DNA of 64,000 nt, taken from positions 248,001 through 312,000 of the forward strand of contig CATQHC010000009.1 in NCBI GenBank assembly GCA_958295775.1, given 5' to 3'. Made by a program: the position numbers and the translations under genes. This document shows positions 1 through 64,000 of this stretch, one piece after another (position 1 is the stretch's first letter; each line of letters starts with the position of its first letter). The notes beneath the pieces are model-generated. The model was not told where the DNA came from. It did not search any database and worked only from the letters and a program-made list of their open reading frames with translations. The DNA is from Chloroflexota bacterium. Lineage in GTDB: Bacteria; Chloroflexota; UBA11872; VXOZ01.

Positions 1-129
1 TTGCTGGGTAACGCAAGTGATTGGGCGCCGGTTCGGTCGCTTGTATCCGGGCGAGTGAGAACCGGAGAAAGAGCGCCAACCAGCGTGCAAGAGGCACATC
101 CATTAAGGAATAAACAGAAAGGCAAGCCC

Positions 130-1218
130 ATGAAGAAGCTGCAGGTTGGATTCGTCGGTCTCCGCCGCGGCGGGGGACTGGTGCGCGCTCTCGCCACACA
201 TCCCCGTGTCGAAGTAGCCGCGCTGTGCGACCTCAATGAGGACACACTTGCCACCATTGGCAAGGATTTCAGTCTGCCCGAAAACCGTCTCTACACGGCA
301 TTTGACGACTTTGTCACTAGTGCGCTGGATATCATTGTGATCGCCACACCCATTGAGTTTCATGCAGCGCAAGCCGTCGCCGCTCTGGAAAGCGGCAAGC
401 ACGTCCTCTGCGAACAGACCGTAGCCTATACGCTGGCCGAATGCGAGGCAGTCATCCGCGCGCAGGAACGCACCGGCAACGTCTACATGATGGCGGAGAA
501 TTACTGCTACTTTCATTACATCAAGGAGTGGCGCGATCTCGTGGCGCAAGGCACGCTCGGCACACTCTTCTACGCGGAAGCGGAATACGTCCACGAGATT
601 GCCGATCTGCTGCGCGACCCTGACACGGGTACGCCCAAGTGGCGTTTACCCCGGGCGCCTATCTGGTACTGCGCGCACACGCTCGGCCCAGTGCTCACAC
701 TGATGGACGACCGCATCGTGAGAGCCACCGGCGCGTCCGCCGGTCGGAACATGCATCCGGAAGAAAAGGACTTGGGCCACCTGGACATGGAAGTGGGGCT
801 GTTCCAAACCGAGAAAGGCAACGTGGTCAAAATCCTGCGCAGCCAGGTAGCGCACCGGCACCCACACTCGGTCTACTACTCACTCTACGGCACCAAAGGC
901 TTTATAGAGAACGGTAGGCACATCGAGGACCGCGCTTCCACCGGACGCTATTTCAATGTAGACACCATGTCCAAGCAGACTGGGGCGGAAGAGATTGACT
1001 GCCTTCTGGTGGATCCCAATGCCCCGCCGGAAGCTATGCACGGCGGCCACGGCACGTCCGAATATTTCATGGTGCAAGACTTCATTTCCGCCATCGACAA
1101 CCAAACGAAAGCACCCATAGACGCCGTAAGAGCAGTGGAGTTCACCGCTCCCGGCATCGTCGCCCACGACGCCGTCATGCAAGGCGGGGTCTGGCTCGAC
1201 GTGCCTCAGTATCGCTAG
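130..1218 (+). CDS. Gfo/Idh/MocA-family oxidoreductase
   Basis: Predicted cytoplasmic NAD(P)-dependent oxidoreductase of 362 residues, probably acting on a sugar or cyclitol; the substrate cannot be read from sequence. An N-terminal Rossmann fold is visible (GLRRGGG loop near residues 10-16, second strand ending ALCDL) followed by the usual C-terminal sheet domain. Most relatives have Glu-Lys-Pro after the central strands; here the site reads C-E-Q-T (residues 94-97), so the conserved lysine is Gln. The start chosen is the ATG with AAAGG a few bases upstream. The frame stays open to base 1 with a TTG, but that extension has no ribosome site. A sulfatase follows about 430 bases downstream, which suggests carbohydrate breakdown. 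Family is sure, reaction is not. Confidence 0.85.
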   Translation: MKKLQVGFVGLRRGGGLVRALATHPRVEVAALCDLNEDTLATIGKDFSLPENRLYTAFDDFVTSALDIIVIATPIEFHAAQAVAALESGKHVLCEQTVAYTLAECEAVIRAQERTGNVYMMAENYCYFHYIKEWRDLVAQGTLGTLFYAEAEYVHEIADLLRDPDTGTPKWRLPRAPIWYCAHTLGPVLTLMDDRIVRATGASAGRNMHPEEKDLGHLDMEVGLFQTEKGNVVKILRSQVAHRHPHSVYYSLYGTKGFIENGRHIEDRASTGRYFNVDTMSKQTGAEEIDCLLVDPNAPPEAMHGGHGTSEYFMVQDFISAIDNQTKAPIDAVRAVEFTAPGIVAHDAVMQGGVWLDVPQYR

Positions 1219-1651
1219 CAGGTTGCCGGAGGCCATGCTGATTCAAGCTGCATCACCCCGCTATTTAATGTGTAGCGAAACAGGGACCCATCAGAATCGA
1301 GAATTGAACAGACCGGTGGCGAACTGGCATCGAAATGTAGAGCGGGGGCTTGTCCCCCGCTCTACACTAGTGGAAGCGCTCCATCAGCAAGAGCAAACCT
1401 TTGTCCCCGTTGCTCTCAATCTTCCTGTTGTGCGCGAAACAAGCCATTTGCCACAACGCCGGTAGCGTACGTTTGCGGCCTGCGCACACGCGATTCCCAG
1501 GAATCCAGCGAATCCATCCACTACGTAAGCTGCAGGAGATTTGTCACCAACCTGCACCTACGCAAGACAGCTCTCTATCTTGCGGAGTGCTATACTGATT
1601 AGCCAAGTCAGCGGATTGCTGCACCGAATGCACCGGACTGAGGTCTCTCCC
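1219..1651. other. Non-coding gap with one palindromic repeat
   Basis: No convincing gene. It holds one copy of the GC-rich hairpin repeat at 1337-1365. A TATACT hexamer at 1591-1596 could be a -10 element for the sulfatase, but no matching -35 is visible. Confidence 0.6.
1337..1365. repeat. Palindromic repeat family A, copy 1
   Basis: Inverted repeat with core GCGGGGGCTTGTCCCCCGC, here extended to a longer stem by flanking GTAGA and TCTAC. Near-identical cores occur at 3126-3150, 59065-59088 and 60612-60635, always between genes. It could fold as a hairpin in RNA, but no U-tract follows, so it is listed as a dispersed repeat and not a terminator. Confidence 0.85.
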
Positions 1652-3067
1652 ATGGCAAACGCAGAACGCCCCAACATCCTCCACATCATGGTCGACCAGA
1701 TGCGCTTCGACGTACTGGGCGTGAATGGGAGTCCGATCTGCCGCACGCCTACGCTGGATCGCTTAGCGCAAGAGGGCGTGAACTACACTGAGGCCTATAC
1801 CCCGGCGGGAATCTGCTCGCCGGCGCGCGCCTCCATGGTCACCGGTCGCTACTCCCACAACCACGGTATCTATAACAACTGCCACATGGATGACTCAATT
1901 CTCGTAGAGCTGCCGCCGGAGGAAGTGACCTACAGCGAATTGCTGAACGAAGCCGGCTACCGGCTCGGGCACGTCGGCAAGTGGCACATTGGCCGCGAGC
2001 ACGGGCCCACGACGCGCGGGTTTCAAGACGTGGGGGCGCAAGACATCGCCGACTATCGGCGAAAGCTCGGCCTGCCCCTGCGCCCGCCAACCCCTCCAGA
2101 CGGGGTCTACGCCTCGTATCCCAACGAACAGTTTCTCATCTCAGGTACGGAGCAGTTACCGGAGGAGGGAAACCTGATGTACTACTTCGCGGAAGAAGGC
2201 ATGCGCCTGCTCCGAGAGTATGAAGACCAACAACCCTTCTACCTGCGCGTGGACTTCAACGGCCCACATCACCCCTACGTAGTCCCTGAACCGTGGGCAT
2301 CCCTCTATGACCCACAGCATATTCCGCCGTGGCCGAACTGCCATGATACGCTTGAAAATAAGCCGCAGGTGCACACGCGGCACAAGTACCATCGCGGCGT
2401 GCAGGACTTCACGTGGGAAGACTGGCAACCGGCGGTCGCCAAGTATTTCGGCTACGTCAGCTTTCTCGATTCGCTCTTTGCCAAGCTAATCCAAACACTA
2501 GACGACCTCGGCATCCGGGATGAGACTTTCGTCATCTTCAATACTGATCACGGCGATTTCACCGGTAGCCACGGCCAGTTCAACAAAGGCCCGCTACTTT
2601 ACCAAGAGGTCTACCACATCCCCATGGTCATGCGCTGGCCGGGACAGATTCCTGCCGGCGCCACCACCGCGCAGTTCGTCAGCCTCATCGACATGATGCC
2701 CACCATACTGCGGGCCACAGACCTTCCTATTCCGGAGAATATCGATGGTAGAGCACTTCAGCCGTTGTGGCGCGATCCCCAACACGCAGCGTGGCGCGAC
2801 ACGATAGGGTGCGAATTCCACGGCGACGAATGCGGTCTTTTCTCGTCGCGCCTGATTCGTTATCAGCACTATAAGTTCGTGTATAATCCGCATGCCATAG
2901 ACGAACTCTACGACTTGGAACGCGACCCCCATGAGTTGGTGAATCGCTTTGATGACCCAGCGTACCAAGACATTCGGCGCGACTTGCAACGCCGCCTGTT
3001 GGTCTGGATGAATGAAACTACCGACCCGTGGCGGCACTGGGCGGCAAAGTGGCTGCCGCTTGCCTAA
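1652..3067 (+). CDS. Sulfatase (formylglycine-dependent, alkaline-phosphatase superfamily)
   Basis: Predicted sulfuric ester hydrolase of 471 residues. The formylglycine signature C-S-P-A-R lies at residues 55-59, inside AGICSPARASMVTGR; this Cys is the one converted to formylglycine in the family. An N-terminal metal-binding Asp follows PNILHIMVDQ, and NTDHGDF and the HVGKWHIG segment match other active-site blocks. No signal peptide is seen from the ATG at 1652. The open frame continues further upstream, but the extension carries no sulfatase sequence. Substrate is unknown; sulfated sugars are plausible given the neighbouring oxidoreductase, binding protein and second sulfatase. No formylglycine-generating enzyme is in the window. 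Confidence 0.93.
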   Translation: MANAERPNILHIMVDQMRFDVLGVNGSPICRTPTLDRLAQEGVNYTEAYTPAGICSPARASMVTGRYSHNHGIYNNCHMDDSILVELPPEEVTYSELLNEAGYRLGHVGKWHIGREHGPTTRGFQDVGAQDIADYRRKLGLPLRPPTPPDGVYASYPNEQFLISGTEQLPEEGNLMYYFAEEGMRLLREYEDQQPFYLRVDFNGPHHPYVVPEPWASLYDPQHIPPWPNCHDTLENKPQVHTRHKYHRGVQDFTWEDWQPAVAKYFGYVSFLDSLFAKLIQTLDDLGIRDETFVIFNTDHGDFTGSHGQFNKGPLLYQEVYHIPMVMRWPGQIPAGATTAQFVSLIDMMPTILRATDLPIPENIDGRALQPLWRDPQHAAWRDTIGCEFHGDECGLFSSRLIRYQHYKFVYNPHAIDELYDLERDPHELVNRFDDPAYQDIRRDLQRRLLVWMNETTDPWRHWAAKWLPLA

Positions 3068-3125
3068 CGTCTCCCAGTCTCTGGCAGTATTCGGCAAGCG
3101 AGGATCGGAGCGGCAGCCTCTCCAC

Positions 3126-3150
3126 GTAGCGCGGGGGCTTGTCCCCCGCT
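3126..3150. repeat. Palindromic repeat family A, copy 2
   Basis: GTAGC followed by the GCGGGGGCTTGTCCCCCGC core, 60 bases after the sulfatase stop. Same core as at 1337, 59065 and 60612. Confidence 0.85.
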
Positions 3151-3339
3151 TGAGACCACATGTGAGTGGACTGTTCCGGCTGGTATGCTAGTTGTGCTTG
3201 GGAATTGAACTGAAACACGGCCCGGTTTCATTGGTACGTTCTGGTGCTCGAGACAAGCCGCCCAGGAGCCAGAAAGCGGCAAACCCACGGCAAATGATTG
3301 GAAGCTATCTCATAAATAGATTCGCTATGCCACTTTGTG

Positions 3340-3419
3340 CTTCGACAAGGTCTTCGGGAAGTCCACTCAGCACGAACGGACTGTTACCTTTTCCGTTCGC
3401 CCTGAGCCTGTCGAAGGGC
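3340..3419. repeat. Family B repeat, inverted pair
   Basis: A left arm beginning CTTCGACAAGG and ending CACGAACGG (3340-3379) faces a right arm CCGTTCG...TGTCGAAGGGC (3393-3419). This CTTCGACAGGCTCAG / CGAACGG element recurs at 14986, 16345, 29550 and 49726. Its translation would create a false N-terminus for the next gene. Confidence 0.8.
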
Positions 3420-3448
3420 AAATTTGCACAGAGCGAGGTTTCTTTCAG

Positions 3449-4828
3449 ATGAGTTCTATTCGCACCGAATACATGCGAATCACCGTCTCTCAGATGCAAG
3501 CCGTCCTCGACAGCTTGGATCGCATTGCTTTGCACACCGACGTCCTGGATAGCGCAATTGGGCGCAGCTTTTGTGCCATGCTGGGCCAAGCGTCATCGGA
3601 CAATTCGCCATCCCAATTCGTGTCTGCGGTAGCACGTTTAACCGGACTCCTTGCCGAGCACGCCGAACTGCATGCTACGGAATCGTCTGGCGACATTTGG
3701 CAAGACTATCTTCTCTCGCGCCTCTTGGTGGCCGAAAACGCCTTCACGCGCAAGGCCGAATGCGCCGGTCCTAACGGTTTGAGCCCCGCGCTCATCACTC
3801 TGGTTGAACAAGACCTCGCCATTCTCCAGCGGCTCTTTATTCTCAATGCCGCCACCTTGAGAGACTTTGCCGCCGAGCAAGGCTGGGATGAAGCACTACC
3901 CTACCTGGCATGGGAGGACTTTCGTTCGCCCGAACCATCCGGAAGTCAGACACCCCAATCAGAGACACGAGTGGCGCTCTCTGCAATGCAAGACTGGCGA
4001 GAAGCTGTCCCCCTGCTTGCTTCACACTACCGCCGGCATGGTACCGGCCACTTCGCCCGCTACCGCGCCTTTCGCTGGGTGCGTTCGATGCATGGAGGCA
4101 GCTTGCAGGGCGTGCCGCACCCAGACCCCATTCGCCTGGAGGAACTCATCGGCGACGACCGCCAGCGCGGTCTTCTTATGCAAAACACTGAGCACTTGCT
4201 CGCGGGGTACCGGGCCAACAATGTCTTGCTGATCGGCGACCGCGGCACCGGGAAGTCCTCTTCCATCAAGGCGCTGCTGCACCGCTACGGTGACCGTGGA
4301 CTCCGCCTCATTGAAGTTGCCAAGGAACATCTCAATGACTTTCCCAACATCCTGGTGGAACTTCAGGCGCGGCCGCAGTCCTTTGTTGTCTTCGTCGACG
4401 ACCTATCCTTCGAACCCCATGAGACTGACTACAAAGCCTTGAAAGCCATCCTGGAAGGCAGCATAGCCGCCCAACCCGGCAACGTCGTCATCTATGCCAC
4501 GTCCAACCGCAGTCACCTCATCCGTGAGGACTTTTCCGATCGCGCGGGCATGCTTGAAGGTGAAGTTCATCCCAAAGAGACGCTGCAAGAGACCTTTTCA
4601 CTTAGCGACCGGTTCGGCATCCGCATCTCCTTCGTTACGCCCACCCAAGCGCAGTACCTCACGATCGTCTCCGCCCTTGCCGCGCAACGAAGTCTGGCAA
4701 TTGACGCGGCAGCCCTCCGCGCGCGCGCAATCACCTGGGCCCAGCAGCAGAACGGCTTCTCCGGTCGCACTGCGCGCCAGTTCGTAGACTTCCTGGAAGG
4801 CGACTTAAGCAGCGGCGAATCCCCATAG
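3449..4828 (+). CDS. DUF815-family P-loop ATPase
   Basis: 459 residues. The C-terminal half is an AAA-type ATPase of the DUF815 group: Walker A GDRGTGKSS at residues 263-271, Walker B around FVVFVDDLSF near 313-322, and YATSNRSHL as a sensor-like segment. The N-terminal 200 residues are alpha-helical-looking and not assigned. Biological role of the family is not established. The ATG at 3449 has GCGAGG upstream. The longer frame starting at 3335 is rejected because its first 38 codons mostly translate the family B repeat. It stands alone between a sulfatase and an ABC binding protein, with no obvious operon partner. Confidence 0.85.
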   Translation: MSSIRTEYMRITVSQMQAVLDSLDRIALHTDVLDSAIGRSFCAMLGQASSDNSPSQFVSAVARLTGLLAEHAELHATESSGDIWQDYLLSRLLVAENAFTRKAECAGPNGLSPALITLVEQDLAILQRLFILNAATLRDFAAEQGWDEALPYLAWEDFRSPEPSGSQTPQSETRVALSAMQDWREAVPLLASHYRRHGTGHFARYRAFRWVRSMHGGSLQGVPHPDPIRLEELIGDDRQRGLLMQNTEHLLAGYRANNVLLIGDRGTGKSSSIKALLHRYGDRGLRLIEVAKEHLNDFPNILVELQARPQSFVVFVDDLSFEPHETDYKALKAILEGSIAAQPGNVVIYATSNRSHLIREDFSDRAGMLEGEVHPKETLQETFSLSDRFGIRISFVTPTQAQYLTIVSALAAQRSLAIDAAALRARAITWAQQQNGFSGRTARQFVDFLEGDLSSGESP

Positions 4829-4924
4829 CCGCTTCCTTCACTTTGATGGCAGTGGCGCCTTGACCGGCTGGGTACTCCATCTAGACCTGACCCGCTCCCC
4901 CACAAAGTTCTTACATTTCTGTTA

Positions 4925-4954
4925 TTGACAAGAATTTGGCTGTAAGACTATACT
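4925..4954 (+). promoter_or_regulatory. Sigma70-type promoter for the solute-binding protein
   Basis: TTGACA at 4925-4930 and TATACT at 4949-4954, with an 18-base spacer, about 80 bases before the start codon of the binding protein. Transcription would begin near 4961. Seen directly; activity is inferred. Confidence 0.7.
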
Positions 4955-5036
4955 GCCCACACCAGTGATGTGAGTGAATTCACAACTCGATCGCTGTAAA
5001 GAGTCCAAGGCTGAAGTGCTACCAGGAGGTAGAGCG

Positions 5037-6434
5037 ATGGCGGACTTACATGTTACGCGACGACGTCTCATGGGTGCCGGCGCCACGATTGGAATTGCCG
5101 GTCTCCTCGCTGCCTGCGGGCAGGCGCAGATGACCGGAGGCGAGGCAGCGCCTGCGGAAGAAGAATCCACCGAGGCCGCGCAGCCTGAGACCATGGAAGT
5201 TGTGAATCTCGTGTACTTGTCACCGGAAAGCTCGGCGCGGCAAGAGAAGGAAATCGCCATCTTCGACGATTTCAACGCGCAGAATTCCGACATTCAAGTT
5301 GAGGTCGTCGGTCAGGCCGGTGGCTGGGGTGGCACCTATGAGAAGGTAATGGTGTCGCACGCCGGCGGTATTCCGATTGATTTCGTGCACAACGGCTGGC
5401 TGATCTGGGACCGCATGTGGCAAGCCGGCGCTATCGTCGACCAGACCGAGTTCTTCAAGGCCGATAAGCTCGTGCCGGAAGAGCTGTTCATCGAGTCATC
5501 CTTGTTCGAATGGGTATTCGATGGAGTCATGGGCGGCATGCCCATCAGCACGTCTGCCGATGCGATGGCGTACAACAAGGATATGTTCGCCGAGGCCGGT
5601 CTCGAGGAACCGCCGGTTGACGTGAATGCCAAATGGTGGAACATGGAGACGTTCCTCGATTACGCGCAGAAGTTGACCAACAGCCCGGAGCAATTCGGCT
5701 TTGGCGGCAGCTTGGGCGGCGGTAATGCCGCGGGCGAGACCACAGGCACGTACTTCGGCCAGGGCCCATGGGACGACGCCACTCGGAAGGCATTTATCGA
5801 CTCACCCGGCATCATCCAGGGTCTCGAATTCTGGCGCGACGTGACAGAGGTCAAGTACCACGTGCAGCCCAATCCTGACGAAAGCGATGCCCTGCGCGGC
5901 GGCCAGCGCATGAATGTGTTCGTGACCGGCAAAATCGGCATGCAGGTCTCGTACATCAATCAGGACACGAATTTCAACTGGGCAGTTGCCACCCTGCCCT
6001 ATGATGGTGAAGGCCCAAGCATGTCGGCGCGCATCTCGAACCACGGCTTGCAGATGGGCAATGCGGAAACTCAGGATGCCGTGTGGACCGTATTCCGCTG
6101 GTTTATGTCACCTGAGAATGCCGGCAGATTCCCACGGACGGCGGGACACGTGGTCTCACCGTTCCAGGATCCGGCTTATTCTGAGGTCTCCCAGGCCGAG
6201 TTCCGCAACCAGCTTGGCATTGATCCAAAGGCGTTTGTCCTGCAAGCGCAGCATACGCAACCCCACGGCTGGGGGCTGTACAAGTATAGTGCGTGGGAAG
6301 AGGTCACCGCCCTGGCGCGACCCCGCTATCGCCAGGAGTACCAGCTTGGTCAGCTTGACACACGCGAGTATGCGACCTGGTTCCAAGAAGTCATTACTAC
6401 CATCATGGACGACTACTTCGCGAACAGAGGCTAG
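5037..6434 (+). CDS. ABC transporter solute-binding lipoprotein (sugar type)
   Basis: 465 residues. The N-terminus has TRRRLMGAGATIG followed by a hydrophobic stretch and lipobox LAAC, so the protein is probably exported (the Arg-Arg suggests Tat) and lipid-anchored outside the membrane. An acidic Ala/Glu-rich linker follows, then a family 1-type extracellular binding domain, as in carbohydrate ABC uptake. The start has a strong AGGAGGT site 7 bases upstream and lies behind a consensus promoter. No permease or ATPase gene adjoins it, so partners must be elsewhere. The flanking sulfatases and isomerase make a saccharide ligand likely, but the ligand cannot be read from sequence. Confidence 0.88.
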   Translation: MADLHVTRRRLMGAGATIGIAGLLAACGQAQMTGGEAAPAEEESTEAAQPETMEVVNLVYLSPESSARQEKEIAIFDDFNAQNSDIQVEVVGQAGGWGGTYEKVMVSHAGGIPIDFVHNGWLIWDRMWQAGAIVDQTEFFKADKLVPEELFIESSLFEWVFDGVMGGMPISTSADAMAYNKDMFAEAGLEEPPVDVNAKWWNMETFLDYAQKLTNSPEQFGFGGSLGGGNAAGETTGTYFGQGPWDDATRKAFIDSPGIIQGLEFWRDVTEVKYHVQPNPDESDALRGGQRMNVFVTGKIGMQVSYINQDTNFNWAVATLPYDGEGPSMSARISNHGLQMGNAETQDAVWTVFRWFMSPENAGRFPRTAGHVVSPFQDPAYSEVSQAEFRNQLGIDPKAFVLQAQHTQPHGWGLYKYSAWEEVTALARPRYRQEYQLGQLDTREYATWFQEVITTIMDDYFANRG

Positions 6435-6470
6435 CGGGGCGGAGCGCAGTTTGCGCAGTGAGGAATGTGC

Positions 6471-6498
6471 AGCGGGGTCGGATTCTTCCGACCCCGCT
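6471..6498 (+). terminator. Hairpin after the binding-protein gene (terminator-like or repeat)
   Basis: Perfect 12-base-pair inverted repeat: AGCGGGGTCGGA, loop TTCT, TCCGACCCCGCT, 36 bases past the stop codon. The following bases (ACCGTTTC) are only weakly T-rich, so it could instead be another dispersed palindrome. Confidence 0.5.
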
Positions 6499-6678
6499 AC
6501 CGTTTCACTGGGATTCTCCAACTCACGGTTCCTCATGACTGCCTGGCGCGGCGCGCATGCAAAATCGCAAAGCTAAATCCTATAAAGTAAGATTAGCCGT
6601 GTATGTATGCGCATCTCTGTTACGCTGTGTAGAAGAATTGTACTGCTGCGCCGTGTAGATAAGGGGGCTCAATAGCAA

Positions 6679-8163
6679 ATGTCCGCTACCAAGCCCAACA
6701 TTTTGCTCATTACTACGGATCAGCAGCGATTTGACACCGTCGGCGACGCTAAGCCACGCTTTCTGCGCACGCCACACATCGACCTTTTGGGCTATCAGGG
6801 CGTGCAGTTCACGCGCGCGTACGCCGACTGTCCGCTCTGTGTGCCGGCGCGCATGGGCATCATGACCGGCACGCAGGTCTTTACACACGGCGTGGCCAAT
6901 AACGAACAGACCTCCAACATGATAGGGAGGGATGGAACCCTGCCAACGTACTTGCGCGCATGCGGCTATCAGACCGCCGCAATCGGCAAGATGCACTTTG
7001 GCCCCCAACGGGTGCGGCACGGGTTTGAAGAGATGATTCTGCCGGATGACTACTATCGCGCAATGCGCCATTCGGGCAACGACCTGCAACCAATGCACCA
7101 CGGCCTCGGCCAGAATGAACTCTACCCCACCCTCGCTACCGTGCCGGAGAGTCTTACCCTGACCTCTTGGATCGCCGAGCAGTGTGTGGAGTACATTCTC
7201 GTGCGCCGCGATCCAACTCTGCCGTTCTTCCTTTGGTGCTCATTTGCGAAGCCGCATCCGCCGCTCGATGCGCCTGAGCCGTACTACTCCATGTATCAGG
7301 ACTCGCCTATTCCAGCGCCGGCCGTGGGGGCATGGCGTGAGAGTGAGGATTGTCCGATTTCGTTCCAGCGCCAGGCGCAGCGCCGTGCGTTCGACTCTAT
7401 TCCAGACGAAGCAATTCATGCCGCGCGGGCCGTCTACTACGGTCTCATCACTCAAATAGACAATGTGATAGGCCGCCTGATCAGCGCCTTGGAAGACTGT
7501 GGGCTTTTCAACGACACATTCATCATGTTTGCATCCGATCACGGCGAAATGCTGGGCGACCATCGCAATGGCGCCAAAACCTTCTTCTACGAACCGGCCG
7601 CCCGCGTGCCGTTCATCCTGCGCATGCCGCAAAACTGGGACGACCGCCGCCATGGCACGACGGTGGCCGCTCCCATCACGCACGCGGACATCCTGCCAAC
7701 GCTGGTCGGGGTGGCGGGCGGCGAGCCGCCACGCGACGGCGACGGCCAGGATCTGGTGGCGCTGGCTCGGGGCGAACTCGAGCAACCCCGCCGCTACTTG
7801 GAAGGGTTGAGCGGCCCCCGCTGGCCGCAGGCGGAGCGCATCCCGTGTGTGTATTTGGCAATTACCGACGGGGGATGGAAGTACATTTGGTATCCCGAGG
7901 GTCCGACCGAGCACTTATTCAATCTGACAGAAGACCCTTCAGAATTGCACAATTTGGCTCATGAAACACGCCACACGGCCAAGAAACAAGAGCTGCGCGA
8001 TGAGCTGATTGCGCGGCACCGAGCACGGGACTCGGTCTTCCTGGAAGAAGGTAGACTGCCAGTCAGAGAATCTCAGGGCGATACCACCGCCGACCGTCGC
8101 AATACGGCCGCCAACCACGCGGGCTTTCGCACGGAGTACAGTGACGCCGACGTGAGGCACTGA
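6679..8163 (+). CDS. Sulfatase (second, formylglycine-dependent)
   Basis: 494 residues. Formylglycine signature C-V-P-A-R at residues 54-58, within DCPLCVPARMGIMTG; the N-terminal ITTDQQRFDT and the later FASDHGEMLGDH supply the metal-binding and active-site blocks. Differs clearly from the sulfatase at 1652 and is not a recent duplicate. No signal peptide is visible, so cytoplasmic action is possible. Likely removes sulfate from a sugar or other ester; substrate unknown. A purine-rich GGGGG lies upstream of the ATG. It is followed by a sugar isomerase-like gene in the same direction, about 190 bases away. Confidence 0.93.
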   Translation: MSATKPNILLITTDQQRFDTVGDAKPRFLRTPHIDLLGYQGVQFTRAYADCPLCVPARMGIMTGTQVFTHGVANNEQTSNMIGRDGTLPTYLRACGYQTAAIGKMHFGPQRVRHGFEEMILPDDYYRAMRHSGNDLQPMHHGLGQNELYPTLATVPESLTLTSWIAEQCVEYILVRRDPTLPFFLWCSFAKPHPPLDAPEPYYSMYQDSPIPAPAVGAWRESEDCPISFQRQAQRRAFDSIPDEAIHAARAVYYGLITQIDNVIGRLISALEDCGLFNDTFIMFASDHGEMLGDHRNGAKTFFYEPAARVPFILRMPQNWDDRRHGTTVAAPITHADILPTLVGVAGGEPPRDGDGQDLVALARGELEQPRRYLEGLSGPRWPQAERIPCVYLAITDGGWKYIWYPEGPTEHLFNLTEDPSELHNLAHETRHTAKKQELRDELIARHRARDSVFLEEGRLPVRESQGDTTADRRNTAANHAGFRTEYSDADVRH

Positions 8164-8354
8164 ACAAGCCAGCACGCGCAACGCCATGTGGTTACAATAG
8201 TGCTAGGCCCGCCGCAGCGGGAGAATCACTCAGCTTGCGGTCACTTGGCACTAGTCTGCGGTTGCCCAACTGGAGCAGACGGCCAAGATTGGCTCATACT
8301 CGCCCAGACGATGAACAGAAATGACGAACGTAGTGGAATGAAAAGGAGCAGATG

Positions 8355-9191
8355 ATGCCGAGCAACCTTCTTGAAGTCTTTACCAATTGTTACGGCCGGT
8401 ACGGGGTGCGGGCTGCGATTGACCTGGCGCCACAGGCGGGCATCACTCATTTAGAACTCGCCATGAAACAGCACGGCGGCGTACTGGAAATTCCCGAAGA
8501 CGTCGTCGCCAGCGAGAAGCTGGGTGATGAAGGCATAAAGAAGCTAAAGGAAGAGCTTGACGCGAACGGGCTGACAGTGATCAGCGCGAATGGGTCGGAC
8601 AACCTCATGGACCCTGATGGCTTTGCGCGCATCGCCGAACGCATGCGCCTCGCCGCAGGCATCGGCGCCAAGTACTTTGTCGGCCTAGGCGGCGAACCGG
8701 CGGAAGAAGACCGGAGCGATTTCTTCGACAAAATGGGAGCCATTGGCGACGTTGCGGCCTCACACGGTCTTACCATTGCGCTTGAGACTCACCCCGGCAT
8801 CACCCAAAACGCGAATGCCATTTTGGCAACCATGCAGGCCTTGCAGCACGATGCTATCCGCATTAATTTCGATACGGGCAACATCCTCTTCTACAACGAA
8901 GGCGCCGATGTCTACGCTCAGCTTGAACAGGTCATGGATTACGTGGTGCACATGCACCTAAAGGACAGTCGCGGCGGCTACCGAGACTGGTATTTCACCG
9001 CCATGGGCGACGGCGGCGCCGTTGACTTTGCCCGCATCGGCGAAATTACCAACAATGCTGGCTTCTTCGGCCCGTACAGTTTGGAAATCGAGGGCATTAG
9101 AGACGAGCCGGAACCAACACTGGAACAGCGCCAAGAGCGCGTGGTCCGCAGCGTAGAACACCTGCGTTCCGTCGGATTCCTCTCCGATTGA
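8355..9191 (+). CDS. Sugar phosphate isomerase/epimerase-like TIM-barrel protein
   Basis: 278 residues of the xylose-isomerase-like AP-endonuclease-2 superfamily. Metal-ligand positions are visible as ALETHPG, INFDTGN, HMHLKDSRG and the final SLEIEG. These enzymes isomerise or epimerise keto-sugars in the cytoplasm, but exact reactions vary widely. Two adjacent ATG codons (8352, 8355) follow AAAGGAG; the second has the better spacing. Context with sulfatases and Gfo/Idh/MocA proteins suggests sugar or cyclitol breakdown. Family is confident, substrate unknown. Confidence 0.85.
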   Translation: MPSNLLEVFTNCYGRYGVRAAIDLAPQAGITHLELAMKQHGGVLEIPEDVVASEKLGDEGIKKLKEELDANGLTVISANGSDNLMDPDGFARIAERMRLAAGIGAKYFVGLGGEPAEEDRSDFFDKMGAIGDVAASHGLTIALETHPGITQNANAILATMQALQHDAIRINFDTGNILFYNEGADVYAQLEQVMDYVVHMHLKDSRGGYRDWYFTAMGDGGAVDFARIGEITNNAGFFGPYSLEIEGIRDEPEPTLEQRQERVVRSVEHLRSVGFLSD

Positions 9192-9291
9192 GGGCCAGAA
9201 ATGCCATAGCTGTGTGTTAGGAATCGTGGGAGTTTCTAGAGTCGGACCCCAAGAGCGGCGGTTTAGGAATCTAGCGCAACATGTAGCTAAT

Positions 9292-11481
9292 CTAGTCCGT
9301 GCGCGTGTGCTCCAGCCACTTATCTAAGAACGGGAATGATTCCTTCCCGTAGATCTCGTGCTTGCCTTCGAACACGCCAAACACGCAGCGTTCGTCCAGC
9401 CCGAGTTTGGCGTAGTGGGCGTGTAGACGCGCAAATTCCAGCTCCGCCTCCCTGTAGTAGACCGCGCGATCCTGCGTGCCCTGCTCGATGAAAAGCGGAC
9501 GGGGGCAGATGAGCGAACCGAGGTCGGCATCGGAGAACTCGAGCAGTTGCCCTAGATAGTATTGATGCTGCTCATCTGTTGCAACATACGCGCGGTAGTG
9601 CTCTGATTCTGTGATGAGCTTGCGGGTGCGTTCGTTGAAATAGGCGGAAACCACCGCTGCTTTGATGCGCGGCTCCAGCGGCGTGAGCCAAAGCGTCATA
9701 GTGCCGCCCTGTGAAAGGCCGTAGAAGCCGATGCGCTCCGGGTCGACCTCCGGCAACGTCTGCAAATAGTCGATCACCTTCATTTCTCGCCAAATCTCTA
9801 AGCCCATCAATCGTCTGCCAACAACGATAGCCTTGTTATGTAAACGCACGCGCCGCGGCGTACCATTGATGCAGTGCGGCGCAAAGACAACGTAGCCCCG
9901 CTCCGCCAAGCGCCGGCCGTAGCTGTGATAGGCATCATCCTGTTCCAGCAGACCGGCCACCGACTGCACGGCTCCGCCAAGACCGTGCTGTGTCACCACG
10001 GCCGCCCGGGGCTCTGCAATCCCTTTAGGCACCAATAGATACCCAAAGAGCCGCACGCCCGTAAGCATGCCGAGCGTAACGGCATAAACCGTATGGTCCG
10101 GGCGCTCTGCCACGACGCGACGTTCCGGATTGAGCGGCGCCTGCTCGTGCGCCGGCGGCAGCCCGCCCATCATTGCCAGCCACGCTTCGCGATTGGGTGC
10201 GACGGAACGCGTGTATGCGTCCTCGCTGGCATAGTCACGCTGCCAGCGCTCGGCCCGCTCTTGGTATGCCTGGTCCGCCAGGCTGTCCAAGAAACGATCG
10301 TGCTGGCCGTTTGTGTCGGCGCGCATTGATGCAATGGCATCTTGGTTCACGAACACCGGTGGCGGTGGCGTGGCAACCTCTTCAATGGAGGCGGTATTTT
10401 GATTTGGCGGACGGCCATCGTTCAGCCAGCGATCCAGGAATGCAAACGACTCTACACCGTGGATTTCGTGGACACCTTCAAATTCCCCCCACTCACAGCG
10501 CTCGCCAATTCCTAAGCGCTCATAGATGTCTTTCAGTGGGAAGAATTCCTCGCGTGCACTCTCGATATAGTACGAACTGTCGCCCTGCCCATGCTCGATC
10601 ATTACCGGGCGCGGGCAAATCAACGAACCAAGATCGTAGTCAGAAAACTCTGTGAGAAAGTCCGGTTCGAAGTAGGACTGCTCCTGGGTATTGATGAAGG
10701 GTCGATAATTGGGAGATGCCTGGAGCTGCTTCTTGGTGCGCTCGTTATAGAAGGCTGAGACAATGGTAGCGCGGATGCGGGGTTCAAGCGGCGGAAACCA
10801 GAGCGCCATCTTGCCGCCTTGCGAAAGGCCGTAGAAGCCGATGCGCTCTTTGTCCACCTCGGGCAGGGATTCCAGCAAATCGACCGCCCGCATCTCTCGC
10901 CATATCTCCAGACCCATCAAGGTCCGTCCGACCAGGAGCGCCTTATTGTGCAAGCGGTTGCGCCAGTCAACGAAGTTGATGCAATGCGGGGCGAGCACGA
11001 CGTAACCGCGCTCCGCCAACTGCTGCCCGTAACGATGATACACGTCTGGGTCTTCCACCAGTCCCGCGATCGTGTGGGGCGTGCCCCCCATGCCGTGCTG
11101 GCAAATAACGGCCGGTCTTGCGGCCGCAATGCGCTTGGGCACCAACAAGTGGGCAAATGAGCGGACTCCCGGCAGCGTCCCAAAGGTTACTGCATAGACC
11201 GTATGGTCGGCGCGTTCCGCAACCACGTGCATCTCCGGGTCAAGCGGCACACACTCTTCGGTCGTGGGCCAAATTCCCAGCATTTTGCGCCAATGCTCGC
11301 GGTTCGGCGCGACTGACTCAGAGTAGGCGCGTATGCTTGCATAGTCGCGGCGCCACTTGGCGCGGCGCCAGTCATAGGCCTGAATTGCGAGAGAATCGAG
11401 ATACCGTTCCAGTTGCGCCGCTTGGTCCCAGCGCACGTACTCAACCGCATTGGGCGATGCGAATTCTCTTTCCTGCGACAC
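9292..11481 (-). CDS. Tandem two-domain alpha/beta hydrolase (dienelactone hydrolase / acetyl xylan esterase-like)
   Basis: 729 residues made of two homologous alpha/beta-hydrolase halves. The nucleophile elbow IGFYGLSQGG occurs in both, with Ser near residues 221 and 591, an exact 370-residue period. Other blocks also repeat at that spacing: MGLEIWREM, and HEI(H/Y)G before ESF.FLD.WL, which holds the likely catalytic His. A short Pro-rich linker (near PPPPVFV) joins the halves. No signal peptide is seen. The GTG at 11481 has AGGAAGGAG seven bases upstream and is preferred to the in-frame ATGs at 11559 and 11622. It probably cleaves esters; substrate unknown. It converges on the isomerase gene. 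Confidence 0.85.
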   Translation of the reverse strand: MSQEREFASPNAVEYVRWDQAAQLERYLDSLAIQAYDWRRAKWRRDYASIRAYSESVAPNREHWRKMLGIWPTTEECVPLDPEMHVVAERADHTVYAVTFGTLPGVRSFAHLLVPKRIAAARPAVICQHGMGGTPHTIAGLVEDPDVYHRYGQQLAERGYVVLAPHCINFVDWRNRLHNKALLVGRTLMGLEIWREMRAVDLLESLPEVDKERIGFYGLSQGGKMALWFPPLEPRIRATIVSAFYNERTKKQLQASPNYRPFINTQEQSYFEPDFLTEFSDYDLGSLICPRPVMIEHGQGDSSYYIESAREEFFPLKDIYERLGIGERCEWGEFEGVHEIHGVESFAFLDRWLNDGRPPNQNTASIEEVATPPPPVFVNQDAIASMRADTNGQHDRFLDSLADQAYQERAERWQRDYASEDAYTRSVAPNREAWLAMMGGLPPAHEQAPLNPERRVVAERPDHTVYAVTLGMLTGVRLFGYLLVPKGIAEPRAAVVTQHGLGGAVQSVAGLLEQDDAYHSYGRRLAERGYVVFAPHCINGTPRRVRLHNKAIVVGRRLMGLEIWREMKVIDYLQTLPEVDPERIGFYGLSQGGTMTLWLTPLEPRIKAAVVSAYFNERTRKLITESEHYRAYVATDEQHQYYLGQLLEFSDADLGSLICPRPLFIEQGTQDRAVYYREAELEFARLHAHYAKLGLDERCVFGVFEGKHEIYGKESFPFLDKWLEHTRTD

Positions 11482-11935
11482 CGACCGGCTCCTTCCTGCA
11501 AAAGGCGCTAAACGATACTCAACGAGGGTGGTGGGTGCACAACTTGCATTCTCACCCATCCTTGGGCGCCGCCACTGGCAGTGGCTCAACCACGTGGGTT
11601 CTTGCGACTGCGCATTTAACAACAGAACAGGGACTGCACAGATTCATTTTGAGCCACATTAGAGAAGCACACACCGGCCCTCCCAATGGGTCTGTGTCCA
11701 ATACAATTGGGCACAACAACAGAGGGACTACATTCAATTGCTTGTAAAGTAGCAAACGCTTGAATTCTATCAATTCGAGCGCGGGAAGGCCTTTTCGGCT
11801 GCGGCGCGAACACCCGAAGTGTGATTCTTGCCGGCAAACGGACCAGAAATGGATCTGTCTCTTGTCAGCCGAATCTTGCGCGCATTCAGGAGGAAGACTG
11901 TCGTTCTCTCCAGATGAACAAGCCGGGCCAGAGCG
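11482..11935. other. Non-coding gap, nothing recognised
   Basis: About 450 bases between two minus-strand genes. The short open frames here have no ribosome sites or family resemblance. No repeat family member or RNA motif was recognised. Confidence 0.5.
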
Positions 11936-12364
11936 CTACTTTTCGGGGTCGGCATTGCGCAGGAAGCGCTCGATTGCTTGAGCGGCAAGTTGGTTTGCGG
12001 TCACCCCGCGGCGTTTCGCTTCCTGCTCCAGGCGCTGCATGAGCCAGGCATCGTCCAGAGTCACACTCAGCGGCCGCTCCTGGCTGGAAGTGGCTTGGGG
12101 GGCCGCGGGCTGGTCCTGGACTACGATCACCTGATCGGTGGACTCAACCACGTGACCGCGGCGACTCTGCGTGAGCGAGCGCCACTTGGCTTCGTCGAGC
12201 GGCCGCCCCCACTTCTGCTCGACTTGGGAACGCGTAATCTCCAGCCGTTTGCCCTCGATCGTAAGCCATGGGCCGTTTTGATGCATCACGCCCCCGGTCA
12301 CGTCTGCAAGCACGGCGGCGAGTTCGAGGTTCGGCGCACTCAATTGAATTGTGATACTCGCCAT
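11936..12364 (-). CDS. Hypothetical protein with ribbon-helix-helix-like C-terminus
   Basis: 142 residues. I do not recognise the first two thirds (from MASITIQLSAPNLELA through a Gln/Ala/Pro-rich stretch near residue 95). The C-terminal 40 residues read RPLSVTLDDAWL then two helices (LMQRLEQEAKRRGV, ANQLAAQAIERFLRN), the pattern of CopG/Arc-type ribbon-helix-helix DNA-binding domains. The start has GAGGAG 8 bases upstream. It stands alone with no toxin gene beside it. It may be a small regulator; this is inference from the C-terminal pattern only. Confidence 0.55.
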   Translation of the reverse strand: MASITIQLSAPNLELAAVLADVTGGVMHQNGPWLTIEGKRLEITRSQVEQKWGRPLDEAKWRSLTQSRRGHVVESTDQVIVVQDQPAAPQATSSQERPLSVTLDDAWLMQRLEQEAKRRGVTANQLAAQAIERFLRNADPEK

Positions 12365-12720
12365 AGCCGACACTCCTCGCATGAGGCGATACGTCAGTAC
12401 CTTTACCCATTAGACCATACGCCCATAGGAGGTACAAGTCAGCCGTCTAGGCATCCTCGGCTTAAATCAATCATAATCACGGCACCTCAGCGCCTTGACC
12501 TTGCGCCGCCGTGTCGGTTACGCTCAGTGCCGTAATGCGGTGGATGCCGCTACTCTTCCGCAATCGGACGGTCGATCTCTGCATTGTTCTTACCGGGAAT
12601 TCAGAAGGTTTGTCTATTCGGGCAGAATCGTCAAGACTGTGAACGCGTTCCTACGAAACTGCGAGGCAGAATGCGCGGCTCAGCGACGTTTTCCTGCTGC
12701 AACCAGAATTATTGTCTGTT
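12365..12720. other. Divergent intergenic region, nothing recognised
   Basis: About 350 bases between the RHH-like gene and the plus-strand oxidoreductase. Must hold their promoters, but no consensus hexamer pair with good spacing stands out. Confidence 0.4.
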
Positions 12721-13878
12721 ATGTCAAATGGAAAGGACGCGCCTGTGCAAGACATCAACGTTGCCCTGGTAGGCCATCGCTTCATGGGGAAAGCGCACAC
12801 CCATGCCTATCGCGACGTAAACCTCTTCTTTCCGTCGGTGCCGTACCGGCCTCGCCTCAAGGTGATCGCAGGGCGTGACGCGGCAGCGGTTGCGGAAGCA
12901 GCCACGCTACTTGGGTGGGAAGAGTCGTCCACGAACTGGCAAGAGGCCGTAACACGCGACGACATAGACCTCGTGGACGTGTCCACGCCAAACCACCTGC
13001 ACGCCGACGTCGCCATTGCCGCCGCGGAGGCGGGCAAGCAGGTGATCTGCGAGAAGCCGCTGGCCGTTACCGTCCCGGAGGCGCGTTCCATGGTAGAAGC
13101 CGTGCAAAAGGCAGGCGTGCGCAACACAGTCTGCTTTCACTTCCGGCGCTATCCGGCGGTGCGCCTCGCGAAGAAGCTGATCGAGGACGGTGAACTTGGC
13201 GAAATTTACCACTTTCGCGGCTGGTTCTTAGCGGAGCGTTTCGCCGACCCTGCCACGCCGCTTGGCTGGCGCATGCAGCAGGAATACGCCGGCTTTGGCG
13301 TTTTTGGAGACTTAGGCTCCCACGTTCTCGACATGGCGCGCCACTTGCTCGGCGACGTTAACAGCGTCTGCGGCAACTTTGCTACGTACATCAAGGAGCG
13401 TCCTACGCCCGAGGGCGGCAGCGGGGCCGTTACCGTGGATGATTGCGCGCAAGTCCTGCTGCAGTTCGCCAACGGCGCGCAGGGCATTCTCGAAGTCACC
13501 AAGCTGGCGCGAGGAAATAAGAGCAACTTCGGCTTTGAAGTCAACGGCAGCAAGGGCTCGGTGCGCTTCCATTTCGAACGCTTGAACGAATTGGAGTACT
13601 ACGCCGGCGACGACGCCGGACCGGTGACGGGATTCCGCACCATCCACGCCTCAGACGCAGTGCAGCACGAGTACATGCACGGCTACTGGCCGTCCGCCGG
13701 TCATAGCATCGGGTACAGTGAAGCGTTTGTCCACATCGTAAAGGACTTCCTGGAAGCGCTCGACAGCGGTGAGCCCATGAGCCCCGACTTTGTTGACGGC
13801 CTGCGGGTGCAAGAAGTCATGGAAGCGGTTGGTACGTCGGTGCGTGACCGGGGCTGGGTTGACGTACCGCCGGCGTGA
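12721..13878 (+). CDS. Gfo/Idh/MocA-family oxidoreductase
   Basis: 385 residues from the ATG, or 377 from a GTG at 12745 that has AAAGGA at good spacing and may be the true start. Rossmann fold begins INVALVGHRFMGKAHTHAY, and the canonical C-E-K-P motif is intact (ICEKPLAVT). The C-terminal substrate-binding domain carries GDLGSHVLDMARHLLG with the His usual for the family. Predicted NAD(P)-dependent sugar or cyclitol dehydrogenase in the cytoplasm. It is followed by a creatininase-family gene and a PLP enzyme, so it may belong to an amino-sugar or sugar-acid pathway. Of the three such proteins in this window it is the only one with the standard E-K-P. Confidence 0.88.
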   Translation: MSNGKDAPVQDINVALVGHRFMGKAHTHAYRDVNLFFPSVPYRPRLKVIAGRDAAAVAEAATLLGWEESSTNWQEAVTRDDIDLVDVSTPNHLHADVAIAAAEAGKQVICEKPLAVTVPEARSMVEAVQKAGVRNTVCFHFRRYPAVRLAKKLIEDGELGEIYHFRGWFLAERFADPATPLGWRMQQEYAGFGVFGDLGSHVLDMARHLLGDVNSVCGNFATYIKERPTPEGGSGAVTVDDCAQVLLQFANGAQGILEVTKLARGNKSNFGFEVNGSKGSVRFHFERLNELEYYAGDDAGPVTGFRTIHASDAVQHEYMHGYWPSAGHSIGYSEAFVHIVKDFLEALDSGEPMSPDFVDGLRVQEVMEAVGTSVRDRGWVDVPPA

Positions 13879-13934
13879 GGACGCGTCGGTGCGCGACGCC
13901 GGTGAATGGACGCGCGCCGCGTGTGCAACCGCGT

Positions 13935-13962
13935 GTAGGGGCACGACATGTCGTGCCCCTAC
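13935..13962. repeat. Perfect 28-base palindrome (family D)
   Basis: GTAGGGGCACGACA followed directly by TGTCGTGCCCCTAC, an uninterrupted 14+14 palindrome between two plus-strand genes. It resembles dispersed palindromic elements more than a terminator, since no T-tract follows. Confidence 0.75.
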
Positions 13963-14027
13963 GTTATGGCGCAGCATGGTACCCTGATAGCGTCCGATCT
14001 GTCCCCAACAGCTGGAAAGGCAACGCA

Positions 14028-14876
14028 ATGTATAGCAAGTCCTACGACGGCACGAACAAGAAAGTCTTCTGGCAGGAAATGTGGCGGCATGAGCTGTATG
14101 AGGCGCGGAAACACGACCCGGTCGTTATCATCCCCGTTGGGTCAATCGAGCAGCACGGCCCGCACAGCCCAACCGACATCGACATCAGCATCCCGTACCA
14201 TCTTGCCGCGGAAGCAGCGACCCGCACGGAAGACTACCCAATAATCGTGGCGCCGCCGGTTTGGACGGGCTTCACCCACTTCAACATGGGGCATATCGGC
14301 ACAATTACGGTTACGCTCGAAACCTACATTGCCGTGCTTTCGGATGTCTGCCGCAGCATCAAAGCGAATGGCTTCGAGCGGATGATCCTGCTCAACGGCC
14401 ACGGTGGCAACGTGGCTCCCACCCAAGCGATCTCCGTAAAACTCGCCCAAGAAGACATCTGGGCGCTGCACATCTCCTACTTCCACATGGTGGACGATGA
14501 ATTGAAAGAATGGGGCGATAGCGACGATTCAATCGGCCACGGCGGTGAGTGGGAGACCTCCCTGCAACTCCACCTGCGGGGACATCTCATAGACCTGGAC
14601 AAGCGCACGCCCAACGGGCTTGCGCCGTGGTTCCGCGACCCGGTGGTAGGCAAGTTCGCTAAGTGGCCGGAACGCCGCCGCGAAGCCGATGAGGGCGTGA
14701 TGGGCGATCCGTTTGTGGCCAGTGCGGAAAAAGGCGAGCGCATCTTCAACCTCGCGGTTGAACGCCTCATCCTGGCCTGCAACGAACTGCACAACTACCC
14801 GGTGCGCGGCTACTTCGACCGCGGCAGCGACGCAACCCTCGGCCCGCTCTCCCCGGACGCCACGCCGCCAAGGTAA
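14028..14876 (+). CDS. Creatininase-family amidohydrolase
   Basis: 282 residues. Metal-binding blocks of the creatininase/MftE group are clear: IPVGSIEQHGPHSP with Glu and His, PTDIDI with Asp, the NGHGGN loop, and the late GHGGEWETS Glu. The family includes creatinine amidohydrolase and enzymes cutting other cyclic amides or peptide tails; many uncultured bacteria carry it beside sugar or amine catabolism genes. The ATG at 14028 has AAAGG upstream. The frame is open back to 13875, but that stretch contains the family D palindrome and is rejected. Followed by a PLP enzyme about 190 bases on. Confidence 0.85.
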   Translation: MYSKSYDGTNKKVFWQEMWRHELYEARKHDPVVIIPVGSIEQHGPHSPTDIDISIPYHLAAEAATRTEDYPIIVAPPVWTGFTHFNMGHIGTITVTLETYIAVLSDVCRSIKANGFERMILLNGHGGNVAPTQAISVKLAQEDIWALHISYFHMVDDELKEWGDSDDSIGHGGEWETSLQLHLRGHLIDLDKRTPNGLAPWFRDPVVGKFAKWPERRREADEGVMGDPFVASAEKGERIFNLAVERLILACNELHNYPVRGYFDRGSDATLGPLSPDATPPR

Positions 14877-14985
14877 TCAGAATTCGAAAGTAAAAGAACA
14901 TTGGTCAAGCACAACGCAAGAAGGGATTAGAGGAAGACTTCCTCCAGGAATTATCGTCGCATCTAGAATCCGATCCTTCCGCTTT

Positions 14986-15012
14986 CCGTTCGCCCTGAGC
15001 CTGCCGCAGGGC
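14986..15012. repeat. Family B repeat, degenerate copy
   Basis: CCGTTCGCCCTGAGCCTG followed by CCGCAGGGC where other copies have TCGAAGGGC. It ends a few bases before an ATG at 15017 that is in frame with the next gene but is probably not its start. Confidence 0.75.
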
Positions 15013-15070
15013 AGACATGGTGAAACTACATTCAAACCGCATAAACTCCAAGAGAAAGGAAGAGTATACA

Positions 15071-16267
15071 GTGGGTGACTTCTATCAGGAACTGGGTGTG
15101 AAGCGCGTAATCAATGCCGCCGGCACCCTCACGCGGCTTGGCGGCACGCCAATGGATGATGACGTGCTCGACGCCATGCGCGAAGCCGCGCAGTGGAGCG
15201 TGCGCATCGAGGAACTGCAACAGGCAGCAGGGGACTACCTCGCCTCGGTTACCGGGGCTGAAGCCGGCTACGTCACCGCGGGCGCGGCTGCGGGACTGCT
15301 CGTCGGCACCGCCGCCTGCCTCGCCGGACTTGACATTCACAAGATGCACCTCTTGCCCGACACCGAACACATACCCAACGAGGTCATCATCCAGCGCCTC
15401 CACCGCAACGCCTACGATCATGCCCTGCGCACTGCAGGGGCTAAGTTTATAGAGGTCGGCCACATCGGCCACCCGACCGGCGGCTACACCGAGCCCTGGC
15501 ACATCGAGACGGCCATCAACGAGCGCACAGTCGCCGTCCATTGGGTATGCATGCCCGTGGCGGACGCCGTGAGCTTGGAAGATACCGTTGCCGTTGCGCA
15601 CAAGCACAACGTGCCCGTCATCGTTGATGCAGCCGGCGGCTTGCCGCCCGCCGAAAACCTGCAAGGCTTAATTGCTACCGGAGCCGACCTCGTCTCCTTT
15701 TCCGGCGGCAAGGCAATTCAAGGCCCCCAGGCCTCCGGCATCTTGGTGGGTCGCCGCGACCTCATCCAATCGGTTGCGCTGCAGCATCAGGACATGGACG
15801 TAATGGTGGAAACGTGGACGCTGCGGGAACAACTGCTTGGCAGCGGCCGCCTGCTCGGCCCCCCGCTCCAAGGCATCGGCCGACCGATGAAAGTGGGTAA
15901 AGAGGAGATTGCCGGCCTGCTGGCGGCAGTGAAGAGTTACGTGGATCGCGACCACGCGGCTGCCCGAGCGGAGTGGCTCCGGCGTCTCGAAGCGATCGCC
16001 GCCGATCTTAGCAGTGTTGCCGGGGTTGCAACCGAAGTGGTTGGACGCGACGGCGCCTCTTATCCCACCCTACGCGTCTCGCTGGACGATTCCGTGCACG
16101 GCGTATCGGCCATTGACCTGGTAAACCGGTTATTCGACGACGATCCCGCGATTGCCGTCAGCCAGTACGGCTCTCAGGAAGGCAGCGTCTCGATCAACCC
16201 GCTCAACCTGGATGGCGAGAAACCGCAACTCGTCGCCGGTCGCATCCGCGCCATCGTCAAGACATAG
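15071..16267 (+). CDS. SelA/DgaE-like PLP-dependent enzyme
   Basis: 398 residues, fold type I PLP enzyme of the selenocysteine synthase-like group that also includes D-glucosaminate-6-phosphate ammonia-lyase (DgaE). The N-terminus VKRVINAAGTLTRLGG and the segment SFSGGKAIQGPQASG, with the likely PLP lysine, are typical. No selenocysteine machinery is visible, and the nearby KDPG aldolase and PfkB sugar kinase favour an amino-sugar-acid lyase making a 2-keto-3-deoxy product; this is inference. GTG at 15071 follows AAAGGAAGAG. An ATG at 15017 is rejected because it abuts the family B repeat and lacks a ribosome site. Confidence 0.8.
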   Translation: MGDFYQELGVKRVINAAGTLTRLGGTPMDDDVLDAMREAAQWSVRIEELQQAAGDYLASVTGAEAGYVTAGAAAGLLVGTAACLAGLDIHKMHLLPDTEHIPNEVIIQRLHRNAYDHALRTAGAKFIEVGHIGHPTGGYTEPWHIETAINERTVAVHWVCMPVADAVSLEDTVAVAHKHNVPVIVDAAGGLPPAENLQGLIATGADLVSFSGGKAIQGPQASGILVGRRDLIQSVALQHQDMDVMVETWTLREQLLGSGRLLGPPLQGIGRPMKVGKEEIAGLLAAVKSYVDRDHAAARAEWLRRLEAIAADLSSVAGVATEVVGRDGASYPTLRVSLDDSVHGVSAIDLVNRLFDDDPAIAVSQYGSQEGSVSINPLNLDGEKPQLVAGRIRAIVKT

Positions 16268-16344
16268 GGTTGCAAAGACCTGGAGACCCTTAAGCCGCAA
16301 AGAGTTTTCCATTTGAAACGCATACGGGAAGTCCGCTCATGGTG

Positions 16345-16365
16345 CGACAGGCTCACCACGAACGG
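16345..16365. repeat. Family B repeat, degenerate fragment
   Basis: CGACAGGCTCACCACGAACGG, the opposite orientation of the family B core, between the PLP enzyme and the Nudix-like gene. Confidence 0.6.
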
Positions 16366-16424
16366 TCTTTCGATTGACCGGATTGTAGCCAAGACGATGT
16401 GTGCTCTGCTGGGGCCAAGCGGCG

Positions 16425-17102
16425 ATGCGACTTCGTGACTTCGGCGCCCCAGATCAGGGCTCTTCCGGCTCTTCCGGCTTCGCCGGAATTATCGGCCTGC
16501 GCCGAAACAAGCTGCTTTTCACACTGCCCGGTCCAAACTTTGCGCAAGAGTCGGCGCATGGCGAAAAAGCGCTGCCGCTGTGGGGCATCGGCGGCATGTG
16601 CGCACCAGGCGAGTCGTGGCAGGCTGCCGCCCAGCGGCACGGTGAAGCCGACACCGGCTGTGAGGTAAGTCTCTTCTCCAGCCGGGAGACGTACTACCTC
16701 AACGTCAAGAGCGACATATTTGCGGTGGAGATTGACGACGTACCGGCGCCGGGTCTCCTCTACGCCGCCGCGTACCGACCGCCTGACAACGCATACGGCG
16801 ATCTGCAAACCGTCTACGGCGTGGAGTACTTCGCCCATGTGCGGGGTACGCCCCGGCCCGGAGCAGACGTTGCCGCGCTCATTGCCCTGCCCCAACCCCT
16901 ACTCGTGGCGGCGGCTCAGCAAGCCCTGACGCTGGACAACTTGCGGCAAGCCGGCGCAGAACTCTTTGCCAACCCGGATTGCGCCCCGCTAGACCCCGCC
17001 GCAATCGTCGCTCCCCTGGGCACGCCGCACTTCATGCTCCAGGTGCTCGACGCCGGCCACTGGTGGCAGGTGCTTTCCCTGGCCGACCTGCCGGTGCTCT
17101 AG
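16425..17102 (+). CDS. Degenerate Nudix-like protein
   Basis: 225 residues from the ATG; a GTG at 16401 in the same frame is an alternative. The stretch GMCAPGESWQAAAQRHGEA (continuing DTGC) matches the spacing of a Nudix box, G-x5-E-x7-R-E-x-x-E-E-x-G, but the catalytic glutamates are gone: R-E becomes R-H and the E-E pair becomes A-D. LLFTLPGP before it and WGIGG fit the fold. It may bind rather than hydrolyse a nucleotide-like ligand, or be decaying. The C-terminal 100 residues are unassigned. It runs toward a minus-strand sugar kinase, leaving a 27-base gap. Confidence 0.55.
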   Translation: MRLRDFGAPDQGSSGSSGFAGIIGLRRNKLLFTLPGPNFAQESAHGEKALPLWGIGGMCAPGESWQAAAQRHGEADTGCEVSLFSSRETYYLNVKSDIFAVEIDDVPAPGLLYAAAYRPPDNAYGDLQTVYGVEYFAHVRGTPRPGADVAALIALPQPLLVAAAQQALTLDNLRQAGAELFANPDCAPLDPAAIVAPLGTPHFMLQVLDAGHWWQVLSLADLPVL

Positions 17103-17129
17103 GCACAACGCCGCACTTTGGCGACGCAG

Positions 17130-18062
17130 TCAATTCCAGGCAGTCAGCGCGGCTTCCACCTCTTCCTTGCGCGGCAAGCTGGCAATTGCCCCTCTGCCGC
17201 GCACCTTGAGACCGGCCATGACCACGCCCAATCGCGCTGCTGCCAGCGGCGGCATGTTCTCTACCAGCCCGTGCAGGAATGCGCCGTCGAATGCATCACC
17301 GGCGCCGGTCGTGTCGACCACATGCGGAACAGCGAACGCAGGTACCGTCCGCGTTCCGTCTTGTGTGCTCAAGTAAACGCCGGCTTCGCCTAGCTTGACC
17401 GCTACCGCATACGCGCCAAAACCATGCAGGTACTTTGCCGTTTCCTCGGCAGACGCGCAGCCGAACAACCGCTCCGACTCCTCCGGCCCGCTCGGCAGGG
17501 CTATGTCTACAAACGGCAAGAGTTCCTCCGCCGCAGCCCGCGCCTCCGCCACCGACCACAGTGCCGACCGCAGATTTGGGTCGTACGCAACGCACACGTG
17601 TTTCTCATTCGCAATACGCGCCGCCGCCAGTGCGGTTGCCCGCGCCGACTCTGAGATGGCCTGGGCGATGCCGCTGATGTGCAGCACCCGTGCCTGTGCG
17701 ATATAGTCGGGGTCCAAGTCCTCCGGTGTCATGGTGCTTGGCGCGCTGCCGACCCGGTAATAGGTGAACTCACGCTCGCCCTGACCGTAGATGGAGATGA
17801 AATAGATGCCGTTGCGCCCGGCCACGCGTTTCACGTGGGACGTATCGATGCCCAAGCTCTGCCAGCCGTTCAGCAGAAAAGGCTGAAAGGGATCGTTGCC
17901 GACGCGGGATAGAAAGCCGCACGAACTTCCCAGGCGGGATGCCGCCGCCAGCAAATTCAGCGCGTCGCCGGCAAACGCTTTCTGCAGCTTCTGCGCCTCC
18001 GCCAGCGGCTCTTCGGCAAAGAACTCCACCATGCACTCGCCAAGCGAGAGAATGTCAGGCAT
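17130..18062 (-). CDS. PfkB-family sugar kinase, probably 2-keto-3-deoxygluconate kinase
   Basis: 310 residues of the ribokinase/PfkB fold. The N-terminal SLGECMVEFF and AGDALNLLAAASRLG match the first family block; the C-terminal DTTGAGDAFDGAF is the second signature, holding the catalytic Asp and anion hole. It transfers phosphate from ATP to a sugar in the cytoplasm. KDG as substrate is inferred from the KDPG aldolase gene immediately upstream on the same strand (77-base gap), which would take its product. ATG has AAAGG upstream. Fructose or another keto-sugar remains possible. Confidence 0.82.
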   Translation of the reverse strand: MPDILSLGECMVEFFAEEPLAEAQKLQKAFAGDALNLLAAASRLGSSCGFLSRVGNDPFQPFLLNGWQSLGIDTSHVKRVAGRNGIYFISIYGQGEREFTYYRVGSAPSTMTPEDLDPDYIAQARVLHISGIAQAISESARATALAAARIANEKHVCVAYDPNLRSALWSVAEARAAAEELLPFVDIALPSGPEESERLFGCASAEETAKYLHGFGAYAVAVKLGEAGVYLSTQDGTRTVPAFAVPHVVDTTGAGDAFDGAFLHGLVENMPPLAAARLGVVMAGLKVRGRGAIASLPRKEEVEAALTAWN

Positions 18063-18139
18063 TACCGACCTTTCCGCAATCTCAGTTCTCTAAGGGGTAG
18101 TATGGGCAGGCAAAAGGCAATTGCATGATGCGTGCCGCC

Positions 18140-18781
18140 TCACGCGGACGCCAGTTCTGCCACGAAACGCCCCGCGAATTCCGTAAGCCCGGCATAGTCA
18201 CCGGCAGCGATTAGCGACGGCGGCATGAGACCCGAGCCGAGCGCCACGCCGGCCGCACCGGCTTCCAAGTGCGCGCGGAAGTTATCAAAGCCAATGCCGC
18301 CGGAGGCGACGATAGGAATTCCTGGAAGCGGCCCCAGTACCGACTTGATGTATCCCGGGCCGCCGACGCTATCTATAGGGAAGACCTTCACCATGTCCGA
18401 GCCGGACTCATGGACATCCAATATTTCGGTCGGCGTCAGGCCGGCCATGATGCAGGGCACTTCCGCCCCGTGCGCGAGCGCGACTAACGCAGGCCGATTA
18501 ACGGGTCCAACGATAAACTGCGCACCGGACGCCAGCGCCGCTCCGGCCTGCACGCCAGTCGTCACTGTACCCGCTCCTACCAGGCATTCGGCGGGCTTCT
18601 CCGCTGCGACCGCGGCGATCACGCTTGCTGCATCCGGCACCGTAAACGTAATCTCCACGAGCCGCACGCCCGCGGCGTAGAGTGCCCGCGCGGTGTGTAC
18701 CGCCTCTGCAGCAGTCTTGGTACGCACTACGGCAGTAATCTTAGCCTCGACCATAAGATGTAGCAGCGCCGATCGGGTCAT
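18140..18781 (-). CDS. eda: KDPG/KHG aldolase
   Basis: 213 residues, class I aldolase that splits 2-keto-3-deoxy-6-phosphogluconate into pyruvate and glyceraldehyde 3-phosphate. The catalytic Glu is in VEITFT (residue 43) and the Schiff-base Lys in DMVKVFP (residue 132); GAGTV and ASGGIGFDN are family blocks. Length is normal. ATG follows AAGGA. It is the first gene of a two-gene minus-strand unit with the PfkB kinase. With the DgaE-like enzyme on the other strand it gives a plausible route from a sugar acid or amino-sugar acid to central metabolism. Confidence 0.9.
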   Translation of the reverse strand: MTRSALLHLMVEAKITAVVRTKTAAEAVHTARALYAAGVRLVEITFTVPDAASVIAAVAAEKPAECLVGAGTVTTGVQAGAALASGAQFIVGPVNRPALVALAHGAEVPCIMAGLTPTEILDVHESGSDMVKVFPIDSVGGPGYIKSVLGPLPGIPIVASGGIGFDNFRAHLEAGAAGVALGSGLMPPSLIAAGDYAGLTEFAGRFVAELASA

Positions 18782-19024
18782 TTTCTGGTTCCTTGGTGCG
18801 GTCTACTGTCTCTAACGGCCAGAATGTACTCATGTCGTCTCGACTCAAGTGCCCGCACAGGCGGTTTACGCGCTTCACAGGGGACTGCTCTTGAGCTTAG
18901 AATCAGTCTAGCATTACACTAGAGTAGATGCTTGACCAACTCCCGGCGCATCTCTTTTCCGCAGAGGCCATAGCAACCTTCTTAGAAAGCAATTCGACAA
19001 ACCCATAGCATCCGGCACAAAGAA

Positions 19025-20011
19025 ATGCCATCACCTGCACGTATTCAGCAAGATTCAGTTGACCCGGCTACGCGTCCGGGCACGGGAATGTGGACTTGGC
19101 CGCCCGCTTTTGCCGCGCTCCGCTGGCTAGCGCTCGGCGTCGTGCTACTGGCAGCGTGCGCGCAAACAGATACCGGTCAGATGACGTTTGGGCGAAGCAT
19201 TCCTATCCAGACGGCAGAACCTGAGCTACCCGCCCGAGCGCCCGCAGCTACTCCAGACGTTGAGCCGCTGGTCTTGCCAACCGCAATCCCCTATGCCACT
19301 CCCGACCTATCCCAGTTGCCGTATGAGGTCCTCGTCCAGGAAGTAGTACGCGGGAGTCAAGACCATCCCGCCGTCGCGCTCACGTTGGACGGCGGTTCGG
19401 TTGCCACCTTTACTCCGGCGATACTAGAAACGCTACGCCAGCACGAAGTGCGCATCACGATCTTCATCACCGGCCAGTTTGCCGAGCGTTACCCGGAGCT
19501 TCTCCATGAGATGATCGCCGACGGCCACGAGATCGGCAACCACTCTTACGCGCATCCCGACTTTACCGAACTGGACGATGACACCATTCGCCGTGAGCTT
19601 GCCCGCACCGAAGAGATCATCAATCAGGTAGCGGGCATTACTACCAAGCCCTGGTTTCGCGTCCCATACGGCGCACGCAATCACCATGTCATCGACGTCG
19701 TCGCCCGTGAGGGCTACCGCAGCATCTATTGGACTATCGACACCATCGACTGGCGCGAAGATGCGACGCCCGCGCTCATCATGCAACGAATCCGCGATCG
19801 TTTAGGCAACGGCGTGATTATACTCGCCCATCTCGGCAGCTACCAGACTATGGAAGCCCTGCCGGAAATCCTCACCGAGCTCAAGGAAGGCGGCTACCGC
19901 ATAGTAACGGTCTCCGAGCTCCTTTACCCACCGCCGGTACAGCCAACAATACAGCCGACTCCCGCAATTCTAATTGAGCCCACGCCCACCGTTGTCCTTT
20001 CCAGCCCTTGA
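19025..20011 (+). CDS. Polysaccharide deacetylase-like (NodB) lipoprotein
   Basis: 328 residues. A hydrophobic stretch ends in lipobox LLAAC (Cys 45), so the protein is probably anchored outside the membrane; a start at ATG 19088 would give a more ordinary signal length. A Pro/Ala-rich linker leads to a NodB domain (about 110-300) and a Pro/Thr-rich tail. The metal-binding H-x3-H is present (GNHSYAHP, His 173 and 177). The first motif, usually T-F-D-D-G, reads T-L-D-G-G (121-124), so the catalytic Asp is kept but the metal-ligand Asp is lost. It may still act on peptidoglycan or another N-acetylated glycan, or be altered in activity. Confidence 0.8.
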   Translation: MPSPARIQQDSVDPATRPGTGMWTWPPAFAALRWLALGVVLLAACAQTDTGQMTFGRSIPIQTAEPELPARAPAATPDVEPLVLPTAIPYATPDLSQLPYEVLVQEVVRGSQDHPAVALTLDGGSVATFTPAILETLRQHEVRITIFITGQFAERYPELLHEMIADGHEIGNHSYAHPDFTELDDDTIRRELARTEEIINQVAGITTKPWFRVPYGARNHHVIDVVAREGYRSIYWTIDTIDWREDATPALIMQRIRDRLGNGVIILAHLGSYQTMEALPEILTELKEGGYRIVTVSELLYPPPVQPTIQPTPAILIEPTPTVVLSSP

Positions 20012-20036
20012 CAGTAGCTAGCCGCTACCGTAGAAT
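20008..20036 (+). promoter_or_regulatory. Consensus promoter of the trp operon
   Basis: TTGACA at 20008-20013 and TAGAAT at 20031-20036 with a 17-base spacer. The -35 hexamer overlaps the stop codon (TGA at 20009-20011) of the upstream deacetylase gene. Transcription would start near 20043, exactly where the T-box leader begins. Confidence 0.8.
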
Positions 20037-20042
20037 TCAATT

Positions 20043-20385
20043 TACAATTGAAGATGAAAAAGGCGATGATCAGGAAGAGTACGCTGGCAAGGCGGCCTGC
20101 AGAGAGCCGGGGAAAGGTGGGATCCCGGCGGTGCGCGGACAGCGGAATGGGCCTGGGAGCTGTGACCTGAAAGGCAACTCTGCTACCAACATGCAACAGT
20201 GCAAGGTTGGTGGCATAGGTGCCGAATAGGCGTCAACGGAACCCCTACCGTAGACTTTGGGGCAGGCATGCAGCCGCGTAGGCGGTGAGTGCTTGAGGAA
20301 ATGAAGTGGGCTGCATTTGCAGTCAATAAGGGTGGCACCGCGAGTTTTATTCTCGTCCCTTTTGGGGACGAGATTTTTCTTTAAC
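20043..20385 (+). promoter_or_regulatory. T-box leader, Trp-specific (UGG specifier)
   Basis: About 340-base untranslated leader that reads the charging state of tRNA-Trp and controls the trp operon. The T-box sequence AAGGGTGGCACCGCG (20328-20342) is nearly canonical. Stem I features include GGAAGAGTA near 20070, the CAGAGAGCCGG apical segment near 20098, and a specifier region GGAATGGGCCTGGGAG in which TGG (20148-20150) is the Trp codon. A terminator hairpin follows the T-box. Uncharged tRNA-Trp would pair with the specifier and the antiterminator bulge and allow read-through into trpE. Seen in sequence; mechanism from the known family. Confidence 0.92.
20351..20382 (+). terminator. T-box intrinsic terminator
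   Basis: TCTCGTCCC (20351-20359), loop TTTTG, GGGACGAGA (20365-20373), then TTTTTCTTT. A perfect 9-base-pair stem with a U-tract, ending 28 bases before trpE; its left arm adjoins the T-box antiterminator sequence. Confidence 0.9.
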
Positions 20386-20409
20386 TTGGAATGAGACTAA
20401 GGAAAGACG

Positions 20410-21930
20410 ATGGCAGTTATGCAGTCCGCACCGGGCACCGTATTCGCCGGTATTCAGCCAGACCTTGCCGAGGTGCGTGCACTTGCGGCAGAAGGACTGA
20501 CGGTGCCTATATCGCGCACGATACCCGCAGACCTGGAGACGCCGGTTTCTGCCTATCTCAAGGTCGCGCGGGGTAACTACTCCTTTTTGCTCGAGAGCGT
20601 ACAGGGCAGCGAGAGCCTTGGACGCTACTCTTTCATTGGCACTACCCCGTCTACAATCCTGCGCCTGGAGAACGGCACGGTCACCCGCATGCAGGACGGA
20701 GAAAGCAGCACATGCACCTACACCGAACCTCTAGAGCTGCTGGAAGAAGAACTCGCCAAGACCGATCTGGCCGTTGTCCCCGGGTTGCCGCGCTTTCAGG
20801 GGGGCGCGGTCGGTTACCTCAGCTATGAAACCGTGCGCTATTTCGAGCCCCGTGTGCCGCTGCCCTCGGCAAACACGCTGCCCGTGCCTGAAGCAATCTT
20901 CATGTTCACGGACAGCTTGATCATGTTCGACCACGTAAAGCACAGCCTCACCATCATTGCCTACGTATCGCCGCACGGCGACGTTAGGGAAAACTATCAA
21001 AACGCGGTGGCCGCGATCGATGAGACTAATGCACGTCTCCGCAATACCGTGCCGACGGTACGCGGCCATGGCGACTCGGGCGCGGCAGTGCCGAGCATGA
21101 CGGAAGCGCAACATCATGCAATGGTGCAAACGGCAAAGGAGTACATCGCGGCCGGGGACATCATTCAGTCAGTCCTGGGTCTCCGCTGGTCCCGTCCGTT
21201 GGGGGTGCATCCCTATTCGGTCTATCGCGCGCTGCGCATGGTTAATCCATCGCCGTACATGTACTACCTGGATCTGGGTGACATGCAAATAGTCGGCGCC
21301 TCACCGGAGATGCTGGTGCGCGTGGAAGGGTCTCACGTCACCACCCGCCCCATTGCCGGCACACGACGCCGGGGCACGACCCCGGAGGAAGATGCGGCCT
21401 TGGGAGAGGAACTGCTCGCCAGCGAAAAAGAACGGGCGGAGCACATCATGCTCGTAGACCTGGGACGCAACGACCTCGGGCGGGTGTGCCGGCCGGGCTC
21501 CGTGCATGTCCCGACTCTTATGGTGGTGGAAGAGTTCTCCCACGTCATGCACATCGTCTCGCAGGTAGAGGGAGATCTCCTGCCGGACAAGACCGCGTTC
21601 GACGCGCTGCGTTCGTGTTTTCCGGCGGGCACGCTCTCAGGCGCGCCCAAAGTGCGCGCCATGGAGATCATCTCCGAGCTCGAAGGCACGACGCGAGGAC
21701 CCTATGGCGGCGCGGTCGGCTACTTCGACTACTCCGGCAACATGGATATGGCAATTACGATTCGCACCATGACAGTGCAGAACAATATCGCCTATATACA
21801 GGCTGGCGGCGGCATCGTGGCAGACTCAGATCCCGGGGAAGAATACCAGGAAGTGTGCAACAAAGCTGCTTCAACCATGCGGGCGATCGACGTCGCAGAG
21901 GAGATGGAACGTGATCTATATGCTGGATAA
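20410..21930 (+). CDS. trpE: Anthranilate synthase component I
   Basis: 506 residues; converts chorismate and ammonia (from TrpG) to anthranilate, the first committed step of tryptophan synthesis. The N-terminal SFLLESVQGSE holds the serine-containing motif linked to Trp feedback binding in the family. The C-terminal chorismate-binding domain shows PIAGTRRRG, DLGRNDLGRVC and FPAGTLSGAPK. ATG 20410 follows AAGGAAAG. First gene after the T-box; the stop overlaps trpG by 20 bases, suggesting translational coupling of the two subunits. Confidence 0.97.
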   Translation: MAVMQSAPGTVFAGIQPDLAEVRALAAEGLTVPISRTIPADLETPVSAYLKVARGNYSFLLESVQGSESLGRYSFIGTTPSTILRLENGTVTRMQDGESSTCTYTEPLELLEEELAKTDLAVVPGLPRFQGGAVGYLSYETVRYFEPRVPLPSANTLPVPEAIFMFTDSLIMFDHVKHSLTIIAYVSPHGDVRENYQNAVAAIDETNARLRNTVPTVRGHGDSGAAVPSMTEAQHHAMVQTAKEYIAAGDIIQSVLGLRWSRPLGVHPYSVYRALRMVNPSPYMYYLDLGDMQIVGASPEMLVRVEGSHVTTRPIAGTRRRGTTPEEDAALGEELLASEKERAEHIMLVDLGRNDLGRVCRPGSVHVPTLMVVEEFSHVMHIVSQVEGDLLPDKTAFDALRSCFPAGTLSGAPKVRAMEIISELEGTTRGPYGGAVGYFDYSGNMDMAITIRTMTVQNNIAYIQAGGGIVADSDPGEEYQEVCNKAASTMRAIDVAEEMERDLYAG

Positions 21931-22534
21931 TTACGATTCGTTCACCTATAACTTGGTGCAGTATATGGGCGAACTCGGCGCCGAACTGAAAGTGGTCCGC
22001 AACGACAAGACCACCACGGCAGACGTGCTGGCGAGCAAACCAGACGGCATTGTCGTCTCTCCGGGCCCGTGTACGCCCAAGGAAGCCGGCATCTCAACCG
22101 AACTTATCGCTGAGGCCGCGGGCAAGACCCCCATCCTCGGCGTCTGCCTCGGCCACCAGTGCATTGGCCAGGTGTTTGGCGGCGAGGTGGTACGTGCGAA
22201 ATCACTCATGCACGGCAAGACCTCTCTAATTCATCACCATGGCCGCGGCTTGTTTGCCGGACTTGAGAATCCCTTTGTCGCCACGCGCTATCACTCGTTG
22301 ATCATTGATCCGCAAACTATGCCGTCCGTGCTAGACGTGACCGCAAGAGCCGACGACGGCGCGGTCATGAGTGTGCGGCACAAAGAGTACCCGATTTACG
22401 GGGTGCAGTTTCATCCGGAGTCGATCTTGACAGTGGAAGGCAAGAAGCTTCTCCAGAACTTCCTAAACATAGTTGAGCAACACCGGGAGCGGGAAGCGCC
22501 TGCGGCTTCCACGCACCAGGGAGCAGAGAGATGA
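21911..22534 (+). CDS. trpG: Anthranilate synthase component II (glutamine amidotransferase)
   Basis: 207 residues; class I amidotransferase that releases ammonia from glutamine for TrpE. Nucleophile Cys in LGVCLGHQ, catalytic His-x-Glu in FHPES. MLDNYDSFTYNLVQY at the N-terminus is typical of TrpG/PabA. The start is GTG 21911 with GGAG upstream, inside the end of trpE. It is separate from TrpD, unlike the fused TrpGD of some bacteria, and overlaps trpD by 4 bases (ATGA). It might also serve a p-aminobenzoate synthase, since no pabA is seen here. Confidence 0.96.
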   Translation: MIYMLDNYDSFTYNLVQYMGELGAELKVVRNDKTTTADVLASKPDGIVVSPGPCTPKEAGISTELIAEAAGKTPILGVCLGHQCIGQVFGGEVVRAKSLMHGKTSLIHHHGRGLFAGLENPFVATRYHSLIIDPQTMPSVLDVTARADDGAVMSVRHKEYPIYGVQFHPESILTVEGKKLLQNFLNIVEQHREREAPAASTHQGAER

Positions 22535-23547
22535 TTCGCGAAGCAACGACAAAAGTCATCGAGGGCGTATCGCTATCCTGCGACGAAGCGGCGGAGGCTA
22601 TGACCGAAATCATGGAAGCGGCGTGCACGCCGGCGCAATTCGGCGCCTTTGTCACGGCGCTCCGCGCTAAAGGCGAGACCGCCGACGAGATTGCCGGGTG
22701 TGCCAAGGTGATGCGTGAGAAAGCGTTGCCGGTTGCCGTTAGTCAACCGGTAGCGGACACATGCGGCACCGGGGGAACCGGCGTTGACACGTTCAACATT
22801 TCCACCGCAACTGCCTTCGTCATGGCGGGCGCCGGGCAGCCTGTGGCAAAGCATGGGAATCGTGCCATGACGAGAACGAGCGGCAGCGCGGACGTTTTGG
22901 AGGCGCTAGGCGTGAGAATTGACCTTGGCCCTGAGGGAGTAGCGCAGTGTATCGAGGAAGTGGGCATGGGCTTCATGTTTGCGCAACGCTTTCACCCCGC
23001 AATGAAATTCGCCGCGCCGCTGCGGCGTGAAATTGGCATCCGCACAATTTTCAACATTCTCGGCCCCCTTACAAATCCTGCCCAGGCCAGCTATCAAGTG
23101 CTTGGCGTCGCCAACTCCAGTTTAGGGGAGGACATGGCCCGCGTACTCGGCATGCTCGGTGTGCGGCGCGCAATGGTTGTGCATGGGGAATTGGACGGGG
23201 TTGATGAGATTTCAGTCTGCGGTCCTACGTTGGTGTCCGAATGGGACGGCAGCGATGTAAAAGGCTACCGCCTGGAACCGGCGGACTTTGGTCTCAACGC
23301 CGCGCCGGTGAGTGAGGTACTTGGCAGGTCGGAAGAAATGAACGCCCAATACGTCCGCGACGTGTTGGCAGGCAAACCGGGTCCGCGCCGTGATGTCGTA
23401 GTCATGAACACAGCCGCCGGCCTCGTCGTCAGCGGTAAAGCGAGCGATTGGAAAGCAGGCGCCGAGCAGGCCGCCGCCGCTATCGACAACGGCCAGGCCG
23501 CCGCCAAGCTGGAAGCGTTCGCAAGCCTCAGTCAGAGTCTTGCCTAG
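22531..23547 (+). CDS. trpD: Anthranilate phosphoribosyltransferase
   Basis: 338 residues; joins anthranilate to PRPP to form phosphoribosylanthranilate. The PRPP-binding glycine loop CGTGGTGVDTFNIST and KHGNRAMTRTSGSADVLEALG are diagnostic, with the LTNPA block following. Normal length. Start codon overlaps the trpG stop (ATGA). After it the operon has a 129-base gap with a repeat before trpC. Confidence 0.97.
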   Translation: MIREATTKVIEGVSLSCDEAAEAMTEIMEAACTPAQFGAFVTALRAKGETADEIAGCAKVMREKALPVAVSQPVADTCGTGGTGVDTFNISTATAFVMAGAGQPVAKHGNRAMTRTSGSADVLEALGVRIDLGPEGVAQCIEEVGMGFMFAQRFHPAMKFAAPLRREIGIRTIFNILGPLTNPAQASYQVLGVANSSLGEDMARVLGMLGVRRAMVVHGELDGVDEISVCGPTLVSEWDGSDVKGYRLEPADFGLNAAPVSEVLGRSEEMNAQYVRDVLAGKPGPRRDVVVMNTAAGLVVSGKASDWKAGAEQAAAAIDNGQAAAKLEAFASLSQSLA

Positions 23548-23592
23548 TACCGCTTCAACGGCGATAGCTAGAAGTCAAAACACCGCATATGT

Positions 23593-23627
23593 CCCCTCTC
23601 CCCGAGGGAGAGGGTTAGGGGTGAGGG
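23593..23627. repeat. Repeat family F between trpD and trpC
   Basis: CCCCTCTCCCCGAGGGAGAGG followed by GTTAGGGGTGAGGG, where CCCTCTCCC pairs with GGGAGAGGG. This type of short palindrome is widespread in many bacterial phyla. It lies inside the trp transcription unit and may form a hairpin in the mRNA. Confidence 0.75.
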
Positions 23628-23676
23628 CGAAACAATTGGGGACGGCAACGCTGAAAGGGTACGTGGAACTACGCAC

Positions 23677-24522
23677 ATGATTCTCGATACCATCCTACAG
23701 CACAAAGAGCGCGAGTTGGCGGAGCGTAAAGCGGCTGTGCCGCTCCGTGTCCTGGAGCAAAGGGCAGAAGCGACGGAACCGCCGCGTGACTTCACAGCAG
23801 CACTGCGGCAAGACGGCATTCGCCTCATTGCCGAGATTAAACGCGCCTCTCCATCCAAAGGCGTGTTTGCGCCCGATCTGGATCCGGCGGCGTTGGCGCA
23901 AACGTATGCCGGCAACGGGGCCAGCGCCCTTTCCGTTCTCACAGACGAGCGGTTTTTCCAAGGGTCACTAAGCGATCTCACGGCCGCGCGGTCTGCCGTG
24001 GACATTCCTGCGTTGCGGAAGGACTTCACTACCGACGAATACCACATCGTCGAGGCGCGGGCGGCGGGGGCCGATGCCATACTCCTCATAGTAGCCGCCC
24101 TCCCACTGCCGCGCTTGCAGGCGTTGCTGCGCTGCGCCCAAGACTGGGGCATGGCCGCTATCGTGGAGGTGCACACGGCGGAGGAAACCGCGCAGGCTTT
24201 GAAAGTAGACGCAACAATCATCGGCATCAACAACCGCAACCTGCACACATTCGAGACAAGTCTGGAAACCACGGCTGAACTCCGAGCACTCATTCCCAGC
24301 GACCGCATAGTGGTCAGCGAAAGCGGCATCCATACGCCTGCGCACGTTGCGCAATTACACGACTGCGGCGTGGATGCAATGCTCGTGGGTGAGTCCCTGG
24401 TTACGGCTTCCGACACTGCCGCCAAGGTTGCAGAATTGGTTGGCGCAGCACAAGACTCTTCAATTGCTCCTCAGTCCGTCATTCCGGCGCAAGCCGGAAT
24501 CCAGGGGGATGGCGCCACATGA
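23677..24522 (+). CDS. trpC: Indole-3-glycerol phosphate synthase
   Basis: 281 residues; closes the ring of the carboxyphenylamino-deoxyribulose phosphate intermediate. TIM-barrel motifs: AEIKRASPSKG with the catalytic Lys, LRKDFTTDEYHIVEARAAGAD, GINNRNLHTF, VSESGIHTP. The last residues (SVIPAQAGIQG plus four) do not belong to the family; they translate a dispersed repeat at 24477-24507 that has replaced or extended the natural end. The catalytic part is complete, so activity is expected. The stop overlaps trpF by 4 bases. Confidence 0.96.
   Translation: MILDTILQHKERELAERKAAVPLRVLEQRAEATEPPRDFTAALRQDGIRLIAEIKRASPSKGVFAPDLDPAALAQTYAGNGASALSVLTDERFFQGSLSDLTAARSAVDIPALRKDFTTDEYHIVEARAAGADAILLIVAALPLPRLQALLRCAQDWGMAAIVEVHTAEETAQALKVDATIIGINNRNLHTFETSLETTAELRALIPSDRIVVSESGIHTPAHVAQLHDCGVDAMLVGESLVTASDTAAKVAELVGAAQDSSIAPQSVIPAQAGIQGDGAT
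24477..24507. repeat. Repeat family G inside the 3' end of trpC
   Basis: CGTCATTCCGGCGCAAGCC then GGAATCCAGGGGG, in which ATTCCGGC faces GCCGGAAT. This is a common intergenic repeat type in bacteria. Here it is translated as SVIPAQAGIQG at the end of TrpC, next to the trpF start. Confidence 0.85.
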
Positions 24523-25190
24523 CACCGACCCGCGAAACTATCGCAAACGCCGGGGAGCAAGCGATTGCCACCCCCAAGGTCAAGATTTGCGGCAACATGG
24601 CGCAGGCCGATGCAAATGCGGCAGTGGCGCATGGCGCCGACTTCTTAGGGTTTGTCTTCGTCAATGGGAGACGCCGCTGCATGACAGTGGATGATACTCG
24701 TAAGATTATCCGGTCGCTCGGCTCCGCGTGCCCACCTGCCGTGGGACTGTTTCTCAACGAGGAACCTGCCATTGTGCGCGACGTGGTGGCGGCGTGCGGA
24801 CTCCAGTTCGTGCAATTGTGCGGGAATGAATCACCCGACTATTGCACGAACCTGAAAGTACCCTACTGGAAAGTAATCAATCTGCACTCGGCTGAGGACT
24901 ACGGGCGCACGCACCCCTACACGGCAGCCACGGCTTTTGTGCTGGAAGGAGCTGAAAACGGTCCGGGCGGCACCGGCCAGACCTGGGACTGGGGGTTGGC
25001 GAGCGCCGCGCCGCGCGACCGCCCCACTCTGATCGCAGGCGGGCTAAACCCTGAAAACGTCGGAGAAGCCATCGCGCGGGCGCAGCCCTGGGGCGTGGAT
25101 GTCAGCAGCGGCGTTGAAACCAATGGAGCCAAAGACCCCGACAAGATCGCCGCATTCATCCACCAAGCAAGAGACGCCTCGTTACCGTGA
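24519..25190 (+). CDS. trpF: Phosphoribosylanthranilate isomerase
   Basis: 223 residues; Amadori rearrangement of phosphoribosylanthranilate. Catalytic Cys in KVKICGN and Asp in WGVDVSSGVE are both present; LIAGGLNPENV is the phosphate-binding block. An 18-residue N-terminal leader precedes the barrel, perhaps because the ATG was set by the repeat that reshaped the end of trpC; no nearer start has a ribosome site. Separate from TrpC, unlike the enterobacterial fusion. Confidence 0.96.
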   Translation: MTPTRETIANAGEQAIATPKVKICGNMAQADANAAVAHGADFLGFVFVNGRRRCMTVDDTRKIIRSLGSACPPAVGLFLNEEPAIVRDVVAACGLQFVQLCGNESPDYCTNLKVPYWKVINLHSAEDYGRTHPYTAATAFVLEGAENGPGGTGQTWDWGLASAAPRDRPTLIAGGLNPENVGEAIARAQPWGVDVSSGVETNGAKDPDKIAAFIHQARDASLP

Positions 25191-25201
25191 GAGGAATCAC
25201 A

Positions 25202-25411
25202 ATGAAACGGCTTGAAGAGTTGGTTCAGGAGTTGCCGCCGGAGTTGCAGCAGGAAGTCTACGACTTTGCGCGCTTTCTGCTAGAAACGAAAGCCAAACCG
25301 CGCCGCAAGGGCAAGCTCCGTCTCAACTGGGCTGGAGGACTACGTGAATATCGCGACCGCTATACCTCACTTGATCTCCAGCGTAAAGCGCTTGAATGGT
25401 GGGGGGACTAG
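25202..25411 (+). CDS. DUF2281-type antitoxin-like protein
   Basis: 69 residues: MKRLEELVQELPPELQQEV then YDFARFLLETKAKPRRKG, the pattern of DUF2281/VapB-like small proteins often paired with PIN toxins. The remainder (LNWAGGLREYRDRYTSLDLQ) resembles the toxin-binding tail. ATG 25202 has AGAGGA at good spacing; a GTG at 25187 overlapping the trpF stop is an alternative. It sits 11 bases after trpF and its stop overlaps the PIN gene, so it is part of the trp transcript. Confidence 0.75.
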   Translation: MKRLEELVQELPPELQQEVYDFARFLLETKAKPRRKGKLRLNWAGGLREYRDRYTSLDLQRKALEWWGD

Positions 25412-25815
25412 TGTTCCTTGTCGATATAAATGTATGGCTAGAGCTTCTCCTGGAACAGGAAAGAGCGGAGGAAGTCCGGGACTTTCTTAGCACAATTGAG
25501 CCGAGCCTACTCGCATTGACAGACTTCACTATTTTCTCGATCGGCATCATACTAACGCGACTTGGTAAAGACCAGCTATTCTCTGACTTTACCGCAGACA
25601 CGCTTGAACAGGGAGAAGTCACCAGTCTCCGGCTAAACACGTCTGACATGCGAGACTTGCTGGCCGTGGGACAACAGTTTCGACTTGATTTTGACGACGC
25701 TTATCAGTATCTAGCCGCTGAGAAACACGGTTTCATGCTCGTAAGTTTCGATTCGGATTTTGATCGAACAGAACGTGGAAGAAAGACTCCTAAGCAAATC
25801 ATCACAGGATTCTAA
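25411..25815 (+). CDS. PIN-domain protein (VapC-like)
   Basis: 134 residues. PIN-fold acidic residues are visible: Asp in FLVDINVWLELL, Glu/Asp in the central DFTIFSIG region, Asp-Asp in LDFDDAYQYLAA and Asp in LVSFDSDFDR, as in Mg-dependent VapC RNases. Start GTG 25411 shares a base with the stop of the DUF2281 gene and has GGGGGGA upstream. Together they look like a VapBC-type module. It ends 19 bases before trpS. Whether it is active, or acts on tRNA, cannot be read; the position among trp genes is unusual. Confidence 0.75.
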   Translation: MFLVDINVWLELLLEQERAEEVRDFLSTIEPSLLALTDFTIFSIGIILTRLGKDQLFSDFTADTLEQGEVTSLRLNTSDMRDLLAVGQQFRLDFDDAYQYLAAEKHGFMLVSFDSDFDRTERGRKTPKQIITGF

Positions 25816-25834
25816 ACCAGGAGGAAAGAGCACT

Positions 25835-26905
<1,071 letters not shown>

Positions 26906-26986
26906 GTGCAAAAGAGCGCAATTCGGGGACTTCCCGCAACTACACACACCGTACCCGGGGCAGAGCATTTAGATAGGAGCGCACAT

Positions 26987-28186
26987 ATGGCGACAACACC
27001 ACAATTGACTGTTCGGGGCCAGTTTGGCGATTACGGGGGGCGTTACGTACCCGAAACAGTCATTCCGGCACTGGAAGAGCTGGAGGAGGCCTATGCCGGC
27101 CTTGCCGACGACGCCCAGTTCCAGAACGAGCTGGATGTCTTGCTGGACCGCTACGTGGGACGGCCCACGCCGATTTACCATGCGGCCCGCTTGAGTGCCG
27201 AAATCGGCGGCGCACAGATGTATCTCAAGCGCGAAGACCTGGCCCACACCGGCGCTCACAAGATCAATAACGCCCTTGGGCAAGCGCTGCTTGCCAAACG
27301 CATTGGGCGCACCCGCATCATCGCCGAGACCGGCGCCGGACAGCACGGCGTCGCCACGGCTGCCGCCTGCGCCATGCTCGGCCTGGAGTGCATCGTCTAT
27401 ATGGGCGAGGTGGACGTACACCGTCAAACGCTCAACGTCTTTCGCATGAAGCTGCTTGGCGCGACCGTCATACCGGTCATGTCCGGCAGCCGCACGCTCA
27501 AGGACGCCATCAATGAGACGATCCGTGACTGGGTCACGAACGTTGAGACCACGCACTACATCATCGGCTCCGTGGTGGGCCCGCACCCCTATCCCACGAT
27601 CGTGCGCGACCTGCAGAGCGTCATCGGCAGTGAAGCGCGAGAGCAATGCTTGAAACAGTTTGGGCGCTTGCCTGACGTCGTGGTGGCGTGCGTGGGCGGC
27701 GGCAGCAACGCGATTGGCATATTCCATCCCTTCGTTGACGACACCGAGGTGCGCCTGGTTGGTGTGGAAGCCGCCGGGCACGGCATCGAAAGCGGCGAGC
27801 ACGCCGCCACGCTGGTGGCCGGCACGCCCGGCACGCTCCACGGCGCCAAGAGCTACCTGCTGCAGGACGACGAGGGCCAGATCTACGAACCCCATAGCAT
27901 CTCCGCCGGTCTGGATTACCCCGGGGTCGGCCCGGAGCATAGTTACCTAAAGGACATAGGCCGGGCAAGCTATGTTGGTGTCACGGATCAACAAGCGTTG
28001 GAAGGCTTCCAACACCTCTGCCGGGCCGAAGGCATCATTCCCGCGTTGGAACCTGCGCACGCCATGTACCACGCCGCGCAATTGGCGAGTGAATTGCCCG
28101 CGGACCACATTGTCTTGGTCAATCTCTCCGGCCGCGGGGACAAAGACATGACCATCGTCGCCGAAGGACTGGGGGTGGAGCTGTGA
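26987..28186 (+). CDS. trpB: Tryptophan synthase beta chain
   Basis: 399 residues; PLP enzyme joining indole with serine. PLP lysine in [13 protein letters not shown], phosphate-binding loop [10 protein letters not shown], and [12 protein letters not shown] are all present. It belongs to the common TrpB1 type judging by length and motifs. ATG 26987 follows AGGAG; earlier in-frame codons have no ribosome site. Stop overlaps trpA (GTGA), allowing coupled translation of the two subunits. Confidence 0.97.
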
Positions 28187-28998
28187 GCCGGCTTGCTGCA
28201 ACTTTCGCCCAAACCCAGGCGGAGAATCGCACTGCGCTGATCACGTTTGCCACCGTCGGATTTCCAAGTCCCGCTGACACTGTGCACGTTGTGCGCGCGC
28301 TGCTGGCAGGCGGCTCCGATGTTGTCGAGCTTGGCATCCCCTTTTCGGATCCACTTGCCGACGGCGCGACCATCCAACACGCTTCACAATCAGCACTTGA
28401 TCAGGGCACCACGCTCGCGATGGCGTTCGACGTCGTGCGCGAGTTGCGGGCGGAGAATGTGACCACGCCGCTCGTCTTCATGGGCTACTACAATCCTTTC
28501 CTCCATTACGGCCTGGAACGGGTCGTGGCTGAAGCGGCGGAGATCGGCCTTGACGGATTCATCGTGCCGGATCTCCCGCCGGAAGAGGGACAGGAATTCG
28601 CCCGCCTTGCCAAAGCACACGACCTAGACCTCATTCCGCTATTGGCGCCGACGAGCACCGACTCGCGCATCCAGGCAAACGTCCAGGCCGGTAGCGGCTT
28701 CATCTATTGCGTGTCACTCACCGGCGTCACCGGGGCGCGCGACCAACTTTCGGCCACGCTGCCGGACTTCCTGGGCCGCGTCCGGAAACACACCGACTTG
28801 CCGTTGGCAGTCGGCTTCGGCGTGTCCCGCCCCGAGCACGTCGCCACGATAGCGCAGATGGCCGAGGGCGTGGTCAGCGCCAGCGCCTTGATCAATATCC
28901 TGGAAGATACCCCCGCCGCTCAGCGCTACGACGCCCTTACGGACCTCGTGCGCGCCATGCGCGCGGCGACCGTCCGGCAAGCAACTGCGGAGACCTAA
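28183..28998 (+). CDS. trpA: Tryptophan synthase alpha chain
   Basis: 271 residues; splits indole-3-glycerol phosphate and passes indole to TrpB. Catalytic Glu and Asp lie in [14 protein letters not shown]; the phosphate-binding GFGVSRPEH is present. GTG start overlaps the trpB stop by 4 bases. Followed about 100 bases later by a chorismate-mutase-like gene in the same direction. Confidence 0.97.
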
Positions 28999-29100
28999 TC
29001 ACACGGGCTTGTTTGCAGACGAAAAGACCTATCAAGAACCAATGGCGCACGTCAGCAAAGCGAGATCCTCCAGCGACCTCGCGCGAAAGGATTACGAGCG

Positions 29101-29400
29101 GTGAGAGAGCCCAGCGAGTGCCGCAACATGCAGGACATCCGCGCGGAGATCGACAGCCTAGACCAAGAGGTCATTCGGTTGCTCGGCCGGCGGTTCAAGT
29201 ATGTGCAGGCAGCGGCCCAATTCAAGACGAGCGCGTCCTCAGTGCGCGCGCCGGAACGCTTCAAGGCAATGCTTGCGCAGCGGCGAATCTGGGCGCAGGA
29301 AGCCGGCCTTGACCCCGATGTCGTTGGCGGCATCTATCGCGACCTGGTGAGCTATTTCATCGCAGAAGAAATGGAGAAATGGCAGGCAGAGGCGCAGTAG
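29101..29400 (+). CDS. AroQ-class chorismate mutase / PchB-like protein
   Basis: 99 residues, all-helical: DIRAEIDSLDQEVIRLLGRR then RAPERFKAMLAQRRIW and VVGGIYRDLVSYFI, the pattern shared by small chorismate mutases and isochorismate-pyruvate lyases. It uses chorismate or isochorismate, which fits its place after trpA. The GTG start has AAAGGA 9 bases upstream. Substrate choice between mutase and lyase is not decided by sequence; the R-A-P-E-R segment leans to the PchB side. Probably the last gene of the trp unit. Confidence 0.8.
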   Translation: MREPSECRNMQDIRAEIDSLDQEVIRLLGRRFKYVQAAAQFKTSASSVRAPERFKAMLAQRRIWAQEAGLDPDVVGGIYRDLVSYFIAEEMEKWQAEAQ

Positions 29401-29908
29401 CGGGCTTCGTTACCGGAGCACTATGGCGAGCGCACTCCGTCTACACTCCTTACCTAATATCCCAATCCAAATGCTCGGCAGCTGCGCGTCTGAGTTGCAG
29501 GATGCGACGAGCTGTCATATATCACAATGTAGCTTGCTCGCCGTCCTTACTTCGACAAGCCTGTGCTGAGCCTGTCGAAGTGCTCTGCACGAACGGTGAG
29601 TAACTCACGCTTGTACGGCTTCTCTACAGACCAAAAGCATGCGTAGTTCAACATGATTAGCTTGCCCGTTCCACGCTCGGCTATGCGCGGCAACGCCTTT
29701 TCGAGGTCCCACAGAGCATTGCACGACATGAATTTTGTAATGCCTCTATTGGACTGCACTGCAGGGCGGATACCAGAGAACCGGAACCGGTGCGATCCGG
29801 CGATTACATTGCGGAGTCGCGTCAGCCCCACCAAGAGGGAGCCAGAATAGACTTGGACGCCCTGCGTGCGACGACTGCTCGCGCGTAGGTGGCCGCGAGA
29901 GGGTGCGT
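29401..29908. other. Non-coding gap with family B repeat
   Basis: About 500 bases between the chorismate-mutase-like gene and a methyltransferase. It contains a family B repeat at 29550-29596. A short minus-strand open frame here (95 codons) overlaps the repeat and resembles nothing. Confidence 0.5.
29550..29596. repeat. Family B repeat, palindromic copy
   Basis: CTTCGACAAGCCTGTGCTG then AGCCTGTCGAAG, an inverted pair, followed by the CGAACGG tail found in other copies. Confidence 0.8.
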
Positions 29909-30589
29909 ATGGGGATGCAACTGTCTCAGGTCCTACCTTGGGGTCGCTCGATGGCTGAGTACGTAGGAATGTTCGCGCTCAGCGGACGTGAACTGGGAAA
30001 GCGAATCCTAGGCTGCGCAGACGGGCCTGCAAGTTTCAATGCAGAGATGACCGCATACGGGTATCAAGTCATTTCGTGCGATCCCGTCTATGTCTTCAGC
30101 AAGCGTGAGCTGCGCCAGCGCTTCGACTCAACCTTTGCCACGATCATGGGTCAGATGTCTGCCATACGCGAGAATTTCGTGTGGGACACAATCCCGTCAA
30201 TTGAGGCGCTCGGCGCGATGCGCATGGCTGCTATGGAGGCCTTTCTGCACGACTTTACGCCCGGAGCGCGCGACAGTCGCTATGCCGTGTCGGGTCTTCC
30301 GCATCTGGCCTTTGCCGACAATGCCTTCGATCTTGCCCTCTGCTCCCATTTTCTCTTCCTCTACTCAGAGCAGTTGGGCGAGGCCTATCATCTCGCAGCA
30401 ATCCACGAGCTTTGCCGCGTCGCCTCGGAGGTCCGTGTCTTCCCCTTGCTCAATCTGGAAGGTCAGGTCTCACCGCACCTCGGCCCGGCGCTAACCTCGC
30501 TCCGCCGCGCAGGATTCCGGGCTACGGTGCAGACCGTGCCATATGAGTTTTTCAAAGGCGCCAACGAAATGTTAGTCATTGGCGAATAA
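29909..30589 (+). CDS. SAM-dependent methyltransferase-like protein
   Basis: 226 residues. The glycine-containing motif I appears as ILGCADGPASFNAEM and the acidic end of strand 2 as VISCDPVY; a later LPHLAFADNAFDLALCSHFLF matches motif IV of class I methyltransferases. The region between (VFSKRELRQRFDST and the Met-rich helix) is unusual and not assigned. Substrate unknown. ATG 29909 is preceded by GAGAGGG. It stands alone. Confidence 0.65.
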   Translation: MGMQLSQVLPWGRSMAEYVGMFALSGRELGKRILGCADGPASFNAEMTAYGYQVISCDPVYVFSKRELRQRFDSTFATIMGQMSAIRENFVWDTIPSIEALGAMRMAAMEAFLHDFTPGARDSRYAVSGLPHLAFADNAFDLALCSHFLFLYSEQLGEAYHLAAIHELCRVASEVRVFPLLNLEGQVSPHLGPALTSLRRAGFRATVQTVPYEFFKGANEMLVIGE

Positions 30590-30592
30590 GGT

Positions 30593-30618
30593 GGTAGCAC
30601 AGGTTTGTAACCTGTGCC
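30593..30618. repeat. Repeat family C, copy 1
   Basis: GGTAGCACAGGTTTGTAACC then TGTGCC; CACAGGTT pairs with AACCTGTG. Related copies at 59162-59186 and 60466-60489 read GCGCAGGT...ACCTGCGC. Confidence 0.8.
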
Positions 30619-30775
30619 CTCCGGGCGGCCTACTCCTTCCGTACAGAAAGAAATGACCTTCAATTGCGCTAGAATCAAGCTCAAGGCCGCAAAACAGCGG
30701 ACCTAATGGGCGGCTGGCGGAAGTCTCCGCAGAATCCTAAGAAAAGTCCTTGGTGTAAGGAGTTTCCAGTTCATC

Positions 30776-31582
30776 ATGCTGCACATCGCCTGTTCCACGC
30801 TCTGCTTCACGCAGCAACCGCTTGACGAGGCCCTCCAGCGCATCGCGCAGCTTGGCTTTAGTTATGTCGATTTGGGTGTCCAGCGCTGGTCGCACGTCAG
30901 CGCGCGGGAGATTGCGCACTCCGGTGAAGAAATCGCAAACTCGCTCCAGCATAGTTTGCAGCAGGCAGGTGTGGAATTGGCCGCTATGAATGTGGGCCTC
31001 GACCGCAGCGCAGATGTGTCGCTGGCAGAGCAAGTGTCGGCCGTGTGCGCGCTGGCCGCGTCTCATAATCTGCCCGCGATCTGCATTAACGCGCCCGCAA
31101 GTGACACGCCTTTGGAATCAGCGATTGCTGAACTGCGGCAACTCGCCGCCATTGCTTCCCGCTCCGATGTCACCCTCTGTCTCGAAACGCACGTCAACTG
31201 CCTCACGGAATTGCCGGCGGTGGCCGTGCAGTTAGTTGAATCAGTGCCGAACCTCGGCATCGCCCTCGACCCGTCGCACTTCTACGCCGGTCCATGGCAA
31301 GGCCGTGAATTCTCCGCCACGTATCCGCATACGCGCATCGTCCACCTGCGCGACGCCGGCAGCACGCTCGACCGGCTTCATATGCCGCCCGGCACAGGCA
31401 GAGTCGACTTTGCCGGTTTGCTGGCCGGCCTCGTGCAGCAGGGCTATGCCGGGCCGCTCTCTGTGGAGTACATCGATACCGCCTACGCAAAGGACACCTA
31501 CGCAGACCATGTGCAGCAAGTAGACGCCATGGCAGGTCTGGCTAGGTCTCTGCTCGCAATTCTTGATGTACAGAATTCATGA
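30776..31582 (+). CDS. Sugar phosphate isomerase/epimerase-like TIM-barrel protein
   Basis: 268 residues of the xylose-isomerase-like superfamily. Metal-ligand blocks: LCLETHVN, IALDPSHFY, IVHLRDAG and SVEYID at the end. Probably isomerises or epimerises a small sugar or keto-acid in the cytoplasm; substrate unknown. AAGGAG lies upstream of the ATG at slightly long spacing. Not closely similar to the isomerase at 8355. It stands between a methyltransferase and an MFS transporter. Confidence 0.82.
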   Translation: MLHIACSTLCFTQQPLDEALQRIAQLGFSYVDLGVQRWSHVSAREIAHSGEEIANSLQHSLQQAGVELAAMNVGLDRSADVSLAEQVSAVCALAASHNLPAICINAPASDTPLESAIAELRQLAAIASRSDVTLCLETHVNCLTELPAVAVQLVESVPNLGIALDPSHFYAGPWQGREFSATYPHTRIVHLRDAGSTLDRLHMPPGTGRVDFAGLLAGLVQQGYAGPLSVEYIDTAYAKDTYADHVQQVDAMAGLARSLLAILDVQNS

Positions 31583-32097
31583 GTGACTAGGCGTTCAGCA
31601 AACCCAAGAAGCAGCGATTCTGCTTTCGTGCAGATGCCAAGTGGCTCAATCGTGTTCACACTTTGGCCAGCCGAGCCTGCAAGAATCGTGAATCGCCCCA
31701 TCCAGCTCTTTCCAGAGCGCCGGACTGCGCCCACCCGCGGCCCAGGCAGAACAAGCCGGAAGGACCGCCCATCCTCCCGACGACAAGAACCCCAGGTCGC
31801 TGCAGGTGGCGAACGACCCACATCCGGCGGCAAAATAACCTCAGGAACCCTGCCAGTTCTACCATGACACCCGTGACAGAACCTGTTATACTCCCACCAG
31901 CTTAAAGTCTATCCGCATGTTGCAGGGACACGGCCCGCTCACCCTTGGCCATGTGCAAGGATTGCACAACAAACGCAAGCTCATGTGCGTTGAATGCTTG
32001 TAATCGTGGCAAGGTTTAGGCAGACGCAGGGCGTACAGTCCAAGCACTCCGACAATTCGCCGCTCTCCTCGTGAGCTAGCCTCAAATGCAGGTGCCT
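31583..32097. other. Non-coding gap, nothing recognised
   Basis: About 500 bases. The open frames on both strands are short, Arg/Pro/Ser-rich and lack ribosome sites. No T-box-like or riboswitch motif noticed. Confidence 0.45.
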
Positions 32098-33405
32098 ATG
32101 GCAGCCACCACAGCCGCCGCCACGCCCGACCGACCGAAACTGCTGGCAGTGGGAAGCTGGGTACTCTACGACCTGGCCAACACGATATTTTCCATGAATA
32201 TCGTCACGCTCTACTTCTCGCTCTGGATCGTCAACGACATGGGCGGGAGGGATAGCGACTACGGGCTTGCCACTAGCGCCTCCATGCTCATCGTCTTCGT
32301 GATTGCGCCGTTCTTAGGCGCGCTCTCGGACCAGACGCCGCGGCGGATGCCCTTTCTCATCGTCACGACGCTCGTCTGCTGCGCGGCCACGTTCTTGCTG
32401 GGCATGACCGGCATCTTTCTCGCGCTTGTCATCTTCATCATTGCCAACACCTTCTATCAATCGGGCTTGATATTCTACGATGCGCTGCTGCCGGTCGTGA
32501 GCACGGAGGAAAATCGCGGGCGCGTGGGCGGCATCGGCATCGGCGTAGGCTACATGGGCTCGTTCATCGGGGTCCTGATGGGGTTCATCGTTTTGGAGGG
32601 GCTCTTCATAGGGGAGGGCAATCCGGACGCGGATGCGCTCGTTTTCAAGCTCACGGCGGTGCTCTTTCTTCTCTTTGCATTGCCCTGCTTCTTCTGGGTG
32701 CGCGAGCAACCCCGCGCCGGCAGCGTCTCGTTCGGGGGCGCAGCCATCCGCGGCGCGTTCCATGACCTCCGTAACACGTTAACTCAACTGCGGCGCTTTC
32801 CGGACTTGCGGCGCTTTCTCATCGGCCGCTTCTTCTATACCGACGCGGCTAATACCGTCATCGCCTTCATGGGCATCTATCTTACGAATGAGGTGGATTT
32901 CACCACGGGGCAGGTGCAGATTGCCTTGATGCTCAGCATCGTTGCGGCCATGATAGGAGGTTTCGTGTGGGGCGTCGTCGTGGACTGGCTAGGGGAAAAG
33001 CCTACCCTTCTCATTGTGATAGGTCTGTGGGCCCTCGTCTTCACGCTCACCGTAGCCGTGCCCGTGCTCAACCTCACGCCAAATCTCTTCTGGGCGATAG
33101 CGCCGCTGGGAGGCGTCGCCCTCGGCGGCACCTGGGCGGCGGACCGTCCCTTGATGCTTCGCCTGGCGCCCGCAAAACACATTGGGCAGTTCTACGGCCT
33201 CTACGCGATGGTGGGACGCTTTGCCGCGATAACCGGTCCCCTCATCTGGGCGCTGGTAGTAAACGGCTTGGACCTCGGCCGTCCCGCCGCCGTCGCCGCC
33301 TTCTTGCCCATGATTGCCATTGCCGCCTGGTTCATCTTCCACGTGGACGACACAGCGGACCCCAATCTTATCGTGGAAGAAGCGCCGCAACCGGCACGGG
33401 CATGA
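32098..33405 (+). CDS. MFS transporter, Atg22/UMF1-like
   Basis: About 435 residues with twelve hydrophobic segments. The N-terminal SWVLYDLANTIFSMNIVTLYF and LSDQTPRRMPFL (the loop between helices 2 and 3) match the bacterial UMF1/Atg22-like branch of the major facilitator superfamily. Substrate is not known; yeast Atg22 exports amino acids. The ATG at 32098 has AGGTG upstream; an ATG at 32086 is an alternative start. No partner genes. Confidence 0.8.
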   Translation: MAATTAAATPDRPKLLAVGSWVLYDLANTIFSMNIVTLYFSLWIVNDMGGRDSDYGLATSASMLIVFVIAPFLGALSDQTPRRMPFLIVTTLVCCAATFLLGMTGIFLALVIFIIANTFYQSGLIFYDALLPVVSTEENRGRVGGIGIGVGYMGSFIGVLMGFIVLEGLFIGEGNPDADALVFKLTAVLFLLFALPCFFWVREQPRAGSVSFGGAAIRGAFHDLRNTLTQLRRFPDLRRFLIGRFFYTDAANTVIAFMGIYLTNEVDFTTGQVQIALMLSIVAAMIGGFVWGVVVDWLGEKPTLLIVIGLWALVFTLTVAVPVLNLTPNLFWAIAPLGGVALGGTWAADRPLMLRLAPAKHIGQFYGLYAMVGRFAAITGPLIWALVVNGLDLGRPAAVAAFLPMIAIAAWFIFHVDDTADPNLIVEEAPQPARA

Positions 33406-33835
33406 CGCAATGAGACAGCGTTGCCGCCGATTGTCGCTCTCAGCGCACCACGAAGCCCTGCTTGGTTGGGAAATGACATCGCGCAACCACAGGCTAGAGT
33501 GTGGCGCGATTTGTGTGTAACCGTCCTTTGCCCCAACCCTTGGGGTGGGACATAAGGCAGTCGGCAAAGGTTCTGCCTGTGTGTCTGCCCCGGCTCTACG
33601 CAATGCCATCCTCTCAAGGGCAGGAACAATGAAGCCCGCTCCGCATCACGTAAGGGGCAGGCTTTTCGCGGAAGCGGCGGGGGAGTGACGCGCAGGCTTC
33701 CGCCGCGCCAAGAAGATCGCGGCTTCAAGTCGGCGCTTTAATCTCGCGGCAATCTTTCTCTTATACTGTGCTCACACTCCCCGCGCATACTAGGAAGTAG
33801 AGATAGAGAGCGATCACCAGCGAGGAGGAAAGAAT
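33406..33835. other. Non-coding gap, one weak hairpin
   Basis: No gene supported. A short CCCCAACCC/GGGGTGGG near-palindrome lies near 33530. TATACT at 33772-33777 could be a -10 for the PRC-barrel gene, but no good -35 is seen. I cannot name an RNA here. Confidence 0.4.
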
Positions 33836-34099
33836 ATGTCGCTCCGCCGTTATGAGCGCGAGTTTGTAGAAACGCCCGGCACGCAGTTTCAAGACCTGCG
33901 CGGACTGCGGGTGTACGACCAAGAGAACCGCTTGCTCGGCACGATTAGCGCGGTCATGGTAGACACGACCAGCAAGGAAACGGTCTACGCCGAAGTCGCG
34001 TCTCCCAGCATTCTTGGCCTGGGGAACCGCCGCCAGATGGTGCGCCGTGACCGGCTGCACCACAACGCGCGCGGCCTACGTCTCAAAGGTAGGCGTTGA
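33836..34099 (+). CDS. PRC-barrel-like small protein
   Basis: 87 residues. GLRVYDQENRLLGTISAVMVD and TVYAEVASPSILG followed by RQMVRRDRL fit a PRC-barrel domain (beta-rich, first seen in photosynthetic reaction-centre H subunit and RimM). N-terminal 20 residues are charged. Strong GAGGAGG upstream of the ATG indicates good expression. Its end overlaps the convergent hydrolase gene by 17 bases. Function in this family is not established. Confidence 0.65.
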   Translation: MSLRRYEREFVETPGTQFQDLRGLRVYDQENRLLGTISAVMVDTTSKETVYAEVASPSILGLGNRRQMVRRDRLHHNARGLRLKGRR

Positions 34100-35114
34100 A
34101 GAAGTCGAAGGCTTTGGCGCCGCTGAACTCGTGCCCGCCGTCGAATTCGTCGAGCCAGAGGCTTTCCGATACCTGCGCCGCCGCGTAGATGCTTTCCAAG
34201 TGCGCATACGCCTCACGCGCGGCCGCAATCGGAAAGCCTCCGTCTTGTATGCCGGACTCGATGAGGAGCGCCCGCGGCGCTACTAAGCCGCAAACATCGG
34301 CCACTTCCGCGTACTTGAGAACGCCGGGTACGAACTGCGATCCGCAGAAATTTCCTTGGGTGAGCGCATACTGCTTGAAGGTCGTCAAATAGCACACCAC
34401 GTCAGCCGCTTTCACCCGCTCATCCACTGCCGCGAGGTACATCGCGCGTGTGCCGCCCAGCGAGAGGCCGATGCAACCGAGCCGGTCCGCGTCTACTTCC
34501 GGGCGGCTCGCCAGATAGTCAAGACCGCGCATGTCGTCCCAGGTATTGAGCGCCATCAAGTTCATGCCTAAAAGAAATGTCTTGATGCCGTTCACGTTGC
34601 AGCCGTCGCGGTTGCCGTAGCGCCGGAAGCCCTCTCCGCGCTCGCCGAAACCGCGCGCGTCGGGGCACAGGGTAACAAATCCGCGCTTGGCGAGTTGTAA
34701 GCCGTAGTCGTAGTTGTAGTTCTTAATTAATCGCGCGCGCTCCTCTTCGCCATAGTCCACGTGCGCCACGGCATCTTTGCCGTACGGCCCCCCATGGCCG
34801 TGCAAGCAAATAATGCCGGGTGCTGGTTGGGTCACCCCGTCGGGTATCAGAAGCCACGCCGGGACCTGTACGTCCTCGGCGGTGGTGTACACCACTTTCT
34901 CGTAATGGACGCCGAACTGTTCCCGCTCCTCAACGACCCGCGCTTCCAGCGGTACCTGCTCCGGGAACGGCTCCATGAGATCGAGAAGCCGGGCGCGCAA
35001 CTGCTGCTGCCACACATACCACTCCTCCCGGGACTCTCCTGCAAAGTGCAGCAGGGGCGGGTGTCTGTCGAAGTGCGCCATGATATAGGTATCAAAGTCA
35101 AACACGTCGCTCAT
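34083..35114 (-). CDS. Dienelactone hydrolase-type alpha/beta hydrolase
   Basis: 343 residues. Nucleophile elbow GCIGLSLGGTRAM, oxyanion segment CLHGHGGPYGKD, and a late Asp/His pair (ESGIQDGGFP, DGGHEFSG) suggest a Ser-Asp-His triad, as in acetyl xylan esterase and dienelactone hydrolase relatives. No signal peptide. Distantly related to each half of the tandem hydrolase at 9292. ATG 35114 has AAGGAG upstream; the ATG at 35135 is rejected for lack of a site. Likely cleaves an ester; substrate unknown. Confidence 0.85.
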   Translation of the reverse strand: MSDVFDFDTYIMAHFDRHPPLLHFAGESREEWYVWQQQLRARLLDLMEPFPEQVPLEARVVEEREQFGVHYEKVVYTTAEDVQVPAWLLIPDGVTQPAPGIICLHGHGGPYGKDAVAHVDYGEEERARLIKNYNYDYGLQLAKRGFVTLCPDARGFGERGEGFRRYGNRDGCNVNGIKTFLLGMNLMALNTWDDMRGLDYLASRPEVDADRLGCIGLSLGGTRAMYLAAVDERVKAADVVCYLTTFKQYALTQGNFCGSQFVPGVLKYAEVADVCGLVAPRALLIESGIQDGGFPIAAAREAYAHLESIYAAAQVSESLWLDEFDGGHEFSGAKAFDFFNAYL

Positions 35115-35182
35115 TAGAACATCTCCTTGTTCCACTTCTCGCTACTATCTCTCGTTCAGAGGATACACTTCTGACGGCAGTG

Positions 35183-37033
35183 CTATCTCATGGAATAGTC
35201 TACAGACCAGCGCACGCCGGTTGGCAAGAATACACCAATGTATTGGCCGGTCTTGAAGCGATCAACCTCGTAATCGGGAAGCCGGCCCGTTGCGATGCAA
35301 ACCCCTCCAATCCGACTGCCAGTCCACTTGAAGAAGAAGTCGAGGTTATCGTGTTCGCGACCCTCTAGCAGGTCTACGTTTACGGGATATACAAACAATA
35401 TGAACCGCGATTCGACTTCCTCTTGCCTGCATGGCGCTCGAACGTAAATCAACTCCCTGCCATTGAGATACACGTCATACTCGGCTTCAATTATCAATTC
35501 TCCCTTTTGAAGCTGGACTGCATCAGAGTCTCGTAGCAATCGACCGAACCAATCAGGAATTTCGAACGTTGCGTATTGGTCGTGGGACTCCGCCCCGGTA
35601 GCATTCAACACTGTTGAGAACTCCGCACCGAGTTCCTCATAGCGCAGCATGCGAATTCCGAGGTCAGGAGAGTATTGCGTTAGCCTTGTAATGGGGCCAA
35701 CAGCGCCTAGTCCCAGCAAGACGGTCAAGCCCAGGAGAACACCTCGCTGAAACCAATTCTGGTCCTTACTCCACCCTGTCAACACGGTCTGGACACAAAA
35801 ATAGGACAGCAGGACAAGAACCGCCAGTGGGGCATACCTAAGATATTCATTGAAATGACCAAACGAATACCAGGGGAATAGGACCGAAACCGCCAGGCAG
35901 GCAACCACGAACGGATTGCGTCGCAACACCGGGCTAATCAGCAAGAGTAGTATACCCACCACGAAGAACCCGGCCATACCCTGCAATTCATGTGCCGTTG
36001 CGACCCCATCCCACCCGTAGCGCTGCCAAATCCAACCGCTGGGAATCGAGGTCGCGCCGCTAGTCAGATAGAAAAATAGCAAACCGAGGAATGGCACAGA
36101 CAGCAGCACGTTCTGCCAGGAGAGGAAGGGCCGGATACCGTTTACGAGGAGCAAGACGAGTAGGAAGGGCAACAAGCCAAGAGCTGCCAGGGGCGACCAA
36201 AACACGGTCGCTCCCAGAACCAAACCCGTGAGGGCAAGGAATCTCCTTTCCCGCTGCAACTGAACCAGCAGCAGTACGGCCAGACCACCTGCTAAGAGGT
36301 GCTGTGGAGAGTATGACAAATCGTCGACTATCCTGCGAAACCAACGGATTTCCACAGGATCGACAGCTACAGCGAGTGTGGCAAAGAAGATGAGCAGAAC
36401 GACCGCAGCGACCGCTCTCCAGCCGCGGAGACCATGCGCAAACAGCAGAAAGAGCAGCGAGACTCCGCACCACGTCCAGATCGGCACAGCCCAATTCAGG
36501 GCTGCAGCGCCAAACCAACTCGCTACAAGTCCCGGGGCCATGTAGTAGCCGAGGTAGTACCGTAGAAGCAGCGGCGCTTCGAAGTAGGAAGGCAAATACG
36601 TAGGCCACCCGCCGCGACCCAGGTCGAGCAGAATCGCGCGGTGCTTATCCCAATCGAAATTTTGCACATCGAAGACCCCGCCCGCGGCCGTCGTCATTGT
36701 CCATGCAAGCGCGACGGCCAGCAGGAGGATGGTTACGGGTCTAACCGAAAGCCTGAACGTTCCTGACAACGGCTGCCATAGCGCTAGCACAAACAACGCG
36801 GCTGCTGGAATGCTCAGCCACCATTGAAACCAACCTACCAGCCATACAACCACCGGCAGCAGCAGATACACGATGGCCAGCCGGTGCGCTAACGGCAGCG
36901 CCTGGCCGGTGGAGCCACCGGAATTCGGCGAATCTGAAACGGGGAGCTCTGAGGAGGTGTGTTCGGCAGACCCAGGCATTCCAATTTGCAGGAGGCCAGC
37001 TATCGAGGCAAGGCTACGCCTAATCCGGCTCAT
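35183..37033 (-). CDS. Polytopic membrane protein, GT-C-like, with one C-terminal Cys-pair domain (paralog 3)
   Basis: 616 residues with about twelve hydrophobic segments (residues 45-490) and a soluble C-terminal domain (511-616). The first large loop reads FDWDKHRAILLDL followed by a W-P motif, and then LLRYYLGYYMAPG. An acidic motif in the first outer loop is typical of GT-C glycosyltransferases, so sugar transfer outside the membrane is a reasonable guess. The C-terminal domain has YDVYLNGRELIYVRAPC, RFILFVYPVN, LDFFF, GGVCIA and LPDYEVDRFKTGQY. Shortest of three tandem paralogs: it has only one copy of the C-terminal unit and a shortened middle loop. Begins M-S-R-I-R-R-S like its neighbours. 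Confidence 0.75.
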   Translation of the reverse strand: MSRIRRSLASIAGLLQIGMPGSAEHTSSELPVSDSPNSGGSTGQALPLAHRLAIVYLLLPVVVWLVGWFQWWLSIPAAALFVLALWQPLSGTFRLSVRPVTILLLAVALAWTMTTAAGGVFDVQNFDWDKHRAILLDLGRGGWPTYLPSYFEAPLLLRYYLGYYMAPGLVASWFGAAALNWAVPIWTWCGVSLLFLLFAHGLRGWRAVAAVVLLIFFATLAVAVDPVEIRWFRRIVDDLSYSPQHLLAGGLAVLLLVQLQRERRFLALTGLVLGATVFWSPLAALGLLPFLLVLLLVNGIRPFLSWQNVLLSVPFLGLLFFYLTSGATSIPSGWIWQRYGWDGVATAHELQGMAGFFVVGILLLLISPVLRRNPFVVACLAVSVLFPWYSFGHFNEYLRYAPLAVLVLLSYFCVQTVLTGWSKDQNWFQRGVLLGLTVLLGLGAVGPITRLTQYSPDLGIRMLRYEELGAEFSTVLNATGAESHDQYATFEIPDWFGRLLRDSDAVQLQKGELIIEAEYDVYLNGRELIYVRAPCRQEEVESRFILFVYPVNVDLLEGREHDNLDFFFKWTGSRIGGVCIATGRLPDYEVDRFKTGQYIGVFLPTGVRWSVDYSMR

Positions 37034-37111
37034 GCGTTCCCGTCACTGCACATCTGATTCATGCCATTTTCCCAGCAGTTATTGGGTGCGCCGACCCGCC
37101 TGAACCTAGCA

Positions 37112-39532
37112 TCATTGGTACTCCTCGAGGATGAAGCTGCCTTCCCACAGCGTACCGCCCCCAGCCAGAAACTGACCAGCCCTGATCGCGAAGATATCGT
37201 AGTCCGGCAGGTCAATCGCCGCAAAACAGCTCCCTCCAGAACTCCCACCATATTCATTAAGGTCGAATTCAAGTGTGTCGTGCCCTTCATTCTTGCCCTC
37301 ATCGGACAGATCGTCCAAGTTCACGGGAAATACGTGCACATAGAAACGCGCGTCATCGTCTCCCTGGCCACACCCGCCTTTGGAGAAGAGCAGCCGTTGC
37401 GTGCCGCTTTGGGTCGCGCCAAGTTGCGTACGGTCTTGGTGAAGATACACATCATATGCGGAACGAATGATCGGCGCACCCGCCTCCGTGATGAGACGAA
37501 TGCGGTAAGGCTCACTGAAATAGCTGGCCATCCAGATGTGACCCGAACTCTCTGCATTTGACTGGCCGGTCTGAAGCTGCCCGATTTGAAATGAGTCAGC
37601 CAGTTCATGTATCGCATAGCATGTCTCACCAATTCTCAATGCGTGCGCTGGGGTAAGAGGAAAGTCGAAATAGAAGCGGGTACGGTCTCTAGGCAGGCTG
37701 CTCGCATCAAGCGGGTTCACCTGCACGAAGAATTGGGTACCCTCCAAATCCGGCGGGCATGGGCCCTTTACGTACACAAGCGTTCGGTCGTCAATATACA
37801 CGTCATAGGCAGATCGGATCACCAATTCACCTTTGGCCGGCGCGACATCGCCGGGGTCAAGTCCAAACAGCCGCAGATACCAAACCGGAAGTTGATTGGT
37901 CAGGTAGAGGGGCACATAAACGTCAGGAGGATTCTCCACCAAGATGCCCTTGATTGAGTATTTCTCTCCCAATTGCTCATGGCGGATTCTGTCAAAGTTG
38001 TGATAGTTGTTGGCTCTCGCCAGCTCGACCAATGGCGTAACGGCGCCCACCGCCAATGCGCCAACCAAAAGCATGAACAGCGGTAGCCGGAAAAGCCTTC
38101 CTTTACCTACTGAATTAATTGGCGAGCCAGCAACGGTACCGACGCAGTAGTAGCAAAGCAGGAAAAGGGCCGGCATCACACCGCGCATTGCAAAGTCGTT
38201 AAAGTACCCTAACGAATACAGGGGAAGAAGTACCAATGTCGCCAGACTTGCAACAAAGTATGAGTCATGGCGCAGTTGCGGCCGCAACAAGAGGAGGAGG
38301 CTTCCCAAAATTGCAAATTCGCTCAAATAGAGAATGGCCAATGCAAACAACGCTGCCAGCGGACCGTTCTCGTGTCTCTCCCAAATCCAACTCCGCGGAA
38401 CGTCTCCAACTCCACTTGACAGGTATACAAACAGTAAGCTCGCCAGAGGTAACGCCACCAACAGATTCTGCCAGCTTAGGAAGGGGCGGATGCCCCTTTC
38501 AATTACCAAGGCAATTACAAATGGCAGTAGGCCAATCGCGACAAACGGCGACCAGAACGGCGCCACTGCCAGAACGAGACCGCTGATCCCGAGGAAACGT
38601 CCATGCCGGCGCAACTGCACGAGCAGCAAGCCGTAGAGCGCAGCCGGGATGAAGTGCTTCGGCACCCACAACAGACCGACCATATGCGAGGAAATCTGGA
38701 TGCGCAGTGAATCCAGTCCCTCCCACTCCAGATGTTGGCGCCCCAACTCTATATTCGGCCAGCCATCCAGCCTAAGGCTGAATTGCGTAACATCCCATCC
38801 TTCAAACAAGGCGATGCGCAGTGCGTCCATGCCACTGAAGAATATGAGCACCAGCGCCGCCACTAGCGTCCGCCAGCCGCGATAGCCGCGGTTGAACATG
38901 AGCAAGATGAGGGCAACACCGGACCATGTCCACAGCGGCACCGCCCAATTCAACGCCGCCAATCCGAGCAACTTGCCCAAGAGCCCTGGCACTATGTGAA
39001 AGCCCAGGTAGTGGCGCAGTACGATGGGCTGATTCACATAGTCGCGAAAGTCTTGCAGCGGTTGAGTCGGCCAGTCGCCGCGGCTCAGCTCAAGCATGAG
39101 CGCCCGGTGCTTTTCCCAGTCGGCGTTATTGAGGTCGAATATGCCCCCGCCGGACGTGGTCATTACCCAGGCAAAGGCAATGAGCAGCAACGCAACGGTT
39201 GCAGGTCTCAGCGCGGAGCGAATGGCGTCTGAGAACGCTTGCCATGTGAAGCTCGCGCTGGGCGGCGCGAGCGCCCGCCAGAGTCCCACCGCCAAGAGCA
39301 CGGCCGCCGGCACGCCAAACCACCACTCAAACCATCCCACCAGCCAGATCACCACCGGCAAGGTCAAATAGATGATCGCCAGCCGATGTGTTAGCGGTAT
39401 CTCTTCAGTGGTGACGTCGCCGGATGAAGGTGAACGCAAGATCGCTCGTGTCTTCGCGACTATCCAAGACCCGCCAGGGCTCGCACTGAATTCCTGGCCG
39501 TTTGCGGCTATACTTCGTCTACTCTGGCTCAT
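37112..39532 (-). CDS. Polytopic membrane protein, GT-C-like, with two C-terminal Cys-pair domains (paralog 2)
   Basis: 806 residues: N-terminal M-S-Q-S-R-R-S, about 12-14 hydrophobic segments to residue 555, then two homologous units of about 116-122 residues (569-684 and 685-806). The first outer loop has NADWEKHRALMLELS; LRHYLGFHIVPG, HMVGLLWVPKHFIPA and GIRPFLSWQNL are shared with paralog 1. Each C-terminal unit has I-R-S-A-Y-D-V-Y, one Cys after the second strand (GPC, GGC), a central F-x-V-x-V-x-P block and a second Cys before A-x-x-x-L (ETC, GSC). The Cys pair suggests a disulfide outside the cell. Function unknown; GT-C glycosyltransferase is inferred. Separated by 78 bases from paralog 3. 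Confidence 0.75.
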   Translation of the reverse strand: MSQSRRSIAANGQEFSASPGGSWIVAKTRAILRSPSSGDVTTEEIPLTHRLAIIYLTLPVVIWLVGWFEWWFGVPAAVLLAVGLWRALAPPSASFTWQAFSDAIRSALRPATVALLLIAFAWVMTTSGGGIFDLNNADWEKHRALMLELSRGDWPTQPLQDFRDYVNQPIVLRHYLGFHIVPGLLGKLLGLAALNWAVPLWTWSGVALILLMFNRGYRGWRTLVAALVLIFFSGMDALRIALFEGWDVTQFSLRLDGWPNIELGRQHLEWEGLDSLRIQISSHMVGLLWVPKHFIPAALYGLLLVQLRRHGRFLGISGLVLAVAPFWSPFVAIGLLPFVIALVIERGIRPFLSWQNLLVALPLASLLFVYLSSGVGDVPRSWIWERHENGPLAALFALAILYLSEFAILGSLLLLLRPQLRHDSYFVASLATLVLLPLYSLGYFNDFAMRGVMPALFLLCYYCVGTVAGSPINSVGKGRLFRLPLFMLLVGALAVGAVTPLVELARANNYHNFDRIRHEQLGEKYSIKGILVENPPDVYVPLYLTNQLPVWYLRLFGLDPGDVAPAKGELVIRSAYDVYIDDRTLVYVKGPCPPDLEGTQFFVQVNPLDASSLPRDRTRFYFDFPLTPAHALRIGETCYAIHELADSFQIGQLQTGQSNAESSGHIWMASYFSEPYRIRLITEAGAPIIRSAYDVYLHQDRTQLGATQSGTQRLLFSKGGCGQGDDDARFYVHVFPVNLDDLSDEGKNEGHDTLEFDLNEYGGSSGGSCFAAIDLPDYDIFAIRAGQFLAGGGTLWEGSFILEEYQ

Positions 39533-39624
39533 GCCGTCAAGTCTTCACTCTACCTTATACCGTGTTTTGATCCCTCGGCTACATGACCTCTGCGCACACA
39601 GGCTCACTTGAGCAATGTTCCCGG

Positions 39625-42018
39625 CTACTTCTCAAACGCATGGCTTCCCTCCCACACCCTTACGCCTCCAGCATCCATCTGCCCCGCCCTAATCTCGACT
39701 ATCTCATACTCCGGTAACTCCACCACCGCAAAGCAGGCGCCGCCGTTCATCCCGCCAAAGTCACTGAAGGTAAAGTCAATTGCGTCGTATCCAGCATTCC
39801 TACGCTCGTTTGGCAGGTCATTGAGATTGTCCGGCACCACGTGCACGTAGAACCGTCCGTCAGCGTCTCCCTGCCTGCACTCGTCTCTGGCCAAGAGCAA
39901 GTGCCTGCGGCCTGTTTGTCCCGCGCCTAACTCTCTCTCCGACTGATGAAGGTACACTTCGAAACCGGAGCGAATGATCGGCGCGCCCGCTTCAGCCAGC
40001 AGACTGCTGCGGTAGTCTTCACTAAAGTAGTTGCTCAGCCAGCTATGGCCGGTGCGCTCCGCATTGAGCTGTCCGGTCTTGATGTGGCCTATGGCATAGT
40101 CCGGCAGCTCCACTACCGCTACACACGTCTCAGCGATCCTCCAGCCGTATCCTTGAAATTCAAGGTCATAGCTAAAATGGCTCTGGCCGGTTGGGATTAA
40201 GTTAGTGTCAACCGGGACCACGTGGAGAAAGAAGCGCGTAGCGGCTTCTTCGGGTCCACACGCATCATTCACATATACCAGCCTCCGATTGTCATAGTAC
40301 ACCGCATATTCCGAGTTGATGAGGGCCTTGCCTCTTGCAGGTGGGCTTGCTACTTTGGTGGCCGCATCTCTTAGCAACCCCTGGAACCAGCCGGGGACTC
40401 GAGGCGCGACATATTGGTAATGCACGTCGGTGGCTACCCACGGAATTTGAAGTATTGAAAAGTTCGGCCCCAATTGCGCATAGCGAACCACGCCAAATTC
40501 ATGCTCGTTGTTTGCTCGCGTTAAGTCGAACACGGGAGAAACCGCGCCGATAACAAGCGCTCCCACAATGAGACCTGAAAGGACGAAGTGGCGAGAGCCA
40601 CGCTTGGACTCCCCTGAAGGCTCTCCATTGCCCAAGATGGCATGAGCGCAAAAGACACACAGCAAAATCAGCGCGGGAATCAACCCGCGTAGCACGAGGT
40701 CATTATGCAGCCCTAGGTAATAGAGCGGCAGCAACAATAGTGTAGCCAAGGAGGCAAGGAAGAATGGTTCACGCGACAGGTGGGGGCGCAGCAGAGCCAG
40801 CAAAACTGCGAGCAGCAGGAACTCCGTGAGATACAACACCGGCAGCAATCGACCGATAGTGCGCCAACTGTAGATGTCCCATAGCCACGAGCTTGGAATC
40901 TCTTCTGCGCCGGAGGACAGATATGCCGCCAATAACACCGCCAGCGGCAGCGCCACAAAGAGGTTTTGCCAACGGAGAAACGGTCGGATGCCCTTTCCGA
41001 ATACCCAAACTGCGATGAATGGTAAGAGACCAACAGCGACAAACGGCGACCAAAATAAGGCCGCCCCCGTGACAATCCCGCTCACTGCAAGGAAACGCTC
41101 GTGCTGACGCAGTTGCAACAGCAACAGCACGGAGAGCGCTCCGGGTATAAAGTGCTGCGGGACCCACATCAAGCCATACATGTGGGAGTGAAACATAATC
41201 TTGATGTCTTCGTGCAGGTTTCGCTCAAGAAGAGTTCGCCCTAACCAAAGCTGCGGCCAGCCAGCCAAATCTACGCGCAGCGTCAGCCACTCCCAGCCTT
41301 CGAAGAGCAGGACGGTCACTATGTCCATGCCGCTGAACAAGATGAACACCAAGGCGGCGGCAAGCGCTTTCCAGCCGGCAAAGCCGCGGGTGAACATGAG
41401 CAAGATGAGACTCGCGCCTCCCCACGTCCACAAAGGCACCGCCACATTCAGGGCCTGCAGCCCAAACCACCTGCCAAGCATTCCCGGTACTAGGTAGTAC
41501 CCCAGGTAGTACCGCAGCAGCGACCCAGGTTGACCGGGTTCAGTGGGAACATATGCGGAGAGGTCAGGCGTCCAATGGGGCAAGTACACCGGCCAAGGAA
41601 CCCGGCTGAGGTCGAAGAAGATTGCTCGATGTTTATACCACTCGGGGTTGTGGACATCGAATACGCCACCCGCCGCAGTCGCCAGCACCCACCCCGCCGC
41701 CGCCAGCACCAATACCATGCCTAATGGGCGAAACGACACTCGCCATGGGCCTGAAAGCGCCTTCCACAAGGATATTCCCAGCAGCACAACCGCCGGTATT
41801 CCCAACCACCACTCAAACCATCCCGCCAGCCAGATCCCAACCGGCAGCATCAGGTAAACGACAGCAAGCCGGTGCAGTACCGGGATTACGCCGGCGGTGA
41901 CCGCATTCGCTGAATGAGTACCCGAAGCACTCTGCGTACGCGACCCAGCGGCGAGTGCGCCGACGCCGGTATGTACCAAGTCGGAGAGGATAGCAACGCT
42001 GCGTCTGATTTGGGTCAT
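39625..42018 (-). CDS. Polytopic membrane protein, GT-C-like, with two C-terminal Cys-pair domains (paralog 1)
   Basis: 797 residues from the ATG at 42018, which gives M-T-Q-I-R-R-S matching the paralogs; an ATG six codons earlier is possible. About 12-14 hydrophobic segments, then two C-terminal units (about 563-677 and 678-797). Loop motif NPEWYKHRAIFFDLS replaces the Asp-Trp of the others with Glu-Trp. LLRYYLGYYLVPG, HMYGLMWVPQHFIPG and GIRPFLRWQNL are conserved. C-terminal Cys pairs are at DAC/ETC and DEC/GAC. It starts 24 bases after the ferredoxin gene in the same direction, so it may share that transcript. I do not recognise a named family for the C-terminal unit. Confidence 0.75.
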   Translation of the reverse strand: MTQIRRSVAILSDLVHTGVGALAAGSRTQSASGTHSANAVTAGVIPVLHRLAVVYLMLPVGIWLAGWFEWWLGIPAVVLLGISLWKALSGPWRVSFRPLGMVLVLAAAGWVLATAAGGVFDVHNPEWYKHRAIFFDLSRVPWPVYLPHWTPDLSAYVPTEPGQPGSLLRYYLGYYLVPGMLGRWFGLQALNVAVPLWTWGGASLILLMFTRGFAGWKALAAALVFILFSGMDIVTVLLFEGWEWLTLRVDLAGWPQLWLGRTLLERNLHEDIKIMFHSHMYGLMWVPQHFIPGALSVLLLLQLRQHERFLAVSGIVTGAALFWSPFVAVGLLPFIAVWVFGKGIRPFLRWQNLFVALPLAVLLAAYLSSGAEEIPSSWLWDIYSWRTIGRLLPVLYLTEFLLLAVLLALLRPHLSREPFFLASLATLLLLPLYYLGLHNDLVLRGLIPALILLCVFCAHAILGNGEPSGESKRGSRHFVLSGLIVGALVIGAVSPVFDLTRANNEHEFGVVRYAQLGPNFSILQIPWVATDVHYQYVAPRVPGWFQGLLRDAATKVASPPARGKALINSEYAVYYDNRRLVYVNDACGPEEAATRFFLHVVPVDTNLIPTGQSHFSYDLEFQGYGWRIAETCVAVVELPDYAIGHIKTGQLNAERTGHSWLSNYFSEDYRSSLLAEAGAPIIRSGFEVYLHQSERELGAGQTGRRHLLLARDECRQGDADGRFYVHVVPDNLNDLPNERRNAGYDAIDFTFSDFGGMNGGACFAVVELPEYEIVEIRAGQMDAGGVRVWEGSHAFEK

Positions 42019-42042
42019 GCGCGCATCGTGGTTCAATCGGAC

Positions 42043-42288
42043 CTAGGAGAACTGTGCCACGTCCACCACATTGAAGGGTACTTCACGAGGGTTTTCCGGT
42101 CCTACGTAGATGGCGTCGGTCGGGCAGTATATCTCGCACAGGAGGCACGACTGGCAATCGGCTTGATACCGGATGTAGGCTTTCTTGTTGCTATCCATGC
42201 GCAGCACGTCGAGCGGGCAGACCTTTACACAGAGATTGCAGCCGATACAGAGGTCTTCGTAAACTCTCTCAATTGCCACGCCACGCAT
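42043..42288 (-). CDS. Ferredoxin, 2[4Fe-4S] type
   Basis: 81 residues. Two cluster motifs, CIGCNLCVKVCP and CQSCLLCEIYCP, define an 8Fe-8S dicluster ferredoxin resembling the beta subunit of adenylylsulfate reductase but shorter. It probably carries electrons for the flavoprotein encoded just upstream on the same strand (163-base gap). GGGAG precedes both the ATG at 42288 and a GTG at 42279; either may start. Cytoplasmic. Confidence 0.88.
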   Translation of the reverse strand: MRGVAIERVYEDLCIGCNLCVKVCPLDVLRMDSNKKAYIRYQADCQSCLLCEIYCPTDAIYVGPENPREVPFNVVDVAQFS

Positions 42289-42451
42289 TCTCCCTTGAGC
42301 GCTATGTTGGACCAAATGTGGCGAGTCCCACCGCTGGGCAACATACAACCAATTTCAATAGCCACGAGCTTCTCGCGCGAAAATACTACCGCTTCTGGGC
42401 CCTTAGACCCGTACGCTCAGCAATCCTGCCGGAGCGACCTCGCGAGACTCA

Positions 42452-44161
42452 CTACGGGCACTGCAACGCCGTCTCTTCAAGCAATCCCAGCTTCTCAAGC
42501 CGTTCTTGCGGCACGGCCGCGTACCTGAATACCGGATCGCCTTTCGCATCAGGCTCCGCGATGATCCAGCGCAGCCACTCGCTGTCATCGCGCTGTGGGT
42601 AGTCCTCACGATAATGCCACCCGCGGCTTTCCGTGCGCAACAGCGCGGCTTCGTACATCAGCGCTGTGGTCAGGGCAGTCGACTCGACTTCAAAGCACTT
42701 TACGAGTTCATGAAAGTCCGGAGCAAAGAGGCGCGGCGCCGCCGCCTGTGCCAAAGAACGCACGTGCGCCAGTGCCTGCCGCATTCGCTCCTCTTCGCGG
42801 AATATGTTTAGGGCAGGCGGCATTGCCTGGGCCTGCAGGTGTCCGTACACTGTGTCGGGGAGAAGCCCGCCTTGACGCTCCATGGGGCGCAGGACTTCCG
42901 CGAATGCATGCGCTTTGCGGGAATCAGAGATCTCCTCCAGACCGGCATCCTGGGAAAACAGACCCGCCCCGACACCGGCAGCGTAGCCGCTGCCATTTGC
43001 CCACGCGAGATTGAGAAACGTGATGCCGCTGGAGGCGCCGACCACGTATCCGCGTGTCGCCGCGTCACCGGCAACATAGAGTCCCGGCACGCTGGACGCC
43101 ATAGTAGTATCACTTATATAGACTCCTGCTGAGCCCGAAACGGAACCGTTAAAACCCGGATGCCACTGCGTCCGATCTGCAAAGAGGCCCTGCCCACTGC
43201 GGCGGGCAAGCTCGGCGATGTACTTGAAGGCGTGCAGCCACATTTCGCGGTCCGTCGCAGGCACCGCAGTAAGATCGAGCTGAATGGGCCCGCGCCCCTC
43301 ACGTATCTCCGTGGCCATGCCCCGCGCAATCACGTGAATTGCCGGAGGCACCTTATCCGAATACTTGCCGAGAAAGGGCTCGCCATTACCGTTCAAATAC
43401 CTGCCGCCAATGGCGGCCAGAATGCACTGGCCGTGACTATCGAAGCGCGTGTTCGTCGCAATGTAGCCGTTGGCGAATTCCATGTTCATCAAGCTAGCGC
43501 CGACGTCCCATGCCAGCTTGTAGGCCTCGCCGCAGAGCATGTCGTGGCCAAAGTGCGTGCCCTTCCAGGCGCACCCTCCTGCCGCCAGCACCACCGCTTT
43601 CGCTTGGATTAAACACAGCCTGTCATCCTGACGTCGGATACCCACCGCGCCGACAACGCGTCCGTCCTCCACCAAGAGCTTCACAATCGCCGTGTGGTCG
43701 AGGATCTTCGCCTGCTTGGTACGCAACACGTGCTTGCGCATCAGCTTCATCAATTCCACACTGTCCAGGCCCAGCCGCCAAACTGTCTCGCGCGAACCCA
43801 CGTAGATGAGGCGACGGTGAAGGGAACCGTCCTCATGGCGGTCAAACGGCGCGCCCCAGCTATCCAACTCCGCAATGCGCTCGTAGTTCGCGTGCACGAG
43901 CCACTCGACCCACGCCGGGTCCAGTAGGAGTTCACTTTCGCGGCAGTGTTCGCGCACAAAGTCCGACGGGTCGTCGTCGGGCGTCAGGTGGAGCACCACG
44001 CCGCCCGCAAAGACGCTGCAGCCGGAGCCGCCGACAAAGCCCTTGTCTACCACCAACGCGCGGCTGCCCTGGCGGGTTGCCGCAATCGCGGCCCAGCAGC
44101 CTGCCAGGCCGCCCCCTATCACCAGGACGTCAGTGGAGTACACGTCATGGGGTACTTCCAT
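42452..44161 (-). CDS. FAD-dependent oxidoreductase, AprA / fumarate-reductase-like
   Basis: 569 residues. N-terminal FAD-binding Rossmann motif VLVIGGGLAGCWAA, followed by VVDKGFVGGSGCSVFAGG; the C-terminal PGLYVAGDAATRGYVVGASSG closes the FAD site. Overall it resembles the succinate dehydrogenase/fumarate reductase and adenylylsulfate reductase alpha group, but the substrate cannot be named. ATG 44161 overlaps the permease stop (TGATG) and has GAGGAA upstream; the frame extends far into the permease gene, which is a shadow. With the ferredoxin and an SsuABC-type transporter it probably oxidises or reduces an imported, possibly sulfur-containing, compound. Inference only. Confidence 0.85.
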   Translation of the reverse strand: MEVPHDVYSTDVLVIGGGLAGCWAAIAATRQGSRALVVDKGFVGGSGCSVFAGGVVLHLTPDDDPSDFVREHCRESELLLDPAWVEWLVHANYERIAELDSWGAPFDRHEDGSLHRRLIYVGSRETVWRLGLDSVELMKLMRKHVLRTKQAKILDHTAIVKLLVEDGRVVGAVGIRRQDDRLCLIQAKAVVLAAGGCAWKGTHFGHDMLCGEAYKLAWDVGASLMNMEFANGYIATNTRFDSHGQCILAAIGGRYLNGNGEPFLGKYSDKVPPAIHVIARGMATEIREGRGPIQLDLTAVPATDREMWLHAFKYIAELARRSGQGLFADRTQWHPGFNGSVSGSAGVYISDTTMASSVPGLYVAGDAATRGYVVGASSGITFLNLAWANGSGYAAGVGAGLFSQDAGLEEISDSRKAHAFAEVLRPMERQGGLLPDTVYGHLQAQAMPPALNIFREEERMRQALAHVRSLAQAAAPRLFAPDFHELVKCFEVESTALTTALMYEAALLRTESRGWHYREDYPQRDDSEWLRWIIAEPDAKGDPVFRYAAVPQERLEKLGLLEETALQCP

Positions 44162-45024
44162 CAACGTTCCTCGTGGTCCCAAGAAACATGCACACGGAGG
44201 AAGCGAATGAGCTGGTCCAAGGCATAGCCAATCACGCCAATTATGAGAATCACCGCCATCAATTCGCCGTAGTTGAAGCGGTCTCGGGTATCCAGAATGT
44301 AGTAACCCAGGCCATCGGACACACCCAGCATTTCCGCAGGCACGAGGATGACCCACGCCAAGCCCACCGCCAAGCGCAAGCCGGTGAGCATGTCGGGCAC
44401 AACCGCCGGTAGAATGACCATGCGCACGAGCTTCCATTCGTTTGCGCCCAGGGTGCGCGCCGCGCGCAGCCAACGTTGGTCCAGACTGCTTACGCCGTGG
44501 GCCGTATTGATTATCATGGGCCACACCGACGCAATGGCAATCAAGAAAATGACAGGATTGTTCCCCACGCCAAAGACAATGATTGCGATGGGCATCCATG
44601 AGAGCGGGGAGATCATGCGGGTAAACTGAAAGGCGAGGGAAGACGCGCGTTCGGCCGTGCGGTAATGACCGATGATGACGCCAATCGGCACGCCAATTGC
44701 AACCGCCAGCGCCAGGCCCAAGCCAATCCGCTCCAAGCTCGCCAAAATATGCGAGTAGATCACCCCGCTGGCAAAGAAACCCGCAAGCTCGCGAAAGGCG
44801 TTCCGCGGTTGGAAGGCCATAACGATACCGGAATCAGTTAAGAGACCGCTCGTAAGCAACTGCCAGAGCAGCAGTATGACGAGAAAGCCTAGAAGTGGGA
44901 CGCCAACACCGCGCAGGCGCGCCAACCACCGGCCCTGCAGCGGTGGGGAATCCGGGTTCGCCGTTTCAGAATTGGTCTCCGCCTCGCTGCGTACGTCCTC
45001 GGCCAGCCGGCCTCCGGTGCTCAT
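44161..45024 (-). CDS. ABC transporter permease, SsuC/TauC type
   Basis: 287 residues with six hydrophobic segments; the cytoplasmic EAA loop appears as RAARTLGANEWKLVRMVILPA. The N-terminal 40 residues are polar. Type of permease used for nitrate, taurine and alkanesulfonate uptake. ATG 45024 lies four bases after the stop of the binding-protein gene, and its own stop overlaps the flavoprotein start, so all are in one operon. A longer frame upstream overlaps the binding protein and is rejected. Confidence 0.9.
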   Translation of the reverse strand: MSTGGRLAEDVRSEAETNSETANPDSPPLQGRWLARLRGVGVPLLGFLVILLLWQLLTSGLLTDSGIVMAFQPRNAFRELAGFFASGVIYSHILASLERIGLGLALAVAIGVPIGVIIGHYRTAERASSLAFQFTRMISPLSWMPIAIIVFGVGNNPVIFLIAIASVWPMIINTAHGVSSLDQRWLRAARTLGANEWKLVRMVILPAVVPDMLTGLRLAVGLAWVILVPAEMLGVSDGLGYYILDTRDRFNYGELMAVILIIGVIGYALDQLIRFLRVHVSWDHEER

Positions 45025-45028
45025 GGCA

Positions 45029-46264
45029 TTACTCAATGCCGATGATCTCCTTGCGCTCGAACGCCTGTTCCTCAGCGACATTGAACGCGCTCGGCCCACC
45101 GGCTGCGTTGTAGGCTTCTTTGACCAACGTATACTCTACCAAATCTTCCGCAGCGTGATCGCCCGAGAGATCGCCCAAGAAGCTGGTGTCTCCCTCCACC
45201 TTCGTCTGCTTGATCTGATTCACTAGCTCGACCGTGTACGACGGATACGGCCACGGCTGGAAGCCAATACGCGACGCGCCCCACTCCGGATGATGGATGG
45301 CGTTGGTGCCCTGCGCGCCGTAGGTCTCAAGATCATACTTGCCCATGGCGCGCTCGATTACGGCTGCGCCCTGGGGCAGGAGTCCGCTGCCGTCCTTGGA
45401 GAGCAGTTGCGCCGTGCCCGGAATGTCCTGGAGCGCGCCGAGTTGCGCATTTGCAATGCTATTGAGGACTCGCTGGGCCCACTCCGGATTCTCATTGATG
45501 TACTTTTCGTTGAGCACCGCGACGCAGCAGGCGTGGTCCTTCCAAATGTCACCGGTAAACCGTATGATCTTGCCGTTCGCCAGCAACTCCCCGGCGGCGT
45601 TGAACGGCTCGGCGACGATGTAGCCGTCTATCGACCGATTACCCAGCGCCGTCGGCATATCCGGCGGCGCCATAACAAAAAGATTCACCTGATTGGCAGC
45701 CAGTTCGCGGTTGCGGTCCTGGATTACGGCTTCCAGATTGTGGTGGCGTAGCGCCATTTGCAAGACGACGTTGTGGATTGAGTACCAGAAGGGCACCGCA
45801 ATCTGCTTGCCCCCGAGGTCCTTGATGCTATCGATGCCGCCCTCTTGATGTACCGTAAGCGCTGAGCCGTTGATGTGGTCCCAGGCAACTACCTTCACGG
45901 GAAAGCCGATGCCATAGCGCATCCACACGGTCATTGGCATCAGGAAGTGCGCTACATTCACTTGGTCGGCCATGAACGCTTCCGCAAGCTGCGACCAGCC
46001 GCGGAAGAGGGCCGGCTTATCGGCATTCAAACCTTCGTCGGCAAAGTAGCCTCCCGCATATCCAAGCGTGAGCGGTGTAGAATCCGTGATCGGCAAGTAT
46101 CCGACTTTCACCGTGATGTCGGAGACTTTTGCCGGAGTGACCGGGCCTCCGCTTGCCTCCTCGGCATCGTCTCCCCCGCAGGCGGCGACGAGCGGACTGG
46201 CGACCGCACCCAGCGCAAGTGCACCTAGTCCGCTCAAGAACTGCGCGCGCGTAATCTTCTTCAT
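45029..46264 (-). CDS. ABC transporter substrate-binding lipoprotein, NMT1/SsuA-like
   Basis: 411 residues. N-terminal KKITRAQFLSGLGALALGA with lipobox LVAAC, then an NMT1/SsuA-type fold (KVGYLPITDSTPLTLGYAGG, GYIVAEPFNAAGE). These proteins bind sulfonates, nitrate or pyrimidine precursors in the periplasm or on the cell surface. Ligand is unknown; the internal DHACC motif and the redox genes downstream hint at an unusual substrate. AGGAG lies upstream of the ATG. Second gene of the operon after the ATPase. Confidence 0.9.
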   Translation of the reverse strand: MKKITRAQFLSGLGALALGAVASPLVAACGGDDAEEASGGPVTPAKVSDITVKVGYLPITDSTPLTLGYAGGYFADEGLNADKPALFRGWSQLAEAFMADQVNVAHFLMPMTVWMRYGIGFPVKVVAWDHINGSALTVHQEGGIDSIKDLGGKQIAVPFWYSIHNVVLQMALRHHNLEAVIQDRNRELAANQVNLFVMAPPDMPTALGNRSIDGYIVAEPFNAAGELLANGKIIRFTGDIWKDHACCVAVLNEKYINENPEWAQRVLNSIANAQLGALQDIPGTAQLLSKDGSGLLPQGAAVIERAMGKYDLETYGAQGTNAIHHPEWGASRIGFQPWPYPSYTVELVNQIKQTKVEGDTSFLGDLSGDHAAEDLVEYTLVKEAYNAAGGPSAFNVAEEQAFERKEIIGIE

Positions 46265-46496
46265 CGTTCAGTTTCTCCTGCTCTTCTCTATTGGCGCCGG
46301 CGGATTGACCTGAATGCAATCCATCGGCCGCTGCTACAACGCAAACTTGTGCCGCTACTCGCTCCCGTCAACCCTGCGAACACGCGCACGGCACGGCGAG
46401 AATGGGTACGGTGCTCTTACTCCCTACAGAGTTCTTGCACGACGCCTTGGTAGAGTGTTCGCGTCGGCAAGGGAATGAAATTCATTCGAGTCGCTT

Positions 46497-47300
46497 CTAA
46501 ATGTGGTAGTACTGCTCGCGCGTGTGCGCAAGGTTGAACTCGGTGAAGACCTCTTGCCGCAAGCGCACCAGTTGCGGATCAACCCGATCCCGCGGATGGG
46601 AAATCGGTACCGGAATGACGCGCCGCAACTCACCGGGATGCGCGGACATGATCGCCACGCGGTCGCCGACGTAGAGTGCCTCATCGATATCGTGCGTCAC
46701 GAAGACCGTAGTCACTCCCTGCGCTTTGACGATGCGCACAATCTCCTCCTGCATCTCCATTCGCGTGAAGGCATCCAAGGCGCCAAAAGGCTCATCCATA
46801 AGCAGGATTTCTACCTGATTGGCAAGCGCGCGCGCCAAGGCTACCCGCTGCGCCATGCCACCCGAAAGCTGCGCAGGACGCGACCGTTCGAACCCCTGCA
46901 ATCGCGTGAGGGCCACCAGGTCCGCGACAATAGCTTGCTTATCGCCTTTGAAACCCCGCGCATCGAGGCCAAACCGGATGTTCCCTTCAACTGTGAGCCA
47001 GGGAAAGAGCGCGTAGTCTTGAAAGACCATGCCGCGCGTGTAGTGCGGGCTCTCAACCGGTTGTCCGGCCACGGTCACGCTGCCGTGCGAGAGGCGATCC
47101 AGCCCGGCTATGACGTTGAGGAGCGTCGACTTGCCGCACCCACTCGGGCCCAGCACGCAGAGCAACTCCCCCTCGTGCACAGAGAGGTTGACACCCTGAA
47201 ACGCCACGGTAGCGCCGCTCCGCGCGGCGAACACCTTGGCGGCATCTTCCAGCACGATGCGGGCGTGTGCGGAGGGAGTGCCGCCTGTTTCCTGTGTCAT
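46497..47300 (-). CDS. ABC transporter ATPase, SsuB/TauB type
   Basis: 267 residues. Walker A LGPSGCGKST, Q-loop MVFQDYALFPW, signature LSGGMAQR, Walker B ILLMDEPFGALD and the switch His in FVTHDIDEAL are all intact. It powers the permease at 44161. ATG 47300 is chosen; the frame is open to 47363, but only the later part is conserved. First gene of the minus-strand operon, reading from the divergent AT-rich region shared with a rhodanese gene. Confidence 0.92.
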   Translation of the reverse strand: MTQETGGTPSAHARIVLEDAAKVFAARSGATVAFQGVNLSVHEGELLCVLGPSGCGKSTLLNVIAGLDRLSHGSVTVAGQPVESPHYTRGMVFQDYALFPWLTVEGNIRFGLDARGFKGDKQAIVADLVALTRLQGFERSRPAQLSGGMAQRVALARALANQVEILLMDEPFGALDAFTRMEMQEEIVRIVKAQGVTTVFVTHDIDEALYVGDRVAIMSAHPGELRRVIPVPISHPRDRVDPQLVRLRQEVFTEFNLAHTREQYYHI

Positions 47301-47363
47301 TACGCTCGCCACGGCTGCGGTGTACTTCCTCTCTTGGGACACCCTGGTAAGGACTAACGGCAA

Positions 47364-47482
47364 TTCTTTACTAAGTAACTTTATTTAGATAAGATATATA
47401 CTAAGTATCACAAGTGCCGCTGTCAAACAATGCCGGCTCGTATAGAATGTATTGGTAATCAAACACTTTTCGGAGGCTCACT
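47364..47482. promoter_or_regulatory. Divergent AT-rich control region with TACTAAGTA repeats
   Basis: Shared upstream region of the minus-strand ABC/flavoprotein operon and the plus-strand rhodanese gene. Two exact copies of TACTAAGTA (47369-47377 and 47399-47407) lie 30 bases apart, about three helical turns; each is a near-palindrome. TATACT at 47397-47402 could be a -10 for the rhodanese gene. Likely binding sites for an unknown regulator; inference. Confidence 0.45.
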
Positions 47483-47839
47483 ATGGCGCAGCAACTAGAT
47501 TCTGACATTCCCTTTGGCACAGTTGACAGTGCGGAAGCAAAGCAAATGATCGATAGCGGCGACTACCAGGTGATTGACGTGCGCATGCCCGCTCAGTTCG
47601 CTCAGGCCCACATTCCCAATTCGGTGCTCGCGCCGCTGCCCGATCTCCTGCAAAAACCGTGGGAATTCCTGGCGGACGATAAGATAATCTTTGTCTGCGA
47701 GGTCGGCCAAAGCAGTCAGGTCGCCTGCGAGATTGCCGCCGCCCTCGGCCTGGAAGACCTCTACAACCTCGGTCCCGGCATTGTGGGCTGGCAGAAGGAC
47801 GGCTATCCCCTTGAGGAAGGTCTACCGCAAGAGGGCTAG
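47483..47839 (+). CDS. Rhodanese-like sulfurtransferase domain protein
   Basis: 118 residues, single rhodanese domain. The active-site Cys is at residue 72 in FVCEVGQSSQVAC; VIDVRMPAQFAQAHIPNS is the N-terminal signature. The loop after Cys lacks the two Arg found in many sulfurtransferases, so substrate handling may differ. GGAGG lies upstream of the ATG. It diverges from the SsuABC-type operon, which suggests a shared sulfur theme. Cytoplasmic. Confidence 0.88.
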   Translation: MAQQLDSDIPFGTVDSAEAKQMIDSGDYQVIDVRMPAQFAQAHIPNSVLAPLPDLLQKPWEFLADDKIIFVCEVGQSSQVACEIAAALGLEDLYNLGPGIVGWQKDGYPLEEGLPQEG

Positions 47840-48030
47840 TCCATTCCGCGAGGATGCCATTCTTGCCTGTGCAAAGCGGCTACGGACACTCCCGCCGCAC
47901 ATTCGCAGTAGATGCCGGATTCTGCTCGCGCGGGCGATCATCCTCATGCTCGAGGCGGCTGCCGTATAATGTGCTTATGTAGCTGCGCGCTCGCGCAGCG
48001 GTGCCGTGCCTGCATAGCGCAGTTCATTAG

Positions 48031-49602
48031 ATGACCGAACTGGCTCCATCTTTCATTTTCCAAAGCATAGGGGCGACATTGGCGTCGCTTGCCTTGGTAA
48101 TGTACTGGTGGCTCGCCGGACGCACGGTAACGGCAGAGTCGGCCATTCATTCCGGACCGGCGTTTCTGCGCCGGATTGCCCGCAACGCGCTCGTACCCTT
48201 GCTTGCCCTCGCCATTGCGCGCGGCCTTTCTTGGGCTTTCGCTGCGTACTACCTGCGCGTCATTGGGCCGGAAAACAATGGCTACTACGCGATTGCCGTA
48301 AACATAATCGGCTATTTTGGCCCCCTGACGGACTTTGGGCTGGGCGTGCTGTTGACGCGCGACGTCAGCCGCCGGCCGGACGCTGCGGCGGCGTACGTCG
48401 CGACAGTGCAACGCATCCGCCTTATGCTCTCGCTCGCTGCCATACCCATTGTAATTCTCGTCATGGCAGGCTATTGGTTTGCCGGCCGCGTAGAGATAAA
48501 TACCATCGTAACGGCGGGGTTGTTAGCCGTGGCGCTCATTCCGGGAAACGCCGGTATTACTGCCCACTCCCTCTTTGCCGCCCGCGAGCGCATGGACTTC
48601 ACCGCTCTTGTACAGATCGCAACGGCACTCTTCACCGTGGGCCTGGGCATGCTCGCGATCAGTCTTGGTTGGGGTTATGTGGGACTGGCTGTCACGGCGC
48701 TTATTGCCAACGTGGCCACGGCTGCCGTGCTGCTGCGGGCCCTGCCGGCCGCTGCCACTGTAGCTACTCCCTGGGACGGGCAACTGGCGCGCACACTCAT
48801 GCTGGCGGCGTTTCCGCTCATGCTCAACGCGCTGCTCAATATTCTCTTCTTCCGCATTGACATTCAGGTCCTCGCTGCGCTGCGCGACATCTCTGAGGTC
48901 GGCGCCTACAACGCCGCCTACAAGTACATCGAAGCCTTTGCGCTGCTGCCCGCAACGCTCGTGTTGGCGCTCTTTCCCGCGCTCTCGCGCATCGCCGCCA
49001 CCGATCGCGCTGCCCTGCAGGGAATCCTCAACAAAGCCCTGCAATTCATGCTCGTGATTGCCGTCGGCAGCGCCATTGCCTTCAGCGTGTACGCCACTCC
49101 CTTCATCTGGCTAATCGCCGGTGAAGAATACCTTCCCCACGGAGCGACGGCCTTGGCGATTCTGATTTGGTTTCTGCCCTTCAGCTATGTGAGCGCCATC
49201 ACCCAATACGTCCTGATATCGCTCGACCAGCAAAAATGGATCGCCGTCGCGTTTGCGCTCGCGACTGCGTTCAATCTGGTGACAAACATCATCTTCATCC
49301 CGCTCTACGGTCTCACGGCGGCCGCCGTTACCACAGTGCTATCGGAGCTTATCTTATTAGCGCCATTTGTGGTGATTGCGCGCCGCCAGCAGATATCTCT
49401 CCCGATAATTGGCGCCGGCTGGCGGCCCGTGCTCGCGGGCGGCGGCATGCTGGCTGTTGCATTGCTGACGCGCGGTCTGCCGGTATTTGCGAGCATGGTG
49501 CTGGCGGGTTGCGCCTACCTCGGCTTGATCGTCGCGCTCGGCGCCCTGCCCCGTGAAGACCTGGCGCGCTTTTGGAGCGCGCTGCGCGGAGCGCAAGCCT
49601 AA
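48031..49602 (+). CDS. Polysaccharide flippase-like (Wzx/MurJ superfamily) membrane protein
   Basis: 523 residues with about 14 hydrophobic segments, as in oligosaccharide flippases of the MOP superfamily. The family segments AYYLRVIGPENNGYYAIAVN, YNAAYKYIEAFALLP and a conserved LFPALSR are visible. It would move lipid-linked oligosaccharides across the membrane for capsule, O-antigen or cell-wall glycan. No glycosyltransferase cluster surrounds it, although the GT-C-like paralogs lie 6 kb away. TATAAT at 47965-47970 may be its -10. Confidence 0.82.
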   Translation: MTELAPSFIFQSIGATLASLALVMYWWLAGRTVTAESAIHSGPAFLRRIARNALVPLLALAIARGLSWAFAAYYLRVIGPENNGYYAIAVNIIGYFGPLTDFGLGVLLTRDVSRRPDAAAAYVATVQRIRLMLSLAAIPIVILVMAGYWFAGRVEINTIVTAGLLAVALIPGNAGITAHSLFAARERMDFTALVQIATALFTVGLGMLAISLGWGYVGLAVTALIANVATAAVLLRALPAAATVATPWDGQLARTLMLAAFPLMLNALLNILFFRIDIQVLAALRDISEVGAYNAAYKYIEAFALLPATLVLALFPALSRIAATDRAALQGILNKALQFMLVIAVGSAIAFSVYATPFIWLIAGEEYLPHGATALAILIWFLPFSYVSAITQYVLISLDQQKWIAVAFALATAFNLVTNIIFIPLYGLTAAAVTTVLSELILLAPFVVIARRQQISLPIIGAGWRPVLAGGGMLAVALLTRGLPVFASMVLAGCAYLGLIVALGALPREDLARFWSALRGAQA

Positions 49603-49959
49603 CATCCGCCTGTCCGGCCCGATCCCGCCCAACCGTTCAGTGCGACAACGCAGTACCATTCAGCCTGGGCCTGCGTTCTCCCCTCGGCCTGAGCATACAC
49701 TTCCCCTCGGCTTGGGCGTGCACTTCCGTTCGGCCTGAGCCTGTCGAAGGCTGAACAACTGTGTGGGAATCAAAATAGCCGGAGCCAACCATCAGCCTAA
49801 CGCAACCTCGCTTTGCGCCGCCTGTGGTATTCTCGTATGATCCGCTCGACCGCTGTCGGAAATTGTCGCGAAACTAATTCGTCTCGCGCCCGGGCGCCGG
49901 TTTGTGAATTACGGTAGGGAATTCCAATGGGTTTTTTCTGCGTGTCTGGAGAAGAAGAC
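49603..49959. other. Non-coding gap with a 23-base tandem repeat
   Basis: About 350 bases, with a four-copy imperfect tandem repeat at 49657-49748 whose last unit is a family B repeat. No gene supported. Confidence 0.6.
49657..49748. repeat. Four imperfect 23-base tandem copies
   Basis: Units at 49657-49679, 49680-49702, 49703-49725 and 49726-49748, with a common core of C-N-T-T-C/C-T-C-G-G-C-C-T-G-A-G. The last unit is the CCGTTCGGCCTGAGCCTG family B element, so the array seems to have arisen by duplicating it. Confidence 0.65.
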
Positions 49960-50775
49960 ATGACTGACGAAAGCGGCAAAGTCCTCGACCATCGCGCGGT
50001 CGGCGCGCTCTGGGACGAGAATGCCGAGGCTTGGACGACGCTCACCCGTCTCGGCTATGACAAATACCGCGACCACATAAACACGCCGGCCTTCATGAAG
50101 ATGCTGCCCGATGTGTCCGGACTGCGGGGGCTGGACGTGGGCTGCGGCGAGGGCCACAATACGCGCCTCGTCGCCCAACGTGGCGCGCGCCTGACCGCAA
50201 TCGACATTGCCCGGCATTTTGTGGACTACGCTCAAGCGCGAGAAGACCAGGAGCCGTATGGCATTACCTATCTCCACGCCAGCGCCGTCGAGCTGCCATT
50301 CGACGACGCCAGTTTTGCGTTCGTCATGGCGACCATGAGCATGATGGACGTGCCGGACCAGGACCGCGCTATCCACGAAGTGGCACGGGTGCTACAGCCC
50401 GGCGGCTTCTTTCAGTTCTCGATCTTGCACCCCTGCTTCATGACGCCGCGCTTCAAGTGGGTGCTCGATGAGGCGGGACAGCGGGTCGCGCTGGAGTGCG
50501 GCGACTACTTTCGCACGGAGCAGGGCACGATCGAGGAGTGGATATTCGGGTCTGCCCCCGACGAGCTAAAGGAGCGCTTTGCAAAATTCCGCATCCCGCG
50601 CTTCTTCCACACCCTGAGCACGTGGCTGAACATGCTCACCGCAGCCGGCCTCGCTATCGAAGAGTGCGCCGAGCCGTACGCCAGTGACGAGTCCATCGCC
50701 ATTTACCCGAGCCTCGCCGCCACCCGTGTCATTGCCTGCTTCCTCCACCTCCGCTGCCGGAAACCATCACGCTAG
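49960..50775 (+). CDS. Class I SAM-dependent methyltransferase
   Basis: 271 residues. Motif I LDVGCGEGHNTRLVA, motif II acidic LTAIDIA, and ELPFDDASFAFVMATMSMMD are clear; the C-terminal half has FHTLSTWLNMLTAAGL typical of small-molecule methyltransferases. Substrate unknown. ATG 49960 has GGAGAAG at 8 bases; an earlier ATG at 49927 is less likely. Stands alone, opposite the CbiX gene. Confidence 0.88.
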   Translation: MTDESGKVLDHRAVGALWDENAEAWTTLTRLGYDKYRDHINTPAFMKMLPDVSGLRGLDVGCGEGHNTRLVAQRGARLTAIDIARHFVDYAQAREDQEPYGITYLHASAVELPFDDASFAFVMATMSMMDVPDQDRAIHEVARVLQPGGFFQFSILHPCFMTPRFKWVLDEAGQRVALECGDYFRTEQGTIEEWIFGSAPDELKERFAKFRIPRFFHTLSTWLNMLTAAGLAIEECAEPYASDESIAIYPSLAATRVIACFLHLRCRKPSR

Positions 50776-50862
50776 AGAAATGCGCAGCGGTCGCCAAGGC
50801 GCAAAGAAAGGGGAAGCTCTGTATTTCGCCGTGCCTAGGACACACGCGCGCTCAGTGAATAC

Positions 50863-51699
50863 CTAACCGCTTTCAGGGCTCGACTTGGTGCGCTGGCGCG
50901 CGCCGGGAGTGCACACATACTCCTGCACTACTTCTCCATCCACGATGTGTTCCGCCACGATGCGGTCCACGGCGGTCTCGTCCACGCCGCCGTACCATGT
51001 GCCGTCGGGATGCACTACCATCATCGGACCGAGATCGCAGGGGTAGAGGCAGCCGGTGCGCACCATCATCACGCGCTGCTTGCCTCGCAACCGGCACTCC
51101 CTGACCTTCGCCTCGAAATACTCCCACAACGCCGGGGCATTCTCCAGCGTGCAGCGCGGTCCGCTGCAGAGGAGTACATGATGCCGATGGGAGGGTAAGT
51201 GACTCCAGGAACGCCGCCGCTCCTCTATCGTGGGATCCTCACGCACATCCGGAAAGGCTTGGGCGTCCAATACCGCAGCGCTGAAGGCGTCTGCCAGGTG
51301 TGCGCTATCGCCTAATGGCGGGGCGAGCGCAACCTCCACGTCAGCATCCGCATGTTCGCGCAGCCAATCGCGCAGCGCGAGGGGCAGCCACCAACGCAGC
51401 GTGCGGTCCATGGGCACGAGACCCGGCACCACCAGGAGGCGGCGGGCCCCTGCGGCGAGGCACTGTTCGAGCACGGCCGGCAGCGCCGGCTTGCCTTGCT
51501 CCAAGAACGCGTAGCGCACAGCGCGAAAGCTACCGGCGCGAGCTACAGATGCGACCAACCGTTCCAGTTCCTGGCGCGGGGCCGCGCCATAGCCGCCGCG
51601 GCCCACGATAACGACCGTGTCAAACGGCACGCCGTTTGGTTCCGTTAGGGCCTCCAGGGATAAAACGTCTCCCTCTTTTTCACTGTGGCGGTCTGCCAT
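50863..51699 (-). CDS. CbiX/SirB-like domain fused to [2Fe-2S] ferredoxin
   Basis: 278 residues. Residues 1-155 resemble the CbiX/SirB chelatase domain (VVIVGRGGYG, LLVVPGLVP), but the usual active-site His of VGHGS is Arg here. Residues 170-260 form a thioredoxin-like [2Fe-2S] ferredoxin with Cys 178, 183, 217 and 221 (LCSGPRC, GCLYPC). Such fusions accompany cobalamin or heme-related operons. Last gene of a minus-strand ABC operon, 32 bases after the ATPase. May bind a tetrapyrrole or metal in the cytoplasm. Confidence 0.75.
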   Translation of the reverse strand: MADRHSEKEGDVLSLEALTEPNGVPFDTVVIVGRGGYGAAPRQELERLVASVARAGSFRAVRYAFLEQGKPALPAVLEQCLAAGARRLLVVPGLVPMDRTLRWWLPLALRDWLREHADADVEVALAPPLGDSAHLADAFSAAVLDAQAFPDVREDPTIEERRRSWSHLPSHRHHVLLCSGPRCTLENAPALWEYFEAKVRECRLRGKQRVMMVRTGCLYPCDLGPMMVVHPDGTWYGGVDETAVDRIVAEHIVDGEVVQEYVCTPGARQRTKSSPESG

Positions 51700-51731
51700 A
51701 GCGCGCTACCTACACACGTTGCGCAAGGGAC

Positions 51732-52559
51732 CTAATCCACCCCAACCAAAACAGATGCTGCCGGCGCCCCGTTGGTGGCTGCCGGCGCCGCGGCGTGGGC
51801 GGGAAGGTAGACAATATGGAGTTTGCCGGTGCGGGGGTGTATCTGCACCTCGGCGTCCACGCCGAAGACGTTGCGAATGAGCTCAGGTTGCAACACCGCC
51901 TCCGGCGCGTCTGCCGCTACGATCCGTCCTGCCGCGATGATGTAGACGCGGTCGCAATAGGCTGCAGCCAGGTTGAGATCGTGCAGCGCCGCAAACGTCG
52001 TTACCTGCAAGCCGCGCACAAGATCGAGTATTTCGAGCTGATAGCGCACGTCCAGATGGTTCGTGGGCTCATCCAGCACGAGGAAGCGCGCCTGCTGGGC
52101 CAGGGCGCGGGCAATCAACACGCGCTGCTTTTCACCGCCGGAGAGCGTGGCGAAGCTGCGTTCGGCAAAACCCAACATGCCCACCTGCGCCAGCGCACTT
52201 TCCACCAGGGCATGGTCTTCAGCGGTTTCGCGGGAGAACATCTTCTTGTGGGGCGTGCGCCCCATGAGCACCATTTCCCAGACCACAAAATCGAACTCGC
52301 CGGGAGATTCCTGCAGCACCGCCGCCGTGCGTCGGGCCGCCTCGCGCGGGTCCAGCTTCCACACGTCGTCGCCGTTGAGCGAAATGCAGCCGGCATCCGG
52401 CTTGAGCGCGCGGTAGACCGACCGCAGCAAGCTCGACTTGCCGCTGCCGTTCGGGCCCAGGATACCGACGAATTCACCGGTGCCTACTTCGGCGCCGACC
52501 TCTTGCAGTATCGGTTGCGAGTCCACGCTCCAACTGACATCTTCAACACGGAGGTTCAT
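51732..52559 (-). CDS. ABC transporter ATPase, FecE/BtuD type
   Basis: 275 residues. Walker A LGPNGSGKSS, signature LSGGEKQR, Walker B FLVLDEPTNHLD and switch His in ALHDLNLAAAYC. The C-terminal extension is Ala/Pro-rich. Powers the FecCD-type permease; ATG 52559 overlaps its stop by 4 bases and follows GGAGG. Import of iron chelates, heme or cobalamin. Confidence 0.92.
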   Translation of the reverse strand: MNLRVEDVSWSVDSQPILQEVGAEVGTGEFVGILGPNGSGKSSLLRSVYRALKPDAGCISLNGDDVWKLDPREAARRTAAVLQESPGEFDFVVWEMVLMGRTPHKKMFSRETAEDHALVESALAQVGMLGFAERSFATLSGGEKQRVLIARALAQQARFLVLDEPTNHLDVRYQLEILDLVRGLQVTTFAALHDLNLAAAYCDRVYIIAAGRIVAADAPEAVLQPELIRNVFGVDAEVQIHPRTGKLHIVYLPAHAAAPAATNGAPAASVLVGVD

Positions 52560-53674
52560 GTTCTGTTTCCTCCAAATGCATCTTTGCGCCGCCGCATTAA
52601 CCATAGAAAGAACGGTCCGCCGAGAAACGCCGTAATGACGCCAAGGGGCATCTCTTCCGGCTGCACAACCGTGCGTGCGAGCACGTCAACCCAAACCAGG
52701 AATATCGCCCCGGCCAGCAGGCTCACCGGCAGCACGCGGCGGTGGTCCGTACCGACAAAGAGGCGCACGGTATGGGGCATCATCAGTCCCACAAAGCCAA
52801 TCGCGCCGGCCAACGCCACCATGACGCCGGTCATCATTGCCGCCACCACCATCAGCACTCGCCGGAAACGATTCGTATCCACACCCAGGCTCACGGCCGT
52901 TTCCTCACCCGCCACGAGGGCATTCAACGGTCGCGCCTGCAACACCAAGTAAACGGTACCGATGAGGAGCACCAGCAGCGGCAGCGTGAGATAGCTCCAT
53001 TTCGCGCCGGCCACACTCCCCATCAGCCAGAAGAGCACCGAGCGAATGCCCTCAGCCTCGTCGGCGCGAAACACCATGAAGCTCATCGTAGCCGACAGGA
53101 CGTAGGACAGCGCGACTCCTACCAAGATGAGGCGCACGGGCGAGAGCGTGCCCCGGTGTTGGGCCAGGGTGAGCACCACGATGAACGTGAGTACTGCTCC
53201 TAAGAAAGCAGCAACCGAAAGCGCATAGATGCCTAAGAACTGGAATACGCCGAACAAGATGACGAGCACCGCACCTACCGAGGCACCTGAGGAGACGCCT
53301 AGTATGTACGGATCGGCCAGCGGATTGCGTACCGTAGCCTGCATGGCAACCCCCACAACCGCGAGCCCGGCGCCGACGACGGCTGCCAGCAACACCCGGG
53401 GGAACCGGATCAGCCACACAATGTTTTCGTGGGCCGCCGACCACTCACCGGATGCCAGCCCCGTCAAGCGGGAGACGGCAATCTGCCAGACCGTTAGCGG
53501 TGCAATTCCTACCGGGCCAATGGTAACGGCGAGTGTGAGTGAAACCAGCAGCGCCACCAGCAAGCCGAGCACGACGACAGGAAAGCGCGCGTCCCACCGC
53601 CGCGGGGCCGGGCTTTGTGCGGCAGCCGCCGACCCATTTGGGGACCGCGCCGGTCTCTCCGTGACTGTAGCCAT
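52556..53674 (-). CDS. ABC transporter permease, FecCD/BtuC type
   Basis: 372 residues with about ten hydrophobic segments. WLIRFPRVLLAAVVGAGLAVVG, NPLADPYILGVSSGASVGAV and GLMMPHTVRLFVGTDHRRVLP are family signatures. Imports iron-siderophore, heme or cobalamin. ATG 53674 has GAGAGAAG upstream and lies 14 bases after the restored end of the binding-protein gene (53688). The upstream in-frame extension to 53731 overlaps that gene and is rejected. Confidence 0.93.
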   Translation of the reverse strand: MATVTERPARSPNGSAAAAQSPAPRRWDARFPVVVLGLLVALLVSLTLAVTIGPVGIAPLTVWQIAVSRLTGLASGEWSAAHENIVWLIRFPRVLLAAVVGAGLAVVGVAMQATVRNPLADPYILGVSSGASVGAVLVILFGVFQFLGIYALSVAAFLGAVLTFIVVLTLAQHRGTLSPVRLILVGVALSYVLSATMSFMVFRADEAEGIRSVLFWLMGSVAGAKWSYLTLPLLVLLIGTVYLVLQARPLNALVAGEETAVSLGVDTNRFRRVLMVVAAMMTGVMVALAGAIGFVGLMMPHTVRLFVGTDHRRVLPVSLLAGAIFLVWVDVLARTVVQPEEMPLGVITAFLGGPFFLWLMRRRKDAFGGNRT

Positions 53675-53727
53675 TACTTCTCTCAGACTAGCCGGATTCC
53701 GCCGGATAGAAGCCCTTGAACAGCGTT

Positions 53728-54714
53728 TCAATTACATCGATACTGCGGGGGCCCCGGCTGGGTGGCCGTAAAGGGCACGACGACATAGCGCTGGTCTTGG
53801 ATAGCCTTGATCGATGCGAGCGCCTCGGAATTGGCGAGGAACTCGCGCTTCTCGTTCGCTGTAGACCAGGTTGCGTCGTGTAGCACAATGACGTCCGGAT
53901 CGCGTTCGATAACGGACTCCCAGTTCACCGTAGCAAAGTCGCCTTCAACGTCCGCGAAGATGTTGATGCCGCCGGCCTCTTCCAGCAACGCATTCACGAT
54001 GCCTGTACCGGCGGCCGTATACGGTGCTTCGTTGTCGCTGTCGAAGACGAAAACCGTGACCTTTGGGTCCGCCGGTTGTGTCTTCGCGTGGATTTCCGCC
54101 AACCGCTCCCGGATGCCGGCTACATAGGCTTCCGCACGATCCGGCACACCGAAGATCTTGCCTATACTTAAGAAGTCAACAAATACGTCCTCGATGGTGG
54201 CCTTGCGTTCCAGGCAATTTGCCTGGGCAACATATGAGTTTATGTTCAGTTCCAACAAGGCCTCGCGCGGGCCGGCCACCTCATCGCGGAAGGCACTCAC
54301 CCAGCCGGCGTAGAGGAAGTCTGGTTCCACTCCCAAGAATACCTCTCGGGAAGGGTATAGTTCCGAGAGCACAGGTATCTGTTGGTAGGCGTCGGCGAGA
54401 TCGGGCAAGATTGGGTCTTCCAGGTATGCCGTGCCGACCATGTGGTCCTGCAATCCCAGCGTCAACATCACTTCAGTGGCGTGCTGTGCCATGGCAACGG
54501 CGCGTTGCGGCGGTTGATCGTACGTGAGGCTCAAGCCACAATTCTCAATCGTCACCGGCGCGAACGCCGACTCGGCCTCTTTTTCTGGCAAAGCTGCTTC
54601 GGTCTTAGCCGATTGCGTGGCGCCAACGCCGCAGGCGGCGAGGAGCAGGCCGCCGGTCCCCAGGACTCCAAGTGTCATGATCCCGCGGCGCGTAACTTGC
54701 TGCTGCTTTCGCAT
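53728..54714 (-). CDS. ABC transporter binding lipoprotein, FecB/BtuF-like, with a C-terminal frameshift
   Basis: 328 residues as it stands, with a Tat-like TRRGIMTLGVLG signal and lipobox LLAAC. The middle has PQRAVAMAQHATEVMLTLGL and DPDVIVLHDATWS, typical of periplasmic binding proteins for siderophores, heme or cobalamin. The present frame ends TQPGPPQYRCN, but the other frame continues PGPRSIDVIETLFKGFYPAE to a stop at 53688, the expected family ending just before the permease start. One extra base in a GGGGCCCCC tract (53747-53755 on this map) explains the switch. Either a real mutation, which may destabilise the last helix, or a sequencing or assembly error. Confidence 0.88.
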   Translation of the reverse strand: MRKQQQVTRRGIMTLGVLGTGGLLLAACGVGATQSAKTEAALPEKEAESAFAPVTIENCGLSLTYDQPPQRAVAMAQHATEVMLTLGLQDHMVGTAYLEDPILPDLADAYQQIPVLSELYPSREVFLGVEPDFLYAGWVSAFRDEVAGPREALLELNINSYVAQANCLERKATIEDVFVDFLSIGKIFGVPDRAEAYVAGIRERLAEIHAKTQPADPKVTVFVFDSDNEAPYTAAGTGIVNALLEEAGGINIFADVEGDFATVNWESVIERDPDVIVLHDATWSTANEKREFLANSEALASIKAIQDQRYVVVPFTATQPGPPQYRCN

Positions 54715-55069
54715 TTTTAGGCCTTTCCCTTCTAATGCTAATAATAACGACAAGCGTTCGCACTAGTTAATGCTAACCAATGTCATTAAAAAGAAGGTTT
54801 CCTGTCTTGTCAAGGGAGAATCAGACAAAACAGGTACTTTCTCAGGGAAATTGACGCCGACTGAAGCCTACTATGTGGCAGTCTTTCAGAATCCGCGAGC
54901 ATCACAATTGCATTTGACGCCCAGAAGCGCGAGGCTCTTCCAAAATTGATTTTGGTAGACCTATATGAAGAGCAACACCGCAGACTGAACGTGACTTCCG
55001 TTTTGCGGTGACCATTAGCAAATGCACTGCTATGACTGGAAAAGCGCACTCAAAGAGCCGTGCCCTGCG
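54715..55069. promoter_or_regulatory. Upstream region of the iron/cobalamin-type operon, with TAATGCTAA repeats
   Basis: About 350 bases. Two TAATGCTAA copies at 54733-54741 and 54768-54776 lie 35 bases apart upstream of the binding-protein gene; the second extends to GTTAATGCTAACC, part of a partial DtxR/IdeR-like palindrome. No B12-riboswitch box was found. Regulation by a metal-sensing repressor is a low-confidence inference. Confidence 0.35.
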
Positions 55070-55600
55070 CTATGTGGGTCTGCCGGCGGGATAGAGAAAC
55101 GGCACCCAGGTTTCGTGGGGAGGTGAGGGCACGTAGCGCAAGTGGGCCAGGTAGCCGTTCAGGCGTGGTCTGCCGGGGTTTGCGAGCAGGCGCATACGCG
55201 CCTCTTCCGCGGTGCGTCCGCCTTTGCGGTGGTTGCATTCCTTGCAGGCCGAGACCAGGTTTTCCCAGGTGTGACCGCCGCCGCGGTGGCGGGGCAAGAC
55301 GTGATCGATCGTCAGTTCCCGGGCCTGCACACCGCAATACTGGCACGTATGGCCGTCCCGGCGGAAGACCTCTTGGCGCACCAGGCGCGGCCCGGTGGGA
55401 GGCCGCTTCACCAGGTAGTGCAGTTTGATTACCGAGGGGCGCGTGTAGCGGGCTTCGGCTGACACCAGATCATCCGCATATTGTTCGATGACTTCCGCCT
55501 TGCCGTTGAGCAAGAGCACGAACGCCCGCCGCACGTTGCAGATATTCAGTGGCCGATAGTCAAGGTTGAGAACGAGAACACGCTTGTTGATGCTGTTCAT
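55070..55600 (-). CDS. HNH endonuclease
   Basis: 176 residues. Zinc-binding CQYC (86-89) and CKEC (119-122), and HNH residues H100 in TIDHVLPRHRGG, N114 in TWENL and H124 in CNHRKGG. N-terminal RVLVLNLDYRPLNICNVRRAF is the block seen in the common free-standing HNH family of Chloroflexota, Actinobacteria and cyanobacteria. Metal-dependent DNA cleavage; cellular role is unknown. No mobile element or restriction genes adjoin. Confidence 0.92.
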   Translation of the reverse strand: MNSINKRVLVLNLDYRPLNICNVRRAFVLLLNGKAEVIEQYADDLVSAEARYTRPSVIKLHYLVKRPPTGPRLVRQEVFRRDGHTCQYCGVQARELTIDHVLPRHRGGGHTWENLVSACKECNHRKGGRTAEEARMRLLANPGRPRLNGYLAHLRYVPSPPHETWVPFLYPAGRPT

Positions 55601-55958
55601 TGTGGACCGCGCCTACCAGCGAACGCTGGCACTTAGCCTGCGTGCGGTCACAGTGTTGGCGGTTAGGGTGCGGAAATCTCTCCTCCTGCCAAGCAGAACT
55701 GCTCTCCCACTTCATCTTTCTGTATTCTAGCGGTGTGCGCAGAGGTTCACAATACCGTTGACCATGGCTATCTCCCCTGAGTATACTGAGATTTGAGGGG
55801 GGCATCACTCTGAGACCTTACCACCCGTCTTCGCTGACACTTCACCACTCCGACCGCACTCACGCTGTGGACCCAACTTTTGCACTGTTTCCCTGTGGTG
55901 CCAACCCTATCAAACACATTGTTACGCTCGTCCGGGCGTCTATACAAGGGGGGCATTG
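55601..55958. other. Divergent non-coding region, nothing recognised
   Basis: About 350 bases between the HNH and SWIM genes. No repeat family or regulatory RNA recognised. Confidence 0.45.
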
Positions 55959-56240
55959 ATGTACTCCAGTCTGATTGGCAAGGTGGAGAAAGCAAATCGC
56001 TACACAGAAGAGCGGGATCGCTTCAGTTTTACAGAGTTCACCGTTCGCGTGCGCGGCGATAACAACGAGCACGTCGTCACCTTCAAAGATGGCGAGTGGC
56101 GCTGCGACTGCGATTTCTTCACAATTTACGGACTGTGCAGCCACGGTATGGCGCTCGAGCGCATTCTCGGCGAGATGGTCCCAGCCAAGATGACGTTTGC
56201 GGATATGGTAAAGGCAAGAACCGGGACCGCCCTACCTTAG
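55959..56240 (+). CDS. SWIM zinc-finger protein
   Basis: 93 residues. The SWIM motif C-x-C-x8-C-x-H is formed by Cys 49, 51 and 60 and His 62 in EWRCDCDFFTIYGLCSHGMAL. SWIM domains bind DNA or proteins. The protein is a stand-alone domain with basic N-terminus. ATG 55959 follows AAGGGGGG; a TTG just before is less likely. Possible operon with the YgjP-like gene 100 bases on. Confidence 0.85.
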   Translation: MYSSLIGKVEKANRYTEERDRFSFTEFTVRVRGDNNEHVVTFKDGEWRCDCDFFTIYGLCSHGMALERILGEMVPAKMTFADMVKARTGTALP

Positions 56241-56341
56241 GGTTTTGCCTCCGCCATATGCGTTGAATCGGCTCCCCAAGCCGGTACGCTGTTTTGCGCC
56301 TTTCAAAGTGAGCCATTTGGCTGCCCATCCCCGTGTCACGC

Positions 56342-56851
56342 ATGTTCAAAATTGACCCGCAACACATCGAAATCGTCCGCAGCGCCCAACGCAGCAAGAC
56401 CGTTTCAGGCGAATTCAAGCATGGCAAGCTGCGTATTCATGTGCCCGCACTCCTCAGCAAGGAGCAAGAAGAGCACTACGTCGCAACAATCGTCGAGCGA
56501 GTTGAACGCCGTGAGACCCAGCAGATGCTCAATGAGGGCGATCCTCTGCGCAAACGCGCTGCCGAACTCAATGCGGCGTACTTCGCGGGAAAGCTGGATA
56601 TTGCCTCAGTTACTTACGTAACCAACCAAAACTCCCGCTTCGGCAGTTGCAGCGTGCGTCGCAAGACCATCCGCCTTTCGCATCATCTGGCGGAGGCCCC
56701 GGCCTGGGTGCGAGATTACGTCCTCATGCATGAGATGGCCCACCTCATCGAACCGGGACACAACCGGCGCTTCTGGGCAATCGTGGACCGCTATCCCCGT
56801 GCCCAAGAAGCCAGACGGTATCTGAAGACGTTTGACAGCGACGCGGGGTGA
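56342..56851 (+). CDS. YgjP-like metallopeptidase-domain protein (DUF45)
   Basis: 169 residues. Zinc-binding HEMAHLIEPGH (HExxH at residues 130-134 and a third His at 140) and FGSCSVRRKTIRLSHHLAEAP are diagnostic of the YgjP/DUF45 group. Predicted zinc metalloprotease-like; substrate unknown. ATG 56342 has no obvious ribosome site; a GTG at 56333 is an alternative. Confidence 0.88.
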   Translation: MFKIDPQHIEIVRSAQRSKTVSGEFKHGKLRIHVPALLSKEQEEHYVATIVERVERRETQQMLNEGDPLRKRAAELNAAYFAGKLDIASVTYVTNQNSRFGSCSVRRKTIRLSHHLAEAPAWVRDYVLMHEMAHLIEPGHNRRFWAIVDRYPRAQEARRYLKTFDSDAG

Positions 56852-56942
56852 CGTTGGCGGCCGCCCTCGCGCGCGGCTCTCGCTCCCCTGCAATGCCCAG
56901 AAGGGTTTTCCCTGCTCTGCCGACCTATGGCATGCTGTAGTT

Positions 56943-57458
56943 ATGGCAACCGCAAGAGCCAAGAAAGCGCGTCGTGCAGCCAAGGTCCGCGACCCCAACA
57001 ATTTGGTGGTCGTGAAGAATCGCCGCGCCTTCCACGACTACCACATCGATGCCACCTTTGAAGCCGGCGTCATACTGCAGGGCACTGAAGTGAAGTCCAT
57101 ACGCGCCGGCCGCGTAAATCTGACCGAAGGATTTGTGCGCATTATCAACCGTGAGGCCTGGCTTTGGAATGTGCACATTTCGCCGTACCAACGGGGCGGC
57201 TACGTCAATCACGAACCGACGCGAGCGCGCAAACTCCTCCTCCACAAAGACCAGATCGCTACGCTCTATCAGCACTCCCAGATGAAGGGTCAGACCGTTA
57301 TCCCGCTGCGCCTCTATCTACGTAACGGCCGCGTAAAAGTCGAAATCGGGATAGCCCGGGGCAAGAAGCTCTACGACAAGCGACAGACTCTGGCGGCGAA
57401 GGAAGCTCAGCGCGAACTTGATCGCGTGGCGAAGGAATTCTCGCGAGGTCGCAGGTAG
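56943..57458 (+). CDS. smpB: SsrA-binding protein SmpB
   Basis: 171 residues. FEAGVILQGTEVKSIRAGRVNLTEGFV and SPYQRGGYVNHEPTRARKLLL are unmistakable, and the basic C-terminal tail (LDRVAKEFSRGRR) is present. Binds tmRNA in trans-translation to rescue stalled ribosomes. ATG 56943 is the natural start; the frame is open 37 codons upstream but carries no SmpB sequence. No tmRNA gene was found within the 375 bases downstream. Confidence 0.97.
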   Translation: MATARAKKARRAAKVRDPNNLVVVKNRRAFHDYHIDATFEAGVILQGTEVKSIRAGRVNLTEGFVRIINREAWLWNVHISPYQRGGYVNHEPTRARKLLLHKDQIATLYQHSQMKGQTVIPLRLYLRNGRVKVEIGIARGKKLYDKRQTLAAKEAQRELDRVAKEFSRGRR

Positions 57459-57833
57459 CCGCGCAACCCTGCACGCAGCCTCTCTTGTGAGCTACGCGCC
57501 ACCGCGCACAAATTATCCACGATTGGCCGCCGGCGCTGCATCACGATTCTCTAGGCTCGTGTGTTTCCCCGATTCACCATCCTTGCGCCAGAATCCAGAT
57601 TGTTTCGCCGCGCTGGTATACTGTACCCACCGTCGGGCTTTCGTGGCTTTATTTCTATGAGCGAAAGCGGTCGGCAATACGGGTTTATGGGTTTCGCAAG
57701 AGTGAACGCCAGCAGCCGAGGGTCACCTTAGCAAGTGCGTCGCGAGCAGCGAACCGGCGGTGCATTGTAGAGCACTGCCAGTAAGTGTGCTTTCCCGCAA
57801 GCGCAGCCAGCAATCAAGGATTGGAGAACAAAC
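57459..57833. other. Non-coding gap after smpB
   Basis: About 375 bases. No tmRNA signature was found. A TATACT at 57617-57622 could belong to a promoter for the next oxidoreductase gene. Confidence 0.45.
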
Positions 57834-59000
57834 ATGGAAGAGATTCGTATCGGCCTTATCGGCCTTGGCGCCCGTGGCCGCCATTGGCTGAAGATGTTGG
57901 ATAACTTCAACGGCTATCGGGTAACCGCGATCTGCGACCCGCTCACTGAGCTGCATGAAATGTCGCTTGAGCCGTTGAAAGAGCCGGAATCGATAGCGGT
58001 CTACGACAATTACGAAGAGTTTCTGGCTGATGACAACGTGGATGCCGTGGCCCTGACCGTCCGCTGCAAGGAGCAAGGCGCGCTGGCGGCACAGGCGCTG
58101 GAGGCCGGCAAGCACGTCAATTCAGAGGTGCCCGCCGCGCACACAATGGAAGACTGCTGGCGCATCGTGCTCGCAGCCGAGCGCAGCGGCAAGGTCTACC
58201 AACTCGCCGAACAGAGCCGCTTCTCCGGTGTCGTTACCGCGTGGCGTGACTTGGTGAAGGAAGGGAAACTCGGCAAGATAACCTTCTGCGAGGGCCAGTA
58301 CATCGGCCATAAAGATCCGGCGCGCTACCACCGGCTGCCCGGCACGGCACAGCTCGTGCCAATCGCCGATCTCGCGGCTCATCCCGAAGCCGAACCCACG
58401 TGGATCAACCTCATGCCGCCAATACACTACCTCCCGCATGAACTCAGCCCTATCCTCAAGATCATCGACGACCGGGTCACGGAAGTCACCGCCATGAGCA
58501 CGCGCTCACCGAGCTACGTCCACAATGAAATCCAGCAGCCGGACATCCAACTGGCGATCATGAAGACGGCCAATGACACCCTCATGCGCCTTGCGGTCTC
58601 ATACACGCAGCCCACGCCGCCCCGGGACAACCACTGGTGCCACATCATGGGCACGAAGGGATCGGTGGAATTAGCGCGCTCGCTAAAGGACTCCCCAAAG
58701 CTGTGGCTGGCTGACGCCCAAATGCACGACCATGCGGAAGTTGATTGGAAACCGCAACGCACGGATGCGCCCGCGGAAGCGCGCGGCAGCGGCCACAGCG
58801 ATACCGACTACTACATCCACGCCTCGTTCAGAGATGCCATCCTCCACAACGTGCCGCTTGAATTCGACGTCTATAGGGCGATGGACACCGCCGCGCCCGC
58901 CGTGTTGGCTTCCGAGTCAATCGCGCAGGGCAGCACGCTGATGCACGTGCCGGACTTCCGGCCCGGACCCAACCGGCGCAAAGGGGAAATGCCTGGATAG
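57834..59000 (+). CDS. Gfo/Idh/MocA-family oxidoreductase
   Basis: 388 residues. Rossmann fold begins IRIGLIGLGARGRHWL. The E-K-P site is N-S-E-V-P (residues 96-100), so the lysine that usually contacts NAD(P) and substrate is Val. The C-terminal domain (HYLPHELSPILKII) is otherwise complete. GGAGAAC lies upstream of the ATG. Possibly a sugar or cyclitol dehydrogenase with altered chemistry; substrate unknown. The oxidoreductase at 130 likewise lacks this lysine. Confidence 0.85.
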   Translation: MEEIRIGLIGLGARGRHWLKMLDNFNGYRVTAICDPLTELHEMSLEPLKEPESIAVYDNYEEFLADDNVDAVALTVRCKEQGALAAQALEAGKHVNSEVPAAHTMEDCWRIVLAAERSGKVYQLAEQSRFSGVVTAWRDLVKEGKLGKITFCEGQYIGHKDPARYHRLPGTAQLVPIADLAAHPEAEPTWINLMPPIHYLPHELSPILKIIDDRVTEVTAMSTRSPSYVHNEIQQPDIQLAIMKTANDTLMRLAVSYTQPTPPRDNHWCHIMGTKGSVELARSLKDSPKLWLADAQMHDHAEVDWKPQRTDAPAEARGSGHSDTDYYIHASFRDAILHNVPLEFDVYRAMDTAAPAVLASESIAQGSTLMHVPDFRPGPNRRKGEMPG

Positions 59001-59064
59001 GTCCCTTTAGACACGACTTAGGCAGCAACAGGGGTTGGCCGTGCGCCAAGTAGGGCGAAATGCC

Positions 59065-59088
59065 GTAGCGCGGGGGCTTGTCCCCCGC
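59065..59088. repeat. Palindromic repeat family A, copy 3
   Basis: GTAGC plus the GCGGGGGCTTGTCCCCCGC core, followed by CTCTTTG as in copy 4. Confidence 0.85.
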
Positions 59089-59161
59089 CTCTTTGAGTTG
59101 CCGCGACTAACCAGCAAGACAAGCATCCCGCCAAATCAGGTCTGAGGATTCCTACCTTTGG

Positions 59162-59186
59162 GCGCAGGTCTGCAACCTGCGCTACC
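59162..59186. repeat. Repeat family C, copy 2
   Basis: GCGCAGGTCTGCAACCTGCG then CTACC; GCGCAGGT pairs with ACCTGCGC. Lies about 75 bases after a family A copy. Confidence 0.8.
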
Positions 59187-59294
59187 GTTTCACACAACAG
59201 AGTTCAAGGCTCTTCTGGGGTCTCGCAGAGGATCGGAAGTTGCAGAGGCGTACTCCAAGACAGGCTGGCTCCAGTTGACGGAGAGGAAACACTG

Positions 59295-60386
59295 ATGAGC
59301 ATAGAATTGCCCGAATGGGTTACCTTTCCTGAGGCAGACTGGGAGAGCATCGCTCCCGCTGAAGCGGGCCTCGATCCCGGCAGGTTCGAAGCGTGGCTGC
59401 GCACGTTGGGCTTTCACGGGGCTGCCTTTGGCGGTGAAGACCACACCGCCAACAAGTGGGGTGTGATGCTCACCCGCGGTGGCTATTGCGTGCACGTGTG
59501 GGGCGATCCGCACTACCGCTTCCAGACTGCCTCCATGGGCAAGGCGTTCATGTGGGTGCTGCTTGGATTCGCAGTAGAAGACGGCCTGCTGGACGTCGAT
59601 GCGCCCATCCATCAAACGTGGACGGGTGAAGGCGAACTCTCTCACCCCCACAAGCACCTCAATCAAGGTCACCACAAGAGTCTCACCTGGCGGCACATCA
59701 TCGGCACCCAATACGGCCGTACGCACCAGGGCGGCTTTCCCATGGAGATTGGCAGTGCGTATGCCAAAGGCCGCGCGGGACTTTCTCAGGAAGAAGCGGA
59801 CAAGGTGTGTCCGGCGTGGGCGAACTGGTCCGGCGACCCTTTCTACGATCTTTACTCACACGCCGCGCCCGGCACGCAGGAGCACTACAGCAGCGCCGGC
59901 TTCTGGCGGTTGGGGCAAGCGCTGACGTACGTGTGGGACCGCGACCTCAAAGACGTGCTGGACAAGCGACTCTTCGGCAAAATCGGCATCGCGCCGGCTA
60001 GCTGGGACTGGTATACCGGCGAGACCGTGCAATCACAGCAGTACTTCTACCCAACAATCCCGGACTCCTACACCTATCTCGACCCCCCATACCGCGTTAA
60101 TGGCCATGTGGTGCGCAGCGGCCCCGGTTGGGCGGTGATGTGCGCCGCCGACATCGCGCGTTTCGGTCACCTGCTCGCCACACAGGGTCAGTGGAAAGGC
60201 GAGCAACTCATCGCTCCCCAATGGCTGCGCGGCCACGGCGGCGGCAACCGCAGCGGCGTCAGCGGCGAAAGCAACCACTTCACCGCCCTTGCCCAGGTAA
60301 CCACCGAAGGCGTCGACCACGTCCACTCCAGCGCTAGAGAAAGCTTCCTGCCAGCAGAAGTGATTGCGGGACCGGTGCAGGTCTAG
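59295..60386 (+). CDS. Beta-lactamase-fold serine hydrolase
   Basis: 363 residues of the class C beta-lactamase/esterase group. The S-x-x-K motif is TASMGKAF (Ser 80, Lys 83); the second motif reads HYSSAGF (Tyr 198) where penicillin-binding enzymes have Tyr-x-Asn. No signal peptide, so probably an intracellular esterase or amidase and not a drug-resistance enzyme. GGAGAGG lies upstream of the ATG. Substrate unknown. Confidence 0.85.
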   Translation: MSIELPEWVTFPEADWESIAPAEAGLDPGRFEAWLRTLGFHGAAFGGEDHTANKWGVMLTRGGYCVHVWGDPHYRFQTASMGKAFMWVLLGFAVEDGLLDVDAPIHQTWTGEGELSHPHKHLNQGHHKSLTWRHIIGTQYGRTHQGGFPMEIGSAYAKGRAGLSQEEADKVCPAWANWSGDPFYDLYSHAAPGTQEHYSSAGFWRLGQALTYVWDRDLKDVLDKRLFGKIGIAPASWDWYTGETVQSQQYFYPTIPDSYTYLDPPYRVNGHVVRSGPGWAVMCAADIARFGHLLATQGQWKGEQLIAPQWLRGHGGGNRSGVSGESNHFTALAQVTTEGVDHVHSSARESFLPAEVIAGPVQV

Positions 60387-60465
60387 GACAGCCTAAGGTT
60401 GCCATGGGGTAGTGCAGACTGCTGGGGACCCCCAAACACTTCCATCATTGCCCTCCGCCTCATCC

Positions 60466-60489
60466 GGTAGCGCAGGTTTGCAACCTGCG
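60466..60489. repeat. Repeat family C, copy 3
   Basis: GGTAGCGCAGGTTTGCAACC then TGCG; CGCAGGTT pairs with AACCTGCG. Confidence 0.8.
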
Positions 60490-60611
60490 TCCTTCTTTCC
60501 GACCCAGCAGCTAGAAACCAATTGGCGATGCACACTGTTTGCTGAAACGCCAAGAAACGGGCCTCGGATAGTGCGCGCTTGACGGCTGACGGTCGCGCCA
60601 ATCTGCGAACT

Positions 60612-60635
60612 GTAGCGCGGGGGCTTGCCCCCCGC
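60612..60635. repeat. Palindromic repeat family A, copy 4
   Basis: GTAGC plus GCGGGGGCTTGCCCCCCGC, one base different from the other cores. Confidence 0.85.
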
Positions 60636-60903
60636 CTCTTTGCGCCAAAGAGAAAGCTACTCCGAGCTATGAGCTCTGTAGGGTGGATTTGCATCATACG
60701 CCCACTCTCCGGGCGAATGCAACCCACAATCGCGCTCGTTATTTAGGTGCAAGCTGAATGGATGAAGGCAAATTGCTAGAAAACTCGATTGGTCTGAACA
60801 CGCATTTCCCGCTAGAGCTGCGCTTGTAGCCGCGACGTGAAGTCAGGGACAACAGAGATTTCTCCCTGAGAAGGATCGCTGCTCTCTAGAATTCTACGGT
60901 CAA

Positions 60904-61260
60904 TTAGCATTCCAACTCTCTCAGCGCTTCCGGCAGGGTGAACGAACCGTCTTCATTCGGCGGGAAGTCGATAGCCTCCAACACGGCATCTAAATTGAGT
61001 GACCCGTAGATGTGCGGGAAGACATTCTCGCTCCCCGCAGGGCTCTCGAAGCGCACCGGCGCGGTCAAGCGGTCTGAATCTATGCAGAGCAGCGCCAGGT
61101 CTTGCTGACCGCCAAAGAGAAAGTCCGCCACCCTTGTAACCTGGTCAAGTCGGGAGCAATGGATGAACCCCTGTTTGGCAAGCGATGGAGCCGTGTAAAT
61201 GCCTGCCTGCTGTGCCGATTCCCAAGCGGTACGCTGCGTAATGTGGAGAATGAGCGCCAT
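60904..61260 (-). CDS. DUF952-family protein
   Basis: 118 residues: MALILHITQRTAWESAQQAG, QGFIHCSRLDQV, LLCIDSDRL and FPHIYGSLNLDAV match the DUF952 family, whose function is unproven. ATG 61260 gives the family's usual start; a longer frame upstream has no site. Faces away from the broken gene at 61385. Confidence 0.82.
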   Translation of the reverse strand: MALILHITQRTAWESAQQAGIYTAPSLAKQGFIHCSRLDQVTRVADFLFGGQQDLALLCIDSDRLTAPVRFESPAGSENVFPHIYGSLNLDAVLEAIDFPPNEDGSFTLPEALRELEC

Positions 61261-61384
61261 TGTGAGACTCTCTGCCTGCTGTTCGCGAAACAAGCACGAA
61301 TTCTACCTGTCTCGTCCGTATACTGGCAAGAATAGTGTGGGCACAGGGTGCACGGCAAGTAGGCACCTGGAGAGAAACCGGATC

Positions 61385-62206
61385 TCAGTCCAGTTCATTC
61401 TCTGTGGAAAGAATGAACGCGTCTTGATCCGCCCGGTTACGCAGCCATGAAACCGGCGCATCTTCCGTGAGGAGCCCTGCCGTGCCGCCGTGAGCCGCCA
61501 GTTCCGCCGCGAATTGCGCGGCCAATCCCTGGCCTACCTGCGTGCCCGTGCTCAAGGCGAATTCTACGGTGACACATTGGTCGATGCCAAAGTAGTTGAC
61601 TCCGCTTAGCTCGCGAAACCGATGTCCCATGGGAGCATACCAGTCGTTGCTTACTTTGCTGTGGTGGCTGTTGCCGCACCAAACGAGAAGTTTCGTTTCT
61701 GTTGATAGCCCATTTAGAGTGTCGACGAGATTTCGCGCCTGCTGCTATTCGCGCCAGTTAATGCTTGCCGTAGCCACGTCGCTGAGTGTAGATCCCTCTT
61801 GCTCTTCTTCCCAGTCGATACTCTCTGTTTTCTCGAGTTCCGCAGAGTGGGCATCATAATCAGCTTCGTACGGTACCAAAGTCCAGCCAAGGTCGAGGGC
61901 GGCTTGTATGTACCGCCGCATCTCCGGTTGCGCTAAGTAGCCCTCTTCGGATTCGGTCGGTACGCGCCGCGCCCTATTCGCTTCATCGGCAAACGAGTAG
62001 GGCCACAGCACCTCCATGGCGAGATGGCGCACGCCGGCTTCATGGGCCGCAGGTAAGATGCGCCAACCAATCTCGCGCGTACGGATGCACCGCTGAATTC
62101 CGCTATGGGCCTCATTCATCATCACAACCGTGGACCGCTCAAATCCGATTGTGACCAATTCCTCAGGGCTGCGCCAAGCAATAGTGTCTTCCATTTTTCT
62201 TCTCAT
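61385..62206 (-). pseudogene. Broken gene, Tiki/ChaN or erythromycin-esterase-like, split by one amber codon
   Basis: Two open parts lie in the same frame, 62206 to 61748 and 61744 to 61385, separated only by TAG at 61745-61747. The joined product (about 273 residues) reads through NWRE-stop-QQARNLVDTLNG, and the sequence TAG-CAG-CAG suggests that a CAG (Gln) became TAG. The first part has VMMNEAHSGIQRCI and HLAMEVLWPYS; the second has LLVWCGNSHHSKV and INYFG-like blocks, as in ChaN/Tiki or erythromycin-esterase-like proteins. That family call is tentative. ATG 62194 may be the true start. Real decay, read-through or sequencing error are all possible. Confidence 0.7.
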
Positions 62207-62349
62207 CCGCTTCAGGCAATGAAGTGTGGTAACTTCAAGTCTACCAAGTCAAGAGGTAGAGCACGCCGGACCAAAGAAACGGAAACGGCAATCGTCCCGG
62301 CTTACATCGCATGCATCGAGGTGCGTCGCAGAAAAGCCCTGCAGCTTGT

Positions 62350-63903
62350 TTAGATGTGCAATGGGCGTTCGAGCGCAGGAAGAATTACCTCAATGCCATC
62401 GTTGGCCAGGGAGTCTGAGAAGAACTGGGGGTTTTGGGTGTGGATAGGAACAAGCGTTTGGGGACGGACTTGGCGGATTATGTCGATTAACTCATTGCCG
62501 CTCGCGTGGCCGGAGGCGTGCAGGGGACTGTCCTGAGTTTCGCCTAGACCGTGAATTTCCACCCCGAAGTGTTCCAGCCAATTGCGTAGGCGTCCCTGGT
62601 CAATCCGCATTTCTTCGTCGAAAGCCTCGCTGCTGGAGTAGATGTAGACTGCCGGTACCGGCGCCAGGCTCGCGAGCTCGTTGATGTCCCAAAACGAGAA
62701 GCAGAGGATGTAGTCGCCGGGATTGCGCCGTACCTCTGCCGCATCCGCTAGTAGAGTGGTGTGGCGTTCCAGGAGCTGCTTTTCCCAACCGCTCAAGCGA
62801 GCGCGACCTTTTTGGTAAAGCGCAAAGCCGGGCACCGTGCTGATGTCCGGCGCCTCCTCCGGTGCGGCGTAGTGCATCGCCTTTAAGAGATAGGCATCCT
62901 TGTTGAGCACGGCGAGGCGGCGTCCGGTTGCCTGGGCAATCTCGTGAAAAATGAGCAGCCGTTCCACGTTACGCGGGCCGAAGTCTGCAAATACCAGCTT
63001 CCCCGCAGCCTGCTGCACGATTTCCAATGCCGTATCTTGCACGCCTTCTTCTGTAGCGTCGGTACCATCCGCGCCGCGTGTTCCCTCGCAGAGCAAGACT
63101 GTCGGCTGGATTGCCGCCATAGCTGCCACTGCTTGCCGTGACTGCTCGCCGCGCTTGCCGTGCAGGCGCAGGTCGCCGGTATAAGCCACCCAACCTGCCG
63201 AAGTCTCAACCGCAAACGCCGCCGCGCCATAGATTGAGTGGTCCACCGGAAACCAGCGCAGCTTGTTGCCCGCGCCGATCGTGTCACCGGCCGGTGCTAA
63301 GGGAGCAACTTCCATGCTGCGGGTAGCCTGCGGCGATTCATGCCAAAACCGCTCTGCTTCAAGCGAAAGCGGCCCGTCTAAGACTCGCAACGGCCGCTGC
63401 TGCAATGCAGCGCCGCGCTGTGACTGCAGCACGCCGTCTTTGCGCTCCCGCGGCACGGCATACACAAGTTCACGCTCCATATCGGAGGGCGCGCTATCTT
63501 GGATTGCTTTCGAGATGAGTGCCGTCAGGGCGGTTGTATAGAGCGGGATGTCAGGGCAGAGAAAGGATACGGAACCGGTGTGGTCCACGTGCGCATGGCT
63601 CAGCAGCACGCCGTCTACGTGATCGAGCGCGCGATATTGACCTTTGGCTTGCCAACGCTCCCAGAAGCCCGCGTCCGGTTCCAAGTCCGGCCGGTAGATG
63701 CCGTGTAGCAACGGCAACATGCCGGTCTGAAAATAGTCGTTCAGGCCGTAGCCGGCACGCGGGTTAAGGAATTCCTCAAAGTACTTGCCCCGCACCTTGA
63801 AGGAGACACCGAAATCAAAGAAGAGGCGGGTTAGGCCATCCTCGAGCAGGATCTTGTTGCCGCCAATCTCGTTGCTGCCGCCATAGAAGTGAAGTTCAGG
63901 CAT
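62350..63903 (-). CDS. Metallo-beta-lactamase/beta-CASP nuclease, RNase J-like
   Basis: 517 residues. HxHxDH zinc motif SHAHVDHTG (His 103, His 105, Asp 107, His 108), then FPVDHSIYGA and VAYTGDLRLHG of the MBL fold, a beta-CASP insert, and the C-terminal ASGHASGNEL and LVPIHTQ motifs seen in RNase J relatives. It likely processes or degrades RNA in the cytoplasm. The long N-terminal insert before HxHxDH is unusual for classic RNase J. ATG starts 97 bases from the window end. Confidence 0.88.
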   Translation of the reverse strand: MPELHFYGGSNEIGGNKILLEDGLTRLFFDFGVSFKVRGKYFEEFLNPRAGYGLNDYFQTGMLPLLHGIYRPDLEPDAGFWERWQAKGQYRALDHVDGVLLSHAHVDHTGSVSFLCPDIPLYTTALTALISKAIQDSAPSDMERELVYAVPRERKDGVLQSQRGAALQQRPLRVLDGPLSLEAERFWHESPQATRSMEVAPLAPAGDTIGAGNKLRWFPVDHSIYGAAAFAVETSAGWVAYTGDLRLHGKRGEQSRQAVAAMAAIQPTVLLCEGTRGADGTDATEEGVQDTALEIVQQAAGKLVFADFGPRNVERLLIFHEIAQATGRRLAVLNKDAYLLKAMHYAAPEEAPDISTVPGFALYQKGRARLSGWEKQLLERHTTLLADAAEVRRNPGDYILCFSFWDINELASLAPVPAVYIYSSSEAFDEEMRIDQGRLRNWLEHFGVEIHGLGETQDSPLHASGHASGNELIDIIRQVRPQTLVPIHTQNPQFFSDSLANDGIEVILPALERPLHI

Positions 63904-64000
63904 GGGAAAATATGACTCTGCGCGACGGGGTCAATAGCACCTGTCCATCGTACAGCGAGGGCGCTCTTGGTCGCAGGACTCTGTTCCTTCGTATAAGAAA

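Follow-up and report, generated by a model that had tools for sequence, protein, structure and literature searches.

Many otherwise unrelated envelope proteins, in a small number of bacterial genomes from two phyla, carry at or near the C-terminus a domain of about 105 residues with a conserved pair of cysteines (the unit). Within a genome this unit has been copied as a module between genes. In the window (the whole stretch of 64,000 nucleotides that was analysed), five units are carried by three tandem membrane proteins, p1, p2 and p3. The unit may serve in glycan recognition outside the membrane, a proposal with an even chance of being right.

The window proteins and their units

The genes and their parts are located as follows.

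35183..37033, minus strand: p1, polytopic membrane protein of 616 aa with one C-terminal unit (ORF; 41% identical to p2)
35189..35506, minus strand: p1 unit, residues 510-615, C535/C579 (unit profile)
35519..36910, minus strand: p1 membrane part (alignments)
37112..39532, minus strand: p2, polytopic membrane protein of 806 aa with two C-terminal units (ORF; 49% identical to p3)
37127..37480, minus strand: p2 unit 2, residues 685-802, C721/C769 (unit profile)
37517..37834, minus strand: p2 unit 1, residues 567-672, C592/C638 (unit profile)
37859..39406, minus strand: p2 membrane part (alignments)
39625..42018, minus strand: p3, polytopic membrane protein of 797 aa with two C-terminal units (ORF; full-length relatives in three other genomes)
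39634..39987, minus strand: p3 unit 2, residues 678-795, C714/C762 (unit profile; unit-alone model with pLDDT 87.3)
40024..40332, minus strand: p3 unit 1, residues 563-665, C587/C632 (unit profile; Ig/FnIII-like beta-sandwich in the model)
40354..41892, minus strand: p3 membrane part, about 13 predicted hydrophobic segments, N-in/C-out (aligned hydropathy and charge, positive-inside rule)
41623..41643, minus strand: p3 acidic loop motif E126-W-Y-K-H-R-A, in the predicted extracytoplasmic loop after helix 3 (alignment, topology)

The three genes are intact and stand head to tail, with gaps of 78 and 92 nt between the called ORFs. All start with ATG (MSRIRRS in p1, MSQSRRS in p2, MTQIRRS in p3); the p3 start was placed at 42018, and a longer p3 ORF opens with TTG at 42036. 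ORFs and starts agree with the initial annotation, which described three tandem paralogs with the common start M-(S/T)-x-x-R-R-S. Among the loop motifs that it assigned to all three, D/E-W-x-K-H-R-A, LRxYLG and GIRPFL are present, but W-V-P-x-H-F-I-P is found in p2 and p3 only, p1 reading SPQHLLAG at this place. Searches of p1, p2 and p3 gave no match in Pfam and a single, non-significant match in NCBIfam. A fourth paralog with one unit is encoded elsewhere in the same genome (L003/L218, contig C8, about 176.9-178.6 kb). It has N-W-D-R-N-R-A in place of D/E-W-x-K-H-R-A, the acid being either shifted or lost. The same contig holds an orphan C-terminal half-unit in a 67-codon frame with no host protein (L217:1839-2039, 194.84-195.04 kb), which looks like a gene remnant; the unit fragment itself spans 194.85-195.01 kb. 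At 42043-47363 of the window, ferredoxin-like and FAD oxidoreductase genes stand beside genes for an ABC permease, a substrate-binding protein and an ATPase; by eye this resembles an anion or organosulfur uptake/reduction cluster and is unrelated to the unit.

The unit profile found one, two and two C-terminal units of 103-118 aa in p1, p2 and p3, with all ten cysteines in register, as had been described. The E values of 1e-41 to 1e-47 per copy follow by construction from a profile built from these five; all five were also recovered independently by units of other genomes. The strand and block motifs given for the unit hold in part: YDVY is exact in three of the five copies, but p3 has YAVY and FEVY, and the LPDY block is exact in three copies, with LADSF or LPEY otherwise. 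That the unit belongs to no named family was borne out, as sequence searches of Pfam, NCBIfam and PDB gave no match.

It had further been proposed that the unit duplicates on its own. This is upheld across genomes by copies in different hosts (see below), but not as recent duplication inside the window. Between p2 and p3, identity is 44% for the first units and 53% for the second, against 31-35% for the units within one gene. Judged by these identities, the two-unit layout predates the p2/p3 split, since units at the same position are closer than units of the same gene, and the different copy number does not stem from recent free duplication inside the window. A related species of the same genus (G002) has the same set, two genes with two units each and one gene with a single unit, and the single units of p1, the C8 paralog and the G002 gene cluster in the tree (SH-aLRT 90). 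Identities, gene set and tree grouping together indicate that, in the window lineage, each paralog has long had its present number of units.

Fold, hosts and movement of the unit

A total of 185 units in 131 proteins was collected by profile search. Motifs conserved strongly across phyla are a tryptophan (185/185), GFDNLDF, LP-Y and TGQ. A first tally gave both cysteines in 178 of 181 copies, neither in three and exactly one in none. On inspection, all 178 complete copies keep both, and five copies without the segment of the first cysteine have also lost the second, with V, A or P at its position. These five (L137, L151, L165, L166, L180) lack the first strands and keep the rest; they are mutually related and all sit on a single host group, in genomes from two phyla, so that the joint loss may go back to one or two events. 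The cysteines thus behave as a pair, and because they are kept or lost together they probably form a disulfide. The window's genome encodes a DsbB homolog; VKOR and Thioredoxin_4 were searched for in it and not found.

The unit modelled alone (nine sequences) gave a pLDDT of 87.3 and a pTM of 0.79, with nine strands and short helices. The best structural match was 9ard_A (Z 7.9), with no chain at Z >=8 and a best Foldseek E value of 8e-3. Matches at Z 6-8 are Ig/FnIII-like domains, including CBM9, starch-binding and GH2 domains, none of which stands out. The model resembles a generic Ig/FnIII-like beta-sandwich, its Z below 8 being specific to no family. Pfam CBM families did not match the scanned carriers.

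In nearly all hosts no more than about 20 residues follow the unit, or a tandem of up to four copies. The host parts before the unit fall into 15 groups without mutual BLAST similarity, three polytopic groups being distant relatives by profile comparison (92-97%). Host matches in Pfam and NCBIfam comprise PMT/PMT_2, Wzy_C O-antigen ligase, arylsulfotransferase, GDSL/SGNH/AlgX, and GSDH with cytochrome c; weak matches are to GT22, Agl23 and arabinofuranosyltransferase, all GT-C like PMT/PMT_2. In one host set searched with Pfam, PMT/PMT_2 was found in 26 to 29 of 54 hosts. PMT/PMT_2 gathering scores (cut-offs 26.1 and 22.7) were passed by L016 (27.0 bits), L027 (36.9/36.6) and L034 (31.6/30.5). 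A cadherin/fn3/LRR protein (adhesin) is also a host, and one adhesin-like host carries the unit in its middle. In L125, L167 and L088 (G400, G413 and G406) a PMT_2-like host has the unit mid-protein, followed by a tail of ~371 residues. By eye the tail is NodB-type polysaccharide deacetylase-like (HGHNHxDHD ... AYPR); searched against Pfam, it gave no match. All identified host types are extracytoplasmic and mostly glycan-related. Even without topology prediction, this locates the unit outside the membrane, and the predicted C-out topology of the window proteins agrees.

Movement of the unit is directly seen in copies within one genome. In G413 the unit of an SGNH-type host shares 84% of its protein and 89% of its DNA sequence with that of a 7-helix host, against 12% and 56% for the 60 residues upstream. 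Same-genome pairs of this kind over 70% number 39, and in most of them the preceding 60 residues show background identity (12-35% protein, 44-61% DNA). Similar units join host groups 3-9, 1-5, 1-8, 1-2, 1-12 and 0-5. The 0-5 pairs shown are the sole case of similarity running on upstream, since another unit precedes there. As similarity ends at the unit edge and the hosts are unrelated, the unit moves as a module between genes of one genome. Most cross-host unit pairs have dN/dS of 0.35-0.64. Positive selection was considered and dropped, dN/dS being below 1 in most pairs. The close window-family paralogs L010 and L135 (G400, a gammaproteobacterium, about 3.76 Mb) have dN > dS, with dN/dS pairs of 0.050/0.036 for the host and 0.104/0.046 for the unit; the numbers are small, and the two are possibly diversifying.

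A profile built from 20 units was used to search other genomes. Carriers are rare and lie in two phyla: 6 of 400 sampled Chloroflexota genomes, 3 of 294 Dehalococcoidia (the class of one carrier), 1 of 13 genomes of genus g5, and 3 of 17 genomes of one gammaproteobacterial order. Among 369 sampled Gammaproteobacteria the unit was found in one, the known carrier itself, and in none of the others. Rich carrier genomes hold 16-34 copies. These carrier counts should be read as minima. In G020 the two matches (L018, L022) terminate precisely where their contigs do, which is what breakage of short-read assemblies in repeats would produce, and the family is probably under-counted in such assemblies. 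Tandem arrays of at least three unit-bearing genes, like that of the window, occur in G009 (2.977-2.999 Mb), G413 (1.047-1.058 Mb) and G509 (777-787 kb). The plasmids, phages and viral contigs searched hold no unit, so there is no sign of phage or plasmid carriage. A literature search found no paper on the unit. The G002 carrier holds contig JAJEAH010000068.1 of MAG jk18x7bins.44. MAGs with this prefix are from Ircinia sponge microbiomes, where number 44 itself is not named (PMC9531527). By its prefix the carrier would thus come from a marine sponge, and sponge association of the unit is a lead rather than a result.

The main rival to glycan recognition is a docking or sorting tag, through which a common partner gathers unrelated proteins at one surface site and no substrate is bound. 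The C-terminal place, the many copies per carrier genome with none in most relatives, and the quite different chemistry of the hosts would all suit such a tag. However, sorting is superfluous for the many hosts that are polytopic membrane proteins, and neither tandem copies (2-4) nor a central copy would be usual in a sorting tag. Sorting-tag models gave no match in the proteins scanned, that is, the part of the carriers scanned with NCBIfam. Docking is considered rather unlikely.

The membrane part of p1, p2 and p3

Averaged hydropathy and charge predict about 13 helices with the N-terminus inside and the C-terminus outside. The acidic motif would lie in a 73-residue outer loop after helix 3, on the same side as the units. 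Its acid aligns with D in relatives that have no unit and with N in the C8 paralog. This arrangement is that of GT-C proteins (8-14 helices, N-in, a large outer loop with a conserved acid, an outer C-terminal domain), and is not GT-C-specific. The unit-free relatives come from 12 genomes, which belong to a different family within the same phylum, and in 8 of the 12 loci the relative adjoins a PMT_2-type gene, the same protein each time.

No match to the membrane part was obtained in Pfam or NCBIfam, GT families included, or in PDB sequences, including searches with a membrane profile. Compared by hhalign with the PMT-like host groups, the membrane family gave 2-4% probability, against 92-97% among those groups as controls. 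An AlphaFold2 model of full p3 (six sequences) folds the units and leaves the membrane part mostly at pLDDT <60 (about 25-60), and because of this poor folding the fold search was uninformative on the membrane part. By these comparisons it forms an unnamed family of its own, with relatives that lack the unit. The initial annotation had put forward a glycosyltransferase acting outside the membrane. The direct tests lend this no support, but topology, the outer acidic motif, the PMT_2 neighbours of the relatives and the PMT/PMT_2 hosts of the unit speak for it, and the membrane part is likely GT-C.

It is unlikely that p1-p3 are instead transporters or channels whose extracellular domain binds a ligand. 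Such a role would fit the lack of sequence similarity to GT-C profiles, the poor structural model, and the position of the genes beside ABC transporter and oxidoreductase genes with no glycan cluster. It fits poorly with the capping of PMT/PMT_2 and other glycan enzymes by the unit elsewhere, with the recurrent pairing of unit-free relatives and a PMT_2-type gene, and with the conserved acid in the first large outer loop.

Role of the unit and related systems

Under the glycan recognition proposal, the unit would be a disulfide-type, beta-sandwich accessory domain working outside the membrane. It stands at the C-terminus of many unrelated envelope proteins, mostly enzymes for making or altering surface glycans, and has spread between hosts within each genome. 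The three polytopic proteins that it caps in the window are most likely GT-C-type extracytoplasmic glycosyltransferases. There it would bind the acceptor or growing glycan and keep it near the catalytic part of the fused enzyme. Several observations weigh against parts of this proposal. The best Z is below 8 and specific to no family. The SGNH, arylsulfotransferase and sugar dehydrogenase hosts share no obvious glycan that could be one common ligand. The near-invariant place at the extreme C-terminus also fits docking or sorting, one adhesin-like protein has its unit in the middle, and the membrane part failed every direct sequence test for GT-C. A structural spacer or stabiliser without specific binding, spread by neutral domain duplication, would explain the generic Ig/FnIII-like fold, the copy number of 1-4 and the moderately high dN/dS, but is quite improbable given the motifs conserved strongly across phyla, the confinement of the unit to envelope proteins and its abundance in few genomes only.

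One domain on GT-C transferases, O-antigen ligases, sulfotransferases, SGNH-type enzymes and an adhesin would mark proteins that act at the same surface place; the bacteria concerned are uncultured, and their surface glycans are difficult to investigate. For dozens of proteins that otherwise lack annotation, the unit points to a likely compartment and a probable shared role, and it is a case of an extracellular module copied between unrelated enzymes. In the case in which it serves docking or recognition for much of the surface-glycan machinery of symbionts in two phyla, passed between the phyla and shuffled between the enzymes of each genome, it could be considered a common surface-remodelling kit for life with animal hosts; this is a speculative and improbable extension.

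The mycobacterial GT-C arabinosyltransferase EmbC has a C-terminal lectin-like CBM subdomain; acceptor binding resides there, and activity depends on it (PMC3044687). By analogy with EmbC, glycan recognition is the reading favoured for the unit. The window proteins would resemble EmbC as GT-C-type enzymes with an extracytoplasmic C-terminal domain, GT-C type and binding being presumed for them. Unlike the EmbC module, which occurs in one enzyme, the unit is found on 15 host groups and has no named relative. Many other unit hosts match the GT39/PMT and PMT_2 Pfam families, and the window proteins have a similar overall topology, but their membrane part matches neither profile. The unit model shares the general beta-sandwich arrangement of Ig-like and FnIII-like domains, CBM9 and starch-binding CBMs (Z 6-8); there is, however, no sequence match, and the middling Z may reflect the common arrangement only. 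In the PEP-CTERM/exosortase system and with the T9SS CTD, one C-terminal domain marks many unrelated surface proteins per genome, with a patchy distribution across phyla. The unit is likewise C-terminal, present on many unrelated surface hosts per genome and patchy across phyla, but differs in being a Cys-pair domain of ~105 residues, often in tandem and often on polytopic proteins.
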